Assembly (NCBI GenBank): GCA_016869765.1
Contig: VGES01000001.1
Coordinates: 124,001-188,000 of the forward strand
Direction of reading: 5' to 3'
Length of the DNA: 64,000 bases
DNA from: Alphaproteobacteria bacterium
GTDB taxonomy: Bacteria > Pseudomonadota > Alphaproteobacteria > SHVP01
The first letter of the stretch is position 1; each line of letters begins with the position of its first letter. The translations under genes were made by a program, and so were the position numbers. Positions 1 through 64,000 of this stretch are shown here, in pieces. Under the pieces are notes generated by a model, which was given only the letters and a program-made list of their open reading frames with translations, made no database searches and was not told the origin of the DNA.

Positions 1-2
1 GC

Positions 3-896
3 GAGGTGTCCAAGCTCAAGAACACCTACACCGACAAGCTGCCCGAGGAGATCAATCCGGCGACCGGCCGAATTCACACGACCTTCGACGTGGCCGTCGC
101 CAACACCGGTCGGCTTTCCTCAAACGACCCCAACCTGCAGAACATCCCGATCCGCACCGAGGAAGGACGCAAGATTCGTCGCGCCTTCGTTCCCGATCGC
201 GGCCACCAGTTGCTGTCGGCCGACTACTCGCAGATCGAACTTCGGCTCCTCGCGCACATGGCCGACATTCCGCAACTGACGCGCGCCTTCCAGGACGGGA
301 CGGATATTCACGCGCTGACCGCGAGCGAGGTGTTCGGCGTTCCGGTCAAGGGCATGGATCCAGCGGTGCGTCGTCGCGCCAAGGCGATCAACTTCGGCAT
401 CATCTACGGCATCAGTCCGTTCGGTCTCGCCCGTCAGCTGGGGATCGCCCAGTCCGAGGCGCGTGACTACATCAACGCCTACTTCCAACGCTTCCCCGGC
501 ATCCGGGGTTACATGGAGGAGCAGAAAGAACTCTGCCGCAAGAACGGCTGGGTCAAGACGATCTTCGGGCGGCGCGTCCATCTCCCGGGTATCCGCGAGA
601 AGAATCCGGCGGCCCGCGCCTTCGCCGAACGCCAGGCCATCAACGCCCCGTTGCAGGGCGCGGCAGCCGACATCATCAAGCGCGCCATGATCCGGCTTCC
701 CGAATCCCTGGGCACGGCCCAGCTCCGCGCCAGGATGCTGCTGCAGGTTCACGACGAGCTGGTGTTCGAGGTTCCGGCCGGTGAAACCAAGGAGACGGCC
801 GACCTCGTCAAGCAAGTGATGGAAGGGGTCGCCCACCTCAAGGTTCCCCTGGTCGTCGAGACGGGCATCGGCGGCAACTGGGACGAGGCCCACTGA
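3..896 (+). CDS. polA: DNA polymerase I, C-terminal part (5' truncated by window edge)
   Basis: This is the polymerase domain of DNA polymerase I, which fills repair gaps and replaces Okazaki primers. The reading frame is open from the first bases, so the gene starts upstream; the GTG at position 6 in the ORF track is only an internal codon. Family A motifs appear in order: motif A DYSQIELRLLAH, the O-helix motif B RRRAKAINFGIIYG, and motif C VHDEL near the end. The 5' nuclease and proofreading domains lie outside the window. It ends three bases before the methyltransferase ATG, so the two genes may be co-transcribed. Identification is secure. Confidence 0.97.
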   Translation, partial: EVSKLKNTYTDKLPEEINPATGRIHTTFDVAVANTGRLSSNDPNLQNIPIRTEEGRKIRRAFVPDRGHQLLSADYSQIELRLLAHMADIPQLTRAFQDGTDIHALTASEVFGVPVKGMDPAVRRRAKAINFGIIYGISPFGLARQLGIAQSEARDYINAYFQRFPGIRGYMEEQKELCRKNGWVKTIFGRRVHLPGIREKNPAARAFAERQAINAPLQGAAADIIKRAMIRLPESLGTAQLRARMLLQVHDELVFEVPAGETKETADLVKQVMEGVAHLKVPLVVETGIGGNWDEAH

Positions 897-899
897 GAC

Positions 900-1601
900 A
901 TGGCCAGGGAGCCGGTCGACCGGGACCTGCTCGACGAACAGTTGGCGTACTATCGGGCTCGAGCACCGGAATACGACGAGTGGTTTCTGCGCACCGGGCG
1001 TTACGACCGTGGGGTGCAGGCGACACGGGATTGGTTCGCCGAGGTGGCCGAGGTCGAGCGCGCGCTCGACCGTTTTGCGCCGCGCGGTCAGGTGCTGGAG
1101 CTGGCCGCCGGCACGGGCTGGTGGACCGCGCGACTCGCGCGCTACGCCGGGGCGCTCACCGCGGTCGACGCTTCGCCGGAAACGATCGAGCGCAATCGCG
1201 TGCGAATGAAGGCGATGAACCTCGCCCTGCCAACCTACGTCCAGGCGGACCTTTTCGCGTGGCAACCCGTTGTCGCCTACGACGCGGTGTTCTTCGGCTT
1301 TTGGCTCAGTCATGTCCCGGAAGAACATTTTGCCGCATTCTGGCAATTGGTTCGGAACGCGCTGGCGCCGGGTGGCCGGGTCTTTTTCGTCGACAGCCGC
1401 CGCGATCCGCAGTCGACCGCCCATGACCATGTTCTCGACGATGGCGACGTCCAGTGGCGTCGGCTGAACGACGGTCGTCGGTTTCGCGTCGTAAAGCGCT
1501 TCTACGACCCGCTCGAACTCGAAGAAACCCTTCGACGCTTGGGCTGGCAAGCGGTCGTGCGGACCACGGCGCGCTACTTCCTGATCGGCGAAGCCTCCTG
1601 A
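900..1601 (+). CDS. Class I SAM-dependent methyltransferase
   Basis: A 233-residue cytosolic protein with a Rossmann-type methyltransferase core. Motif I is VLELAAGTG (residues 65-73), which binds S-adenosylmethionine, followed by the acidic strand AVDASPETIERNR that would hold the ribose hydroxyls. The middle contains GFWLSHVPEEHF, typical of small-molecule methyltransferases of the Methyltransf_25/11 type. The substrate cannot be read from sequence. It follows polA by three bases and converges on the SDR gene with only four bases between the stops. The family call is firm; the specific function is unknown. Confidence 0.88.
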   Translation: MAREPVDRDLLDEQLAYYRARAPEYDEWFLRTGRYDRGVQATRDWFAEVAEVERALDRFAPRGQVLELAAGTGWWTARLARYAGALTAVDASPETIERNRVRMKAMNLALPTYVQADLFAWQPVVAYDAVFFGFWLSHVPEEHFAAFWQLVRNALAPGGRVFFVDSRRDPQSTAHDHVLDDGDVQWRRLNDGRRFRVVKRFYDPLELEETLRRLGWQAVVRTTARYFLIGEAS

Positions 1602-1605
1602 CGGC

Positions 1606-2370
1606 TCAGCCGCCGACGATCGTCCGACCAGCGCCCGGGCTTATGGTTTGACCGGTCACGGCACTCGCCGCCGGCGAGGCAAGGAAAGCCACGACCGCTG
1701 CCACCTCCTCGGGCGTCGGCAGCCGGCCCATCGGGGCCTTGGCAGCCTCGGCTTCGATGAACGCCGGACCGACCGAGGCCAGGGTCAATTCGCTTCGCAT
1801 CAACGTCGGCGCCACGGCGTTGACGCAGATCTGCCAGGGAGCGAATTCCTTGGCCCAGGCCTTGGTCAGGCCGAGGAGCGCCGCCTTGGCCGCGGTGTAG
1901 TGCGACGCGGCGGGACTGCCCGCGAGGGCAAAATCCGAGGCGATCAGGACGATCCGCCCCCAGCGCTGGGCCTTCATCGCCGGCACCAGGAGTTGGGTGA
2001 GAAAGAACGTCGCTCGGACGTGGACCGCGAACATGCGATCGAAAAACGCCGCATCGATCGATTCGAACGGCGTATTGCGGCCGGAAATCCCCGCGTGGTG
2101 AACCACAATGTCGATGACGCCGCGTCCGGTGAGGCGTTCGCGAACGCGCGGCAGGAAGCGATCGAGGTCGGCGATGTCGCCGATCATGGACTCGGCCTTT
2201 CCGCCGCTCGCGCGCAGGGACCCGACGACCGCGTCCGCCTCGGCTTGGCGCACATCCTGAACGATGACGTGCGCTCCGGCGCTCGCCAAGGCATGGCAGT
2301 GGGCGCTGCCCATGCCCGGGCCGCCACCGCCTGTGACGAGCGCGGTGCGGCCCGCGAGCGGCCGGCTCAT
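1606..2370 (-). CDS. SDR family NAD(P)-dependent oxidoreductase
   Basis: A 254-residue short-chain dehydrogenase/reductase. I start it at the ATG giving MSRPLAGRTALVTGG rather than at the longer ORF in the track, because the extra 85 residues are the shadow of the upstream flavoprotein. The nucleotide-binding loop is TGGGGPGMG (residues 13-21). The catalytic serine (S145), tyrosine (Y158) and lysine (K162) are present in SDFALAGSPAASHYTAAK. The usual NNAG motif reads HHAG, and the asparagine normally found in the following VN[LV] helix is a histidine (VHV). It lies 10 bases after the flavoprotein gene and is probably co-transcribed with it, so it may act on the same substrate. Confidence 0.9.
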   Translation of the reverse strand: MSRPLAGRTALVTGGGGPGMGSAHCHALASAGAHVIVQDVRQAEADAVVGSLRASGGKAESMIGDIADLDRFLPRVRERLTGRGVIDIVVHHAGISGRNTPFESIDAAFFDRMFAVHVRATFFLTQLLVPAMKAQRWGRIVLIASDFALAGSPAASHYTAAKAALLGLTKAWAKEFAPWQICVNAVAPTLMRSELTLASVGPAFIEAEAAKAPMGRLPTPEEVAAVVAFLASPAASAVTGQTISPGAGRTIVGG

Positions 2371-2380
2371 CGTGTTGGAG

Positions 2381-3820
2381 CTACTCGGCCGCCGCCCGTG
2401 CCACCCCGTCCCACTGCAGCAGGCGCTCGCCCAGCAGCCGGCCGAAGGTAAGTGCCGGCGTGAGCGACATGCCGTTGACGAATGCCTGGCCTGACAGCCT
2501 GGCAAAGCCCAGGATTTCGCCGGCCGCGTAGAGGCCCGGGACCGGGGTTCCGTCGTTCTTGACGACCTGCAGGCGTTCGTTGGCGTTGAGGCCACCGGGG
2601 CTGACGACGCTGAGGCCGCCGGCATGGATCGCGTAGAACGGCCCCTTCTCGATGCGCCGGAAGAGGTTCAAGCGGCCGAACTCAGGATCGTGCTGGCTGT
2701 CGACGGCTTTGTTGTACTTGGCGACCGTCGCTTCGAGATTGCCCGCCGGAACGCCAAGGCGTTGGGCGAGGCCGGCCAAGGTGTCGGCTTTGCTGTAGCT
2801 CGGGTGGTTCCCGAACAACTCGACCGCCTGGGCCCCCCGCACGGGATCGATCGCCGGGGCGTTCTGACGAATGCCTTCGTCGAAGACGACGAACATCGCG
2901 GTGTCTTTCTGTTTGAGCAGTGCGTGTTCACGATGATCGACGCTGGGGTGATCCTCGCGGACGAAACGTTTGCCTACGTGGTTGACGAAGATTTCCCAGG
3001 GCATGCGGCGTTGCGGCGCCAAAACGACGGCCGCCATGGCCGACAGCGGATCGTTCGGGTTGTCGAGCACGCCGGCGAACGAGCACAACAACTTGTCGCC
3101 GCCGTCGACTTTGGCGCCGATGGCGCGAGCCGCCCTGATGCCGTCGCCCCGGGAATAGGGATTGCAGCGAGAGCGCAACGGATAGCCCGGCGTGAGTTCC
3201 TTCCACAGCTCGGGATTGGCGGCGTAACCCCCGGTCGTGAGCACGACATTCTGCCCACGGAAGGTTTCGCGCACGCCGTTCTTTTCGGCCACGATGCCCG
3301 TCACGCGCCCGCCCTCGTGGAGGAGTTCGACCATCTTCGTGGCCAGACGCAGATCGATCTTGCCCGCGGCGACGAGCCGCTCGTGGACGGGACGGATCAC
3401 CTCGAGGATCGACACCGCCAGATTGTTGCCCCAGTAGTAGCGGCGCGTTCGATAAGGTTCATGGCCCATGCTGGTGAGCGGCGTTTCCGGCGCCGGCTTG
3501 AAGCCGATGTCGATCAGCCACTCGAACGTGTCGGAGGCGTGCTGCACCGCCAATCGGCCGAGCGTCGGGTCGACCGTATTCTTGGCGATGCGCTGGACAT
3601 CCTCGTAATGCTCTTGCCAGCTGTCCTCGATACCGAGCGACTTCTGCAACCGCGTGCCCGCGGCACTGATCTGGCCCGACGACCAGAACAAGGTGCCGCC
3701 CACCCGTCCGTCGGCTTCGATCTGCAGCACCCTGGCGCCGCGTTTGGCGGCGAAGATGGCCGCGGGCAACCCCGCCGATCCGGCACCGACGATGATCACA
3801 TCCCAAGAACTGGACGTCAT
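2381..3820 (-). CDS. FAD-dependent oxidoreductase, fumarate reductase/KstD-like flavoprotein (paralogue A)
   Basis: A 479-residue flavoprotein of the fumarate reductase / 3-ketosteroid dehydrogenase superfamily (FAD_binding_2). The FAD dinucleotide loop is VGAGSAGLPAA near residue 11, with an acidic residue at the end of beta-2 (LQIEAD). A second FAD region is NGMSLTPALTFGRLLGERLL near the C-terminus. The active-site region KRFVREDHPSVDHREHALL and the block GHEPYRTRRYYWG are shared with the neighbouring paralogue. No signal peptide, haem motif or Fe-S motif is present, so it is probably soluble and uses a free acceptor. The substrate is unknown; the SDR immediately downstream suggests a paired oxidation or reduction on one alicyclic or steroid-like compound, which is inference. 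Confidence 0.9.
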   Translation of the reverse strand: MTSSSWDVIIVGAGSAGLPAAIFAAKRGARVLQIEADGRVGGTLFWSSGQISAAGTRLQKSLGIEDSWQEHYEDVQRIAKNTVDPTLGRLAVQHASDTFEWLIDIGFKPAPETPLTSMGHEPYRTRRYYWGNNLAVSILEVIRPVHERLVAAGKIDLRLATKMVELLHEGGRVTGIVAEKNGVRETFRGQNVVLTTGGYAANPELWKELTPGYPLRSRCNPYSRGDGIRAARAIGAKVDGGDKLLCSFAGVLDNPNDPLSAMAAVVLAPQRRMPWEIFVNHVGKRFVREDHPSVDHREHALLKQKDTAMFVVFDEGIRQNAPAIDPVRGAQAVELFGNHPSYSKADTLAGLAQRLGVPAGNLEATVAKYNKAVDSQHDPEFGRLNLFRRIEKGPFYAIHAGGLSVVSPGGLNANERLQVVKNDGTPVPGLYAAGEILGFARLSGQAFVNGMSLTPALTFGRLLGERLLQWDGVARAAAE

Positions 3821-3907
3821 GTTATTCCTCCCCCGAGGTGGCTTTTCGGCGCGGCTGGGGCGCCGTTTCCGGCATCCTGCCAGAGCATGCCCGATGAGTC
3901 AGGCGAG

Positions 3908-3937
3908 AAAAAAAGACGGGGCCGCGAACGGCCCCGT
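3908..3937 (-). terminator. Rho-independent terminator after flavoprotein paralogue B
   Basis: On the minus strand a perfect 9-bp stem ACGGGGCCG/CGGCCCCGT closes a TTCG tetraloop and is followed, after one base, by seven T residues. It lies just past the stop codon of the 3961-5397 gene. It should separate that gene from paralogue A, so the two copies are likely separate transcription units. Confidence 0.88.
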
Positions 3938-3960
3938 TCCCAACGTCTATCGATCGTCGG

Positions 3961-5397
3961 TTACTCGGCGGCAGCCCGGGCCGTGGCCGACCATTGCAGC
4001 AGGCGCTGGCCCAGCAGCCTCCCGAAGGTCAGTGCCGGCATCACCATCATGCCCCCGACGAAGGCGCCACCCATGGTTTGGGCGCTGCCAAGCACTTCGC
4101 CCGCCGCATAGAGGCCGGGAATAGGCTTCCCCTTGGCGTCGGTGACCCGCAATTGCTCATCGGCCCCGAGGCCGACGGTCGAGGAGATCGAGGTGCCCTG
4201 GACGCGGATTGCGTAGAACGGGGCCTTCTCGATCTTCACCGGTTTGTGCTGACGACCCAGCACGTCGAATCCGCTGGCCACGGCGTCGTTGTAGGCGGCG
4301 ACGGTCGCTTCGATGTTGGCGGGGTCGAACCCGGCCGCGCTGGCGAGCGCCCTGAGAGAGTCCGCCTTCTTGAACATCGGATGGTCCTTGGCGAAATGCG
4401 CGGCGATCTGCTCGCGCGTGTGATCGACGAGGACCGGTGGGGCGGCGGCAAAGATGGCGTCATCGAAAACGAGCCAGTGCCGCAGGTTGGGCTGGCGCAG
4501 CAGCGCGTGCTCGCGGATGTCGACGCTGGGCACGTCCTCGCGGACGAAACGCTTGCCGTGAGCGTTGACGGAAATTTCCCACGGCAGACGTACCTCGGGA
4601 TGGTGGATCGGGCGAGCGAGGATCTTGGCGGGAATGGTGTCGGTCTGCAGCACGGCGCCGAACGAGCACAGGTACTGCTCCGCGCCGCGCCACGTGGCGC
4701 CGACCGACTTGCCGAGGTTCAGGCCGTCGCCCAGGGCATATTTCCAGGCGGCATCGCAATACTGCGGGTGTCCACTCAGTTCCTTGAACAGCGCGCCGTT
4801 CGAGGAATAGCCGCCGGCGGCGAGAACAACGTTCTTGCCCTCGTACACGATCTCCTTGCCGTCCTTGCCCTTGGCGCGCACACCGGTGACGCCGCCGCGG
4901 GCATCGGTCACGAGTGCGGTGACCGTCGTCTCGAGCTGCAGTGTCACGCCGCCCTTCTTCACCTCGGCCTGGAACAGCGGCAACAGCGTCTTGAGGATCG
5001 AGCGTCCCATATCCGGACCCCAGTAGTAGCGCCGGGTGCGGTAGGGCTCGTGCGCGTGGCCCAACACGGGATGTCCTTCGATCGGCACGAAGCCTTCCTG
5101 TTCGAGCCAATCATAGGTCTCTGCGGCATGGTCGACGGCCAATCGCACCAGGGTGGGGTCGGCCGTGTCTTTGCAGATGCGCATCACGTCGTCGTAATGA
5201 TCGTCGGCCGAGTCCTGGATACCGACTTTGGCCTGGCGTTTGGTCCCGGCCGCACTCATCTGTCCCGACGACAAATGAAGCGTACCGCCGAGTTCATCGG
5301 CGCGTTCCAGCACCAGCACCTTGGCGCCCCGCCGCGCGGCGAAGATCGCCGTTGGCATTCCGGCGGTGCCGCCGCCGATCACGATTACGTCCCACAT
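3961..5397 (-). CDS. FAD-dependent oxidoreductase, fumarate reductase/KstD-like flavoprotein (paralogue B)
   Basis: A 478-residue flavoprotein clearly paralogous to the next gene downstream along its whole length. It begins MWDVIVIGGGTAGMPTA, carrying the FAD-binding GxGxxG-type loop, and ends VMPALTFGRLLGQRLLQW. It shares GHA-HEPYRTRRYYWG and KRFVREDVPSVDIREHALL with paralogue A. It has no signal peptide or cofactor motifs other than FAD. It starts 27 bases after the small gene 5425-5676 on the same strand. A strong terminator follows its stop codon, isolating it from paralogue A. The duplication suggests two related substrates or two successive dehydrogenations; the sequence does not say which. 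Confidence 0.9.
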   Translation of the reverse strand: MWDVIVIGGGTAGMPTAIFAARRGAKVLVLERADELGGTLHLSSGQMSAAGTKRQAKVGIQDSADDHYDDVMRICKDTADPTLVRLAVDHAAETYDWLEQEGFVPIEGHPVLGHAHEPYRTRRYYWGPDMGRSILKTLLPLFQAEVKKGGVTLQLETTVTALVTDARGGVTGVRAKGKDGKEIVYEGKNVVLAAGGYSSNGALFKELSGHPQYCDAAWKYALGDGLNLGKSVGATWRGAEQYLCSFGAVLQTDTIPAKILARPIHHPEVRLPWEISVNAHGKRFVREDVPSVDIREHALLRQPNLRHWLVFDDAIFAAAPPVLVDHTREQIAAHFAKDHPMFKKADSLRALASAAGFDPANIEATVAAYNDAVASGFDVLGRQHKPVKIEKAPFYAIRVQGTSISSTVGLGADEQLRVTDAKGKPIPGLYAAGEVLGSAQTMGGAFVGGMMVMPALTFGRLLGQRLLQWSATARAAAE

Positions 5398-5424
5398 GTG
5401 GTTCTCCCCCGGATGGAGGCGGGA

Positions 5425-5676
5425 TCAGGCGAACTGACCCCGCCGTTTGGTGCTGGCGCCCCGTCCCGACGGTTCGACACGGCGAACGATTTGTTCGCCG
5501 CGCTGGCGGGCGAGAACGCGGTTGAGTTGCTGGCGAAACGTGACCGTCGGGGCCAAACCGAACTCGGCGACGAGGTCGGCGTGCTCCTTCAAGAGATCTT
5601 CAATGCGACGGAGTTGTTCAGTCGAAGGGACGCTGCGGCTACCGCTACCGCCGCCGACACTGCCCGGCGTAGACAT
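5425..5676 (-). CDS. Small hypothetical protein upstream of flavoprotein paralogue B
   Basis: An 83-residue protein I do not recognise. A glycine/serine-rich N-terminus is followed by a likely helical segment (EQLRRIEDLLKEHADLVAEFG) and a basic, arginine-rich tail. Support for its being real: an AGGGAGG ribosome-binding site lies four bases before the ATG, and it is followed at 27 bases by the flavoprotein gene on the same strand. No cysteine, membrane segment or known domain is visible. It could be an accessory factor for the flavoprotein or an unrelated passenger. Confidence 0.55.
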   Translation of the reverse strand: MSTPGSVGGGSGSRSVPSTEQLRRIEDLLKEHADLVAEFGLAPTVTFRQQLNRVLARQRGEQIVRRVEPSGRGASTKRRGQFA

Positions 5677-5826
5677 TGGGCCTCCCTGGCCATTCGAAGC
5701 GCGGTGCGGATCGTTCTTCGTTCTTGACCGCGCGCTTTGCCCGGTGTTCGCCGGGACTTGGTGTTTTGGGCCCGATTGACCGCCGGACCGCGCGTACGAC
5801 CGCTGGGATCGCCTTGTTATCCTAGC

Positions 5827-6501
5827 TCATCGATCGATCTTGATCACCACGCGGCGGTTCTTCGCCCGGTTTTCCTGCGAAGCGATCAGATTCTGGCGCA
5901 AATCCAATGTTTCCTGGAGAGGCTGCGTATCGGCAAGGCCGACCGCGGCCAACCGCTTGGGCTCGACGCCACGCGAGATCAGATAGCGCGCGACCGAGGC
6001 GGCGCGCGCCGCCGACAGCTCCCAGTTCGAGGGGAAGCGGGGGCTATTGATCGGGGCATCGTCGGTGTGGGCCTCGATCGTGATCTTCGCGTTGGTGCGG
6101 GCAAAGTTGATGCTGACCAATTGCGCGATCCGATCGAGCGATTCTTCGGCGTCCGGCAGGATATCGGCCGAGCCCGGACCAAAGAGGCGGTCGCTCGCAA
6201 ACGGCAGTGTCTGACCACGCTGCGCCGCCGGGGTGTTTGAGGATTGTTCGCCCGATTGACCGGATTCCATCGTGACGGTGTTCAGTTGCTTGCGTATGTC
6301 GACGAATGGAGTCGAGATTTCCTTGCGTGTGAATCCCTCGACGATGCCCTTCGAGACCGCCTCGAATTTTTCGGTGTTGGGCTCGGACACCGAATAAATC
6401 AGGACGAAGAAGCACAACACCAGCGTGATCGCATCGCCGTAGGTGCCGAGCCACTCGTCTTCGTTCGAGGGTGGGGGTTGAATCCTGGGGGCGCTGGCCA
6501 T
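5827..6501 (-). CDS. motB: MotB-family flagellar motor stator protein (OmpA-like C-terminus)
   Basis: A 224-residue protein with the standard MotB layout: a short cytoplasmic N-terminus, one membrane helix (AITLVLCFFVLIYS, about residues 25-38) and an OmpA-like peptidoglycan-binding domain (residues 115-220; TIEAHTDDAP, NWELSAARAASVARYL, RRVVIKI). The aspartate in TYGDAIT sits where the proton-accepting Asp32 of E. coli MotB lies. It follows motA by 19 bases on the minus strand, so the pair forms one stator operon. No other flagellar genes are in view, so a non-flagellar MotAB-like role cannot be excluded. Confidence 0.88.
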   Translation of the reverse strand: MASAPRIQPPPSNEDEWLGTYGDAITLVLCFFVLIYSVSEPNTEKFEAVSKGIVEGFTRKEISTPFVDIRKQLNTVTMESGQSGEQSSNTPAAQRGQTLPFASDRLFGPGSADILPDAEESLDRIAQLVSINFARTNAKITIEAHTDDAPINSPRFPSNWELSAARAASVARYLISRGVEPKRLAAVGLADTQPLQETLDLRQNLIASQENRAKNRRVVIKIDR

Positions 6502-6520
6502 GGTCGGTTCGTCGTTCTAG

Positions 6521-7361
6521 CTAGGCCGCTTGGCGACGGGCCTGCTGTCGCCCGCCCTGGCGTCCGCCACCCTTTTCCACCGAGTAGTGGATGGCCGGGT
6601 CGAGGAAGCTGTTCATGCGATCCTGGATGTAGCGCGGGCTCTTGTGCTCGGCCAGCATGGCGAACCCCTCGGACACCAGGAAGTTGCGGAAGCGCAAAAT
6701 GCCATGACGCTGCGTGAGCTTCGAGGCGGTCGGCGAGAAGATCAGGCGCTGCAACAGGATGCCGTAGAACGTGGTGATCAAGGCGACCGCCATGGCTGGG
6801 CCGAGCTGCGAGGAATCCCCGCCCAGGCTCTTGAGCATGATCACGAGGCCGATCAGGGTGCCCACCATCCCGAAGGCCGGCGCCAGAGAGGCGAGGGCTC
6901 GAAGGATTGTCGGCGTTGACGCTGGCGCGAGCCAACGTCCCGTCGGCGGCGGCGCTCAGCATCGAACGGACTTCATCGCCGGAATAACCGGTGATCACCA
7001 ACTCGACGCCGTAGTTGAGAAAGTGGTCCTGTTCCTTCTGGGTCTTGATCTCGCGCTCCAGCGCCAGGATGCCGTGCTTCTTCACGAGGTAGCCCCAACG
7101 GATGATCTTGCCGGTTTCGAGGGTCAGGGTCTCGCGCGTGATCTTCGGTCGGATGACCAGATTGAGAATCTCTTTGAGCGCGAGCAAGACGTAGCGCGGC
7201 TCATAACCGATGAAGCCGGCGGCAAGGGTACCGCCCACGACGATCGCCACGGACGGTCCGTCCACGAAGATCGAGAGATCGTCGGTGGCAAAAAGAATGC
7301 CACCGATAACCATCGCGAACCCCGCGACGACCGCAAAGATGGTCGAGATCGAAATGCGCAC
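6521..7361 (-). pseudogene. motA: motA, stator proton-channel subunit, broken by a single-base frameshift
   Basis: MotA/PomA-type stator protein read from two frames. The first (GTG at 7361, GGGAGG eight bases upstream) encodes MRISISTIFAVVAGFAMVIGG through SVNAD. The second resumes as ILRALASLAPAFGMVGTLIG and runs to the stop at 6521, with the conserved channel prolines. Removing one T of the TT at 6907-6908 (one A on the coding strand) fuses the halves perfectly: 841 bases become 840, giving 279 residues, a usual MotA length. As written, translation would run out of frame into motB. This is either a recent inactivation, a programmed shift, or a sequencing/assembly error in a short homopolymer. 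Confidence 0.87.
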
Positions 7362-7417
7362 GATCGAACCTCCCGAACCCGCCTGAATCCGGTGACTACA
7401 GGCCCAAGGCCGCGGGG

Positions 7418-7448
7418 ATTATACACAGAACCTCACCCGTTAGGGCAA
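7418..7448 (-). promoter_or_regulatory. Putative sigma-70 promoter of motA-motB
   Basis: On the minus strand a perfect TATAAT -10 box lies at 7418-7423, with TTGCCC 19 bases upstream as a weak -35. It is about 57 bases before the motA GTG. The 19-base spacing is long, so the -35 assignment is uncertain. Confidence 0.4.
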
Positions 7449-7502
7449 GCCCTTGATAGTAAATAGAAAACTTCCGTTCAACGCCGACGGGTGGTGGCCG
7501 GG

Positions 7503-9110
<1,608 letters not shown>

Positions 9111-9172
9111 GTCGTTCTCCGCGGGCAAAGAGGCGCCACGTTAGGGGGCGAACCGGCGGACTGCAAAGGGCG

Positions 9173-9904
9173 TCATGCCGCGGTCCGTCGGATGAGGGCG
9201 ATGAAGGTCGTTCGAACCGCCTCGAGAGTTCGCACCGGACTCGGGAAGTCACCCCGGAAGTGTTCGCCCTCGCGCGCAAGATCGTATCCTTCGGGGTCGC
9301 AGCCGGTGATGCGCCAACCCGTGCCGCGACCCCCCAACTGCGCCGCGAGGGCGTCGATCCCCGCGGCATGGTCGTCATTCATATGGGTGCAGATGTCGGG
9401 TTCGGCGTCGATGACCGCGCCATACCCCTCGGCGTCGAAGCGCATCAGGTTCCCGTCGATCCAATGGATTTTGCCGAAGCCCGCTACAAGATGGGCACTG
9501 GTGGCATGGACCCGATAGAACGCGAAGTCTCCGAAGTCGGCATAGCTCGCCGCATCGCCATGGCGCGCCAGAAAACGGCGCCGCGCTATGGCGGCCTCGC
9601 CGCCACAACGTTCGATGCGGCCCTGCATGCTAAGCCTAGTGCCTGTCAGCCGGCTCTTGAGACCGGTCGTCCCGTCGAACAGCAGCGACACCCTGGGGTC
9701 GGCCGCGAAGTTCCTCGTGTGTTCGGCCAGCCGCGACAACAGCAGGATCGGCGCCCCGTTCGGCAGGCAGGCGGTCAACACGAGGGAGGCATAGGGCGAT
9801 CCCGGGCCCGCCTCCGCGCCGGCGGCAATGGTCGCGAGAGCCGCCGTCGGGCAACGGCGAACCAAGTGTCGAGCCGGTCGATCCAGCGGGATGTCGGGCG
9901 CCAT
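9173..9904 (-). CDS. HugZ-like pyridoxamine 5'-phosphate oxidase-fold protein with DUF2470 domain
   Basis: A 243-residue protein (ATG at 9904; a GTG at 9925 would add seven residues). The N-terminal half is an FMN-binding split barrel (ASLVLTACLPNGAPILLLSRLAEHTRN, then SLLFDG). The C-terminal half has the DUF2470 signature ICTHMNDDHAAGIDALA, in which histidines are proposed haem contacts in the HugZ family. HugZ-type proteins degrade haem or act in haem utilisation; whether this one does is not shown. It is on the same strand as pckA, 62 bases ahead of it, and is divergent from chvI. Confidence 0.85.
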   Translation of the reverse strand: MAPDIPLDRPARHLVRRCPTAALATIAAGAEAGPGSPYASLVLTACLPNGAPILLLSRLAEHTRNFAADPRVSLLFDGTTGLKSRLTGTRLSMQGRIERCGGEAAIARRRFLARHGDAASYADFGDFAFYRVHATSAHLVAGFGKIHWIDGNLMRFDAEGYGAVIDAEPDICTHMNDDHAAGIDALAAQLGGRGTGWRITGCDPEGYDLAREGEHFRGDFPSPVRTLEAVRTTFIALIRRTAA

Positions 9905-10039
9905 AGCGAGCGGAAAGCCTAACACAGGTCGGAAACGCCGGGCTTGGCGCCAACGTCATGGGAGAGATTGGAAAATAGCAACACAACCCCTAGATTCGGC
10001 CCTCGATTCTCGGGCTGTACCTGCCCAGGAGGGGCGCCA

Positions 10040-10744
10040 GTGCCCAATGCCTCGATCGCGCTCGTCGATGACGATCGCAACATCTTGACGTCCGTGTCGA
10101 TCGCCCTCGAAGCCGAGGGTTACGCCGTGAGGACCTTCGGCGATGGCCAGGAGGCGCTCGACGGGTTGACCCGCCAACCGGCCGACCTCGTCATCTTGGA
10201 TATCAAGATGCCGCGCATGGACGGAATGGAGCTGTTGGGCCGGCTGCGCCGCTCTTCCGACGTCCCGGTGATCTTTCTCACCTCGAAGGACGACGAAATC
10301 GACGAAGTGCTCGGCTTGAAGATGGGGGCCGACGACTATGTCCGAAAGCCGTTCTCGCAACGCCTGCTGATCGAGCGTGTCAAGACGATCCTCCGCCGAT
10401 CCGATGCGCGCAGCGGCAAACTTCCGGCCGGCAGCGAGGAAAAAACCATCGTGAGGGGGCCGATGACCCTCGACCCGGCCCGGCATACCTGCCTGTGGCA
10501 GGAGAGACCGGTTGCGCTGACGGTGACCGAGTTCCTGATCCTTCAGGCACTGGCGACGCGCCCTGGCCTCGTGAAGAGCCGCGATCAATTGATGGACGCA
10601 GCTTACGACGATCAGGTCTACGTCGATGACCGCACGATCGACAGCCACATCAAGAGGTTGCGACGCAAGTTCCGCGAGGTCGACGGCGAATTCGACGCGA
10701 TCGAGACGCTCTACGGCCTTGGCTATCGCTTTCGCGAAAAATAG
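10040..10744 (+). CDS. chvI: DNA-binding response regulator ChvI
   Basis: OmpR-class response regulator of 234 residues. I use the GTG at 10040, which begins the receiver domain directly ([11 protein letters not shown]) and has AGGAGGGG five to six bases upstream; the ORF-track start lies too far upstream. The phosphoacceptor is D54 in [12 protein letters not shown], with the switch threonine/lysine in FLTSKDD and YVRKPFSQ. The C-terminal winged helix ends with [18 protein letters not shown] and YGLGYRFRE. It is followed at six bases by the sensor kinase. ChvGI controls envelope, acid-stress and host-interaction genes in Rhizobiales; a general envelope-stress role is the reasonable reading here. 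Confidence 0.95.
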
Positions 10745-10750
10745 TCGATC

Positions 10751-12415
10751 ATGAGTCCCGCCACGCCTCCGCGGGCGGCACCAAATCAGGCGACGGGCGG
10801 CTCACGGCCAGCGGCCGGAACCCGAGGTTTCCCATCGATCACGTTTCGCATCCTGGTTCTCAACCTGCTGGCGTTGCTCGTGCTGGTCGGCGGCCTCCTG
10901 TATCTCGATCAGTTTCGCAACGGCCTCATCGTCGCCAAAATCGGCGCGTTGCGGACGGAAGGGGAGATCATCGCCGGTGCACTCGGCGAAACCGCGGTCG
11001 CTGACGAAAGCGGTGAAGTGGCCCTTGATCCGGCACAGACCCGGAACCTGCTGCGCCGCCTGTCCGAGCCGACACTCGATCGTGCTCGCGTGTTTTCGCT
11101 CGACGGGGCAATGATCGCCGACAGTCGTTCGCTGTTTCAAGCGGGCCGCGAGGTGCAGTTCGACATCCTGCCGGTCGAAGTGGAGCGGACCCTGGCCGAA
11201 GCCGTCTATGGCCGGTTGAACGATCTCTATCGCCGGATACTGCCCGAAAGCCAGCGTCTCCCCGAGTACATCGAATACGTCGAGCAACGGGCCGATCACT
11301 ACGAAGAGGTCGCCGTCGCGCTCGGCGGCGAGTTCTCCTGGGCGCTGCGCGATCGCGGCGGTACGCCGGTGATCAGTGTCGCGATGCCGGTGCAGTCGTT
11401 CAAGCGCGTGCTGGGCGCCCTGATGCTGATGAGCGATGCCAGCGATATCGAAACCAGCGTCCGCGACGTGCGCCTGGCCATCCTCCAAGTGTCGGGTGTG
11501 TCGCTCGCGATCACGGTGCTGTTGTCGTTGTACCTCGCAGGCACGATCGCGCGACCCGTCCGACGTCTGGCGGCAGCGGCCATGTCGGTGCGCCGTCGCC
11601 GTGGCGAACAGGTCACGATTCCGGATTTCTCGGCACGGCGCGACGAAATCGGCGAGCTGTCTCGATCCCTTCGCGACATGACCGAGGCGCTCTATCAACG
11701 GCTCGACGCCATCGAGTCGTTTGCCGCCGACGTTGCCCACGAGATTCGCAATCCCCTGACCAGCGTGCGAAGCGCGGTCGACGCTTTGGACAAGGCGCGT
11801 GACGACGGGCAGCGTCAGCGCCTTCTCCAGATCATTCGCGACGACGTCAGTCGCATGGACCGGTTGATCACCGACATCGCAGCTGCGTCGCGTCTCGACG
11901 CCGAACTGTGGCGAAGCCAAATGGCGCCGATCGATCTCCGGGCCCTCGTCTCCGGATTGATCGAGGTGCGAGCAGCAACGGTCGAGTCCGGCCAACCGCG
12001 TCTCTCCCTGTCGGCGCCCGAGGGCGAATCTTACGTGGTCGAGGGTTTGGCCGAGCGTTTGGGCCAGGTGTTGCGCAACCTGGTGAGTAATGCCGAATCG
12101 TTCAGCCCGCCCGGGGGAACTATCGCAATTACCCTGCGCCGCGACGGGCTATGGGTCGAGCTCTGTTGCGACGACGAGGGTCCGGGGTTCCCGCCCGACG
12201 ATGTCGACAAAGTGTTTGCACGGTTCTACACGCGGCGCCCGGCGGGCGAGGCCTTCGGCAAGCACTCCGGCCTCGGGCTCAGTATCTCGCGGCAGATCGT
12301 CGAGGCCCATGGCGGATCGATTCGGGCCGAGAACCGGGTGGACGCCAAGGGTCAAGTGGCTGGGGCGCGCCTGATCGTGCGGCTGCCTCGTGATCAAAGC
12401 GGCCCGCCACGTTGA
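10751..12415 (+). CDS. chvG: Sensor histidine kinase ChvG
   Basis: Inner-membrane histidine kinase of 554 residues. TM1 spans about residues 33-52 and TM2 about 249-267, enclosing a periplasmic sensor domain of about 195 residues. A HAMP linker follows (IARPVRRLAAAAMSVRRR), then the H-box FAADVAHEIRNPLTS with phospho-acceptor H330. The ATPase part has the N-box NLVSNAESFSPPGG, DDEGPGFPPDD and HSGLGLSISRQIVEAHGG. It pairs with ChvI just upstream. Its stop overlaps the TTG that the ORF track uses for hprK, so transcription continues into the PTS genes. In other alphaproteobacteria the periplasmic regulator ExoR controls this kinase; exoR is not in the window. Confidence 0.94.
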   Translation: MSPATPPRAAPNQATGGSRPAAGTRGFPSITFRILVLNLLALLVLVGGLLYLDQFRNGLIVAKIGALRTEGEIIAGALGETAVADESGEVALDPAQTRNLLRRLSEPTLDRARVFSLDGAMIADSRSLFQAGREVQFDILPVEVERTLAEAVYGRLNDLYRRILPESQRLPEYIEYVEQRADHYEEVAVALGGEFSWALRDRGGTPVISVAMPVQSFKRVLGALMLMSDASDIETSVRDVRLAILQVSGVSLAITVLLSLYLAGTIARPVRRLAAAAMSVRRRRGEQVTIPDFSARRDEIGELSRSLRDMTEALYQRLDAIESFAADVAHEIRNPLTSVRSAVDALDKARDDGQRQRLLQIIRDDVSRMDRLITDIAAASRLDAELWRSQMAPIDLRALVSGLIEVRAATVESGQPRLSLSAPEGESYVVEGLAERLGQVLRNLVSNAESFSPPGGTIAITLRRDGLWVELCCDDEGPGFPPDDVDKVFARFYTRRPAGEAFGKHSGLGLSISRQIVEAHGGSIRAENRVDAKGQVAGARLIVRLPRDQSGPPR

Positions 12416-12912
12416 CAGTCGCGGCGCCAACCCACATTTTTTTGGCCATGGCGCTGATCCACGCGAGTTGTATCGACGTTCAGGGAGCCGCCGTGTTGCT
12501 TCGCGGCGCGCCCGGCAGCGGCAAATCCGATTTGGCCCTGCGCTTGCTCGATGGCGGGGCGCGCCTGGTTGCCGACGATCAGGTCGAGATCGCGGCCGTC
12601 CGCGGGGAACTGATCGCCAGCGCGCCAGAGGCTCTCCACGGCCTCCTCGAGGTTCGCGGCATCGGAATCCTGCGTTTGCCGGAGTCGCGCATAACGCCGC
12701 GTGCACGGGTTGGCTTCGTCGTCGACCTGGGGCCGGGCGCCGTGGTCCCGCGTCTGCCCGAGGATACGACGTGCACCATCGAGGGGGTGATCCTGCCGCT
12801 CCTGGTGCTGGCGGCCCTCGAGGCTTCGACCCCGGCCAAGATCCGATTGTTCGCCGCCGGCGTCGAGCGGATCAGTGCGGTGAAGCGCATGCCGCGTTCG
12901 CGTCGGCGCTGA
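12412..12912 (+). CDS. hprK: HPr kinase/phosphorylase, short alphaproteobacterial form
   Basis: Short HprK of 166 residues (TTG start) or 154 (ATG at 12448, MALIHASCIDVQG). The second start matches the family N-terminus better, but neither has a clear ribosome-binding site. The Walker A loop RGAPGSGKSDLALRLL and the acidic ARLVADDQVE are visible. The HprK signature EVRGIGIL is also present. The protein is only the C-terminal kinase domain of the longer Firmicutes enzyme, as usual in this class. It would phosphorylate HPr on the serine found in the ptsH product encoded 1.3 kb downstream, tying PTS state to the ChvGI operon. Confidence 0.92.
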   Translation: MTVAAPTHIFLAMALIHASCIDVQGAAVLLRGAPGSGKSDLALRLLDGGARLVADDQVEIAAVRGELIASAPEALHGLLEVRGIGILRLPESRITPRARVGFVVDLGPGAVVPRLPEDTTCTIEGVILPLLVLAALEASTPAKIRLFAAGVERISAVKRMPRSRRR

Positions 12913-12917
12913 CGCCG

Positions 12918-13811
12918 ATGACCAATACGACACGCGTCATGCTCGTGACCGGGATGTCGGGTGCCGGAAAATCGACCGTGCTCCACCTCCTGGAGGACCT
13001 CGGGTACGAGGCGATCGACAACATTCCGCTCGCGTTGTTGCGCAACCTGCTGACGCCGGTCGGCGACAGTCCGTTGACGCGTCATGATGCGATCGCCGTC
13101 GGAATCGACATTCGTACCCGGGATTTCGGCGCCGACCGCGTGGCAGAAGAAGTCTATGCGCTTCGCCAGCGTTCCGATCTTTCGGTTCAGCTCGTCTTCA
13201 TGGATTGTGACGAAGACGTCCTGGCGCGACGCTACACCGAGACTCGTCGCCGGCATCCGCTCGCCGAAGACCGGCGGCTGGTCGATGGTCTCCATCTCGA
13301 ACGCGAACGGATCGGAAGCCTGCGCGATCGCGCCGATGTCGTCATCGACACCACCATGCTGTCGGTGACCCAGCTTCGCCAGTTGATCGGCGAGCGGTTC
13401 CGGCTGCTGGCCGGCCCCGGACTCACTGTCACGGTGATCTCGTTTGCCTATCGGCGAGGCCTGCCGCGGGAAGCCGATCTCGTGTTCGATGTGCGCTTCC
13501 TCGCCAATCCGCACTACGATCCCGCCTTGCAGCCCCTCACTGGTCTCGATGCCGCGGTGGGCCGGTTCGTCGAGGCGGATCCCGCCTACGCGGCCTTCTT
13601 TGCTTCGCTTTCGGCTCTGCTCGGAACGTTGCTGCCCAACTACACGCAGGAAGGAAAGACCTACCTGACGATCGGTGTCGGATGTTCGGGCGGCCAGCAC
13701 CGATCGGTCCACGTGGCGGAACGGGTCGCGGCCTTCTTGCGTGATCGTGGGGTCGCTCCAGTCGTTCGACATCGCGACCTGCCCGAGCCGGTGAGGGACT
13801 CGAGCGGATGA
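12918..13811 (+). CDS. rapZ: RNase adapter protein RapZ / nucleotide-binding YvcJ family
   Basis: A 297-residue RapZ-family protein. I start it at the ATG at 12918 (MTNTTRVMLVTGMSG), five bases after the hprK stop; the longer ORF in the track is out-of-frame hprK sequence. The P-loop is TGMSGAGKST, the middle carries IDIRTRDF and LVFMDCDEDVLARRYTETRRRHPL, and the C-terminal domain has the signature IGVGCSGGQHRSV. In E. coli RapZ directs RNase E to GlmZ RNA and controls GlmS; in alphaproteobacteria it is always near the PTS genes and its target is less clear. The stop overlaps the next ATG. Confidence 0.93.
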   Translation: MTNTTRVMLVTGMSGAGKSTVLHLLEDLGYEAIDNIPLALLRNLLTPVGDSPLTRHDAIAVGIDIRTRDFGADRVAEEVYALRQRSDLSVQLVFMDCDEDVLARRYTETRRRHPLAEDRRLVDGLHLERERIGSLRDRADVVIDTTMLSVTQLRQLIGERFRLLAGPGLTVTVISFAYRRGLPREADLVFDVRFLANPHYDPALQPLTGLDAAVGRFVEADPAYAAFFASLSALLGTLLPNYTQEGKTYLTIGVGCSGGQHRSVHVAERVAAFLRDRGVAPVVRHRDLPEPVRDSSG

Positions 13812-14218
13812 TCGGCGTTGTCGTCGTCACCCACGCCCGTCTCGGCGCCGAGTTCGTCGCCGCGGTCGAGCACATCGTCGGTCCGCAGGCGCAAATGCGG
13901 GCGATCCACATCGCCCCCGATGGCACGATCGATCGACAGCGCGAGGAAATCGCTGCTGCCGTGGCCGCGGTCGACAGCGGCGATGGGGTGATCGTGTTGA
14001 CCGACATGTTCGGGGGCACGCCGTCCAACCTCGCGATCGCGGCCATGAATCGCTCGGCGATCGAAGTGATCGCGGGGGTCAACCTGCCGATGCTGGTGAA
14101 GTTGGCCCAAATTCGCGCTCGAGTCGGGCTCGAGGAAGCGGTGCGCGCCACCCAGGACGCGGGTCGCAAGTACATTCAGGCCGCGTCGCTGCTGCTCGCC
14201 AACAAGGAGCGAGCGTGA
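13808..14218 (+). CDS. PTS EIIA component, mannose family (regulatory EIIA)
   Basis: A 136-residue stand-alone EIIA of the mannose/fructose family. The phosphorylated histidine is H9 in VVVVTHARLG, and the conserved LTDMFGGTPSNLA loop follows at about residue 61. No IIB, IIC or IID genes are near. Such lone EIIA-Man proteins in alphaproteobacteria are thought to be regulatory rather than part of a sugar transporter. ATGA overlap with rapZ and GTGA overlap with ptsH show tight co-translation. Confidence 0.92.
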   Translation: MIGVVVVTHARLGAEFVAAVEHIVGPQAQMRAIHIAPDGTIDRQREEIAAAVAAVDSGDGVIVLTDMFGGTPSNLAIAAMNRSAIEVIAGVNLPMLVKLAQIRARVGLEEAVRATQDAGRKYIQAASLLLANKERA

Positions 14219-14496
14219 GCGAACCCGGGGTGATCAGGCGCGTCGTCAAAGTCGTCAACGAACGTGGCCTCCATGCCCGCGCCGCGGCGGCCTTCGTCAA
14301 GCTGGCCGGTACGTTCGAGGCGGAATTGACCGTGGCCCAGGGCGAGACGGCCGTTTCGGGCGGCTCGATCATGGGGCTGATGATGCTGGCCGCGGCCCCC
14401 GGCACCGAACTGTCGATCAGCGGCAAGGGCGCGGATGCCGAGCGCGCCGTCGCGGCGCTGACGGCCTTGGTCGAGGCCGGTTTCGGCGAGACCTGA
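14215..14496 (+). CDS. ptsH: HPr phosphocarrier protein
   Basis: HPr of 93 residues, starting at a GTG that overlaps the preceding stop. The EI-dependent phosphorylation site is H20 in ERGLHARAAAAF. The HprK target serine is S51 in SGGSIMGLMML, so both phosphorylation modes are possible. It lies in one operon with its kinase. Enzyme I or PtsP is not in the window. It probably donates phosphate to EIIA-Man just upstream and to EIIA-Ntr (49.3 kb). Confidence 0.95.
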   Translation: MSEPGVIRRVVKVVNERGLHARAAAAFVKLAGTFEAELTVAQGETAVSGGSIMGLMMLAAAPGTELSISGKGADAERAVAALTALVEAGFGET

Positions 14497-14505
14497 CCGA
14501 ATTCA

Positions 14506-14523
14506 TATAAAGATATCTTTATA
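14506..14523. promoter_or_regulatory. 18-bp perfect palindrome, probable SahR-type operator of ahcY
   Basis: TATAAAGATATCTTTATA is a perfect 18-bp palindrome, AT-rich in a GC-rich genome, 72 bases before the ahcY ATG. It abuts a good promoter on its downstream side. Palindromes of the ATAAAGATATCTTTAT type before ahcY and methionine-cycle genes are associated, from memory of comparative work, with SahR, an ArsR-family repressor sensing S-adenosylhomocysteine. The regulator gene is not in the window. Confidence 0.75.
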
Positions 14524-14524
14524 C

Positions 14525-14553
14525 TTGCATGTGAAAGGGCGAGTTGGTATGAG
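14525..14553 (+). promoter_or_regulatory. Putative sigma-70 promoter of ahcY
   Basis: TTGCAT at 14525-14530 and TATGAG at 14548-14553 are separated by 17 bases. The predicted start of transcription is near 14560, giving a leader of about 36 bases. The -35 box begins one base after the palindrome, so a repressor bound there would touch polymerase. Confidence 0.5.
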
Positions 14554-14595
14554 ACCCCCGCGCCCAGGTTCTTTCTGCCCGCCGAGGAGACTGCC

Positions 14596-15894
14596 ATGCC
14601 GGCCGCCGCCAACGATTTCAAAGTCAAGGACATGTCCCAGGCCGAGTGGGGTCGCAGCGAGATCACGATCGCCGAAACCGAGATGCCCGGGCTGATGGCG
14701 CTACGCAGCGAATACGGCGTCAGCAAGCCTCTCAAGGGCGCCCGCATCGCCGGGTGCTTGCACATGACGATCCAGACGGCGGTGTTGATCGAGACCCTGC
14801 AGGCGTTGGGGGCCGAGGTCCGCTGGAGTTCCTGCAACATCTTTTCGACCCAGGACCAGGCGGCCGCGGCCATTGCGGCGCGGGGCACGCCGGTGTTCGC
14901 GTGGAAAGGCATGTCCGAGGAGGAGTTTTGGTGGGCCATCGATCAGACGATCTTTGGCCCCAACGGCTGGCGTCCGAACATGATTCTCGATGACGGCGGG
15001 GACCTGACGCAGGTCATGCATCAGAAGCACGTCGATCTGCTCAAGGATGTTCGCGGGATCAGCGAAGAGACCACGACGGGCGTGCATCGCCTCTACGAGA
15101 TGGCGAAGGCGATGACGCTGCGTGTGCCTGCGATCAACGTCAACGATTCGGTGACCAAGTCGAAGTTCGACAATCTTTACGGCTGTCGCGAGAGCCTCGT
15201 CGACGGAATCAAGCGGGCGACCAGCGTCATGATGGCGGGTAAGGTCGCCGTGGTTTGCGGCTTCGGTGACGTCGGCAAGGGCTCGGCGGAATCGTTGCGC
15301 GGCCAGGGCGCCCGCGTGTTGGTGACGGAAATCGACCCGATTTGCGCGCTGCAGGCGGCGATGGAGGGTTATCAGGTCTCGACGATGGAAGAGGCCGCTG
15401 CGGTCGGCGATATCTTCGTCACGGCGACGGGCAATGTCGATGTGATCACAATTGATCATATGCGGCAGATGAAGGATCGCGCGATCGTCTGCAACATCGG
15501 GCACTTCGACTCCGAGATCCAGATTGCCGCATTGCGCAACCTGCGTTGGCACAAGGTCAAAGATCAGGTGCACGAAGTCGAGTTCCCGAACGGCAAGCGG
15601 TTGATCGTGCTGGCGGAAGGGCGCTTGGTGAATCTCGGGTGCGCGACCGGACACCCCAGCTTCGTCATGAGCGCGTCGTTCACCAATCAGGTGTTGGCCC
15701 AGATCGAACTGTGGAGCAACGCGGCCAAATACGAGCGCAAGGTCTACGTACTGCCCAAGAAGCTCGACGAAAAAGTGGCGGCGCTCCACCTCGACAAGTT
15801 GGGCGTCAAGCTGACGAAGCTCAGCGCCAAGCAGGCGGCGTACATCGGCGTGAACGATCAGGGCCCGTACAAGCCGGATTACTACCGCTACTAA
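14596..15894 (+). CDS. ahcY: Adenosylhomocysteinase (S-adenosyl-L-homocysteine hydrolase)
   Basis: Tetrameric cytosolic enzyme that splits S-adenosylhomocysteine into homocysteine and adenosine, relieving product inhibition of methyltransferases. The 432 residues contain the NAD-binding loop [18 protein letters not shown], substrate segments [16 protein letters not shown] and [19 protein letters not shown], and the invariant C-terminus KPDYYRY. GAGGAGA lies six bases before the ATG. It lies 99 bases after ptsH but has its own palindrome-linked promoter, so it can be controlled separately from the PTS operon. A weak GGCGGC-ATT-GCCGCC hairpin without a T-run follows at 15922-15936. Confidence 0.98.
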
Positions 15895-15963
15895 CCAAGC
15901 GCGTTTTCGCTTGCGATCAAGGGCGGCATTGCCGCCGACCGATCCCGTCATTAGAAAAGGGTC

Positions 15964-16464
15964 ATGCCTTCGGCATCGCCCGTGGCGCCCATGTCGGGGC
16001 CGCTCACGGTCATCGACCTCGCGGACTTGGCGGCGACCGAGCGTTTGGCCCGGCGGCTCGCCAAGGCGTTGCGTCCGGGCGACTTCATCGGCCTCACGGG
16101 TGATCTCGGGGCGGGCAAAACGACGTTTGCCCGGTACGTCATTTCGGCTGTCAGCGGCCGAGCGGAAGAGGTCCCGAGTCCAACGTTCAACTTGGTGCTG
16201 GTCTACGCTTTTCCTCATCTCATCCTCTGGCACGTCGATCTCTACCGCCTGCGGACTCCCGAGGAGGCCTATGAGCTCGGCATCGACGATGCGCTCGCGG
16301 AGGGCGTCGCCTTGGTGGAATGGTCCGAACGTCTCGGGCATTTCCTCCCCGAGGATTGGCTCGAGTTGCGCTTCGAGGAGGCGGCGGGACAGACACGCCG
16401 GGTCCACGTCCGGCCCCATGGCCGTTGGATCGGCCGATGGCGCGTGCTGTCGGACTCGCTATGA
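15964..16464 (+). CDS. tsaE: tRNA threonylcarbamoyladenosine biosynthesis ATPase TsaE
   Basis: TsaE, the ATPase that works with TsaB and TsaD to form t6A37 on ANN-decoding tRNAs. The 166 residues include the Walker A loop GDLGAGKTTFAR, SPTFNLVLVY, the switch-like WHVDLYRL and VEWSERLG. The start is uncertain: ATG at 15964 or 15991 (MSGPLTVIDLADL), neither with a clear ribosome-binding site. It heads a chain of ATGA overlaps running tsaE-amgK-murU-addB-addA. Confidence 0.94.
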   Translation: MPSASPVAPMSGPLTVIDLADLAATERLARRLAKALRPGDFIGLTGDLGAGKTTFARYVISAVSGRAEEVPSPTFNLVLVYAFPHLILWHVDLYRLRTPEEAYELGIDDALAEGVALVEWSERLGHFLPEDWLELRFEEAAGQTRRVHVRPHGRWIGRWRVLSDSL

Positions 16465-17471
16465 GCGCGGATCGCGACGCCGTGCGAGCCCGTCTTCTGG
16501 CCGACGCGGGCTGGTCGGACGCCGAAATCGCCCCGCTTGCCGGTGATGCGTCGTTCCGGCGCTACTTTCGGCTCCGTCGCGGCGAAGAGACGGCCGTCCT
16601 CATGGATGCGCCACCGCCGCAGGAAAATGTTCGACCGTTCCTTTCCGTGGCGGAGCGGCTCGTAGGCTACGGCTATAGCGCGCCCCGCGTGCTCGCCCGA
16701 GACGTCGCCCAAGGGTTCCTGCTGCTAGAGGACCTGGGCGACGATTCGTTCAACCGGGTGCTGCGGTCCGGCGGCGACGAAGGGTCGCTCTACGCCGCGG
16801 CCATCGATGTTCTCGTCGATCTCCGGCGTCGACCGCAGGCTCCGGGACTGCCGCCCTTCGACGAGGCCCGGATCCTGCGCGAGGTCGGGCTCGTGCTCGA
16901 TTGGTTCTGGCCGGCGCAGTCGGGCCGGCCAGCCGATCCCGCCATGAACGAGGAGTACCGCTCGTTATGGCGATCGGTCGTTCCGGCGATGCGGGGCGAC
17001 CAGGACACCATGGTCCTGTTCGACTATCACGTCGATAACCTGATGTGGCTGCCCGACCGGTCCGGCGTCCGTCGCGTGGGCTTGCTCGACTTCCAGGATG
17101 CCGTTTGGGGGCCGGCCGCCTACGACGTTGTTTCGCTGCTGGAGGACGCACGACGTGACGTTCCTGACGCGATCGTCGGGGCCATGCTCGAACGGTACGG
17201 GCGCGCGGTCGACGATCCGGCGGCATTCGCCGCGGCCTACGCCGCGGTCGGGGCCCAGCGCAACGCGCGCATCGTCGGCGTCTTTGCCCGTCTCTGGCTG
17301 CGCGACCGGAAACCGCAATACCTAGCGCTGTTGCCGAGGGTTTGGCGCCTGCTCGAACACGACCTCGCCCATCCGGCGCTGGCCACGCTTCGTGCCTGGT
17401 TCGACCGGCACGTCCCGTCCTCGGCGCGCCACCAGGCGCCCACTCCCGACCGCTTTCGGCTGCCCTCATGA
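16461..17471 (+). CDS. amgK: Aminoglycoside-phosphotransferase-fold sugar kinase, likely AmgK (MurNAc/GlcNAc anomeric kinase)
   Basis: A 336-residue kinase-fold protein. The ATG at 16461 overlaps the tsaE stop (ATGA); the longer ORF-track start is inside tsaE. Catalytic and metal-binding motifs are DYHVDNLMWL (general base and Asn) and LLDFQDAVWGPAAYDVVSLL. With murU directly downstream, the pair matches the AmgK/MurU peptidoglycan recycling route, in which MurNAc is phosphorylated at C1 and then activated with UTP, bypassing de novo UDP-MurNAc synthesis and therefore fosfomycin. The kinase fold is certain; the substrate is inferred from context. Confidence 0.88.
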   Translation: MSADRDAVRARLLADAGWSDAEIAPLAGDASFRRYFRLRRGEETAVLMDAPPPQENVRPFLSVAERLVGYGYSAPRVLARDVAQGFLLLEDLGDDSFNRVLRSGGDEGSLYAAAIDVLVDLRRRPQAPGLPPFDEARILREVGLVLDWFWPAQSGRPADPAMNEEYRSLWRSVVPAMRGDQDTMVLFDYHVDNLMWLPDRSGVRRVGLLDFQDAVWGPAAYDVVSLLEDARRDVPDAIVGAMLERYGRAVDDPAAFAAAYAAVGAQRNARIVGVFARLWLRDRKPQYLALLPRVWRLLEHDLAHPALATLRAWFDRHVPSSARHQAPTPDRFRLPS

Positions 17472-18190
17472 GCCCGTCGATCGACACCGCCATGGTATTG
17501 GCCGCCGGGCTGGGGCGACGCATGCGCCATCTCAGCGAGCAACGCCCCAAACCGCTGACCGAAGTGGGAGGCAAGGCGTTGATCGACCACGTGCTCGACG
17601 AATTGGATCATGCGGGCACGCGGCGTGCCGTGATCAACGTCCATTACCGGGCCGACGACGTGCTGGCACACCTCGATCGACGTCGCGGACGTGGCCCCGC
17701 CATCACGATTTCGGATGAACGGCTTCGCCTGCTCGACACCGGCGGCGCGCTGGTCAAAGCCCGCCCGCTGCTCGGTGCGGGAGCGATCTTCGTCGCCAAC
17801 TCCGACGTCGTTCGCTACGGAGGGCGTCGACCGGCGCCGTTGGCCCTTCGCGACGCATTCGATCCAACGCGCATGGATGTATTGTTGCTGCTCTACCCCG
17901 TCGAGCGCGCGATCGGGTTCGAGGGACCAGGAGACTTTTTCCTCGGTCGCGATGGTCGGCTGGAACGACGCGGGCACGCCGAACGGGCGCCGTTTCTTTT
18001 CGCCGGGCTCTATGTGCTTGCGCTCGACGCGATTGCCGGCATCACGGACGAAGTGTTTTCGGCCAACCGATTGTTCGATCAAGCGATCGCGCGGGGCCGC
18101 CTGTTCGGAATCCTCTACGACGGCGATTGGATGCACGTCGGCAGCCCCGAAGCCCTCGCGGCGGCCGAACAGGCCCTGATCCGACCATGA
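17468..18190 (+). CDS. murU: Nucleotidyltransferase, likely MurNAc-1-phosphate uridylyltransferase MurU
   Basis: A 240-residue nucleotidyltransferase with the NTP-binding signature AMVLAAGLGRRMRHLS, then RPKPLTEVGGKALIDH. The metal-binding aspartate is in FVANSDVVRYGG, and a second in DGDWMHVGSPEAL near the C-terminus. I use the ATG at 17468, which overlaps the amgK stop. Pairing with amgK supports conversion of MurNAc-1-phosphate to UDP-MurNAc in cell-wall recycling. A related glucose- or mannose-1-phosphate activity cannot be ruled out from sequence. Confidence 0.88.
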   Translation: MSPSIDTAMVLAAGLGRRMRHLSEQRPKPLTEVGGKALIDHVLDELDHAGTRRAVINVHYRADDVLAHLDRRRGRGPAITISDERLRLLDTGGALVKARPLLGAGAIFVANSDVVRYGGRRPAPLALRDAFDPTRMDVLLLLYPVERAIGFEGPGDFFLGRDGRLERRGHAERAPFLFAGLYVLALDAIAGITDEVFSANRLFDQAIARGRLFGILYDGDWMHVGSPEALAAAEQALIRP

Positions 18191-21165
18191 CGGCAAACTT
18201 GCGGCAGGGCGACCTCTTCGCGCCGATCGCGCGGGGTCGACCTGCACCCGCGGTCTACACGTTGCCGGCACAGCGGCCATTCGTCGATCATCTGGCGCGC
18301 GGCCTCCTGCACCGCTATCCCGGCGAGCAACTGACCAAGGTCCTGGTGCTCCTGCCCACGCGTCGGGCGGTCCGCAGCCTGCTCGATGCGTTCCTCCGTG
18401 TCGTAGAGGGAAAGGCCCTCTTGCTGCCGATGATTCGCCCGATCGGCGACATCGATGAAGAAGACCTGCCGTTTGCCGTGGACGTCGGCAATCCCGAGGA
18501 CGCGATCGGGCTGCCGCCCGCCATCTCCCGTCTCACGCGACAGGTGATCCTCGGGCAATTGATCGAGCGGTGGATGGGCCGCACTCTGCCGATGGGAACG
18601 GCCCATGCCGTCGAACTCGCGGTTGCCCTCGGCGATCTGATCGATCAGGTCTACACCGAACGCCTGGATTTCACGGCGTTGCGTTCGCTCGTTCCAGCGG
18701 ACTACGCCAATCATTGGCAGAAAACGGTCGATTTCCTGACCGTGGTCACCGACCACTGGCCGCGAATCCTCGAGGAACGCGGCGAGCTCGATCCGGCGGA
18801 TCGGCGAAACCGCCTGATCGATCTTCAGATCGCCCGGTGGCGAGCAGACCCGCCGGCGACGCCCATCGTCGCGGCGGGATCGACCGGCACGGTCGCAGCC
18901 ACGGCCGGCATGCTGGCGTTGATCGCGCGCTTGCCTCAAGGGGCCGTCATTCTGCCGGGATTGGACAGCGGGCTCGACGAGGTCTCGTGGCGCCAGCTCG
19001 ACCCGGGTCATCCGCAATTTACGATGAAACAACTCCTCGAACGTCTTCAGGTGGCACGCGGCGAGGTCCTGCCCTGGGACGATGTCGACGAGCCATCGCC
19101 GCGCTTCGTGCTGTTGCGCGAGGCGTTGCGCCCCGCCGCCACGACCGAACGGTGGCAGCACTTGACGCTGGACGCGGCCGACTTGACCCGCGATCTGACG
19201 CGCATCGCCTGTGCCGGCCCGCGCGACGAGGCCATCGTCGTGGCGTTGATCCTGCGCGAAGCGCTCGAGACTCCGGGGCGCACCGCCGCCCTGGTCACGC
19301 CCGATCGCAACCTCGCGCGTCGCGTCGCCTGCGAACTGACGCGCTGGGGCATCGCAATCGACGATACAGCCGGGGTCCCACTCGCCAACACCGCGGCCGG
19401 CACGTTCCTCCGCCTGTCGGCGCGGGCCGCGGCCAATGCGCTGGCGCCGGTCGATCTCCTGGCGCTACTCAAACACCCGTTCGCCGCCGCGGGACAGGCG
19501 CCCGGGACATTCCGCAGCATGGTCCGCCGGTTGGAGCTGGCCGCCCTGCGCGGGCCCCGCCCGAAGCCGGGCATCGAGGGGCTGCGGGCCGCGGTCGACC
19601 GCGATGCGGAACTGAAGCCTTGGCTCGACCGCTGGTATGCGATGGTCGAGGCCCTCGTACGCGCGTTTCGCCAGCGCCGCGAGACGGTCGCTGATCTCCT
19701 TGAAGCCCATGTCGGCGCATGTCGCGCCTTGGCCGCGACCAACCAGGAAACCGGCGACGAACGCCTTTGGCGCGGCGATGACGGTGAAGCGCTGTCGTTG
19801 TTTGTCGATGAACTGGCGGCGGCGGTCGAAGACGGTCCCCTGATCGCGACGGCCGACTACCCCGACCTGCTCGACCGTTTCCTCATGCAACGCGCGGTCC
19901 GTCCGCGGTTCGGCCGTCACCCGCGGCTGGCGATCTGGGGACCGCTCGAGGCCCGCCTGCAAGCCGCCGACGTGGTCGTTCTCGGCGGACTCAACGACGG
20001 CACGTGGCCGACCCACCCCGAGGTCGATCCGTGGATGAGCCGACCGATGCGCCACGCCTTCGGCTTGCCGCCGCCGGAACGTCGTATCGGCCAGTCGGCG
20101 CACGACTTCGTGCAGGCGGCGTGCGCACCGACCATTTTCCTCACGAGGTCGGAGAAGGTCGATGCCGCGCCCACCGTCGCCTCGCGGTGGTGGCTCAGGA
20201 TCGACACCGTGTTGGGCGAGCCGGTCGCCGCGGAGAAAGAACGTGCCAATCGTTATCGCGCCTGGGCGGCGGCGATCGACTTGCCCGAGGGCTCGGTCCG
20301 GCCGGTAGCGCCACCCGCGTTCGCGCCGCCGCTGCGCTATCGCCCCCGTGGGCTCTATGTCACCGACGTCGAGACACTGGTGCGGAACCCTTACGGCGTC
20401 TACGCCAAGCACGTTCTCAAACTGCGCAAACTCGATGCGATCGACGAGGACGCGCAGATGAGCGATCGCGGCACGTTCGTTCACCGGGCGCTCGAGGCGT
20501 TCGGCCGGGAACTGCCGGACATCTTGCCCGATGACGCGTTCGAACTGCTGCTGGAGCACGGTCGCAGGGCGTTCTCCGGGTTTGTCGGGCGGCCATCGCT
20601 GAAGGTCTTCTGGTGGCGGTGGTTCGAACGCGCCGGTCGCTGGTTCATCGACACGGAACGGGAGCGCCGCCAGCACCGTCGGCCGATCGCGGCCGAAATC
20701 ACAGGCACGCTGAACCTGGATGCTCCCGGCGGGACCTTCACGCTTAACGCCAAAGCCGACCGTCTCGATCGTTTCACCGACGAGTCGCTTGCCATCGTCG
20801 ACTACAAGACGGGTGGTCTTCCCACACAGCGCGACATCAAGAATGGCTTGGTTCCCCAGCTCGTCCTCGAGGCGCTGATCGCGCGGGCGGGTGGTTTTCC
20901 GGATTTGGGCCACGCGGCGGTATCGGTCCTCGAATATCTGAAGTTCGGCGGGGCGGATGGCGGGCAGACCCTTGCCGTTCAAAGGGTCCTGGATCGCATG
21001 ACGGAGGCAGAAGCGGGGCTCGCCAGACTCATCGCCGCGTTCGATGACGAGAAGACGCCTTACCTCGCCGTTCCCCGCCCGCAGGCCGCGCCACGTTTCG
21101 ACGACTACGAGCACCTCGCGCGAATCAAGGAGTGGACCGCTCAGGGGGATCGTGAGGCGTCATGA
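18187..21165 (+). CDS. addB: Double-strand break repair protein AddB (alphaproteobacterial type)
   Basis: AddB, the partner of AddA in the helicase-nuclease that resects double-strand breaks until it meets a Chi site. It is 992 residues from the ATG at 18187, which overlaps the murU stop. The N-terminal half is an inactivated helicase-like domain (VLVLLPTRRAVRSLLDAF). The C-terminal PD-(D/E)XK nuclease carries LAIVDYKTGG (about residue 870) after VHRALEAFGRELP. I see no obvious iron-sulphur cysteine set like that of Bacillus AddB, which agrees with the alphaproteobacterial subtype. The stop overlaps the addA ATG. Confidence 0.93.
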   Translation: MTANLRQGDLFAPIARGRPAPAVYTLPAQRPFVDHLARGLLHRYPGEQLTKVLVLLPTRRAVRSLLDAFLRVVEGKALLLPMIRPIGDIDEEDLPFAVDVGNPEDAIGLPPAISRLTRQVILGQLIERWMGRTLPMGTAHAVELAVALGDLIDQVYTERLDFTALRSLVPADYANHWQKTVDFLTVVTDHWPRILEERGELDPADRRNRLIDLQIARWRADPPATPIVAAGSTGTVAATAGMLALIARLPQGAVILPGLDSGLDEVSWRQLDPGHPQFTMKQLLERLQVARGEVLPWDDVDEPSPRFVLLREALRPAATTERWQHLTLDAADLTRDLTRIACAGPRDEAIVVALILREALETPGRTAALVTPDRNLARRVACELTRWGIAIDDTAGVPLANTAAGTFLRLSARAAANALAPVDLLALLKHPFAAAGQAPGTFRSMVRRLELAALRGPRPKPGIEGLRAAVDRDAELKPWLDRWYAMVEALVRAFRQRRETVADLLEAHVGACRALAATNQETGDERLWRGDDGEALSLFVDELAAAVEDGPLIATADYPDLLDRFLMQRAVRPRFGRHPRLAIWGPLEARLQAADVVVLGGLNDGTWPTHPEVDPWMSRPMRHAFGLPPPERRIGQSAHDFVQAACAPTIFLTRSEKVDAAPTVASRWWLRIDTVLGEPVAAEKERANRYRAWAAAIDLPEGSVRPVAPPAFAPPLRYRPRGLYVTDVETLVRNPYGVYAKHVLKLRKLDAIDEDAQMSDRGTFVHRALEAFGRELPDILPDDAFELLLEHGRRAFSGFVGRPSLKVFWWRWFERAGRWFIDTERERRQHRRPIAAEITGTLNLDAPGGTFTLNAKADRLDRFTDESLAIVDYKTGGLPTQRDIKNGLVPQLVLEALIARAGGFPDLGHAAVSVLEYLKFGGADGGQTLAVQRVLDRMTEAEAGLARLIAAFDDEKTPYLAVPRPQAAPRFDDYEHLARIKEWTAQGDREAS

Positions 21166-24100
21166 TCGTCGAACGCAGTCCCGCCCAGCGCCGCGCAGCC
21201 GATCCGACCCACAACGCTTGGGTCTCGGCCTCCGCCGGTTCCGGAAAAACCAAGGTGCTGGTCGACCGTTTTCTCCGACTGCTGCTGGCCGGGACCGCAC
21301 CCGACCGAGTTCTCTGTCTCACCTTCACCAAGGCGGCCGCCGCGGAGATGGCGGACCGGCTGCTGACAGAACTCGCCGCGTGGGTCACGGCGGACGATCG
21401 GGCGCTGGCGGCGAGCCTGCTGGCCCTTACAGGCAGCCCGCCCCGGCCGGAAGACTCGCGTCGGGCGCGACAGCTGTTCGCCGCCGCACTCGACGTGCAG
21501 GGCGGCCTGCGGATCCAGACCATCCACGGGTTCTGCGAAACGCTGCTCGCCCGGTTCCCGATCGAGGCCGGTCTGCGGCCGAATTTCGCGGTGCTCGACG
21601 ATCGCGGCGCGCGCGAGCGGCTCGACGACGCGCAAGATGTCGCTTTGCTCCAGGCCGAACACGACTCGGGCCTTGGGGCGGCCCTCGCTCGCTTCGCCGG
21701 ACGCGTCGCCGAGACGCGGTTCTCCGATCTTCTCGTCAAGCTGGCGGCCGAGCGGGCGAGGTTTGCGCGAGTTCTGGCGCGTGGTCCGGAGCACGCGGCG
21801 CGACGGGTCCGAAACTTCCTCGGCGTCGCACCGGGAGAAACCGCCGAGTCGATTGTTGACGCGGCCTGTCGCGACGAGTCCTTCGACATGAAGGCGCTTC
21901 GGCGGGCGGCGCAGACCTTGGGCCGAGGGTCCAAATCCGATGCGGCGGCCGGGCATAGCCTCGCCACCTGGCTCGATTCGCCGCGGGAGCGCGGTCGTCG
22001 TTTTGATCGCTATCTTCTCGTCTACTTGACCGAAGAGGGCGAGCCGCGCAAGCGCCTGGCGACCAAGCAATCGATCGCCGCCATGCCCGATATCGTCGAA
22101 GTCCTGGAGCGCGAACGGGCGCGCCTCATGGTGGTGCTCGAGAAGCGCCGGGCGGCTCTGGTGGCGGAGGCGACCGAAGCGCTGATCGTGGTCGGCGATG
22201 CCATTCTGCGGTCCTACCAGGACGAAAAGCAGCGGCGCAACCAACTCGACTACGACGACCTTGTGATCGAGGCGGTCAATCTCCTGCGCCAACCGGCCAT
22301 CGCGCCGTGGATTCTCTACAAGCTCGACGGCGGTATCGACCACGTACTGGTCGATGAAGCCCAGGACACGAGCCCCGACCAATGGTCGGTGATTGCGGCG
22401 CTGGCCGAAGAATTCTTCGCCGGTGTCGGCGCCCGCGACGCCGTGCGGACCCTGTTCGCGGTGGGTGACGAAAAGCAATCGATCTTCAGCTTCCAGGGGG
22501 CCGACCCGGCGACGTTTGCCGAAATGCGCGGCCACTTCCAGGGCCGCATCAAAGGCAGCCAGCGACTCTGGCAGGACGTGCCGATGATGCTGTCCTACCG
22601 TTCGGTGCCCGCGGTGCTCAGCTTCGCCGACCGTCTGTTCGGCGGAAGTCCAGCAGCCGGCGATGGCGTGACGGCGGACGGTCGGTGGGTGGCCCACCAG
22701 GCGACGCGCCTGGGGCAGGCGGGGTTGGTCGAACTTTGGCCGACGGTTGCCCATGACGAACAGACGATCGAATCCTGGGGCCTGCCGCTGTCGCAGAACC
22801 TGTTGGCCACGGCCGAGTCACGATTAGCCCGACGGATTGCCGGCGTCATCCGGCGATGGCTCGACTCGCGCGAAATGCTGACGGCGCGTGCCCGCCCGAT
22901 CGCACCGGCGGACATCCTGATCCTGGTGCGTCGGCGCAATCTCTTCTTCGAAGAAATGATCCTGGCGCTCAAGCAAGCCGGGGTCCCCGTCGCCGGCGCC
23001 GATCGCATGGTGTTGATCGAACAGCTCGCCGTGCAGGATCTGATCGCTTTGGCCCGCGTCACCCTGTTGCCGGAGGACGATCTCGTCCTGGCCACCGTCC
23101 TCAAGAGTCCTTTTGTCGGGCTCACCGAGGAACAGCTCTTTCACCTCGCCGCCGATCGCGGTGCCCGGCGCCTGTGGGAGGCGCTGCGTCAGGAAGCGGA
23201 CCGGGATCCCGCCTACGGCGCGGCGTGGCGCTTCCTCAATACTCTGATGGCGCGCGCCGACTTCATTCCGCCCTACGAGTTCTTCGCGCAGGTGTTGAGC
23301 CAGGGCGGCCGGGAACGGCTGCTGGCCCGCCTCGGTCCGGAGGCGAGCGACCCGATCGACGAATTCCTGGCGCGTACGATCGCCTATCAGCGCGAGAATC
23401 CGCCGTCCCTCGAGGGCTTTCTGCACTGGATCGAGGGTGACGAGGTCGAAATCAAGCGTGACATGGAGCAGTCGCGTGACCAGGTTCGGGTCATGACCGT
23501 GCACGGGGCCAAGGGCCTCGAAGCCCCGATCGTCTTTCTGCCCGACACGTGCACCAACGCGCGCGACGACCGTTCGTACTTCTGGACACACGATCCGGAG
23601 GGTGGCGACCTGATGCTCTGGCCACTCACCAAAGCGAGTGACGATCCGGTCTCGGCCCGGGTTCGGATCGAGACTCGTCGCGAGATCGATCGCGAGTACC
23701 GTCGCCTGTTTTACGTCGCGGTCACGCGCGCGGCCGACCGGCTCTACATCTGCGGCTGGGAGACGGGTCAGGGTCGTGGCGACGGCTGCTGGTATGAATT
23801 GGCGCGTCCGGTGATGGAGGCCATGGGTCGATCGACCGAAGTCGATTTGGCGGGAACCGTGGAAACGGTCTGGCGCTACGAAGAGCATCAGCAAACCGCG
23901 ACCGAACAACTGAAGCTCGCCGCGGGAGCCGCCGTCGCCCCGGTTCAAATGCCCCTGTGGCTTCGCCAGCCGGCCCGACCGGAGGCGGGGACCCAACGGC
24001 CGCTCGCGCCGTCGCGGCCCGCCGGGAGCGAGGCGCCCGTGCGGCGGCCGCTGCTTCAAGCCAATGCCAGATTTCGCCGCGGTCGGATCGTCCATCGTCT

Positions 24101-24557
24101 GTTGCAGTCGCTCCCCGCAGCCGCGCCGGATCGGCGCGCCGAAGCCATGGCGCGGTATCTCGCGCTCCCCGGCCTCGCGCTCTCGATGGAGGAACGCGAG
24201 GCGATCGCGGCCGAGACCGTCGCTGTCCTGGACGATCCGGCCTTTGCCCCCATCTTCGCCGCGCACGGCCTCGCCGAGGTTCCGATCACGGGCGTCGTCG
24301 GTGCCACGGTCGTCTCCGGGCAGGTCGACCGTCTGCTGGTCGAGACGCACGAGGTCCTGGTCGTCGATTTCAAGTCCGACCGCGATCCGCCCGACGATGG
24401 TTCGACACCGGAATCCTATGTCCGGCAAATGGCGGCCTACCGCGCGGTGCTGCGGGGCGTGTATCCGAGCCGCGCGATTCGCTGCGCGTTGTTGTGGACC
24501 GCGGTGCCGCGCCTCGTGGAAATCGGCGCAGACCGCCTCGATGCCGCGGCGCCTTGA
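21162..24557 (+). CDS. addA: Double-strand break repair helicase-nuclease AddA
   Basis: UvrD-family helicase with a C-terminal nuclease, 1131 residues. Walker A is SASAGSGKTKVL (about residues 22-33), motif II is VDEAQDTSPDQW (about 396), motif VI is YVAVTRAADRLYICG (about 851), and the RecB-like nuclease has VLVVDFKSDRD (about 1067). The full set of motifs implies an active 3'-5' motor and nuclease. It is translationally coupled to addB. The following 69-base gap leads to trxA, which may share the transcript. Confidence 0.95.
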   Translation: MIVERSPAQRRAADPTHNAWVSASAGSGKTKVLVDRFLRLLLAGTAPDRVLCLTFTKAAAAEMADRLLTELAAWVTADDRALAASLLALTGSPPRPEDSRRARQLFAAALDVQGGLRIQTIHGFCETLLARFPIEAGLRPNFAVLDDRGARERLDDAQDVALLQAEHDSGLGAALARFAGRVAETRFSDLLVKLAAERARFARVLARGPEHAARRVRNFLGVAPGETAESIVDAACRDESFDMKALRRAAQTLGRGSKSDAAAGHSLATWLDSPRERGRRFDRYLLVYLTEEGEPRKRLATKQSIAAMPDIVEVLERERARLMVVLEKRRAALVAEATEALIVVGDAILRSYQDEKQRRNQLDYDDLVIEAVNLLRQPAIAPWILYKLDGGIDHVLVDEAQDTSPDQWSVIAALAEEFFAGVGARDAVRTLFAVGDEKQSIFSFQGADPATFAEMRGHFQGRIKGSQRLWQDVPMMLSYRSVPAVLSFADRLFGGSPAAGDGVTADGRWVAHQATRLGQAGLVELWPTVAHDEQTIESWGLPLSQNLLATAESRLARRIAGVIRRWLDSREMLTARARPIAPADILILVRRRNLFFEEMILALKQAGVPVAGADRMVLIEQLAVQDLIALARVTLLPEDDLVLATVLKSPFVGLTEEQLFHLAADRGARRLWEALRQEADRDPAYGAAWRFLNTLMARADFIPPYEFFAQVLSQGGRERLLARLGPEASDPIDEFLARTIAYQRENPPSLEGFLHWIEGDEVEIKRDMEQSRDQVRVMTVHGAKGLEAPIVFLPDTCTNARDDRSYFWTHDPEGGDLMLWPLTKASDDPVSARVRIETRREIDREYRRLFYVAVTRAADRLYICGWETGQGRGDGCWYELARPVMEAMGRSTEVDLAGTVETVWRYEEHQQTATEQLKLAAGAAVAPVQMPLWLRQPARPEAGTQRPLAPSRPAGSEAPVRRPLLQANARFRRGRIVHRLLQSLPAAAPDRRAEAMARYLALPGLALSMEEREAIAAETVAVLDDPAFAPIFAAHGLAEVPITGVVGATVVSGQVDRLLVETHEVLVVDFKSDRDPPDDGSTPESYVRQMAAYRAVLRGVYPSRAIRCALLWTAVPRLVEIGADRLDAAAP

Positions 24558-24626
24558 CCCCCCGGAGGGGCCTACCTACATTTCGGGTCTTTCTCGGCGC
24601 GCCGCGCCGCCAGCGCAGGAATCTCC

Positions 24627-24947
24627 ATGACCACCACCAAAGTCACCGACCAATCGTTCGACGCCGACGTGTTGAAGGCCCAGGGCCCGGTGCTCGTCGA
24701 CTATTGGGCGGAGTGGTGCGGCCCCTGCCGGATGATCGCGCCGGCGCTCGAAGAGATATCGAAGGAGATGCAGGGCAAGCTCACGGTCGCCAAGCTCAAC
24801 ATCGACGAGAACCCGCAGACGCCGTCGAAATACGGCGTTCGTGGCATTCCCACGCTGATGCTGTTCAAGAACGGCAGCGTGGCGTCGACCAAGGTCGGGG
24901 CATTGCCCAAGAGCAAGCTCGTCGAGTGGATCAACTCGACGCTCTGA
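24627..24947 (+). CDS. trxA: Thioredoxin
   Basis: Cytosolic thioredoxin of 106 residues with the redox motif [10 protein letters not shown] (C31, C34) and the cis-proline in RGIPTLMLF. It would reduce ribonucleotide reductase, methionine sulfoxide reductase and similar partners. The position directly after addA is common in alphaproteobacteria. It converges on folC with only 10 bases between the stop codons. Confidence 0.97.
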
Positions 24948-24957
24948 GCCGCGCCGC

Positions 24958-26274
24958 TCACGCGACCGGCTCGCCGTTGGTGGCGAGCACGGCGCCCGCA
25001 AGATAGATCGAGCCGCAAATGACCACGCGCGGCGCTCTGGCGCCGGCTCGCGCGATGCTGTCCAACGTCGCCGCCACCGACTCGCCCGGTCGTGCCTCGA
25101 GGCCGACGCTGGCGGCGGAGGCGGCCAGGGCCTCGGCCGCAAAGCTCGTCCCCTCGTTGGGGATCGCGACCGCCCAGAGCCGGGGGCGAAGGGTCACGAA
25201 GTGGCCGAGGAAGCTCGCGGCATCCTTGGTCTGCATCATCCCGACCACGACGTGGAGGGGGCGCGGGTCCCGCGTCTGCCATTGGGCGAGGGTCGCCGCC
25301 AGGGCTTCTCCGCCCGCCGGGTTGTGCGCGCCATCGAGCCAGACCTCGGCATCGGGCGGCAGGCGGCCGACGAGAGGGCCAGCGCCGAGTCGCTGGAGAC
25401 GTCCGGGCCACACGACGCGCGTAAGCCCCGAGGCGATCGCGTTCCAGGAGATTCGGAACTCGCGCGCGCGTCGCGCCGCCACGGCTGCTGTCGCCGCGTT
25501 GGTCGGCTGGTGAACGCCGACGAGCGCCGGGGCCGGGAGTCCTACGGTTTCGCCATCGAGTGTGAGTTCCAGGCCGCTTTCGGTCGCGCGATGACGCCAG
25601 TCGCCGGGGCCGGTTCCCCAAACGGTCAACGGTGCCGCGACGTGCGCGCCCTGGGTGCGAATCACCTGCGCGGCCTCGGAGGTTTGCGGCGCGATCACGG
25701 CATGAACGCCGCGGCGCAGGATGCCGGCCTTCTCGAAGGCGATCTTGGCGATCGTCTCGCCGAGGAATCCCGTGTGGTCGAGCGAGATCGGCGTGATCAC
25801 CGAAACCGCCGCGCTCGGGATCGTGTTGGTCGTATCGAGGCGGCCACCGAGACCGACCTCGAGGACCAGGGCGTCGGCGGGCGTTCGCGCAAAGGCGAGA
25901 AACGCGGCGACCGTCGTGATCTCGAAAAAGGTGATCGGCTCGCCGGCGTTCACCCGGTCGCATTCCTGCAACAGGGCTAGCAATTCGGCGTCTCCGATCA
26001 GTTGCCCGGCCAGGCGAACCCGCTCGTTGAACCGGATCAGGTGCGGCGAGGTGTAGACATGAACTCGGTGGTTGGCGGCTTCGAGAATCGCCCGCAGGTA
26101 GGCCGTCACCGAACCCTTGCCGTTGGTTCCAGCGACGTGGAACACGGGCGGAAGCTTCGCCTCCGGATGATCGAGGCGCGCCAGCAAGCGCCAAATGCGA
26201 TCGAGCGAAAGGTCGATCGCTTTGGGATGCAGCAACGTCAGTTGCTTCAAATAGGTGTCGATCGCTGACGCCAC
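24958..26274 (-). CDS. folC: Bifunctional dihydrofolate synthase/folylpolyglutamate synthase
   Basis: FolC of 438 residues, starting at a GTG. It joins dihydropteroate to glutamate and lengthens the polyglutamate tail of folates. The ATP-binding loop is VAGTNGKGSVTAYL, followed by the family motif VYTSPHLIRFNERV and LEVGLGGRLDTTN. It is the last gene of the minus-strand run pyrF-trpF-trpB-trpA-accD-folC, 72 bases after accD. Confidence 0.96.
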   Translation of the reverse strand: MASAIDTYLKQLTLLHPKAIDLSLDRIWRLLARLDHPEAKLPPVFHVAGTNGKGSVTAYLRAILEAANHRVHVYTSPHLIRFNERVRLAGQLIGDAELLALLQECDRVNAGEPITFFEITTVAAFLAFARTPADALVLEVGLGGRLDTTNTIPSAAVSVITPISLDHTGFLGETIAKIAFEKAGILRRGVHAVIAPQTSEAAQVIRTQGAHVAAPLTVWGTGPGDWRHRATESGLELTLDGETVGLPAPALVGVHQPTNAATAAVAARRAREFRISWNAIASGLTRVVWPGRLQRLGAGPLVGRLPPDAEVWLDGAHNPAGGEALAATLAQWQTRDPRPLHVVVGMMQTKDAASFLGHFVTLRPRLWAVAIPNEGTSFAAEALAASAASVGLEARPGESVAATLDSIARAGARAPRVVICGSIYLAGAVLATNGEPVA

Positions 26275-26346
26275 GGAACGCCGCTCTTGTTCGACTAGAT
26301 CATCGCCTCGACAACGCTGGGCGAATTGCGGGGTTGAGAGGCCAAC

Positions 26347-27231
26347 TCACGAAGTGGCAGCGCGCGGGATATTGTCGGTCGTGGTTCGCTTCATCAGGAG
26401 CGACAGAATACGCCCCAACGTTTCGCGCAGCTTGTGGCGGTGGACCACCATATCGATCATGCCATGGGCGAGCAGATACTCCGCCCGCTGAAAGCCTTCG
26501 GGGAGCTGTTCGCGGATGGTGTCCTCGATGACCCGTGGTCCGGCGAAACCGATCAGGGCTCCCGGCTCGGCAATCGCGATGTCCCCCAGCATGGCATAGG
26601 ACGCCGTGACGCCGCCCGTCGTCGGGTCGGTCAACACGACGACATAGGGCAGGCGCGCCTCGCGCACCATATCGACCGCGACCACGGTGCGGGGCATCTG
26701 CATCAGCGACAGAATGCCCTCCTGCATGCGGGCGCCGCCCGCGGCCGCGATCACGATCAGCGCGGCGTTGCGATCCACCGCCTCACGGGCGGCGGTGATG
26801 AGGGCTTCGCCGGCCGCCAATCCCATCGATCCGGCCATGAAGGCGAAGTTCTGCGCCGCGATCACCGCCGGCTGACCGACGATATTGCCGTGAGCGACGA
26901 TCACCGCCTCGTCGTCCCCGGTCTTGGAGCGGTTCTCCTTCAAACGGTCGGCATAGCGCTTGGTGTCGCGGAAGCGCAGCGGGTCGGTGGGCACCTCGGG
27001 GAGCGCGATGCGCTCGTGCGCGCCGTCGTCGAACAGGTTGGCGAAACGATCGTTCGGGCCGATCCGCAGGTGATGGTCGCAGTTCGGACAGACGCTCTGG
27101 TTCTTGGCGAGGTCGCGGTGGAAGATGATCTGCCCGCAGCTCGGGCACTTGGTCCACAGGTTCTCGCGGCTCTCCCGTTTGCGCACGAGCGAGCCGATCT
27201 TCGGGCGAACGAAGTTGGTGAGCCAGTTCAT
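26347..27231 (-). CDS. accD: Acetyl-CoA carboxylase carboxyltransferase subunit beta
   Basis: AccD of 294 residues, the zinc-containing subunit of carboxyltransferase that makes malonyl-CoA for fatty acid synthesis. The N-terminal zinc ribbon has C29, C32, C48 and C51 ([17 protein letters not shown]). The acyl-CoA part has [17 protein letters not shown] and the oxyanion-type loops [17 protein letters not shown]. It lies 38 bases after trpA and before folC, an order widely conserved in Proteobacteria. AccA is not in the window. Confidence 0.97.
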
Positions 27232-27269
27232 GCTGTCAGGTTAGCACACCGCTGCGACGCGGCCACCGA

Positions 27270-28093
27270 CTAGGACCTTCGCGCGTTTCGCACGCCTGAG
27301 GCCAATTCCCGCACCAGGCCGGCCACCTTGTCGATGAGCCCCGTGGTCGGTCGTCCAGCACCGTCGAGGTTCTCGGCAATCCGCGACACGATCGCGGAAC
27401 CCACCACGGCGGCATCGGCGTGGCGCGCGATCGCGGCGGCTTGCGTGGCGTTGCGAATGCCGAACCCCACGGCGATCGGCAACGACGTGTGCTTGCGCAG
27501 GCGCGCGACCGCATTGGCGACCGCCTGATCGTCGGCGCTCCGGGTTCCCGTGATGCCGGCGATCGCGACGTAGTAGACGAAGCCCGAGGTGTTGGTCAGC
27601 ACCTTGGGCAGGCGCCGGTCATCCGTGGTCGGCGTGGCGAGGCGAACGAAGTGAATCCCGGCTGTGATCGCCGGCAGGCAGAGCTCATCGTCGTGCTCCG
27701 GCGGCAGGTCGACGACGATCAGGCCGTCGACCCCGGCCGCCCGCGCGTCGGTGAGGAACGCTGGAACCCCATAGCGGTAGATCGGGTTGTAATAGCCCAT
27801 GAGCACGATCGGCGTCGCTTTGTCGTGTCGGCGGAACCCTTCGACCATGGCGATCGTCTTGCGCAAGGTCGTGCCGGCGCGGATCGCCCGCAGGCTCGAG
27901 GCTTGGATAGCGGGTCCGTCGGCCATCGGGTCGGAGAACGGCATGCCGATCTCGATCAAATCGGCGCCGGCGGCGGGGAGCGCCTCGAGCAGTTCCGCTG
28001 AGACGATCGGATCCGGATCGCCCGCGGTCACGAACGTCACGAGGCCGGACCGTCCCTCCCGATGCAAGTCGGAAAAGCGTTGCTCGATACGGC

Positions 28094-28097
<4 letters not shown>
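27270..28097 (-). CDS. trpA: Tryptophan synthase alpha subunit
   Basis: TrpA of 275 residues cleaves indole-3-glycerol phosphate and channels indole to TrpB. Catalytic E49 and D60 fall at the canonical positions in [14 protein letters not shown]. The phosphate-binding segments GFGIRNATQ and AVVGSAIV are present. The ATG overlaps the trpB stop by four bases, which couples synthesis of the two subunits. Confidence 0.97.
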
Positions 28098-29305
<1,208 letters not shown>

Positions 29306-29307
29306 CC

Positions 29308-29955
29308 CTAGGACTCCAAATGCCGCACGGCGGCGAGAAACGCCTCGATCTTGGCCGGGCTCTTGATCCCGCGACGCTCTTCGACGCCCGAGGACACATC
29401 GACGAGGCGGGCACCGGTTCGCCGCACCGCCTCGCCCACATTGTCGGCCGTCAAGCCGCCGGACAACATCCAAGGTCGCCGCCACCCGCGACCCGCGAGC
29501 AGGCTCCAATCGAAGGCCCTGGCATTGCCGCCGGGGATGACGCTGCCCTCGGGCGCCTTGGCATCGAACATCAGCATGTCGGCACACTCCTCGAACGCCT
29601 CGGCGCTGTCGAGATCGCGCGGTGCACTCACCGACAGGGCCTTCATCACGGGCACCCCGAACTGTTGCCGAATCGCCGCAAGGCGCCGGCAATCTTCCTC
29701 GCCGTGACACTGCCAGAGATCGATCGGGATCTGGTCGCGGATCGCGGCGAGTTCCTGATCCCCGGCGTCGACGACGACGGCCACTTTCCTGACGTGGCGG
29801 GGGACGTTTTTGGCGAGCGCGCCCGCCTGCACGGGCGTGACATAGCGAGGCGAGGGCGGGAAGAACACGAAGCCGACGTAGTCGGCGCCACCGCGTACCG
29901 CGGTCGCCACGGTCTCGGCCGTGCTCAAGCCGCAGATCTTGGCCTGGATCGCCAC
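29308..29955 (-). CDS. trpF: Phosphoribosylanthranilate isomerase
   Basis: TrpF of 215 residues, a TIM barrel catalysing the Amadori rearrangement in tryptophan synthesis. The catalytic cysteine is in KICGLS near the N-terminus and the acid is in [10 protein letters not shown]; the phosphate-binding end is [16 protein letters not shown]. It lies between pyrF (four bases) and trpB (two bases). The trpE, trpG, trpD and trpC genes are not nearby, so the pathway is split. Confidence 0.96.
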
Positions 29956-29959
29956 GGGC

Positions 29960-30667
29960 TCATGCCGCCCGCGCGAGGCCGTCGCGGATCGTGCGTGCGG
30001 CTTGCGCCGGATCGGCGGCTCCGGTGATCGGCCGACCGATGACCAGCACGTCGGCGCCCAACGCGAGCGCTTCGGCCGGCGTCATGGTGCGCTTCTGATC
30101 GCCGAGCGCCGCGCCATCGGGTCGGATCCCCGGAACGACCAGCTTGAAATTGGCGCCGCACTCCCGGCGCAAGCTGGCGATCTCGTGGGCCGAGCAAACG
30201 ACGCCGTCGATGCCGGAGGCCTGGGCGAGCGCGGCCAGGCGCCGAACGTTGTCGCCGGCGCTGCCGCTGTAGCCCACGGCCGCGAGATCGGCATCATCGA
30301 GGCTGGTCAGAACGGTAACGGCGATGACCCACGGGCGGCTCGCCCCGCCGGCTTTCGTCGCGGCGTCGACGGCGGCTTTCATCATGGCGCGGCCGCCGGC
30401 GGCATGGACGTTGATGATGGCGGGCTTGAGGGCGCAGGCGGCGCGCACCGCGCCCGCCACCGTGTTCGGAATGTCGTGGTACTTGAGGTCGAGGAACACC
30501 GGCATGCCGCCGGCCGCCACCGCCCGCACGCCCTCCGGACCGTGCGCCGTGAAGAACTCCTTGCCGATTTTGACCCCGCCGACGCTGCCGCCGAGACCGC
30601 GCGCCAGCGTCACCGCGCGGTCGCGGTCGGTGGTGTCGAGGGCGCAGAAAATCGGGTTTCGGGTCAC
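29960..30667 (-). CDS. pyrF: Orotidine 5'-phosphate decarboxylase
   Basis: PyrF of 235 residues performs the last step of UMP synthesis. The signature LDLKYHDIPNTV holds the catalytic Asp-Lys-Asp arrangement, and the C-terminal phosphate loop is LVIGRPIT after VVPGIRPDGA. It precedes trpF by four bases and lies 62 bases after lapA on the same strand. Confidence 0.97.
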   Translation of the reverse strand: MTRNPIFCALDTTDRDRAVTLARGLGGSVGGVKIGKEFFTAHGPEGVRAVAAGGMPVFLDLKYHDIPNTVAGAVRAACALKPAIINVHAAGGRAMMKAAVDAATKAGGASRPWVIAVTVLTSLDDADLAAVGYSGSAGDNVRRLAALAQASGIDGVVCSAHEIASLRRECGANFKLVVPGIRPDGAALGDQKRTMTPAEALALGADVLVIGRPITGAADPAQAARTIRDGLARAA

Positions 30668-30729
30668 GGTGCGGCGTTGGTTCGTTGGCGGCGCTGTTTA
30701 TACCAGATCGCCGGCCGCAACAACGTCGC

Positions 30730-31071
30730 CTACTCGTCGAGGGCGAGCATGCGGGTTGGTGGTGCCGACTTCGCTGCCTGCGCGGGCAGCGCGGCTGCGG
30801 CCCGCTGACGTTCGATCTCGGCCCGCAGTCGCGCGTTGTCGCGATCGAGTTGGCGAAGGCGCCGAATCCGCCGCGCGCTCGACCAGCCGATCACGAACGA
30901 AGCGAGCAGCACGCCCAGGGCCCCCGAAACGAAGACCACCAGATAGACCGGCATTTCCAGGGTGTAGGGCATCGGGTCGAGCGAAATCAGCGCCGTCTGC
31001 CGGTTGCCGACCGCGAACACGGTGGCGCCGACGAGCACCAGCGCGAATACCAGCCACTTAAAGGTCTTCAT
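30730..31071 (-). CDS. lapA: LapA-domain inner membrane protein (DUF1049)
   Basis: A 113-residue membrane protein with two helices (about residues 4-20 and 42-64) and a basic, coiled-coil-like cytoplasmic tail (RRIRRLRQLDRDNARLRAEI). This matches the LapA/YciS domain. In enteric bacteria LapA works with LapB to control LpxC turnover and lipopolysaccharide level. Here no lapB is adjacent. The position between ihfB and pyrF is the common alphaproteobacterial order. Confidence 0.85.
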   Translation of the reverse strand: MKTFKWLVFALVLVGATVFAVGNRQTALISLDPMPYTLEMPVYLVVFVSGALGVLLASFVIGWSSARRIRRLRQLDRDNARLRAEIERQRAAAALPAQAAKSAPPTRMLALDE

Positions 31072-31105
31072 CGGGTCACCCGCCCGGAGCGGGAGGGGGC
31101 ACGGC

Positions 31106-31405
31106 CTATTTGGTCTCGGCCGGACGCGGTTGATTGAGCGCCGCGCGCAGTTCCTTGCCCGTCTTGAAGAATGGAACGTGCTTTTCTTCGACGCGGACGG
31201 CGGCGCCGGTGCGCGGATTGCGGGCGACGCGGGCCGCCCGCCGCTTCACCGAAAATGCTCCGAAGCCGCGCAGTTCCACGCGATCCCCCCGCGCCAGGGC
31301 GGCCGAAATCTCGTCGAAAATCGTCGTGACGATGCGCTCGATATCACGCTGGTAGAGATGGGGATTCATCTCGGCCAGACGCATGATGAGTTCGGATTTT
31401 ACCAC
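31106..31405 (-). CDS. ihfB: Integration host factor subunit beta
   Basis: DNA-bending protein of 99 residues. The start is the GTG at 31405 ([16 protein letters not shown]), preceded by GGGGAGG; the track ORF adds 25 unlikely residues. The family signature is [21 protein letters not shown], and the minor-groove proline lies in that arm. It partners IhfA, which is elsewhere. IHF commonly assists sigma-54 promoters, which is relevant because rpoN is also in this window. Confidence 0.95.
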
Positions 31406-31464
31406 GCGGTCGGCCTCCCCCCGGCATTCCGCGGACCGGCCCTCGTCTGACCGACCGGCGAACG

Positions 31465-32382
31465 TCAGCGAGGGTGCCAAACCGACACTACACCGTCAAG
31501 CCTAAGTCGTTCAGATAACGACACTTTTTTGACCAGCCCGGTCACCAGGTCGAAAAAATCCATGGCCGGGACCGGGCGCTCGAGGTCGACGATCGGCAGC
31601 GCGGCGCTGATGTTCATCTCGGTTTCCAGCCAATCGAGCGCCTCGGCTTCGGTGCCGATACCGTCGATCAGCCCTTGGGCCATCGCCTGGCGTCCGCTGA
31701 AGATCCGGCCGTCGGCCAGGGTGAGCGCCCGCTCGCGTTCGAAGCCGCGGCGCTGGGCGAACAGGTCGACGAACCAGGCGTAGACATCGTCGATTACCGC
31801 CTGCGTCGCCTGGCGTGCCGCCTCCGGCGTCGGTTCGAAAAGGGAGGGCTGCCCCTTGAGCGGTGCGCTGCGATACGTCTCGGAGGAGATTCCGAGGGTC
31901 TTCAGGAGACCGCTGATCTCGGCCGTTTCGAGCGCGACGCCGATCGAGCCGGTGATCGAGGTTTCGAGCGCGAAGATGCGATCCGCCCCGAGCGCCACCA
32001 TGTAGCCGGCCGAGGTGCCGAGCGTGCCGATCACGGCGATCACGGGCTTGCCCGAATCCGACACCCGTCGCAGATCGCGGTAGAGCGACTCGCCGCCGGT
32101 CGTGGTGCCGCCCGGGCTGTCGATCACGACGAGGAGCGCCTGGGTGCGCGGCGAACGGGCGACCGCCTCCAGCATCTCGTGGCGATCGCGGTCATCGAGG
32201 ATGGGCCCGCGGACGGTGAGGCGCGCGATGTGATCGTGCGCCGTGAGCGCGCGAATCTCCGGAATGTTGAACGCCGCGGCCACGGCGGCGCCGGCGATCG
32301 CGATCACGGCGAGCGCCCGCCACCATGTCAAACGGCGCTTCAGGCGCCGCCGATCGATCTGATAATCCGCGTCAAGCGACAT
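31465..32382 (-). CDS. sppA: Signal peptide peptidase SppA (short form)
   Basis: A 305-residue membrane-anchored serine protease of family S49. One N-terminal helix ([16 protein letters not shown], about residues 23-38) anchors it. The nucleophile is the serine in [13 protein letters not shown], and the likely general-base lysine is in [10 protein letters not shown]. The oxyanion region is [13 protein letters not shown]. It clears cleaved signal peptides from the inner membrane. It sits between rpsA and ihfB on one strand. Confidence 0.94.
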
Positions 32383-32457
32383 CGGCCTCTGCCCACTCGC
32401 TCGCGTCCGACATCGAACGAGGGCGCCGCGACGATGCGGTCACGGCGCCCCCTCCGA

Positions 32458-34185
<1,728 letters not shown>

Positions 34186-34310
34186 TGGTCCTCTCTGTTC
34201 CGGGTCGGTCCACCGCCCCTCATGGGCGGGCTAACGCCTTGGACCGCCCCAAGCGGTCGCCAGCGCGCGGGATGCAACCAAACCCTTCGTGGGAATACAG
34301 CGGGTGGGTC

Positions 34311-34952
34311 TCACCCGTTACGCGAACGGCGGGAAATAAACGCCACCGCCGCTGCGAAGGCGCTGTCTATATCCAATTCCGTGGTGTCCAGCAAGTAAGC
34401 GTCCGCGGCGGGAACGAGCGGCGAGATCGTCCGCGTACGGTCGCGATGGTCCCGTTCCTTGAGTTCGCCGAGCACGGTCGCGTAATCGGCGGCCTCGCCC
34501 CTCTGGCGCAACTCATCCAGACGCCGCCGGGCGCGAACCTCGGGCGATGCATCGACGAATATCTTGTGGTCGGCATCGGGGCAAACCACTGTCCCTATGT
34601 CTCGACCCTCGATGACGGCCCCGCTACGACCGCCCGGGGGGTACGCTGCGAACTGCCGCTGGTAGTCGAGCAGGGCCTCGCGGACGGGGGGGTAGGTCGA
34701 GACCGTCGAGGCCGCCGCCCCGGTTGTCTCGTCCCTCAGGGCGGGGTCGCCAGCGTTGATCTCGCCCACGCGCTTGGCGGCGGCCAGCGCGGCGGCCGGG
34801 TCGTTGGGCCGATCGCCGGCGCGCAACATGAGAAGCGCCACGGCCCGGTAGAGGGCGCCGGTGTCGAGGTGGGCAAGACCGAAGTGGTCGGCCAACCGGC
34901 GCGCCAGGGTTCCCTTGCCGGCGGCGGCGGGACCGTCGATGGCGATGATCAC
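34311..34952 (-). CDS. cmk: Cytidylate kinase
   Basis: CMP kinase of 213 residues, phosphorylating CMP and dCMP. The P-loop is [17 protein letters not shown], followed by [12 protein letters not shown] and the nucleotide-binding [15 protein letters not shown]. The LID region is rich in arginine ([16 protein letters not shown]). The ATG overlaps the aroA stop. Confidence 0.96.
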
Positions 34953-36289
34953 GACGGCGCGATGCTCCCGCCGATCCCGTTCACGAGGTCGGCGAAGCCG
35001 GGAAAGCTGGTTGCGATCATCTCGGCTTCGTCGACCGTAACCGGGCTACCGGCTGCCATACCCATGACCAGGAACGCCATGGCGATGCGATGGTCACCTT
35101 CGGTCTGCACGGTGGCGCCCTGAGGCCGGCCACCGGACACGATCAGGCCGTCGTCGAGTTCTTCGACCGCGACGCCACCGGCCTGGAGTCCGCGCGCGAT
35201 CGCCCGCAGGCGATCGCTTTCCTTGACGCGCAGCTCCGCCAAACCCCGCATCGTCGTTTTTCCGCGAGCGAACGCCGCCGCCACCGAAAGAATCGGATAC
35301 TCGTCGATCATCGACGGCGCCCGTTCTGCCGGCACCTCGATGCCCGTGAGCGCGCTCGAACGTACGACGATATCGGCGACCGGCTCGCCGCCGACGTCGC
35401 GCGGATTGGTGAACGTGAGGTCGGCCCCCATATCCCGAAGCGTCGTGAACAGACCGGCGCGGAGCGGGTTCAAGCCGACGGCCTCGATCGTCAATTCGGA
35501 GTCGGGGGTGATCGCGGCTGCCACGGCGAAGAACGCTGCCGATGACGGGTCGGCGGGCACACGGATCGCGCAGCCCGTCAGCTCCGGTTGGCCTTCGATC
35601 ATGATATGGCGGCCATCGGCTTGGTCCTCGACGACGACCTTCGCACCGAAGTGACGGATCATCCGCTCGGTGTGATCGCGTGTGGCGGCGCTCTCGATGA
35701 CGGTCGTCCGCCCAGGTGCGTGCAAGCCCGCGAGCAGCACCGCCGACTTCACCTGGGCGCTCGGCACCGGCAGCCGGTATTCGATGGACAGCGGCATCGC
35801 GCTTCCCGTGATGGCGAGCGGCAGTCGATCCCCGGAGCGCGCGACATAGCTGATCCCCATCCGGGCTAGTGGCTGGACGATCCGCCCCATCGGCCGGCGG
35901 CAGAGCGAGCGATCCCCGGTGAAGAACGTGGTGAACGGATGCCCGGCGGCCACGCCCATCAACAATCGGACTCCTGTGCCGGAGTTGCCGAGGTCTTGGA
36001 CGCACGCGGGTTCGGCGAGGCCGCTGACGCCGCGACCATGGATCGACCAATGGCTTGGCCCGAGCCGCGTGACCTCGGCACCGAAGTTGCGCATGGCCTC
36101 GGCGGTCCGCAGGACGTCGTCCCCCTCCAATAGGCCGTGCACGACCGTCTCGCCGACGCTCAGTCCTCCCAAAATGAGGGCCCGATGCGAGATCGATTTG
36201 TCGCCCGGTACCGAAAGTCGCCCGCGCAAGCGGCGCGTCGGCGTCGAACGGAGTCGGGCGACAGCAGGCGAAGATTCTGAGGCAGTCAT
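34949..36289 (-). CDS. aroA: 3-phosphoshikimate 1-carboxyvinyltransferase (EPSP synthase, class II-like)
   Basis: EPSP synthase of 446 residues in the shikimate pathway. I use the ATG at 36289 ([13 protein letters not shown]); upstream residues in the track ORF cover the divergent zinc-ribbon gene. The N-terminal signature is [15 protein letters not shown], then [13 protein letters not shown] and the C-terminal [15 protein letters not shown]. The block [16 protein letters not shown] resembles class II (Agrobacterium CP4-like) enzymes. At the position where CP4 has alanine this protein has glycine (NSGTG), so glyphosate tolerance should not be assumed. Confidence 0.95.
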
Positions 36290-36424
36290 GGCGGGTGTCG
36301 GCCTCTCTAGCACAGCCTTCGCGGTGATCGCCATCACGGCGGATTGCTGACAAAGCTTTTGACAGCGCTGGTCGGCCGTGGCATTGGGGGCCCCGCGAAA
36401 AACGCAAGGTAGCGGAGGCTGCCC

Positions 36425-36754
36425 GTGGCCAAACCGGAATGGGGCAACAAGCACGTCTGTCAGAATTGTGGGGCGCGATTCTACGACCTCCGCAAAGATA
36501 CTCCCGTGTGCCCGTCGTGTGGCACGACGCAAGATACGAAGGTGCGAACGACGACACGCAAGGCCAAGGCCGAACCGCCGAAGCCGGTGAAGGAGCGTCG
36601 TCCGCCGCCGGCACCCGCGGCCGAGACGCCGGAGCCCGAATTCGCCAGCGAGGCTGAAGAGGACGAGAAGGACGACGCGCTCGAGGACACCTCCGACCTC
36701 GGAGAAGACGAGGACATCGGCGAGGTGATCGAGCCCGAGAGCGAAGAGCGCTGA
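36425..36754 (+). CDS. TIGR02300 (FYDLN acid) family zinc-ribbon protein
   Basis: A 109-residue protein with an N-terminal zinc ribbon ([23 protein letters not shown]) followed by a lysine-rich stretch and a very acidic C-terminus. This is the alphaproteobacterial TIGR02300 family, of unknown function. The start is a GTG with GGAGG six bases upstream. It is divergent from aroA and precedes tRNA-Ala, an arrangement seen across the class. Confidence 0.92.
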
Positions 36755-36775
36755 GCGCCGACTGGTGCTTTCCCC

Positions 36776-36804
36776 TTGATTTGGCCCAGGCCGGGCCCTA
36801 GCTT
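36776..36804 (+). promoter_or_regulatory. Putative sigma-70 promoter of tRNA-Ala
   Basis: TTGATT and TAGCTT are separated by 17 bases, with the tRNA beginning about 36 bases after the -10 box. The upstream gene ends 22 bases before the -35. Confidence 0.4.
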
Positions 36805-36840
36805 CCGACCCGCGAGCGCGAGCTCGTCCCAACACATTTC

Positions 36841-36916
<76 letters not shown>

Positions 36917-36929
36917 GACCACGCGAGAG

Positions 36930-36960
36930 GGGGCTAGCCGTACGGGCTGGCCCCTTTTTT
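36930..36960 (+). terminator. Rho-independent terminator after tRNA-Ala
   Basis: A 10-bp stem GGGGCTAGCC/GGCTGGCCCC with one G-T pair and a five-base loop, followed directly by six T residues. It ends the tRNA-Ala transcript and lies 24 bases before the convergent dioxygenase stop. Confidence 0.92.
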
Positions 36961-36984
36961 CTTGGGGCGAGAGGGCGGCCGGCG

Positions 36985-37596
36985 CTAACCCAGCACGACC
37001 TCGAAGAAGGCCTTGCGCGCGCCACGCTCGATCTCCTCGGCCGTGACGAGGGAAACGGCCACGCGCTCGCGATCCTCGGCGCTGAGCGATCGGAATAGGC
37101 CGTCACGGGCGTTTTGCGGATGCCCAGCAACATACATTTGCGTCACCAGCCGTTGGCCGCGCGGCGGAATCACGGCAACGTGGATGTGCGGCGTGCGGCC
37201 GGGATAGGGAACCGGGACGATGGTTCGGAAGCGATAGGTGCCGTCGGAGGCCGTCGTTGCCGATCCGAAGCCTTGGAAGTCGGGATCGGCGGGACCGCGG
37301 GAATCGCGCGGGTGGTGGTAACGCCCCGCCGCATCGCACTGCCAGATTTCGACGCGGGCCCCCGCAATGACACGTTCGTCGCGATCGACCACGCGCCCCA
37401 ACAGATGCAGGAGATCCCCGTTCGCCCGCGCAGAGCGACCGGCGACCTGAACCAGATCACTGTCCGAATCGAGCGGCAGGGTCGTCGGGTAGAACGGTCC
37501 TTCGGTTTGGCGTGGCGTGGGCTCCAGTGCCCAGGCCGGCAACGGGAGACCCGAGGCGAGCCCAGCCAACAACACGTGGCGGCGTGAGAAATTCAT
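36985..37596 (-). CDS. Secreted intradiol ring-cleavage dioxygenase-like protein
   Basis: A 203-residue protein with a Tat/Sec-type signal peptide ([23 protein letters not shown]) and a protocatechuate 3,4-dioxygenase-like fold. The non-haem Fe(III) ligands of the family can be followed: Tyr in AAGRYHHP, Tyr in [12 protein letters not shown] and both histidines in HIH. It is shorter than catalytic PcaG/PcaH subunits and lacks a partner. GGAGG lies six bases before the ATG. Exported relatives exist, but their substrates are mostly unknown. It lies downstream of the CHAT gene on the same strand, 81 bases away. Confidence 0.85.
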
Positions 37597-37677
37597 CGGT
37601 CGTCCTCCTGGTCTCCAGCACGGCGCAACGGTCGCGATTCCGTCGCCGGCCCGCCAGCGTATCCGAACGTTGCCGAA

Positions 37678-40194
37678 CTAGCGCGCGATCGCCAGCGTTC
37701 GCGACCCGCCCAGGACGAAGCCGCCGTAAACCGCCGGAGGCAGGCCGCGGGTGCGGGCGGCATTACGGGCCGTGAGCCACGCCTGGCCGAGGTCGCCCTT
37801 TTCGGCCGCCTCGTGGAACACGGTCATGAACAGGCGCGTCCCTTCGTCCTCGACCGGCCACAGGCTATTGAGCAGGGCGCGGGTGCCACCGAGATAGAAG
37901 CTGCGCGCGAGGCCGAGAAAATCTTCGCCCGCCTCGGCGGTTCCCAATCCCGTCTCGCAGGCGGACAACACGACGAGGTTGGCGGCAATTGGTCGATCGA
38001 AAAGGTTTGCCGCCGTAAGCGCACGAACCTCGGTCGGCCCACTCAGATAGATCGCCGAATCGAGTGGGCGCTCGGCGTCGAATGCGCCGTGGGTTGCGAG
38101 ATGCAGGATCGTCGTTCCCTGCCCCACGGTCTGGCGCAGCCGTTCCTCGGTCGCCGCGCCGCCGATCAGGGGCTCCACCTGGTAGCGCCCGGCGACCTCG
38201 CCCGCCTCGGCGCGGGCGCCCGGCAACGCGGGAAGTCGGCCCCGAAAGTCGGGATCACCGACGATGGTGGGCCTACCGCCCGCTGCGGAAGCGTCCTCTC
38301 GCTGGAGCCAGCCGCCCGTCGGCAATACCACCACCGGAATCTCGATCGATAACGCGCCCCACGGCACGAAATGAAAATCGCCGCTCGGCACGACGTAGAG
38401 CGTGTTCGTGGCGCCCCACTGCTTCACGCCGAGCGCGGCATCGAGCGCCTGGACGGAGGCGGTCATCGCCGCCGTGTCCAGGTTGGTCATGCCCTCGGCA
38501 AACGCCTTGAGCAGGGCGCGCAAATCTGCGGTGCGCAGGGTCAGGGTTTGCAGGCGCGCCTGTTGGGAATCGGCGAGGAGGACGCGCACCTCATCGCTGG
38601 CGCGACCGGGGAACGCGTAGGCCAGCACGTCACCGGGCTTCAGAGACCGACGCACGTCGGCCAGCGTGTGGGTGGCAATGTCGAGCGTATCGGCGAGTTC
38701 GGGTGCCCGCGCCCGCAGGGCCTGCATCAGGGTCTCGCGTTGGCGGCGCAGATCCGTTTCGCGCTGGGCGGCTTGTGGGCTGGCGCCCAGACCCGTCGCC
38801 GCGATCCGTTCCTGGCGAATTCGGCGATCCAAGTCCCTCACCTGCAACAGTGTTGCGCGCTCCTGCGCCACGCCCGCGCTGCGATCGGCGAGCAGGTCGA
38901 CGAACGCGCGAGCGCGTCCGCGCTCGAGGCTTTCGAACAATTGGTCGGGATCGTTTCGGGCAGCAGCGATCGCCGCCAGGCGATAGGTGATGTCCTCCTT
39001 GCTGACGCCGAAGCGACGCTTCGAACGATCGGTCGCCAGGCCGCCCGACACGGTATCGACAGCGACCTGGGCGCGGCGAAAGGCCTGTTCGGCGTCGGCG
39101 GCGCGGTTGAGTGCCAGCAACGCCTCGCCACGGGCGGCTTCGACGCGCCAGACCAGGTCGATCAGTCCGATGGCGTTGGCCTGTTGCACGGCCTGGGCTG
39201 CTATCGGTTCACCCTCGGCCATTCGACCGATGGCGAACAGCGACCAGGCCCGGAAGGCATCGGTCGTCGCCGATCCTGCCGCAAAACCGATGGCCTCGAA
39301 GAAGCGCCGTGCCGCATTGAACGCGCTGTCGCCCGCCGCCGGGTCGCGGCGCACGATCGTGCGGGCCGTTCCAACGAACACGAGGTTCTGGGCCCGTCCG
39401 ACCCAGCTATCGCCGTGGACGGGCAACACGCCCTGGGCATCAGGCATGGCCGCTACGAAGTGCACGTCGTTGAAGCGTTGTTCGGCTTCCTCGGCCCACG
39501 GCAAAGCGACATCGGCTTGGCCGCGCAACAGGTGGGCACCCGCCAGAATGGCATAGGCCCTGAGCTGGGCTGTGGTTTGCCAGACCATGTGCAGAATTTC
39601 GTTGTCGCTCGGGCGATTGGAATACGACGTCGGCAATCGCCACCGTTTGGTTTCTTCGGCGACGAGCGAGGCATCTGCAATGGCGCCGTCGAGGTCGCCG
39701 AGCCACAGGCGTGCTTCCGCCCGCAGCGCCCGCGTGTCGAGCGACTTACCGAAGGCCGCAATCTCGAGGCGTGCCGCGTTCTGCAGTTCTTCCTCGGCAT
39801 CGGCCGCTCGCCCCATCATGATCATCGCGTGGGCGCGCAGGGAATTGTGGACCCACCGGATATCGGGGCGACTGGGCGCCGAAGCCCGGGCCAGCGCCGC
39901 GAGGGTCCGCTCGCCGTCATTGGCCAGGAAGGCGGCATAAGCTTCCGCGAGCTCCGGGGTAACTCGCAAGCCGTAGGAGTTCCGCTCGCCCGCCCGCGGA
40001 GTCGTGACTTTGCCGGTCGGGAGCGGAATTGGCCGTTCGTTTCGGCGTCCATCGGGAGGGCGGACGTTCTTGACCACGGCCGCGGGGGCCTCAGGCAGCG
40101 GGTTCCCGTCGTTCTGGGCCCCGGCGTCCGTCGTGATCACCGCGACCGAAAGAAGACCCGCCGCGACTAGCCGAAGCCGATTTCCACCAGCCAT
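37678..40194 (-). CDS. Exported TPR-CHAT protein (caspase-like peptidase domain)
   Basis: An 838-residue protein with an N-terminal signal peptide (NRLRLVAAGLLSVAVITTDAGAQ). TPR-like helical repeats fill about residues 60-430 (for example AHLLRGQADVALPWAEEAEQRF, ALLALNRAADAEQAFRRAQ). A coiled region and a C-terminal CHAT domain follow. The catalytic dyad is intact: H702 in LHLATHGAFD and C746 in LSACETGLGTAE, with GLARSFYLGGTRALLNSLWPV after it. CHAT domains are C14-type, caspase/separase-like proteases, often in cyanobacteria and in prokaryotic conflict systems. Export suggests a periplasmic role. No obvious substrate or gasdermin neighbour is present. AGAAGG precedes the ATG. Confidence 0.9.
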   Translation of the reverse strand: MAGGNRLRLVAAGLLSVAVITTDAGAQNDGNPLPEAPAAVVKNVRPPDGRRNERPIPLPTGKVTTPRAGERNSYGLRVTPELAEAYAAFLANDGERTLAALARASAPSRPDIRWVHNSLRAHAMIMMGRAADAEEELQNAARLEIAAFGKSLDTRALRAEARLWLGDLDGAIADASLVAEETKRWRLPTSYSNRPSDNEILHMVWQTTAQLRAYAILAGAHLLRGQADVALPWAEEAEQRFNDVHFVAAMPDAQGVLPVHGDSWVGRAQNLVFVGTARTIVRRDPAAGDSAFNAARRFFEAIGFAAGSATTDAFRAWSLFAIGRMAEGEPIAAQAVQQANAIGLIDLVWRVEAARGEALLALNRAADAEQAFRRAQVAVDTVSGGLATDRSKRRFGVSKEDITYRLAAIAAARNDPDQLFESLERGRARAFVDLLADRSAGVAQERATLLQVRDLDRRIRQERIAATGLGASPQAAQRETDLRRQRETLMQALRARAPELADTLDIATHTLADVRRSLKPGDVLAYAFPGRASDEVRVLLADSQQARLQTLTLRTADLRALLKAFAEGMTNLDTAAMTASVQALDAALGVKQWGATNTLYVVPSGDFHFVPWGALSIEIPVVVLPTGGWLQREDASAAGGRPTIVGDPDFRGRLPALPGARAEAGEVAGRYQVEPLIGGAATEERLRQTVGQGTTILHLATHGAFDAERPLDSAIYLSGPTEVRALTAANLFDRPIAANLVVLSACETGLGTAEAGEDFLGLARSFYLGGTRALLNSLWPVEDEGTRLFMTVFHEAAEKGDLGQAWLTARNAARTRGLPPAVYGGFVLGGSRTLAIAR

Positions 40195-40257
40195 CGAGAC
40201 CTTCTCTGAGGCGTTCGAATCGTAGCAGTCAGTCTAGAACCGTGCCGCACGGGAAGG

Positions 40258-41334
40258 TCATAGGGAAAACGTCGGTCCGCGCGCATTCCGGGCCGCCGCT
40301 TCGTTGCTCAAGAACGTCAGCAGCATGAAGCGTGTCCCTCGGGTGACGTCGGTCACTTCGTGCAGCACTGAGCAACTGAACACCAGGGCTTCGCCGGCGC
40401 TGGCGCGATAGGTCTCGGGTCCGTACTCGGGAAACCGCAACATCCCGCCGTCGTATTCGCTGGCATCGTTGAGGAAGAGGGAAACGGCAAAGCGGCGGTG
40501 GGCAGAGATCGGCGATATGTTGTCGCGATGCGCCCGGAAGTAGCCGCCGGTCGAGTGCTGATCGAGATAGGCCGCGATCTTGAACCCGGTCGTTCGCGTC
40601 GCGAGGAATTGGTAGGCCTTGGCCACCTCCGGAACGATTCGGCGTCGGAAGAGATCCGCGAGATTCGCGTTGAGGGCGGGGTCGACGATTTCGTGGTCGC
40701 GCCGGCGTTTCGCCGTTTGTGCGTAGGCGTCTATCTCCGCGTTCGCCCGGTTGTCGATCGTCCCAGAGGCTTCGTTCCCTTTGCTCCGCCACCATTCGGT
40801 CAGTTCGCGACATTGATCACGGCTCATCACTCTGGGGATCCAGAGGACTGGGGCCGACCGTGGTACCGAAAACGCGGCGCCGGGGTCGAGGATCTCGCGC
40901 GCGCCACTTAGGACACCCTCGACATGATCGCGCGCCGGGCCACCACGATCGACACGCCGCACGCGCAGGCCGATGTCGAGCACGTAAGTCGTCAGGGCGG
41001 GCCTCGGTCGGTCGGCTCCGCAGAACGCGTAGAACGCTGTCGTGTCTCCGGCGGTGTCGGCAAGGACGCCCCACGGCAGGACGACCCGCTGCGCCAATGC
41101 TGCGTTCTCGGCCGGCGCCAATCGCGTCACGATGAACAGGTCGACGACCTTCAGGGCGTCGGCCGCCGCTGCGAAGGGACGGAGGTTCACGTCGTAATCG
41201 CGGTCGCAGAATACGAGCACGATGGGCTTGCCGCGCGAGTGTATGACGGGGCTCGTCGCCTGGCCGATCACGTCCGGCAGCGCAAAATTGGGGATGGCAT
41301 CGCCAGGCTCCAACACGTACGGGGTCATCGCCAT
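40258..41334 (-). CDS. Redoxin-like domain fused to 2-oxoglutarate/Fe(II) dioxygenase (P4H type)
   Basis: A two-domain protein of 358 residues. I use the ATG at 41334 (MAMTPYVLEPGD), preceded by AGGGAAGAG; the track ORF begins 19 residues earlier. Residues about 8-145 look like a peroxiredoxin/AhpC-TSA fold (LEPGDAIPNFALPDVIG, KPIVLVFCDRDYD), but the expected peroxidatic cysteine is missing: VNLRPF stands where TxxC should lie. Residues about 165-350 form a prolyl-4-hydroxylase-like domain with iron ligands H269, D271 (YFRAHRDN) and H325 (SVLHEV), and R335 for 2-oxoglutarate. No signal peptide. It precedes the CHAT gene by 63 bases. Confidence 0.87.
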   Translation of the reverse strand: MAMTPYVLEPGDAIPNFALPDVIGQATSPVIHSRGKPIVLVFCDRDYDVNLRPFAAAADALKVVDLFIVTRLAPAENAALAQRVVLPWGVLADTAGDTTAFYAFCGADRPRPALTTYVLDIGLRVRRVDRGGPARDHVEGVLSGAREILDPGAAFSVPRSAPVLWIPRVMSRDQCRELTEWWRSKGNEASGTIDNRANAEIDAYAQTAKRRRDHEIVDPALNANLADLFRRRIVPEVAKAYQFLATRTTGFKIAAYLDQHSTGGYFRAHRDNISPISAHRRFAVSLFLNDASEYDGGMLRFPEYGPETYRASAGEALVFSCSVLHEVTDVTRGTRFMLLTFLSNEAAARNARGPTFSL

Positions 41335-41454
41335 CGCCGCTCTTCCCTGAGGTTTCGGCCCTAGCATCGGCGGCCTCGCGATCGATCGCAAGCGAACCAG
41401 GACTCGGTGCTCCGGCTTGCGCTATCGTCGCCGCAACGACGGGGGGGGAAGCCC

Positions 41455-42441
41455 ATGAATCGTGTCAGTCCGTTGCAGCGTGTCTCCGTATTCGTTCGCG
41501 ATACCGAGCGATCGTTGGCGCTCTATCGTGATGTCCTTGGTCTCACCGTGGTCGATACGCGCAGCTTGCAGGGGCCGGTAATCGCCAAGATGCTCGGCCT
41601 CAAGGACTGCAAGATCCGCGTGACCTACCTGACGTCTGAAAACAGCGAGATCGCCCGCGTCGGACTGTTCGAAGTCTCCGATCCACGCCCCCCGGTCCTG
41701 GCGCCTCCCTCGCGGCACAACGTCATCCACTCTGGCCAGATGATCATGGTGTTCGACACCGCCCATATTCCCGAAATCCACGCTGCGGCGAAAAAAATGG
41801 GATTGCCCGCGCTGTGCGAGCCGATGGCAATTCGTGGCTCCAAGGGTGGAACCTACGACGAGTACATCTTCTTCGATCCGGACGGGGCCCTGGTCGACAT
41901 GATCCACTATACGCCCGACCCCGGTGGCAGCAGCGGCGACTCGGCAGCGCGAGTCGGGGGACCCTCGGGTCCGACGTCGAACCGGACGTCACCGATCCTG
42001 CGTGCCTCGATCTTCGTGCGCGATCTCGAACGCTCGCTTGCGCTCTATCGCGATATCCTGGGGCTTTCGGTGATCGATCGCCGCGAGTTCGGCGGACCTC
42101 AAGTGGGCGCCATCCTGGGCCTCGGGGACTGCAAACTCCGGGTGGCCTACCTCACCGCCAAGGATTCGCCCATCGGGCGGATCGGCCTGTTCGAAGTCAC
42201 TTCGCCGCGACCACCGGAGTTGGCACGACCGGCGACCAATACCATCCATATCGGCCAAGCGGCGATCATCCTGAGCACGAGCCAAGTCCAGGCGCTTCAT
42301 GGGGATCTCAAGCGCGCCGGATTTTCGTTCCTGTGCGAGCCCATCGGGTTCACCCGACCTGGCGGCGGCACCTTCACCGAGATGTTCTTCTTCGATCCGG
42401 ATGGCGTGACGATAGGCGTGATTCAGCTCACGCCGGCTTAG
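41455..42441 (+). CDS. Tandem VOC (glyoxalase/dioxygenase-fold) protein
   Basis: A 328-residue protein made of two similar VOC modules, each opening with FVRD-ERSLALYRD-LGL and closing with FFDPDG. The ATG at 41455 has GGGGGGAA upstream; the track ORF starts 16 residues earlier. Positions that bind metal in glyoxalase I look degenerate: no His in the first strand of either module, and the terminal Glu is Asp in module 1 (VDMI) and Gly in module 2 (IGVI). A binding or isomerase role is as likely as a metal enzyme. It is divergent from the redoxin-2OG gene and its end overlaps the convergent cNMP-binding gene by 14 bases. Confidence 0.87.
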   Translation: MNRVSPLQRVSVFVRDTERSLALYRDVLGLTVVDTRSLQGPVIAKMLGLKDCKIRVTYLTSENSEIARVGLFEVSDPRPPVLAPPSRHNVIHSGQMIMVFDTAHIPEIHAAAKKMGLPALCEPMAIRGSKGGTYDEYIFFDPDGALVDMIHYTPDPGGSSGDSAARVGGPSGPTSNRTSPILRASIFVRDLERSLALYRDILGLSVIDRREFGGPQVGAILGLGDCKLRVAYLTAKDSPIGRIGLFEVTSPRPPELARPATNTIHIGQAAIILSTSQVQALHGDLKRAGFSFLCEPIGFTRPGGGTFTEMFFFDPDGVTIGVIQLTPA

Positions 42442-42925
42442 TTGTCCCGGACTTCACCGCATCCTCAGACACCGCTTTCTCGGCCGAGGCCGCTCCGTTT
42501 GTCGCCTCGCCACTCCCCTCCTCGGCGCGAAAGACGTCGGCGTAGCTCTTCTGCGCCTTTCGCTTCATGAACTCGTCCGTCATGCTGCGAACCCGTCCGA
42601 CCATGATGACGAGAATTCGTCGCATCACCGGGTTCATTTCCTCGAGACGTTTGACGAAATCCTCGCGTGGGACGGCGACAAGTTCACATTCCGTGGTGGT
42701 GACGGCGCTCGCCATGCGCGGCCGGTCGTCGAACAGCGCCATTTCACCGCAGATGTCGCCGGGCCCAAGGGTCGACACGACTTTGGGGTAGGAGCTCCGA
42801 ACGCCGCGACGAATCTCCACCTGACCCTTCATGATCAGGTAGGCTGCGTCCCCCTTGTCCCCTTCATCGAACAGTATCTTTCCCGGTCCGATGTTCGTCC
42901 GTTCGAACGACTTGATCTTGTCCAT
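42428..42925 (-). CDS. Single-domain cyclic nucleotide-binding protein
   Basis: A 165-residue protein with one Crp/PKA-type cNMP-binding domain (ILFDEGDKGDAAYLIMKGQVEI; phosphate-binding cassette GEMALFDDRPRMASAV, including the Glu and Arg expected for ligand binding). There is no DNA-binding helix-turn-helix and no membrane segment. The C-terminal 30 residues are low-complexity Ala/Glu/Ser. I begin at ATG 42925 (MDKIKSFE), with GAGAGGGGG upstream. It may be a free-standing sensor acting on a partner protein. It is divergent from azlC. Confidence 0.87.
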   Translation of the reverse strand: MDKIKSFERTNIGPGKILFDEGDKGDAAYLIMKGQVEIRRGVRSSYPKVVSTLGPGDICGEMALFDDRPRMASAVTTTECELVAVPREDFVKRLEEMNPVMRRILVIMVGRVRSMTDEFMKRKAQKSYADVFRAEEGSGEATNGAASAEKAVSEDAVKSGTTKPA

Positions 42926-42993
42926 CGTTACGCCCCCTCTCACCTTCTAGTCCTAACACGTCCCTAGACCCGCGCGGCAAGCCCCTCCAGGTC

Positions 42994-43728
42994 ATGTCCG
43001 ACAATTCATCCGTCACCGGCCAGCGTACCACCCAGCCTTGGTATCGCGATGTGATCACCGGCACCGTCGTGACGGTGCCAGTCCTGCTCGTCTATTTCGC
43101 GATGGGCGTCACCTACGGGGTTCTGGCGCTCGAACGCGGGTTCTCCGACTTCAACACGGTGCTGATGTCCGCTCTGGTTTACGCCGGAACGGCCCAGCTC
43201 GTTGGAGTCGAAATGATGGCGAGTGCCGTTCCGGTCAGCTCCGTCTTGATCACGACGTTGGTGATCAACTCGCGGTTCTTCGTCATGGCCGCGAGCCTCA
43301 CGCCCAATCTTGAAAACTACTCGCTCGGTCAACGGGTGTTCTATGGCCTGCAGCTGACCGATGCGACGTTTGCGTTGAACACCGCCCGCTTTGCCGCGGG
43401 TCGGCCGAGCAAGATCGAGATCTTCACGACCGCGATCACCGGCCATCTGGTCTGGATCGGCTCGACGATGGCTGGCGTCGTGATCGGGCGAACCGTCGGA
43501 AACCTCAACGCCTATGGCGTCGATTTCGCCATGCCGGCCATGTTCATCGCGCTGATGACGCCGCTGATCCGAAGCCGGACCCAAGTAGTGGTGGCCGTTG
43601 CGGCGGGCGCAGCGACGTTGGTTTGCTTTGCCCTAGGGTTTGCCTACTGGACCATCCTATGCGCGACGCTCGTCGGGGTCCTGGTAGGATTTGTGAGGGA
43701 ACGATGGACCAAGACGTTGTCAGCCTGA
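42994..43728 (+). CDS. azlC: AzlC-family branched-chain amino acid exporter large subunit
   Basis: A 244-residue inner-membrane protein with about five or more helices. Family signatures include YGVLALERGFS, MSALVYAGTAQLVGVE and TLVINSRFFVMAASLTP. AzlC works with AzlD to export branched-chain amino acids or analogues. The stop codon lies inside the azlD gene, which begins 25 bases earlier in another frame. Confidence 0.93.
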   Translation: MSDNSSVTGQRTTQPWYRDVITGTVVTVPVLLVYFAMGVTYGVLALERGFSDFNTVLMSALVYAGTAQLVGVEMMASAVPVSSVLITTLVINSRFFVMAASLTPNLENYSLGQRVFYGLQLTDATFALNTARFAAGRPSKIEIFTTAITGHLVWIGSTMAGVVIGRTVGNLNAYGVDFAMPAMFIALMTPLIRSRTQVVVAVAAGAATLVCFALGFAYWTILCATLVGVLVGFVRERWTKTLSA

Positions 43729-44030
43729 CCATTCTCGGAATGGCCGCAGTCACCTTGGCGCTCAAAGCCGTGCCGTTGGTCGCCCTTGCTCGGCGCTCGC
43801 TGCCGCCGGTGGTGCACGACCTGTTGCGCCACCTGCCGATCGCTGTGCTCTCGGCTATGACCGTCCAGCTGGTTGCGGTGAAGGATGGGGCGCCGTTCCT
43901 CGCCTTCGACAACATCGCCTTGATCGCGGCGATTCCGACGGTCATCGTGGGGGTCGTGAGTCGGAATCTGTTCTTGACCATCGCGTTCGGGGTCGGGTTT
44001 CTCGCTGCCATGCGCGCGTTTTCGACGTGA
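43704..44030 (+). CDS. azlD: AzlD-family branched-chain amino acid exporter small subunit
   Basis: A 108-residue membrane protein with about four helices (LTILGMAAVTLALKAVPLV, ALIAAIPTVIVGVVS, LTIAFGVGFLAAMRAF), including the conserved LRHLPIAVLSAM. The ATG at 43704 has GAGGGA upstream and overlaps the azlC coding end, so the two subunits are coupled. The stop overlaps the arfB start by one base. Confidence 0.92.
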   Translation: MDQDVVSLTILGMAAVTLALKAVPLVALARRSLPPVVHDLLRHLPIAVLSAMTVQLVAVKDGAPFLAFDNIALIAAIPTVIVGVVSRNLFLTIAFGVGFLAAMRAFST

Positions 44031-44452
44031 TGAGCGCGTCGCCGCCGCGCGTCGCAATCCCCGACGAAGAGCTCCACGTCGAGTTCGTGCGCGCCTCGGG
44101 TCCCGGAGGCCAGAATGTCAACAAGGTGGCGACGGCCGTGCAGTTGCGCTTCGATGCACGCCACAGCCGCGTGGTCTCGCCGTCCGTGTTCGCGCGGCTC
44201 GCCAGCCTCGCCGGACGGCGCATGACCAAGGATGGGGTCGTGGTCATTCACGCGGTTCGCCATCGCACGCAGGAACGCAATCGGGCCGATGCCTTGGCCC
44301 GGTTGGAAGCGCTGCTGGCGGCGGCGATGGTCGTTCCGCGGGAGCGTCGGGCGACGCGCCCGTCCAAGGGGTCCAAGCGCCGGCGGCTCGAAAGCAAACG
44401 CCGCCGTGCCCAGATCAAAAGCGCGCGAGGTCGGGTCGGTGTCGACGAGTAG
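44030..44452 (+). CDS. arfB: Alternative ribosome-rescue factor ArfB (peptidyl-tRNA hydrolase)
   Basis: ArfB/YaeJ of 140 residues, which enters the empty A-site channel of stalled ribosomes and releases the peptide. The catalytic GGQ lies in RASGPGGQNVNKVAT, and the basic tail (KGSKRRRLESKRRRAQIKSARG) is the part that inserts in the mRNA tunnel. It starts at an ATG sharing one base with the azlD stop. Confidence 0.95.
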   Translation: MSASPPRVAIPDEELHVEFVRASGPGGQNVNKVATAVQLRFDARHSRVVSPSVFARLASLAGRRMTKDGVVVIHAVRHRTQERNRADALARLEALLAAAMVVPRERRATRPSKGSKRRRLESKRRRAQIKSARGRVGVDE

Positions 44453-44481
44453 GTGCGGTCAACGATTGCGTCACCGGCGGC

Positions 44482-45108
44482 ATGCGTCATAATTCCCCAA
44501 TGCGCTCCCTCCGTCGCGTGTTGGTCGCCGCGTTGGCCGTGCTTGGACTGGGCTTGGCGTCGAAGGCCCCCGCCGCGCATCCCCATGTCTGGATCGAGGC
44601 CTGGATCGACGTGCGGCTCACGACGGCCGGCATCGAGGCTGTGCGGATCCATTGGCGCTTCGATGAGTTCTTCAGTTCCCTCGCGATCACGGACTTCGAC
44701 GGCAACAAGAACGGCAGACTCGATCCGCCGGAAATCGACCGTTTGGTCTCGGCCACCATCGAAGCATTGCGAGAGGGGAACTTCTTCACGTTCGTGCGCA
44801 TCGGGAACGACACCCAGAAACTCGACAAGGTCGACAATTTCGTTGCGAAGATCGTCGAGCACTCTCTGGTCTACGAATTCACGGTCAAGCTCGATCGTCC
44901 CGTCGATCCGACAAAGGTCGATGTCAGCGTGTCGCTCTACGACGAAAGCTACTACATCGACGTGACGCTACTGGAGCGCGAGCCGGTTCGCTTCAGCGGT
45001 GCCTCGCCACTGTCCTGCCGACCCGATATCAAACCCGATCGTGAACGGGCGTTCTATTTCGGCATGGTGCAGCCTCTGAAGATCCGGATGCAGTGCGGCG
45101 GTGCGTAG
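44482..45108 (+). CDS. DUF1007 family periplasmic protein, partner of NicO transporter
   Basis: A 208-residue exported protein. The signal peptide (RSLRRVLVAALAVLGLGLASKAPA) is followed by the family opening AHPHVWIEAWIDV, whose histidines may bind metal. It contains an EF-hand-like acidic loop DFDGNKNGRLDPPEID. An ATG at 44500 is an alternative start nearer the signal peptide. DUF1007 proteins usually pair with NicO/RcnA-like permeases, as here: the permease GTG overlaps the stop of this gene. A role in nickel/cobalt handling is inferred. Confidence 0.88.
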   Translation: MRHNSPMRSLRRVLVAALAVLGLGLASKAPAAHPHVWIEAWIDVRLTTAGIEAVRIHWRFDEFFSSLAITDFDGNKNGRLDPPEIDRLVSATIEALREGNFFTFVRIGNDTQKLDKVDNFVAKIVEHSLVYEFTVKLDRPVDPTKVDVSVSLYDESYYIDVTLLEREPVRFSGASPLSCRPDIKPDRERAFYFGMVQPLKIRMQCGGA

Positions 45109-46126
45109 GGTCCTCCTCGCGGTTGTGTTCGCCTGTCTGGTATTCGGGTCGACGGCGCTGACCGCCCAGGAAAATCGACCGTTGTTGGGGCCGCGAACCA
45201 CGGCGCCGGCAGCGGCGACGACCCCCGAGCGCGAGCCCGATGCGATCGACCGAACGTTGCGGGCGCTGAGAGCGTTGCAGTTCGACACACAACGTCGTTT
45301 GGCGGGGGCGGTTCGGGCGCTCAAGAACGATCGGGCCGCGGTCTGGACGCTCCTGTTCCTGTCGTTTCTTTACGGCGTCTTGCACGCGGTTGGCCCTGGT
45401 CACGGCAAGGTCGTGATCGCGTCCTATCTCGCGGCGACCAGAGACCGCCTACGACACGGTCTCGCACTGTCGTTTGCTTCGTCCCTTGTTCAAGCAATTT
45501 CGGCCGTCGCTCTGGTCGGGGGCCTCGCCGTGATACTGCAAGTGTCGCAAATGCAGACCCAGGCCAACGTTCGCGTTCTCGAAATCGCGAGCTATGCCCT
45601 GATGGTGGCGATCGGGCTTTGGATGACGGCAAGTGCACTTCGCGGGGGACGCCACCATCACCACCATCATAATCATCATCATGGGCTGGATGGTGCGGCG
45701 GGTCTCGGGCACGGCGCTCACGATCACCAGAATGCGCACCATGAGCATGCCCTTGCCCAGCGCGGCGATGAGGACAAATCGCGGCCGGGGCGGCGGCGAT
45801 TTCTGGCGCTCACGCTTGCGATTGGCATTCGGCCGTGTAGTGGCGCCGTACTCGTCCTGTTGTTTTCCTTCGCGCAAGGACTGGTATTGGCGGGAATTGG
45901 CGCGACGTTCGTGATGGCCGCCGGTACCGCGCTGACGCTGTGTGCCTTGGCGGCGCTCACGGTCGTGGCCCGCCAGACCTTGCTTCGCGTTGCCGAAGGG
46001 CGGCGCGGTCGGGCCGGCGTGTGGGTCGGTCGCGGGTTGGCCATCGGTGGTTCGCTCGCCGTGACAGGATTCGGGGTGCTGTTGCTGGCGGCGGCCCTCG
46101 GCCAACCGGGCTCGGTCGGCGGCTAG
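45101..46126 (+). CDS. NicO/RcnA-family nickel/cobalt transporter with His-rich loop
   Basis: A 341-residue polytopic membrane protein with a GTG start. The signature GVLHAVGPGHGKVVIASYL and the later LAIGIRPCSGAVLVLLFSFAQG identify the NicO/RcnA family. Between helices lies a cytoplasmic or periplasmic loop with HHHHHHNHHHG and further HxH motifs (DHQNAHHEH), which should bind Ni, Co or Zn. An N-terminal signal-like helix and a long proline/arginine-rich segment precede the core. It is co-translated with the DUF1007 gene. Direction of transport is not clear from sequence. Confidence 0.9.
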   Translation: MRRVLLAVVFACLVFGSTALTAQENRPLLGPRTTAPAAATTPEREPDAIDRTLRALRALQFDTQRRLAGAVRALKNDRAAVWTLLFLSFLYGVLHAVGPGHGKVVIASYLAATRDRLRHGLALSFASSLVQAISAVALVGGLAVILQVSQMQTQANVRVLEIASYALMVAIGLWMTASALRGGRHHHHHHNHHHGLDGAAGLGHGAHDHQNAHHEHALAQRGDEDKSRPGRRRFLALTLAIGIRPCSGAVLVLLFSFAQGLVLAGIGATFVMAAGTALTLCALAALTVVARQTLLRVAEGRRGRAGVWVGRGLAIGGSLAVTGFGVLLLAAALGQPGSVGG

Positions 46127-46140
46127 GGCGACAGACGAGG

Positions 46141-46752
46141 ATGGTGTCAACGATGACGGCCCACGGTCCAGAGGTTCGACTCGATTCCCCCGCCTACATC
46201 CACCCGAGCGCGCAACTCTATGGGCGCGTGAGCATCGGACGCGGTTCCTCGGTGTGGCCGTTCGTCGCGATGCGGGCCGAGATGCACGAGATCCGCATCG
46301 GGGCGCACACGAACGTCCAGGACTTCGTCATGATCCACGTCGGCGCGACGACGCCCACGGTGATCGGCGATCACTGCTCCGTCACGCACCATTGCACGAT
46401 CCACGGTTGTGCGATCGGCGACAACTGCTTGATCGGGATCAACGCCACGATCATGGACGGCTGTGAGATCGGCGAGAACTCGATCGTGGCCGGTGGCGCA
46501 TTTCTCAAGGAGAACACGCGGATTCCCGCCAACTCCGTCGTCATGGGCCTGCCGGCGAAAATCGTGCGCACGCGCAACAACTGGATCGCCAATCGCATGA
46601 ATGCGTTCATGTACGAACAGAATGCCGCCGCCTATGCCGAGGGAAACTACCGCGTGTGGTCGAGCCCCGCGCTGAGCGCGGCCATGCAACGCAAGGCGGC
46701 CGAGCTGGCCGAAGAATTCGCCAAACGCTATCCCGGCGCCGAACCGGGCTGA
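46141..46752 (+). CDS. Gamma-class carbonic anhydrase family protein
   Basis: A 203-residue left-handed beta-helix protein with hexapeptide repeats (IGRGSSVWPFVAMRAEMHEIRIG, IGDNCLIGINATIMDGCEIGENSIVAGG). Zn-site histidines of the gamma-CA family are seen in FVMIHVG and SVTHHCTIHGC. The ATG at 46141 and the one at 46153 (MTAHGPEV) are both possible starts. Bacterial members are often called Yrd/PaaY-like and may lack carbonic anhydrase activity. A hairpin terminator follows its stop. Confidence 0.88.
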   Translation: MVSTMTAHGPEVRLDSPAYIHPSAQLYGRVSIGRGSSVWPFVAMRAEMHEIRIGAHTNVQDFVMIHVGATTPTVIGDHCSVTHHCTIHGCAIGDNCLIGINATIMDGCEIGENSIVAGGAFLKENTRIPANSVVMGLPAKIVRTRNNWIANRMNAFMYEQNAAAYAEGNYRVWSSPALSAAMQRKAAELAEEFAKRYPGAEPG

Positions 46753-46772
46753 TCGCCGGGCGGTGCCGAGCG

Positions 46773-46799
46773 GCGCAGAACCACGATTCTGCGCAGTTT
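46773..46799 (+). terminator. Hairpin terminator after the gamma carbonic anhydrase gene
   Basis: A perfect 8-bp stem GCGCAGAA/TTCTGCGC with a six-base loop, followed by AGTTT. The T-run is short, so efficiency may be modest. It separates the upstream gene from the heat-shock promoter. Confidence 0.5.
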
Positions 46800-46826
46800 C
46801 CATCGCCGTTTCGGGCGGCCTGGGCC

Positions 46827-46855
46827 CTTGAACCTTCGCGCGCGCTATCCCATAT
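46827..46855 (+). promoter_or_regulatory. Probable RpoH (sigma-32) heat-shock promoter of hsp20
   Basis: CTTGAA and CCCATAT are separated by 16 bases. This fits the CTTGAA...CCCCATAT form of RpoH promoters. It lies 65 bases before the hsp20 ATG, and the gene product is a heat-shock protein, which supports the reading. Confidence 0.65.
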
Positions 46856-46920
46856 CTTTTCGGCAAGCGGGTGCCTTCGTGGGCCCGCGACGCCGCTCGC
46901 TCATTCGAGGAGACGTGACG

Positions 46921-47388
46921 ATGGCGCGACTGACGCTATTCAATTCACCGATGTTGCTGGGCTTCGACGAAATCGAGCGCACGCTCGATCGTCTTACCAA
47001 GTCCGCGACGGACGGCTACCCGCCCTATAACATCGAGCAACTCGACGACGACCGGATGCGCATTACACTCGCCGTGGCCGGCTTTGCCGGCGACGACCTG
47101 TCCGTCGTGGTCGAGGACAATCAGCTGATCATCCGCGGCAAACAGAAGGACGAAGAAAGCGAACGCGTTTTCCTGCATCGCGGAATTGCCGCACGCCACT
47201 TCCAGCGCGCGTTTGTCGTCGCCGATGGCATCGAGGTGGTGGGAGCGTCGCTCGACAACGGATTGCTGCATGTCGATCTGGTTCGCCCCAAAGCTCAGAG
47301 CACGGTGCGTTCCATTCCGATCAAGACCGGCGAGGGCACGAAGGTGCGGAAGTTGTCCGAGGTCGCGGTCGACAAGCGGGCGTCCTAA
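46921..47388 (+). CDS. Small heat-shock protein, Hsp20/alpha-crystallin family
   Basis: A 155-residue Hsp20 (ATG at 46921; GAGGAGACG upstream). The alpha-crystallin domain runs from YNIEQLDDDRMRITLAVAGF to GLLHVDLVRP, with RHFQRAFVVADGIEVVGASLDNG typical of the IbpA-like class. The C-terminal IxI/V anchor is represented by RSIPIKTG. It holds unfolding proteins for refolding by DnaK and ClpB. It is followed by a DUF1150 gene at 23 bases and has a likely RpoH promoter. Confidence 0.95.
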   Translation: MARLTLFNSPMLLGFDEIERTLDRLTKSATDGYPPYNIEQLDDDRMRITLAVAGFAGDDLSVVVEDNQLIIRGKQKDEESERVFLHRGIAARHFQRAFVVADGIEVVGASLDNGLLHVDLVRPKAQSTVRSIPIKTGEGTKVRKLSEVAVDKRAS

Positions 47389-47411
47389 GCGCCAACAGGA
47401 GTGGTGAACCA

Positions 47412-47630
47412 ATGAACCATCCCAGCACGGAACGAAAGAAGATGTCGGCGGAGGCCTTTGCGGCGCTCGGTGCCCCACTGCTGGCTTACATCAAACCGGT
47501 GAAGGTCGACGGGACGTTCGCCTACGCGGTGCACGCGGCCGATGGCCGTGAGTTGGCGGTATTCGCCGATCGCAGTCTGGCGATCGCTGCCGCGGCGCAG
47601 AACGACTTGGCGCCCGTCTCGGTACACTGA
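47412..47630 (+). CDS. DUF1150 family protein
   Basis: A 72-residue protein of the alphaproteobacterial DUF1150 family (EAFAALGAPLLAYIKPV, YAVHAADGRELAVFADRSLA). Function unknown. The family is habitually found next to hsp20 genes, as here, so it is probably induced with the chaperone. It converges on the M23 gene with seven bases between stops. Confidence 0.88.
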   Translation: MNHPSTERKKMSAEAFAALGAPLLAYIKPVKVDGTFAYAVHAADGRELAVFADRSLAIAAAAQNDLAPVSVH

Positions 47631-47637
47631 CCCGGGA

Positions 47638-49254
47638 TCAACGACGCGTCAGCCAGGCGACGCCCGAAAGCGCCAGCAGAGCCCCGACGAGCACCGCGAC
47701 CGCCATCCACAGGGGTGGTCCCTTGCGTTGATCCGTCCCTGGCGGCAGCACCCGCGCCGCGGCCGCCGTCGCCGCGCGTTGAACGGCATTGGCCACTTGC
47801 GCCGCTTCCCCGAGGGTTGAACTGACGAGCGAGGCCTGACGCTGCTCCGGTGCCGCGTCTTGACGACCAGGCGATGGTGGCGGTGCGGCCGGCCCGCGCT
47901 CTGCCCCGGGAACCGACGGAGACGGGGTGGCGGTCGTCGTGGTCCCCGCCGGCGGCGGGCTTGCGACGGCCGCGCTGGCCGGCGGCACGGTGAGCGCCGG
48001 AGTGCTCGGTCCAGCGGCGGCACGATCAGTAGGCGTCAGTCCGGCCGGAGTTGTGTCGGCGCGAGCTGGGGCGGCAAATGGCGAGCGGATTTCCATCGTG
48101 CGAGCGATCGACACCAGGGACTCCCACTTGTCGTCGTCGCTCTTGCGCTCGAGCACGTACTCCCCGCGGTAGGTGCCGATCGGCCAGGCCACCCGGTTCT
48201 GCAGCGTCACCACCATGTGCGTGAGGGATCGGGCCTTATGGCCGCCGGTCGCCTCACGCGTTGCCTGGGCGAGGATCTCGCCGCTCGGCTGCCGCACCAC
48301 GAAGCGCTCGCGGTCGCCGTCGTTGCGGCCATAAATCTCGGTCCAGAAATAGATGCGCTCGGCGTTGGGAAGGAAGTTCACCTGCTGCTGCTTGCCGTCC
48401 AGAACCTGATCGGATTTGGGTTCGCTGCTGGAAAAACCGGCGTTGAGGAGCCCCGACGGGCGATAGGCCAGGGCCTCGAGCGCTGGCTTGGCGAAGATCG
48501 GGTTCTTCGGCACGTCGCAGCCGCTGCCGACCGTGGCTCCGGTGAATGGATCGACCGGGGTGCCGCGGTAGCGCACCTCGAAATGGACGTGGGGAAATTC
48601 GGCCTTGCCCGACATGCCGACGAAGCCCAAGCGGTCTCCGACCTTCACCTCCTGACCGTTCTGCACGACGATGCTGTCCTTGCGCAGATGGCAGTACTGG
48701 CTGACCCAGCCGTCGTTGTGATTGATCAAGACGCCGTTGCCACACTCCTTACCGCGCACCGCCTCATCGCCGATCTCGCGAAAATTGACGTCCTCCAATC
48801 CGTCGCGCACGCCACGCACGACACCCGGGGCCGAGGCGATGACCGGAATGCCTCGCCGCACGATCTCCATGTTGGCGACCCGGACATCGACCCCGGTGTG
48901 CCGATCGTAGGTCAATCGACCACAGCTGTAGTCGCGGGCATCGGGAGTCGAGTCGACGTCGATGTAGTTCTGCACGAAGCATTCCCCGTCGGCGCAACGC
49001 ACCGGCATTTCGAACCGCGGAGCGGTGGCCAGAGGTGGTGTCACCACCGCGGGCGGCACGACCGTCGTCGGCGCGGCCACCGGCGGGCGCGAAACCGTTG
49101 GCGGTCGCGGCGGGGCCGTACCGGCGGGCTGGGCGGGGGCCTCGAGGGAAACGAGGAACGCGACCGACGCACCGAAGAATGCGGTGACCAGGAATCGCGG
49201 AATCAATCGGTGCTTCCGCAACGTCGTAGGCAACCTGGGCTGATCGTCCGCCAT
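47638..49254 (-). CDS. M23 family metallopeptidase, membrane-tethered, with proline-rich linkers
   Basis: A 538-residue cell-wall endopeptidase-like protein (ATG at 49254). After an N-terminal helix (PRFLVTAFFGASVAFLVSLEAPA) comes a Pro/Thr/Val-rich linker, then the LytM/M23 domain with the zinc motifs DRHTGVDVRV and FPHVHFEV (HxH). A beta-rich middle domain of unknown type follows, then a long low-complexity Pro/Ala/Thr segment. It ends with a second helix (LWMAVAVLVGALLALSGVAW) and TRR. The C-terminal helix is unusual for M23 proteins. It may open peptidoglycan cross-links while held to the inner membrane at both ends. Confidence 0.87.
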   Translation of the reverse strand: MADDQPRLPTTLRKHRLIPRFLVTAFFGASVAFLVSLEAPAQPAGTAPPRPPTVSRPPVAAPTTVVPPAVVTPPLATAPRFEMPVRCADGECFVQNYIDVDSTPDARDYSCGRLTYDRHTGVDVRVANMEIVRRGIPVIASAPGVVRGVRDGLEDVNFREIGDEAVRGKECGNGVLINHNDGWVSQYCHLRKDSIVVQNGQEVKVGDRLGFVGMSGKAEFPHVHFEVRYRGTPVDPFTGATVGSGCDVPKNPIFAKPALEALAYRPSGLLNAGFSSSEPKSDQVLDGKQQQVNFLPNAERIYFWTEIYGRNDGDRERFVVRQPSGEILAQATREATGGHKARSLTHMVVTLQNRVAWPIGTYRGEYVLERKSDDDKWESLVSIARTMEIRSPFAAPARADTTPAGLTPTDRAAAGPSTPALTVPPASAAVASPPPAGTTTTATPSPSVPGAERGPAAPPPSPGRQDAAPEQRQASLVSSTLGEAAQVANAVQRAATAAAARVLPPGTDQRKGPPLWMAVAVLVGALLALSGVAWLTRR

Positions 49255-49285
49255 CGAGCTATCCTCGTGGCGGACCGCCGTCGGA

Positions 49286-49753
49286 TCAAGCCGCCTGAGA
49301 GGAGGTGGTCGGCTCGGTGAGGATCGCGTATAGCGCATCGCGTGACTCCGAAGCCCGCAACTTCTCGCAGATACCGCGATCGCGCAGAAGCCGCGATACC
49401 CGCGCCAGCGCCTTCAGGTGGTCCGCGCCTGCGACGTCGGGCGCCAGCAGCAGGAACACGAGATCGATCGGCGCGTCGTCGATCGCGTCGAAGGCGACGG
49501 CCTCGTCCATACGGACGAACAGGCCATAGAGTCGCTTGAGGCCGGGAAGCCGGCCATGCGGGATTGCGACTCCGTTGCCGACCCCTGTGGTCCCGAGCCG
49601 CTCCCGCTCGAGGAGAACATCGAAAATCTTGCGTTCCGGTTCGCCCGTGATCCGCGCGGCTCGGGCTGCCAATTCTTGAAGCAACTGCTTCTTGCTGGTC
49701 GCTTTCAGACTCGGGACAACCGCTTCGAGGCTAAGGATTTCGGTAATTTCCAT
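49286..49753 (-). CDS. ptsN: PTS IIA-like nitrogen regulatory protein (EIIA-Ntr)
   Basis: PtsN of 155 residues (ATG at 49753). The phosphorylated histidine is in GVAIPHGRLPGL. The family blocks LLERERLGTTGVGNG and DLVFLLLAPD are present. It would be phosphorylated through the nitrogen PTS, linking to HPr at 14.2 kb, and regulates potassium uptake and sigma-54-related functions in other bacteria. It lies downstream of rpoN but with 229 bases between and its own promoter; the hpf gene usually found there is missing. Confidence 0.94.
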   Translation of the reverse strand: MEITEILSLEAVVPSLKATSKKQLLQELAARAARITGEPERKIFDVLLERERLGTTGVGNGVAIPHGRLPGLKRLYGLFVRMDEAVAFDAIDDAPIDLVFLLLAPDVAGADHLKALARVSRLLRDRGICEKLRASESRDALYAILTEPTTSSQAA

Positions 49754-49912
49754 TGCCGCCAACTAGACACGATCCTGGTGCGCCGAGGTTTCCGCCAGGA
49801 ACGCCGGACACAGGATTGCACAACCGGGGGTATTGCGAAGGGCCAACAGTATTTCGGGGTTCTCAGGTTGCGGCGGTCCACCGAGGAATCCGCGGCCAAC
49901 AAAAGATGCGGG

Positions 49913-49941
49913 AACATAGGCCCACGACCCGGCGAAGTCAA
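49913..49941 (-). promoter_or_regulatory. Putative sigma-70 promoter of ptsN
   Basis: On the minus strand TTGACT and TATGTT are separated by exactly 17 bases, a close match to consensus. Transcription would begin near 49906, giving a leader of about 150 bases before the ptsN ATG. Confidence 0.6.
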
Positions 49942-49982
49942 CGGATCGGGCCAGCGAGCATTTTTCTTTTGAGTTCAAATCT

Positions 49983-51512
49983 TTAACGGGACTTCCAGGT
50001 GCTGGAGGCGCGCTGCCGGCGGCGATCGACCGACGAGGGAATCCCCATGGCTTCCCGGTACTTGGCGACCGTTCGGCGCGCGATATCCACGTTCGCAGCC
50101 CGCAGGATTTCAACGATCCGGTCGTCCGACAGGACGGCGTCAGCGGCCTCGCCATCGACCAATTCTTTGATGCGGTGCCGTACCGTTTCCGCGGACAGCG
50201 ACTCCCCACCACTGGCGGAGGTGATGGCCGAGGTGAAGAAGTACTTGAGGGGAAACGTGCCGCGCGGCGTCGCGATGTACTTGTTCGCCGTCACCCGGCT
50301 CACGGTGCTCTCGTGCATCTCGATCGCCGTGGCGATGTCGCGCAGCGTCAGAGGGCGCAAGTGCTGAATGCCGCGGACGAAAAAGCCGTCTTGCTGGCGG
50401 ACCAGTTCCGTGGCCACTTTGAGAATGGTGGTGGCGCGCTGTTCGAGGGATCTGACGAGCCAGTTGGCCGAGTTCAATCGCTCGGTGATGAACAGCTTGT
50501 CGTCCTTGCTCTTGGCCCGACTGCCGAGGACCGCAAGATACTGCTGATTGACGAGCACGCGGGGCAGCGTGTCGGTGTTGAGTTCGACGATCCAGCCGCC
50601 CGCGGGTCCCTGGCGCACGAAGATGTCCGGGACGACCGTCTGGGCGATCTCGTGGCTGAAGGCGAGGCCCGGTTTCGGGTCGAGGGCCCGCAACTCCTGA
50701 ATCATCTCCGCGAGATCTTCGCCGTCGACGCCGCAGGCGGCAAGCAACGCCTTCTCGTCGTGCCGCGCCAGCAGGTCGAGGTTGCTCAAGAGCGCCTCCA
50801 TCGCCGGGTCGTAGCGATTGCGTTCCCGAAGCTGCAGCGCCAGGCATTCCCGGAGGTCGCGGGCGAGGATTCCCGGTGGGTCGAACGCCTGAAGTCGCTG
50901 CAACGTTTTTTCGACCAGCGCTGCCTCGCAGCCGATCTGCTCGGCAACGGCGGTGACGTCGACGGTCAGGTAGCCGGCTTCGTCGACCCCATGGACGAGA
51001 TGGTAGCCGATGGCGCGTTCGGTCGGATCGGTGACGTCGGTGTAAAGCTGTTCGAGCAGGTGATGGTGCAGGCTCGGCTTTTCCGAGACGGTCTCTTCGA
51101 TCACGTTGCCGCCGTCGTCGGATTCGCGGGCGCCGGAGCCGTAGGACGTGGTGGTGCCGGCGCCACCCGAAGGCGCAAGGCCTTCGCCGGGCCCGGCCTC
51201 GTCGTACATCTCGCCGTAGCTGACGTCGAGCGGCGCCTCGCTCTCGCTCGGGATGTCGCTCGCGGTGGTCGCCTGGGCGGTGTCCCGGGACTCGAGGGCG
51301 GCGTCTTTGTCGACTTGGGGCGAACCGCCGTCGCCGCGTTCCGCCTGGCCTGGTTCCTGGCGCTCGAGGAGCGGATTGCGCTCGAGCTCCTGGTCGACGA
51401 ACTCGGCCAGTTCGAGATTGGTCAGTTGCAGCAGCTTGATCGCCTGCTGCAACTGCGGCGTCATCACCAACGATTGGCCTTGTCTCAGCTCCTGCCGGGG
51501 ACCGATCGCCAT
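49983..51512 (-). CDS. rpoN: RNA polymerase sigma-54 factor
   Basis: Sigma-54 of 509 residues. Region I is LRQGQSLVMTPQLQQAIKLL (activator interaction), region II is acidic and of variable length, and region III ends with the RpoN box ARRTVAKYRE that reads the -24 element. It directs transcription of nitrogen, motility and other genes together with enhancer-binding proteins, none of which are in the window. It lies 10 bases after lptB, in the conserved kdsD-lptCAB-rpoN run. Confidence 0.97.
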   Translation of the reverse strand: MAIGPRQELRQGQSLVMTPQLQQAIKLLQLTNLELAEFVDQELERNPLLERQEPGQAERGDGGSPQVDKDAALESRDTAQATTASDIPSESEAPLDVSYGEMYDEAGPGEGLAPSGGAGTTTSYGSGARESDDGGNVIEETVSEKPSLHHHLLEQLYTDVTDPTERAIGYHLVHGVDEAGYLTVDVTAVAEQIGCEAALVEKTLQRLQAFDPPGILARDLRECLALQLRERNRYDPAMEALLSNLDLLARHDEKALLAACGVDGEDLAEMIQELRALDPKPGLAFSHEIAQTVVPDIFVRQGPAGGWIVELNTDTLPRVLVNQQYLAVLGSRAKSKDDKLFITERLNSANWLVRSLEQRATTILKVATELVRQQDGFFVRGIQHLRPLTLRDIATAIEMHESTVSRVTANKYIATPRGTFPLKYFFTSAITSASGGESLSAETVRHRIKELVDGEAADAVLSDDRIVEILRAANVDIARRTVAKYREAMGIPSSVDRRRQRASSTWKSR

Positions 51513-51522
51513 TCAATGACCA

Positions 51523-52293
51523 CTACAGACTGAACCGTTCACCGAGATAAACCCGCCGCACGCCCTCGTGCGCGACGATCTCGCGCGGGGCGCCCTCCAT
51601 GAGCACGCGGCCCTCATGGAGGATATAGGCGCGATCGACGATTTCGAGCGTCTCCCGCACGTTGTGATCGGTGATCAGCACGCCAATGCCGCGGTCCTTG
51701 AGGTGAGCCACCAAGTCCCGGATGTCGCCGACCGCAATCGGGTCGATGCCGGCCAACGGCTCATCGAGCAGGATAAACGACGGCCGGGATCCGAGCGCGC
51801 GGGCGATCTCGACCCGTCGCCGCTCGCCGCCCGAGAGAGCGATGGCCGGCGTGCGGCGAAGGTGCGAGATCGAGAATTCGGCAAGCAGCGCCTCGAGCAG
51901 TTCTTCGCGCCGGGATTCGTCGTCTTCCGCGACCTCGAGCACGGCCCGCAGGTTCTGTTCGACGGTCATGCCGCGGAAGATCGACGCTTCCTGCGGTAGA
52001 TAGCCGATGCCGAGGCGGGCGCGCCGGTACATCGGCAAGTGTGTGATGTCATGCGCATCGAGTTGGATGTTGCCGTAGTCGGCCGCGATCAGCCCGGTAA
52101 TGATGTAGAAACATGTCGTCTTGCCTGCTCCATTCGGCCCGAGCAATCCGACGGCTTCGCCGCGCTGCACGGATAGGCTGACGTCGCGCAGCACGGGCCG
52201 TTTCTTGAACTCCTTGCCGAGGTTGCGCGCAATCAGGCCCTGGTTGGCTGCGACGAGCCGGGGCGTGCGGTTGGAGTGGACCTCCTCGCTCAT
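51523..52293 (-). CDS. lptB: LPS export ABC transporter ATP-binding protein LptB
   Basis: ATPase of 256 residues that powers lipopolysaccharide extraction by LptFG. Walker A is [18 protein letters not shown], the signature is [15 protein letters not shown] and Walker B is [13 protein letters not shown]. The ATG overlaps the lptA stop by four bases. LptF and LptG are not in the window. Confidence 0.97.
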
Positions 52294-53267
52294 GGTCGGG
52301 GGCCCCCCGGCGTGAACAAGCCTTGGACCCGGCCGCCGCCCGCGGCAGCGTCGAACTGACTCTGCCCGCTCACGAGATCGACGACCAGTTGGCGGCCGCG
52401 GATGACATTGCCTTCGCGCGTGAGTACGACGTCGCCGGTCAAGGTTACGAGGCCGCGCGCCACGTCATAGACCCCGTCGTCGCCCTTGGCCGTTTCCGTT
52501 CCCGTCGAGACGAACACATTGCCGTTGGCATCGATGCGCGATACCGCCTGCTGATTGCCACGATCCTGAGAATTGTAGTGGATATGCAGCACGTCGGCGC
52601 GCAACCGGAGGTCGGCCTGTTCGGCCTCGACGCTGCCGTAGAAACGCGCGGTCTGGCTGTTTTGCTGAACGTCGAGCGCATTGGCGTTGACCGATATCGG
52701 GCCCGAAGTCGCGGGACCCGTCGCCGGTCGGGCAGTCCGTCCGCTCGCCGCCGGCGTCGGGACAAAGCGACCCTGGATGCGCCCGCCGGAGAGGGTCGAG
52801 TATCCCGTGTTGCGATTGCTGACCAAGTGCCGGCCGCGAACGCTGTTGCCACGGCTCGTGATCTCGACGTTGCCCGTCATTACGATGGCGCCTGTTTCGA
52901 CACTGTAGGTCGCCTCGTCGCCCGACGCGGCTTCGTCGGCTGTGGTCATACGCACCTGGCCGCTGGCATCCAATCGCGAAATCGTCGGCCGAGCGCCCGA
53001 CTCCGTCGCCGCGTAGTACACGCGGAGTTTTTCGCTGCGCAGACGCCAGTCACCCTGGGCGGCATCGACATTGCCGTCGAACGTCGCCACGCGCTCGTTC
53101 TGCAATACCTCCAAGCGATCAGCCGAGATCTCGATCGGCGCACTGCTGTCGCCCTGCGAGGCCGGTAGGGCTGGGCCACGCGGCCCTTGGGCCGACGCCG
53201 TCCCCGCAATCGTGGGGAGCCAGACAACCGTCAAGATCAAGGCGGCGGTGGTGGCACGCACCGGCAA
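52290..53267 (-). CDS. lptA: LptA/OstA-family LPS transport protein with two OstA repeats
   Basis: A periplasmic protein of 325 residues, nearly twice the usual LptA length. After a signal peptide ([20 protein letters not shown]) an OstA beta-jellyroll (about residues 42-150: [41 protein letters not shown]) is followed by a Ser/Pro/Thr-rich linker and a second OstA unit (about 190-310: [42 protein letters not shown]). LptA forms the bridge carrying lipopolysaccharide across the periplasm; a double unit could act as a covalent dimer of that bridge. It follows lptC directly. Confidence 0.9.
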
Positions 53268-53930
53268 TCAGCGACCTCCCTGCGGGCGAACGACCATGCG
53301 AACATTGCCAGCAAAACTCAGGGATTGCGCGTTCCGCTGCAATCGGAAACTGTCGGCACGGAGCTCGCCAAGGGGACCTTGGACGACGACCGGGTGTTCG
53401 CCCGTCGCCACACCACGGGTCAGGTCGACATCGGCGGCCGATGTTTGCAGGGCAAACCCGTCATCGGAATACACCGAGACCGACTCCCGTAGCGCCAGAC
53501 GCTGCTGGTTGCGATCGAACTCGCCGAAGGGCGATAGCAGCGTGATCCAGTTGCCGCGATCGAGGGTCAGGTCGGCCTGGATCGAACGCATCACCAGTCG
53601 ATTGGCGTCGCCCGCTTCCGGGCGAACCGTGTCGGCGGTGATCGTGAACGGTCGCTGCTGCTCGTCGGCTCCGACAAAGCGACCTCCTGTCATTCCGGTC
53701 GCCGCTTCGCCCGGCTTGCCTCCGGCGAAGTTCATCTTGAACGAATTGGTCGGTGTCGGTTGATCCCGCCACGCCAAAACAATGACCAAAAGGGTGAGCG
53801 CGACGGCGAGCCCCGGTAGCGCCACCTTGGCGATGCCGACAAACCGGGTGTAACGCTCGCTCAGACGCACCGATCGTGGAGTCGCCGCTTGTAGCAGAGC
53901 CATCATGCGCTCGGTCGCTGCACGGCTCAT
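53268..53930 (-). CDS. lptC: LPS export ABC transporter periplasmic protein LptC
   Basis: LptC of 220 residues, a bitopic protein with one helix (IAKVALPGLAVALTLLVIVLAW, about residues 31-52) and a periplasmic jellyroll. I begin at the ATG at 53930, which overlaps the kdsD stop; the longer ORF in the track is kdsD read out of frame. The conserved pattern NFAGGKPG and GEFDRNQQRLALRESVSVYSDDGF marks the family. It links LptBFG to LptA. Confidence 0.9.
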   Translation of the reverse strand: MSRAATERMMALLQAATPRSVRLSERYTRFVGIAKVALPGLAVALTLLVIVLAWRDQPTPTNSFKMNFAGGKPGEAATGMTGGRFVGADEQQRPFTITADTVRPEAGDANRLVMRSIQADLTLDRGNWITLLSPFGEFDRNQQRLALRESVSVYSDDGFALQTSAADVDLTRGVATGEHPVVVQGPLGELRADSFRLQRNAQSLSFAGNVRMVVRPQGGR

Positions 53931-54919
53931 GCGACACCGGCCTGCAGGCAATCGTGCAGCCGCAGAATGCCGACGACGCGGCGCTCGTCGACGACGAAGA
54001 GGTTGGTGATTTTTCCCGCCATGATGCCGACCGCTTCGGCAGCGAGGGCGTCGGGGTGGATGGTTCGCGGATCGCGGGTCATGATGTCCCGGGCGCGGCG
54101 CTGCAGAAGATCGTCGGCCATGTGACGGCGGAGATCGCCGTCGGTGATGATCCCGACCAACCGATCCCGTTCTTCGACGATGCCGGCGCAACCGAAGTTC
54201 TTGGCCGACATGACCAGGACGACGTCTTTCATGTTGCTGCTGGCGTCAGAAAGAGGAACCTCTTCGCCGGTTCGCATCAAATCCGACACCTTCTTGAGAT
54301 GCCGGCCAAGGCGGCCGCCAGGATGAAACACCCGGAAGTGGTCCGCCGAAAAACCGCGTCGCTCGAGGAGGGCGACTGCCAGTGCGTCTCCGAGGGCCAG
54401 CATCATCGTCGTCGAGGTCGTCGGTGCCAGGCCCATCGGACAGGCCTCACGCACGTCGGGCAATTCGAGTACGACGTCGGCCACCTGCGCGAGCAGCGAC
54501 TTTCCATTGCCCGTCATAGCGACCAGTGGGATTGAGAAGCGCTTGCAGTAGCTCGCGAGGTCGGACAATTCGTCGCTCTCGCCCGATTTCGAGAGGATCA
54601 GCACAGCGTCGGCCGGCGTCACCATCCCGAGGTCGCCGTGACTGGCTTCGCTCGGATGCACGAACAGGGCCGGCGTTCCGGTCGAGGCGAGGGTCGAGCC
54701 GATTTTTCGCGCGACGTGACCGGACTTGCCGACGCCGGCGACCACCACGCGTCCCGGCACCTTGGCAAACAACTCGACGGCGGCCCCGAATCGGTCGTCC
54801 AGCGCGCGACCGAGCTCGCCGAGAGCGGCTGCCTCCGCGTCGAGCAGGCGACGCGCCACCACGAGGTCGTTCGTGGTTGAGGGCTTGCGTTTGCGGTCAG
54901 CCCGTCGGGCTGTCGTCAT
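53927..54919 (-). CDS. kdsD: Arabinose-5-phosphate isomerase, KdsD/KpsF family
   Basis: A 330-residue cytosolic enzyme that converts ribulose-5-phosphate to arabinose-5-phosphate for Kdo synthesis. The SIS domain carries VVAGVGKSGHVARKIGSTLASTG and LSKSGESDE, and two CBS domains follow (VPLSDASSNMKDVVLVM, RDIMTRDPRTIHPDAL). I use the ATG at 54919 with GAAGG seven bases upstream. It heads the kdsD-lptC-lptA-lptB-rpoN operon. Confidence 0.94.
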   Translation of the reverse strand: MTTARRADRKRKPSTTNDLVVARRLLDAEAAALGELGRALDDRFGAAVELFAKVPGRVVVAGVGKSGHVARKIGSTLASTGTPALFVHPSEASHGDLGMVTPADAVLILSKSGESDELSDLASYCKRFSIPLVAMTGNGKSLLAQVADVVLELPDVREACPMGLAPTTSTTMMLALGDALAVALLERRGFSADHFRVFHPGGRLGRHLKKVSDLMRTGEEVPLSDASSNMKDVVLVMSAKNFGCAGIVEERDRLVGIITDGDLRRHMADDLLQRRARDIMTRDPRTIHPDALAAEAVGIMAGKITNLFVVDERRVVGILRLHDCLQAGVA

Positions 54920-55035
54920 GGTGGGCCTTCGTCCGTTCGGGTCGGCGCCGCTCGGCGCGACGACCAAGGTACCATCACCGTGGCACCGCCTGCCGTGGCC
55001 GTCGACACACCTGGGGCGTCCCCGGACAGATTACC

Positions 55036-55064
55036 AGTATCCACGATTTCTCGTTGAAGAACAA
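55036..55064 (-). promoter_or_regulatory. Putative sigma-70 promoter of the kdsD-lptCAB-rpoN operon
   Basis: On the minus strand TTGTTC and GATACT are separated by 17 bases, about 117 bases before the kdsD ATG, in the only AT-rich patch of the intergenic region. Confidence 0.42.
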
Positions 55065-55081
55065 TTATCTAGAGCGATCGC

Positions 55082-55717
55082 CTAATGCGCGAAGATATCT
55101 TCGTCGGCCCATCCTCCGAGATCCAGGGCGGCGCGGATCGGGAGAAAGGCGAAGCACTCGCGGGAGAGGTCGAAGCGCCCCTCGCGCTGCAACATGGCGT
55201 CCAAACGCTCGCGCAGTCGGTGCAGAAAGAACACGTCCTGGGCGGCGTAGGACCGTTGCTCTGGAGTCAGGGCACTGGTGCCCCAATCGGAGGATTGCTG
55301 CTCCTTCGATAGCTCGACCCCAAGCAGCTCACGACAAAGATCCTTCAGCCCGTGGCGGTCGGTGTAGGTCCGGACCAACTTGGACGCGATTTTCGTGCAG
55401 TAGAAGGGCGGCGCGATTGGGCCGAATTGGCGCTGCAGCACTGCAATATCGAAGCGCGCAAAATGGAACAGCTTCGTGATGTGTGGGTTGGCGAGCAGGT
55501 TCCTCAGGTTAGGCGCAGCGAAGTCGGGGCCATCCTCGGCCGGAAACTGAACCAGGTGACACACGCCATCCGGCCCAGCGAGCTGCACAAGGCACAGCCG
55601 GTCACGCTTCAGGGACAGTCCCGTCGTCTCGGTGTCGATTGCCACGGCTCCGAGGAATACCGCGTCGTGCGGCAGGTCGTTGCGGTGTAGCTCGATCCGA
55701 TCAGGCTTGTTCGAGAT
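55082..55717 (-). CDS. rnd: Ribonuclease D-like 3'-5' exonuclease (start codon uncertain)
   Basis: A short RNase D of about 211 residues with the DEDDy exonuclease motifs: Exo I VAIDTETTGL, Exo II FHFARFDIAVLQ, Exo III SYAAQDVFFLHRL. HRDC domains are absent, as usual for the short alphaproteobacterial form. The ORF-track start lies inside the tRNA-Leu gene and is not credible. Between that tRNA and Exo I the frame has no ATG, and no GTG or TTG early enough to keep the conserved strand. An ATC at 55717 with GGAG seven bases upstream is the best fit. A small frameshift near 55717-55730 (where an out-of-frame ATG lies) is the alternative. Confidence 0.83.
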   Translation of the reverse strand: MSNKPDRIELHRNDLPHDAVFLGAVAIDTETTGLSLKRDRLCLVQLAGPDGVCHLVQFPAEDGPDFAAPNLRNLLANPHITKLFHFARFDIAVLQRQFGPIAPPFYCTKIASKLVRTYTDRHGLKDLCRELLGVELSKEQQSSDWGTSALTPEQRSYAAQDVFFLHRLRERLDAMLQREGRFDLSRECFAFLPIRAALDLGGWADEDIFAH

Positions 55718-55775
55718 GGCAGTGCTCCATGACGCCGGGCCTCCGCGCTTCGGGAGGAACGCAGACGGAGGACCA

Positions 55776-55862
55776 TGGTGCCCGGGAGAAGACTCGAACT
55801 TCCACGGCCGTGAGGCCACTAGTACCTGAAACTAGCGCGTCTACCAGTTCCGCCACCCGGGC
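55776..55862 (-). tRNA. tRNA-Leu (anticodon CAG)
   Basis: An 87-base class II tRNA with encoded CCA. Acceptor stem GCCCGGG/TCCCGGGC, D-arm GGCGGAACTGGTAGACG, anticodon stem CTAGT/ACTAG holding TTCAGGT (anticodon CAG), a long variable arm (TGGCCTCACGGCCGT) and T-loop GTTCGAGTC. The D-arm has an inverted copy just upstream of the gene (see separate entry). Confidence 0.97.
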
Positions 55863-55881
55863 AATCCGGCGGAACTGGTAG
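55841..55881. repeat. 14-bp perfect inverted repeat joining the tRNA-Leu D-arm to its upstream flank
   Basis: CTACCAGTTCCGCC (55841-55854, inside the tRNA) and GGCGGAACTGGTAG (55868-55881, outside) are exact reverse complements separated by 13 bases. The outside copy starts six bases upstream of the tRNA 5' end and covers tRNA nucleotides 9-22. It also overlaps the predicted -10 box of the tRNA promoter. Confidence 0.9.
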
Positions 55882-55903
55882 GGCGGGGCGCCCGGGCTGT
55901 CAA
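55875..55903 (-). promoter_or_regulatory. Putative promoter of tRNA-Leu
   Basis: On the minus strand a consensus TTGACA at 55898-55903 is followed after 17 bases by TACCAG. The -10 match is poor and lies within the inverted copy of the D-arm. The start of transcription would be very near the mature tRNA 5' end. Confidence 0.45.
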
Positions 55904-55930
55904 CCGACTTGTATCGCCGTGGCGCGACCT

Positions 55931-55958
55931 TTGCCCACCCAAGTCCCGTCGTTATGAT
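55931..55958 (+). promoter_or_regulatory. Putative sigma-70 promoter of the NDUFA9-like gene
   Basis: TTGCCC and TATGAT separated by 16 bases, 32 bases before the ATG at 55991. Confidence 0.45.
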
Positions 55959-55990
55959 GCGCCGACTTTTCGCAAGGCGGGCGCAGAACG

Positions 55991-56947
55991 ATGACGCAAG
56001 GTCTGATTACCATTTTCGGCGGGTCGGGGTTCGTCGGCCGGCACCTGGTCCGTCGTCTGGCCGCAGCGGGCTATCGGATGCGCATTGCGGTCCGCCGGCC
56101 GATGGATGCTCGACCCCTCCAGCCTCAGGGCGATGTCGGCCAGATTGTTCCGGTGCTGTGCAACGTGCGGAGCGATTCATCGGTCGCCGCGGCGATCGAC
56201 GGGGCCGAGGTGGTCGTCAACCTGGTGGGCGTGCTGCATAGCGGTGGCGAGCAGTCCTTCGAGGCCTTGCACGAGGAAGCCCCTGCACGAATCGCACGGC
56301 TGGCGGGAACGGCCGGTGTTCGCCGCGTCGTTCATGTCTCGGCGCTGGGTGCCGACCTCGAATCACCTTCGGCGTACGCGCGAAGCAAGGCGCGCGGCGA
56401 AGAGGCGCTGCGCAACGCGTTTCCTTCGGCGGTGGTCATGCGCCCGAGCGTCATCTTTGGCCCTGAGGACGGATTCTTCAATCGCTTTGCGGCGTTGGTC
56501 CGAATGTTGCCGGCCATTCCGATTTTTGGCGATGCGCCTGCCACGGCGGGCGCGACCAGATTGCAGCCGGTGTACGTCGGTGACGTGGGGGCCGCGATCG
56601 CGTCGGTGCTGCAGGCTTCGGCAAGCCCGGGGAAAATCCATGCTCTCGGTGGTCCCGACACGATGAGCGTTCGGCAGGTCTTCGAGTACGTCATGGCGTG
56701 CACCGGCCGGCGGCGGCCGTTCATGCCGCTGCCCTATGCGGTCGCCATGGCGCAAGCCACGTTCCTCGGAATGCTGCCCAATCCGCCGCTAACCCGTGAC
56801 CAAGTCCGGCTTCTGCGGATCGACAACGTCGTACCAGCGGGCGCCCTCGGCCTCGCCGATCTCGGGGTCGTGCCGACCCCGGTGGGCAGCGTCGTGCCGG
56901 GATACTTGGCGCGCTTCCGTCGCCACGCCGCGGTCGTTACGGCCTAG
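55991..56947 (+). CDS. Complex I NDUFA9-like NAD(P)-binding protein (atypical SDR)
   Basis: A 318-residue extended/atypical SDR. The nucleotide-binding loop is IFGGSGFVGRHLVRRL. The middle has VVNLVGVLHSGG, VHVSALGADLESPSAYARSKARGEEAL (Tyr and Lys kept, Ser in HVSA) and VMRPSVIFGPEDGFFNRFA. These blocks match NDUFA9-type proteins, which in mitochondria belong to respiratory complex I; alphaproteobacterial homologues are often encoded next to uppP, as here. Whether this one binds complex I is unknown. The stop overlaps the uppP stop tail-to-tail. Confidence 0.9.
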   Translation: MTQGLITIFGGSGFVGRHLVRRLAAAGYRMRIAVRRPMDARPLQPQGDVGQIVPVLCNVRSDSSVAAAIDGAEVVVNLVGVLHSGGEQSFEALHEEAPARIARLAGTAGVRRVVHVSALGADLESPSAYARSKARGEEALRNAFPSAVVMRPSVIFGPEDGFFNRFAALVRMLPAIPIFGDAPATAGATRLQPVYVGDVGAAIASVLQASASPGKIHALGGPDTMSVRQVFEYVMACTGRRRPFMPLPYAVAMAQATFLGMLPNPPLTRDQVRLLRIDNVVPAGALGLADLGVVPTPVGSVVPGYLARFRRHAAVVTA

Positions 56948-57768
56948 GACAACGACCCGCCGCCATAGACGTACACCCACGTCAGCAGCGCGCCACCAAG
57001 CAGCAGACGGTAGATCACGAAGGGCGTGAAGCCGGCGCGGCGTAGCCACGCCATCAGCCCGGCAATCGCAAGGACGCCGACGGCGGCGCTCATCAGGATC
57101 GCGATCCCGAGCTGCCCCAACATATCCGGTTGCGGGTTGGCCACGAGTTCGGCGCCCTCGAGGATCGCCGCCGCCAGGATCGTCGGGATCGACAACAGCA
57201 TCGAGAACCGTGCCGCGTCGGGCCGCTCGAACCCGAACATCCGAGCCGCGGTCATCGTGATGCCCGAACGACTGGTGCCTGGAACGAGTGCGATCGCCTG
57301 GGCGATCCCGATACACAGCGCCTGGACCCAAGTGATCTGGTCGAAGCGCCGGACACGCAGGAAGAAGCGGTCCGCAACAAACAGCACGAGGCCGAAAACA
57401 ATGATCGTCCAGGCCACGAGTTCCACGCTGCGAAGCACGCCCTCGAGTCCGGCGAACTTGAGCGCGCCTCCGGCCACGACGGCCGGAATGGTGCCGACCA
57501 CGAGCAGCACAATCAGCTTCGCCCCAGGATCACGTCGCCGACCCCGGGCCAGCATGCCGAGCCCGCGCGTCATCGCCCAGACGTCGCGCCAGAAGTAGAT
57601 GACGACCGCCGCCAGGGTCCCGACGTGCACCGCGACGTCCATGACCAGGCTTTGATCCGGCCAACCGGCGACGGCCGGCACGAGGATCAGGTGCCCGGAG
57701 GAACTGATCGGGAGAAACTCTGTGATGCCTTGGACGGCAGCGAGGACGGTGATCTGGAGGAGGGTCAT
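56944..57768 (-). CDS. uppP: Undecaprenyl-diphosphatase
   Basis: UppP/BacA of 274 residues, an integral membrane phosphatase that recycles undecaprenyl pyrophosphate and can give bacitracin tolerance. The two active-site motifs are FLPISSSGHL and PGTSRSG, with the glutamate in QGITEFLP. About eight helices. I use the ATG at 57768 (MTLLQITVLAAVQG); the track ORF adds 19 upstream residues. Confidence 0.96.
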   Translation of the reverse strand: MTLLQITVLAAVQGITEFLPISSSGHLILVPAVAGWPDQSLVMDVAVHVGTLAAVVIYFWRDVWAMTRGLGMLARGRRRDPGAKLIVLLVVGTIPAVVAGGALKFAGLEGVLRSVELVAWTIIVFGLVLFVADRFFLRVRRFDQITWVQALCIGIAQAIALVPGTSRSGITMTAARMFGFERPDAARFSMLLSIPTILAAAILEGAELVANPQPDMLGQLGIAILMSAAVGVLAIAGLMAWLRRAGFTPFVIYRLLLGGALLTWVYVYGGGSLS

Positions 57769-57866
57769 TCCTGCGCCGGGGAGGGCGCCACCAACACGCG
57801 GACAGCGGACGGGTCCCAATATCACGGCGATTCCGGAGCTTCCAGGCCACCGCTCTTACCAAGAAA

Positions 57867-57885
57867 TAGTACCGAAACGGTACTA
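57867..57885. promoter_or_regulatory. 19-bp palindrome between uppP and gltD, probable operator
   Basis: TAGTACCGAAACGGTACTA has perfect 8-bp arms around AAA. It lies 99 bases upstream of the uppP ATG and 150 bases upstream of the gltD ATG. The form ACCG-N3-CGGT resembles operators of dimeric TetR-type repressors. No cognate regulator gene is adjacent. Confidence 0.6.
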
Positions 57886-57987
57886 CTTTTGATGCTCTCC
57901 TTCCGTTCCGATTCGTGGTGATTTCAAAGCCGAATCAACAACCGAGAAATATGTCAGCATGTAGGACCTTTATGCTTGCACGGGGTT

Positions 57988-58034
57988 GGGACGGTCGCTA
58001 CGTTGCGACTTCCCCGCTTCGCAAGGGCCGTCCC
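57988..58034 (+). other. Structured leader of gltD with nested stems ending at the start codon
   Basis: GGGACGG (57988-57994) pairs perfectly with CCGTCCC (58028-58034), which abuts the ATG. Inside, TTGCGA (58003-58008) pairs with TCGCAA (58019-58024). The likely ribosome-binding site AAGGG (58023-58027) lies between the arms. A promoter-like TTGCAC-17-TACGTT (57976-58004) would start inside this structure, so only transcripts from further upstream could fold it fully. Confidence 0.45.
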
Positions 58035-59483
58035 ATGCCCGAGGCCATGCTCAAGTTCGTTTCGGTGGCGCAGCAATACCCGGCCAAGCGCAAGGCCGAG
58101 GCGCGGGCCAGGGATTTCGACGAAATCTACCAGGAGTACGCCCGGGCCAAGGCCGGCGAACAGGCGAGCCGCTGTTCGCAGTGCGGGGTCCCGTTCTGTC
58201 AAATTCACTGTCCGCTGCACAACAACATCCCGGACTGGCTGTTGATGACCTCGGAGGGCCGCCTCGAAGAGGCCTACGAACTTTCGTCGGCCACGAACAA
58301 CATGCCCGAAATCTGCGGGCGGATTTGTCCGCAGGACCGCCTGTGCGAGGGCAACTGCGTGATCGAGAAAGGATTCGAATCGGTCACGATCGGCTCGATC
58401 GAGCGATTCATTACCGATACCGCCTTTGCCCAAGGCTGGGTGAAACCGCCACGGCCGCGTCAGGAGCGCGAGCAGTCGGTCGGCATCGTTGGCGCCGGTC
58501 CTGCCGGATTGGCTGCGGCCGAAGAGTTGCGCCGGCACGGCTATCAGGTCCACGTCTACGACCGTTACGACCGTGTCGGCGGTCTGCTGGTGTATGGCAT
58601 CCCGAACTTCAAGCTCGAGAAGCAGATCGTGCAACGCCGCGCCAAGTTGCTGAGCGACGGCGGCGTCACCTTTCATCTCGACTGCGAGGTCGGGCGCGAT
58701 GTGACCCTCGCAGACCTCCGCGCACGCCATGCCGCGGTGCTGATCGCGACGGGCGTCTACAAGTCGCGCGACATCGCGATTCCCGGGGCGGGCCTGGGCA
58801 ACATCATTCAGGCGATGACCTATCTCACGGCCTCCAACCGCATCGGTTTGGGCGATCGTGTTCCGGAATTCGAATCGGGCGCCCTTAACGCCGAAGGCAA
58901 GCGCATCGTCGTGTTGGGCGGTGGCGACACCGCCATGGACTGCGTGCGCACGGCGATCCGGCAGGGGGCAAAGTCGGTCAAATGTCTCTACCGGCGCGAT
59001 CGCAAGAATATGCCGGGCTCGATGCGCGAGGTGAGCCACGCCGAAGAGGAGGGTGTCGCGTTCACGTGGCTCGTCGCGCCAGAGGCTTACACCGGGGACA
59101 CGATCGTCAAGGGCGTGCGGGCGGTGCGTATGCGCTTGGGGGCGCCCGATGCCACCGGTCGCCAAACTCCCGAAGAAGTCCCCAACTCGGCGCATGTCGT
59201 GAAAGCCGATCTCGTCATCAAAGCGCTCGGATTCGATCCCGAGGACCTGCCAGTTCAGTTCGCGCAAGCGGACCTCAAGGTCACCGGCTGGGGCACCGCG
59301 GCGATCGACTTCCGCAGCAAGATGACCAATCTCGACGGCGTTTTTGCCGCCGGGGACATCGTGCGCGGCGCCTCCCTCGTCGTTTGGGCGGTCCGCGACG
59401 GACGCGACGCGGCCGAAAGCATGCATCGATACATCCAGGCCAAGGCAGCAGCTGAGGCCAAGCCGCTGGCCCAGGCCTCCTAG
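58035..59483 (+). CDS. gltD: Glutamate synthase small subunit
   Basis: GltD of 482 residues passes electrons from NADPH to the large subunit. I use the ATG at 58035 (MPEAMLKFVSVAQQYP); upstream in-frame residues are not family-like. Two cysteine clusters for 4Fe-4S centres are CSQCGVPFCQIHCPLHNN and CGRICPQDRLCEGNC. The FAD loop is IVGAGPAGLAAAEELR and the NADPH loop is VLGGGDTAMDC. GDIVRGASLVVWAVRDGR near the end contacts FAD. It precedes gltB by 12 bases. Confidence 0.96.
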   Translation: MPEAMLKFVSVAQQYPAKRKAEARARDFDEIYQEYARAKAGEQASRCSQCGVPFCQIHCPLHNNIPDWLLMTSEGRLEEAYELSSATNNMPEICGRICPQDRLCEGNCVIEKGFESVTIGSIERFITDTAFAQGWVKPPRPRQEREQSVGIVGAGPAGLAAAEELRRHGYQVHVYDRYDRVGGLLVYGIPNFKLEKQIVQRRAKLLSDGGVTFHLDCEVGRDVTLADLRARHAAVLIATGVYKSRDIAIPGAGLGNIIQAMTYLTASNRIGLGDRVPEFESGALNAEGKRIVVLGGGDTAMDCVRTAIRQGAKSVKCLYRRDRKNMPGSMREVSHAEEEGVAFTWLVAPEAYTGDTIVKGVRAVRMRLGAPDATGRQTPEEVPNSAHVVKADLVIKALGFDPEDLPVQFAQADLKVTGWGTAAIDFRSKMTNLDGVFAAGDIVRGASLVVWAVRDGRDAAESMHRYIQAKAAAEAKPLAQAS

Positions 59484-59495
59484 GAGGGCGTGTCC

Positions 59496-62400
59496 ATGAC
59501 CACCGACATCGCGGCGAACGACGCCCAGGCCCTCGTCGCGCGTTATCGCGCCAACGCCGAACATCTGACGCGTAAGGGTCTCTATGATCCAGCGAACGAA
59601 CACGACGCATGCGGCGTCGGCTTCGTCGCCTCGATCGACGGCAAACCGCGTCGCGAAATCGTCGAGGCGGGGATCGCCGCGCTCAAGGCGGTTTGGCATC
59701 GCGGCGCCGTCGGGGCTGACGGCAAGACCGGCGACGGTGCCGGCATTCACGTCCAAATCCCGCAGGACTTCTTCAAGCGCCACATCAGCCGTTCGGGGCG
59801 CACGGCGTCGAAGGGGCTGCTCGCCGTCGGGCAGGTGTTCCTGCCGCGGACGGACTTTGCCGCTCAGGAGATCTGTCGTCAGATCGTCGAAGGCGAAATC
59901 CTGCGCTTCGGTCACCGCATCTATGGCTGGCGCCAAGTGCCGGTGAACACGGCGTTCGTCGGAGCGACGGCCAATGTCACCCGGCCCGAGATCGAACAGA
60001 TCATGATCGCCAACGGCCGTGGGGCGTCGGAGGAGGACTTCGAGCGCGACCTCTACATCATTCGCCGGCGCATCGAACGGCGGGTGCTGGAGGCCCACGT
60101 CCGCGGCTTCTACATCTGCTCGCTGTCGTGTCGCTCGATCATTTACAAGGGCATGTTCCTGGCCGAGCAGCTCACCAACTTCTACCCCGACTTGCTCGAC
60201 GTCAGTTTCGTGTCGAGTTTTGCGATCTACCACCAGCGCTATTCGACCAACACCTTCCCGACGTGGGAGTTGGCTCAGCCGTTCCGCATGCTCGCGCACA
60301 ACGGCGAGATCAATACCCTCAAGGGCAACGTCAACTGGATGCGCAGCCACGAGATTCGCATGGCCTCGGATGCGTTCGGTGACTACAGCCAGGACGTGAA
60401 GCCGATCGTCCAGTCTGGCGGCTCGGATTCGGCCAATCTCGACAACGTGTTCGAGGTGCTGGTCCGCGCCGGTCGCGACGCCCCGACGGTCAAGACGTTG
60501 TTGATCCCGGAGAGCTGGGCCAACCGCACGACGATGCCCGAGACCTGGCGGGCGATGTACGCCTACTCGAATTCGGTCATTGAGCCCTGGGACGGCCCCG
60601 CGGGGATCGCGGCGACCGACGGTCGCTGGGTGATCGGCGGCATGGATCGCAACGGCCTCCGGCCCATGCGTTACACGCTGACGCGCGACAATCTGATCTT
60701 CGTCGGCTCTGAGACCGGCATGGTGCCGATCGACGAGGCCCGGATCCTCGAAAAGGGTCGCGTCGGACCAGGACAGATGATCGCGGTCGACTTGGCCGAG
60801 GGCCGTTTCTATCGCGACCGCGAGATCAAGGATCGGCTCGCCTCCGCCCATCCCTACCAGGAGTGGGTCAAGGGCATCGTCAATATGACGAAACGCGTGG
60901 CCGCGTCGGCCGAGCCGCCCGCGATCGATCGCGACGAACTACGTCGCCGCCAGGTCTGCGTCGGGCACAGCGTCGAAGACCTCGAACTGATCCTCCACCC
61001 GATGGCGGAGGGCGGCAAGGAAGCGACCGGCTCGATGGGCGACGACACGCCGATCGCGGTGCTTTCGCGCGGTTATCGCGGCCTGCATCACTACTTCCGT
61101 CAGCAGTTCAGCCAGGTCACCAATCCGCCGATCGATTCCCTGCGCGAACGGCGCGTGATGAGCCTGAACACGCGGCTCGGCAACCTCGGCAACGTGCTCG
61201 ACCAAGACGCCGAACAGACGCGCATTCTGCTGCTCGAGTCGCCGGTCATGACATCCGGGGAGTGGCTGGGCTTGCGCGCGCATCTCGGCACCGCCGCCGT
61301 GACTTTCGACTGTACCTTCGACGTCGAGCGGGAGACCCTGCGCCAAGCCATCACGCGCGTGCGGGAGCAGGCCGAGGATGCCGTGCGGCGCGGGCCGGTC
61401 CACCTGTTCCTGACCGACGAGAATATCTCGGCGCAACGTGCCCCGATCCCCGCCATCCTTGCTGTGGGCGGCGTCCACCAGCACCTCATCGGTCAAGGGC
61501 TGCGCACGTTCACCTCGATCAACGTACGCTCCTCGGAGTGCCTCGATGTGCACTACTTCGCCGTGCTGATCGGCGTCGGCGCTACGACGGTGAACGCGGT
61601 TCTGGCCGAGCAGGCGATCGCCGATCGCCAGCGTCGCGCCCTGCTGGGCAAGGCCGATCTCAAGACGTCTCTGCAGCGCTATCGCGAGGCGATCGACGCC
61701 GGACTCCTGAAGATCATGTCGAAGATGGGCATCGCGGTCGTCTCGTCCTACCGCGGCGGCTACAACTTCGAGGCGGTCGGTTTGTCGCGCACTCTGGTCG
61801 CGGAATTCTTCCCGGGGATGCCGTCCCGCATCTCTGGTATCGGTCTGCCAGGGGTCGAAAAGGCGGTGGTCGAGCAGCATGCCAAGGCCTATCGCTCCGA
61901 TGTCGTGACGCTGCCCGTCGGCGGCCTCTATCGCTACCGCAACCGGGGCGAAGCGCACGCGTTCGAGGGGCGCCTGATCCATCTGTTGCAGTCGGCGGTC
62001 GCCAAGGACTCCTACGGCATCTACAAGAACTACTCGCAGGCGGTCCGCGACATGCCGCCGGTGAGCATCCGCGACCTCCTCGACTTCCAGTCGGACCGGA
62101 CCGCGATTTCGGAGGACGATGTCGAGTCGATCACCGAGATCCGCAAACGCTTCGTGACCGGCGCGATGTCCTTGGGTGCATTGTCGCCCGAGGCGCACGA
62201 AACGCTGGCGATCGCGATGAACCGCATCGGTGCCAAGTCGGATTGCGGCGAAGGGGGCGAAGACCCGGCGCGCTTCAAGCCGCGGCCGAATGGCGATTCG
62301 GGCAACTCCGAGATCAAGCAGATCGCTTCGGGGCGCTTCGGCGTCACGGCCGAGTACCTGAACAACTGCTCGGAGATCGAGATCAAGATCGCGCAGGGCG

Positions 62401-64000
62401 CGAAGCCGGGTGAGGGTGGCCAGCTTCCCGGAACCAAGGTCTCGGCGCTCATCGCGCGCCTGCGGCATTCGACGCCCGGGGTTACGTTGATCTCGCCACC
62501 GCCGCATCACGATATCTACTCGATCGAAGACCTGGCGCAGTTGATCTACGACCTGAAACAGATCAACCCCAAGGCTCTGGTCAACGTGAAGCTGGTCGCC
62601 GAGGCCGGCATCGGCACGATCGCGGCCGGGGTGGCCAAGGCCAAGGCCGACGTGATCATGATTTCGGGCCATTCCGGCGGGACCGGGGCATCGCCGCAGT
62701 CCTCGATCAAGTACGCCGGGGTGCCCTGGGAAATGGGTCTCACCGAGGTCAATCAGGTGCTGACCCTCAACCGCCTGCGTCACCGCGTGAAGTTGCGCAC
62801 GGACGGTGGCATCAAGACCGGACGCGATGTCGTCATGGCCGCCATGATGGGCGCCGAGGAATACGGCATCGGCACCGCCGGCCTGATCGCCATGGGCTGC
62901 ATCATGGTCCGGCAATGCCACTCCAACACCTGTCCGGTCGGGGTATGCACCCAGCGCGAAGACCTGCGTGAGAAGTTCGAGGGCACGCCGGAGAAGGTCG
63001 TCAATCTCGTGACGTTCATCGCCCAGGAGGTGCGCGAGATCTTGGCGGGCCTCGGCTATCGCGCGCTGGCCGATGTGATCGGTCGAACCGACCTCTTGCA
63101 TCAGGTCAGCCGCGGGGCGTCGCACTTGGACGACCTCGATTTGAACCCGCTGCTGGTGCAAGCCGACCCGGGGGATCTGCCGCGGGTGTTCACGGTCGAG
63201 GGCCGCAACGAAGTGCCCGACACGCTCGACGCCCAGATGATCAAGGATGCGTCCGAAGTGCTCGATCGTGGGCAGAAGATGCAGTTCGCCTACAACATGC
63301 GGAACACGCAGCGCGCCATCGGCACGCGGTTTTCTTCGATGCTGGTACGGCGCTTCGGGCCCGACGGCCTGAAGCCGGGCCACATCACGGTGCGCCTGCG
63401 TGGTTCCGCCGGACAGTCGCTCGGCGCGTTCGCGGTCAAAGGGCTCAAGCTCGAAGTGTTCGGCGATGCCAACGACTATGTCGGCAAGGGGTTGTCGGGC
63501 GGCACGATCGTCGTCCGGCCCTACCCGTCATCGCCGCTCAAGAGCAACGAAAACACGATCGTCGGCAACACCGTGCTCTACGGTGCGACATCCGGGAAGC
63601 TCTACGCCGCGGGCCAGGCCGGCGAACGTTTCGCGGTGCGCAACTCGGGTGCCCAGGCCGTGGTCGAAGGTTGCGGCGCCAATGGCTGTGAATACATGAC
63701 CGGCGGCACGGTCGTGATCCTCGGGCCGGTCGGCGACAACTTCGCTGCCGGCATGACCGGGGGCATGGCGTTCGTCTATGACCGCGACGGCATGTTCGAG
63801 AAGCGCGTCAACGGCGAGCACGTGCACTTTCAGCGCGTTCAGTCTTCGCACTGGGATTACGTCTGCCACAAGCTGGTCGAGCAGCATATCAAGGAGACGC
63901 AGTCGGCGTTCGCCGAAGATCTGCTCATCCATTGGGACCTCGAAGTCGGAAAATTCTGGCAGGTCGTGCCGCGGGAGGTCATCGACAAGCTCGAAGCGCC
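59496..64000 (+). CDS. gltB: Glutamate synthase large subunit (3' truncated by window edge)
   Basis: NADPH-GOGAT alpha subunit; 1501 codons are visible and the frame stays open to the edge, so it is missing from the ORF track. AGGAGGG lies seven bases before the ATG. A propeptide of 38 residues precedes the N-terminal nucleophile C39 in HDACGVGFV, the glutaminase cysteine. The central and FMN domains include MSLGALSPEAHETLA, GEGGEDPARF and ISGHSGGTGASPQSS. The 3Fe-4S cluster ligands C1135, C1141 and C1146 (C-x5-C-x4-C) are present. The C-terminal beta-helix begins after about 1250. The visible end, WQVVPREVIDKLEAP, is close to the natural C-terminus. Confidence 0.97.
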   Translation, partial: MTTDIAANDAQALVARYRANAEHLTRKGLYDPANEHDACGVGFVASIDGKPRREIVEAGIAALKAVWHRGAVGADGKTGDGAGIHVQIPQDFFKRHISRSGRTASKGLLAVGQVFLPRTDFAAQEICRQIVEGEILRFGHRIYGWRQVPVNTAFVGATANVTRPEIEQIMIANGRGASEEDFERDLYIIRRRIERRVLEAHVRGFYICSLSCRSIIYKGMFLAEQLTNFYPDLLDVSFVSSFAIYHQRYSTNTFPTWELAQPFRMLAHNGEINTLKGNVNWMRSHEIRMASDAFGDYSQDVKPIVQSGGSDSANLDNVFEVLVRAGRDAPTVKTLLIPESWANRTTMPETWRAMYAYSNSVIEPWDGPAGIAATDGRWVIGGMDRNGLRPMRYTLTRDNLIFVGSETGMVPIDEARILEKGRVGPGQMIAVDLAEGRFYRDREIKDRLASAHPYQEWVKGIVNMTKRVAASAEPPAIDRDELRRRQVCVGHSVEDLELILHPMAEGGKEATGSMGDDTPIAVLSRGYRGLHHYFRQQFSQVTNPPIDSLRERRVMSLNTRLGNLGNVLDQDAEQTRILLLESPVMTSGEWLGLRAHLGTAAVTFDCTFDVERETLRQAITRVREQAEDAVRRGPVHLFLTDENISAQRAPIPAILAVGGVHQHLIGQGLRTFTSINVRSSECLDVHYFAVLIGVGATTVNAVLAEQAIADRQRRALLGKADLKTSLQRYREAIDAGLLKIMSKMGIAVVSSYRGGYNFEAVGLSRTLVAEFFPGMPSRISGIGLPGVEKAVVEQHAKAYRSDVVTLPVGGLYRYRNRGEAHAFEGRLIHLLQSAVAKDSYGIYKNYSQAVRDMPPVSIRDLLDFQSDRTAISEDDVESITEIRKRFVTGAMSLGALSPEAHETLAIAMNRIGAKSDCGEGGEDPARFKPRPNGDSGNSEIKQIASGRFGVTAEYLNNCSEIEIKIAQGAKPGEGGQLPGTKVSALIARLRHSTPGVTLISPPPHHDIYSIEDLAQLIYDLKQINPKALVNVKLVAEAGIGTIAAGVAKAKADVIMISGHSGGTGASPQSSIKYAGVPWEMGLTEVNQVLTLNRLRHRVKLRTDGGIKTGRDVVMAAMMGAEEYGIGTAGLIAMGCIMVRQCHSNTCPVGVCTQREDLREKFEGTPEKVVNLVTFIAQEVREILAGLGYRALADVIGRTDLLHQVSRGASHLDDLDLNPLLVQADPGDLPRVFTVEGRNEVPDTLDAQMIKDASEVLDRGQKMQFAYNMRNTQRAIGTRFSSMLVRRFGPDGLKPGHITVRLRGSAGQSLGAFAVKGLKLEVFGDANDYVGKGLSGGTIVVRPYPSSPLKSNENTIVGNTVLYGATSGKLYAAGQAGERFAVRNSGAQAVVEGCGANGCEYMTGGTVVILGPVGDNFAAGMTGGMAFVYDRDGMFEKRVNGEHVHFQRVQSSHWDYVCHKLVEQHIKETQSAFAEDLLIHWDLEVGKFWQVVPREVIDKLEA

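Follow-up and report, generated by a model that had tools for sequence, protein, structure and literature searches.

A motA-type flagellar stator gene in a draft alphaproteobacterial genome (G000) is written in two reading frames. Does the living cell carry this break, make use of it, or hold an uninterrupted gene that the assembly misrepresents? The window, the whole 64,000-nucleotide stretch analyzed here, is C1:124001-188000 of an assembly of 3.99 Mb in 164 contigs (99.64% complete, 2.27% contaminated). The earlier note on this DNA had proposed that motA is split by one extra base at 6907-6908, leaving loss of the stator, a frame shift made on purpose and a consensus error as possible meanings.

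A single extra base in motA

The features concerned, in window coordinates, are as follows.

5827..6501, minus strand: motB, intact, with MotB_plug and OmpA domains, directly downstream of motA
6521..7361, minus strand: motA-type stator gene (PomA-like) with one extra base inside; 279 codons when read through
6909..7361, minus strand: 5' part of motA in the original frame, 151 codons ending ...ASVNAD, then open without homology to 6399
6521..6908, minus strand: 3' part of motA in the shifted frame, starting ILRALASLAPAFGM and running to the stop
6905..6912, minus strand: site of the frame change, with the extra base within AA (TT on the plus strand, 6907-6908)

From a GTG at 7361 on the minus strand, the frame MRISIS...ARASVNAD encodes the N-terminal half of MotA. 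The C-terminal half lies in a different frame that ends at 6521; the change out of the first frame falls at about 6909. The interval spans 841 bases, and skipping one leaves 840, or 279 codons and a stop, so that deleting one base of the TT does restore an uninterrupted protein, as had been claimed. Skipping one base of AA gives the junction ADILRALASLAPAFGM, in agreement with the ADILKxMAxxAPAFGM of relatives, where the same columns read ADILKNMAAAAPAFGM, ANILKTLASVSPAFGM and similar; with the shift placed in the GACAATC stretch, the junction fits the relatives exactly. A whole-genome search with the read-through query returned two pieces back to back, C1:131361-130909 and 130931-130524 (99% and 97% identity; E values 2.2e-92 and 2.4e-79).

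Independent of homology, a frameshift hidden Markov model (HMM) trained solely on the codon periodicity of G000 placed a single-base insertion at window position ~6897; in simulation, the model has a sensitivity of 82% and a median offset of 4 bases. This is the sole intragenic event that it reports in the window, a second one at ~34969 having been rejected as a frameshift because it is the overlap of aroA and cmk. Frames, relatives' junction and HMM thus agree on the split. The gene carries a disabling lesion of the kind that defines a pseudogene, and the single open reading frame for a whole MotA protein that a working stator gene would have is interrupted at ~6909.

Protein family and partner gene

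The read-through protein scores 79.3 bits against MotA_ExbB (PF01618; cut-off, 22.9), which identifies it as a stator A subunit. The 3' open reading frame from an ATG at 6868, 115 amino acids long and without the PAFG motif, scores 42.5 bits, and the 5' reading frame as it stands gave no MotA_ExbB match in the domain scan. PomA is the best NCBIfam match of the read-through protein. Its scores fall below the equivalog cut-offs of both PomA (NF006527; 146.3 versus 341) and MotA1 (TIGR03818; 63.2 versus 303.8), and we therefore regard the gene as a PomA-like paralog belonging to neither equivalog.

The motB gene downstream was said to be intact, and it is, encoding the plug and the peptidoglycan-binding domain expected of a stator partner. 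The locus thus resembles PomA/MotA-type stators (PF01618; PomA NF006527, MotP NF005383, MotA1 TIGR03818) in its MotA_ExbB domain and in having motB next to it, as in PomAB/MotAB operons, but differs from them in being broken by one base and in scoring under the equivalog cut-offs.

Conservation among relatives

Seven members of the family (G001, G003, G004, G006, G007, G008 and G009) have a motA ortholog, 61-67% identical, in a single frame. In G002, the contig holds the ortholog only beyond about residue 71, likewise in one frame, and G005 yielded no match to the window motA. In L111, an alphaproteobacterial metagenome-assembled genome (MAG; UBA2966), motA is frameshifted too, near residue 201 (L111:5359-5366), a different place from that in G000. 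Among the genomes examined, a set in which G000 is the one genome of its genus, the shift at 6907 thus occurs in the G000 assembly alone, and the search of close relatives for the same base, which the earlier note had advised, came back empty for the full-length family orthologs.

Apart from the one base, motA shows no decay. The read-through protein is 66% identical to its G006 ortholog, compared with 59% as the median over 56 reciprocal best hits, and it keeps 49 of the 53 columns conserved in at least 90% of relatives. At the remaining four, the changes are M to L, G to A, L to F and A to T, three of them exchanges of similar residues. Both halves are thus well conserved, as had been noticed, and neither identity relative to the genome median nor the conserved columns revealed further decay or relaxed constraint. 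It follows that the break is either very recent or not real. In G003, the ortholog of the window motA is intact, with an omega of about 0.04 relative to genus mates, although most of the divergence behind this value may predate any flagellar loss.

Other MotA-type genes of the assembly

Whole-genome searching found MotA_ExbB in four places, and the window motA is one of three MotA-type genes. The match with the best Pfam score, on C62, was rejected as a second MotA on account of its TolQ/ExbB-like sequence and neighbors. An intact canonical MotA1 lies at C8:30121-30984 (L130; TIGR03818 score, 370.6 bits versus a cut-off of 303.8). No canonical motB was found in the assembly: MotB_plug matches only the window motB and that on C79, and a relative's canonical MotB as query retrieved nothing above weak matches in the OmpA region. 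An OmpA protein on C46 was considered for this role and rejected, because it lacks a MotB_plug match and lies beside a different MotA/TolQ-like protein.

The third gene, a second PomA-like motA (motA2) with motB behind it, occupies C79:2743-3267 and consists of residues 115 onward only; residues 1-114 are missing, and no contig of the assembly encodes them. At C79:2640-2780 (L134), motA2 is fused to the C-terminal portion of a divergently oriented transporter gene on the other strand, the join falling at GGCGCC. In G002, motA2 is intact and the divergent transporter gene lies just upstream, and on the basis of that arrangement the C79 join would reflect a deletion across the starts of both genes, real or made by assembly. 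Pentapeptide-repeat proteins adjoin motA2 in G003 and G006. The proposed look for a second motA elsewhere in the genome thus turned up one that is damaged as well and a third, MotA1, that is intact.

Flagellar genes

What a stator would drive is largely absent from G000. FlhA and Flg_bb_rod had no matches in this genome, with positive controls found in Escherichia coli, Bacillus subtilis, Caulobacter and Thermotoga; FlhA is present in six of nine family members. FliF and FlgE, both present in G001, G002, G004 and G086, are absent, as is FlgL, present in G002, G004 and G086. In those four relatives, the FlgE/FliF/FlhA genes and an FlgF/FlgG-type gene (so named from a partial hook-protein match) are on separate contigs, so that losing one contig is not enough to account for the absence: chance would have to have removed two loci or more. 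G003 and G005 have no FlhA, FliF, FlgE or FlgL either.

Besides its stator genes, G000 has FliG, a small FliN and flagellins, short of a motor in which a stator could function. Five full-length, intact flagellins are spread over four contigs (C8:23571-25241, C13, C9 and C48), and both of the two that were scanned have N and C domains. One FliG-like gene (C8:13922-15040; L129) encodes all three FliG domains, and one small FliN-like gene (C94:7134-7373; L210) encodes 79 residues. Genes of these two kinds are kept in three family members lacking FlhA, FliF, FlgE and FlgL, namely, G000, G003 and G005 (loci include L213, L218 and L219), and flagellated relatives have similar ones on top of their flagellar FliG and FliN. 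The FliN-like gene adjoins lipB at every locus inspected. Pentapeptide-repeat proteins adjoin the FliG-like gene and also lie near the flagellins (L129:12508-13725, L130:6779-8041, L160, L162 and L213).

Frequency of frameshifts in the assembly

About ten single-base intragenic frameshifts, counted as the events left after reading each flagged one, were found in 1.70 Mb scanned (43% of the genome), or about one per 170 kb. They affect motA and genes for a DUF898-like protein (C1:194582), TerC (C8:45676, at GGGG), a sensory protein, a NUDIX hydrolase, a TPR protein, an amidohydrolase and a universal stress protein, along with two neighboring genes ~1 kb apart near the end of C37 (C37:1127 and C37:2170; L273), one carbamate-kinase-like; names other than motA come from reading the sequences and not from a family search. 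Discarded were six of nine HMM events in the first 385 kb, which are overlapping gene ends, and, on reading, the rnhB and RNase E events flagged in the 1.70 Mb. Clear intragenic frameshifts numbered three in 385 kb of G000 versus none in 390 kb of G006. None of the ten is in a clearly essential gene, a weak test, as by our estimate this outcome would arise in roughly one case out of three. At C22:19787 (L238), a CHAT-like protein runs straight into an adenylate/guanylate cyclase, an abnormal join resembling that on C79. The observed frequency of frameshifts is compatible both with ordinary recent pseudogenes and with a modest rate of consensus errors. A literature search on frameshift errors in MAGs found nothing useful.

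Discussion

The reading that we favor, at a probability of roughly one half (0.52), is a recent, real single-base break of motA in a lineage whose flagellum is already lost or in the process of being lost. A single base would have been inserted into a MotA/PomA-type gene too recently for other decay to follow. The 5' product would have a stator's N-terminal half and then a tail read out of frame, and the 3' reading frame would be without PAFG, with which the third membrane helix starts. A working stator copy is therefore not expected from this locus. The break would be tolerated because the lineage has lost or is losing the flagellum, as suggested by the missing FlhA, FliF, FlgE, FlgL and rod proteins and by a motA2 without its N-terminal part. 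We infer that the break is present in the living cell and is explained by relaxed selection. For the idea that the cell has lost its stator, this means that the window locus is broken and motA2 truncated, but the canonical MotA1 is intact, and the export, MS-ring, rod and hook genes of the flagellum to be driven are themselves absent.

The strongest competitor, to which we give a substantial if somewhat smaller share of belief, is a consensus or assembly error: motA would be uninterrupted in living cells, with the extra base introduced by sequencing, polishing or mixed strains. There is exactly one indel and no second lesion, the conserved residues of both halves are kept, and motB is intact, all as an error would leave them. 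The TerC-like gene shows another frameshift at a short run, G000 has more frameshifts than its neighbor G006, the L111 MAG also has a frameshifted motA, and the two abnormal joins (motA2/transporter and CHAT/cyclase) suggest local assembly trouble. Against this, indel errors concentrate in long homopolymers, and the site is only an AA pair; frameshifts are infrequent, within the range of ordinary pseudogenes; clearly essential genes are spared, for what that weak evidence is worth; and this assembly lacks the flagellar core as well. A real loss has its own difficulties. There is no decay besides the one base; an ancient flagellar loss fits poorly with five intact flagellins and a FliG that has all its domains; with 164 contigs, the assembly could have a gap where the core belongs; and G003, also without the core, keeps its constrained motA intact. 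In its favor, a second stator lesion is present despite so few single-base frameshifts per megabase scanned. It is the second, independent stator gene being partly missing, together with the missing flagellar core, that leads us slightly to favor a recent real break over an error.

Readings in which the interrupted gene still functions fare much worse. Programmed +1 frameshifting, by which a full MotA would be made after all, draws on two conserved halves in register and on both frames being open around the site. Full-length relatives, however, are in a single frame there, with no conserved shift. No X XXY YYZ heptamer surrounds the site, and of runs of five or more the gene has just one, TTTTT at gene position 67; the original frame meets no stop nearby, staying open for 165 codons more; predicted RNA folding is ordinary (z of -0.86); and by inspection the AAT and CCT codons would re-pair poorly after a +1 slip. 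Programmed +1 frameshifting is known from genes of the prfB type, and motA, a conserved gene, would likewise have to be shifted by +1, but it differs in having no slippery codon, A-site stop or conserved shift. As the site offers neither a slippery motif nor a long homopolymer, and neither a stop close by nor any special structure, the purposeful shift that had been suggested is not supported, and we judge it very unlikely. No more credible is a split gene whose pieces act as separate subunits: the 3' part does have an in-frame ATG at 6868, but starting there removes SLAPAFG, of which PAFG is conserved in nearly all relatives; the 5' frame continues through 165 foreign codons into motB; and no relative is split at this site. 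Improbable, though less so than these two, is that the family keeps FliG-like, small FliN-like, MotA/MotB and flagellin genes for a job without export gate, MS-ring, rod or hook, an idea that comes from the FliG-like and lipB-linked FliN-like genes of G000, G003 and G005, which lack FlhA, FliF, FlgE and FlgL, and from the constrained motA of G003.

A recent real break would have precedent. Repeated loss of flagellar motility has been mapped, with stator homologues often, and rotor homologues sometimes, left in genomes scored nonmotile (PMC12199754), and such leftovers make the situation of G000 one of a known kind. G000 resembles lineages that lost motility and carry frameshifted stator or flagellar pseudogenes in having a stator lesion and no flagellar core in the assembly, but differs in that its motA is otherwise undecayed. 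It is also the opposite of the case discussed in PMC12199754 in which the filament was lost and the rotor kept, as five intact flagellins remain.

By itself, the motA break is of little consequence, being just another single-base frameshift, and a frameshift in one draft assembly should not be taken as evidence of lost or programmed function. Since export and basal-body genes are absent from G000 while flagellins, FliG, FliN and three MotA-type genes are kept, this genome is useful for understanding the order in which flagellar parts are lost and a possible other role of leftover rotor parts.
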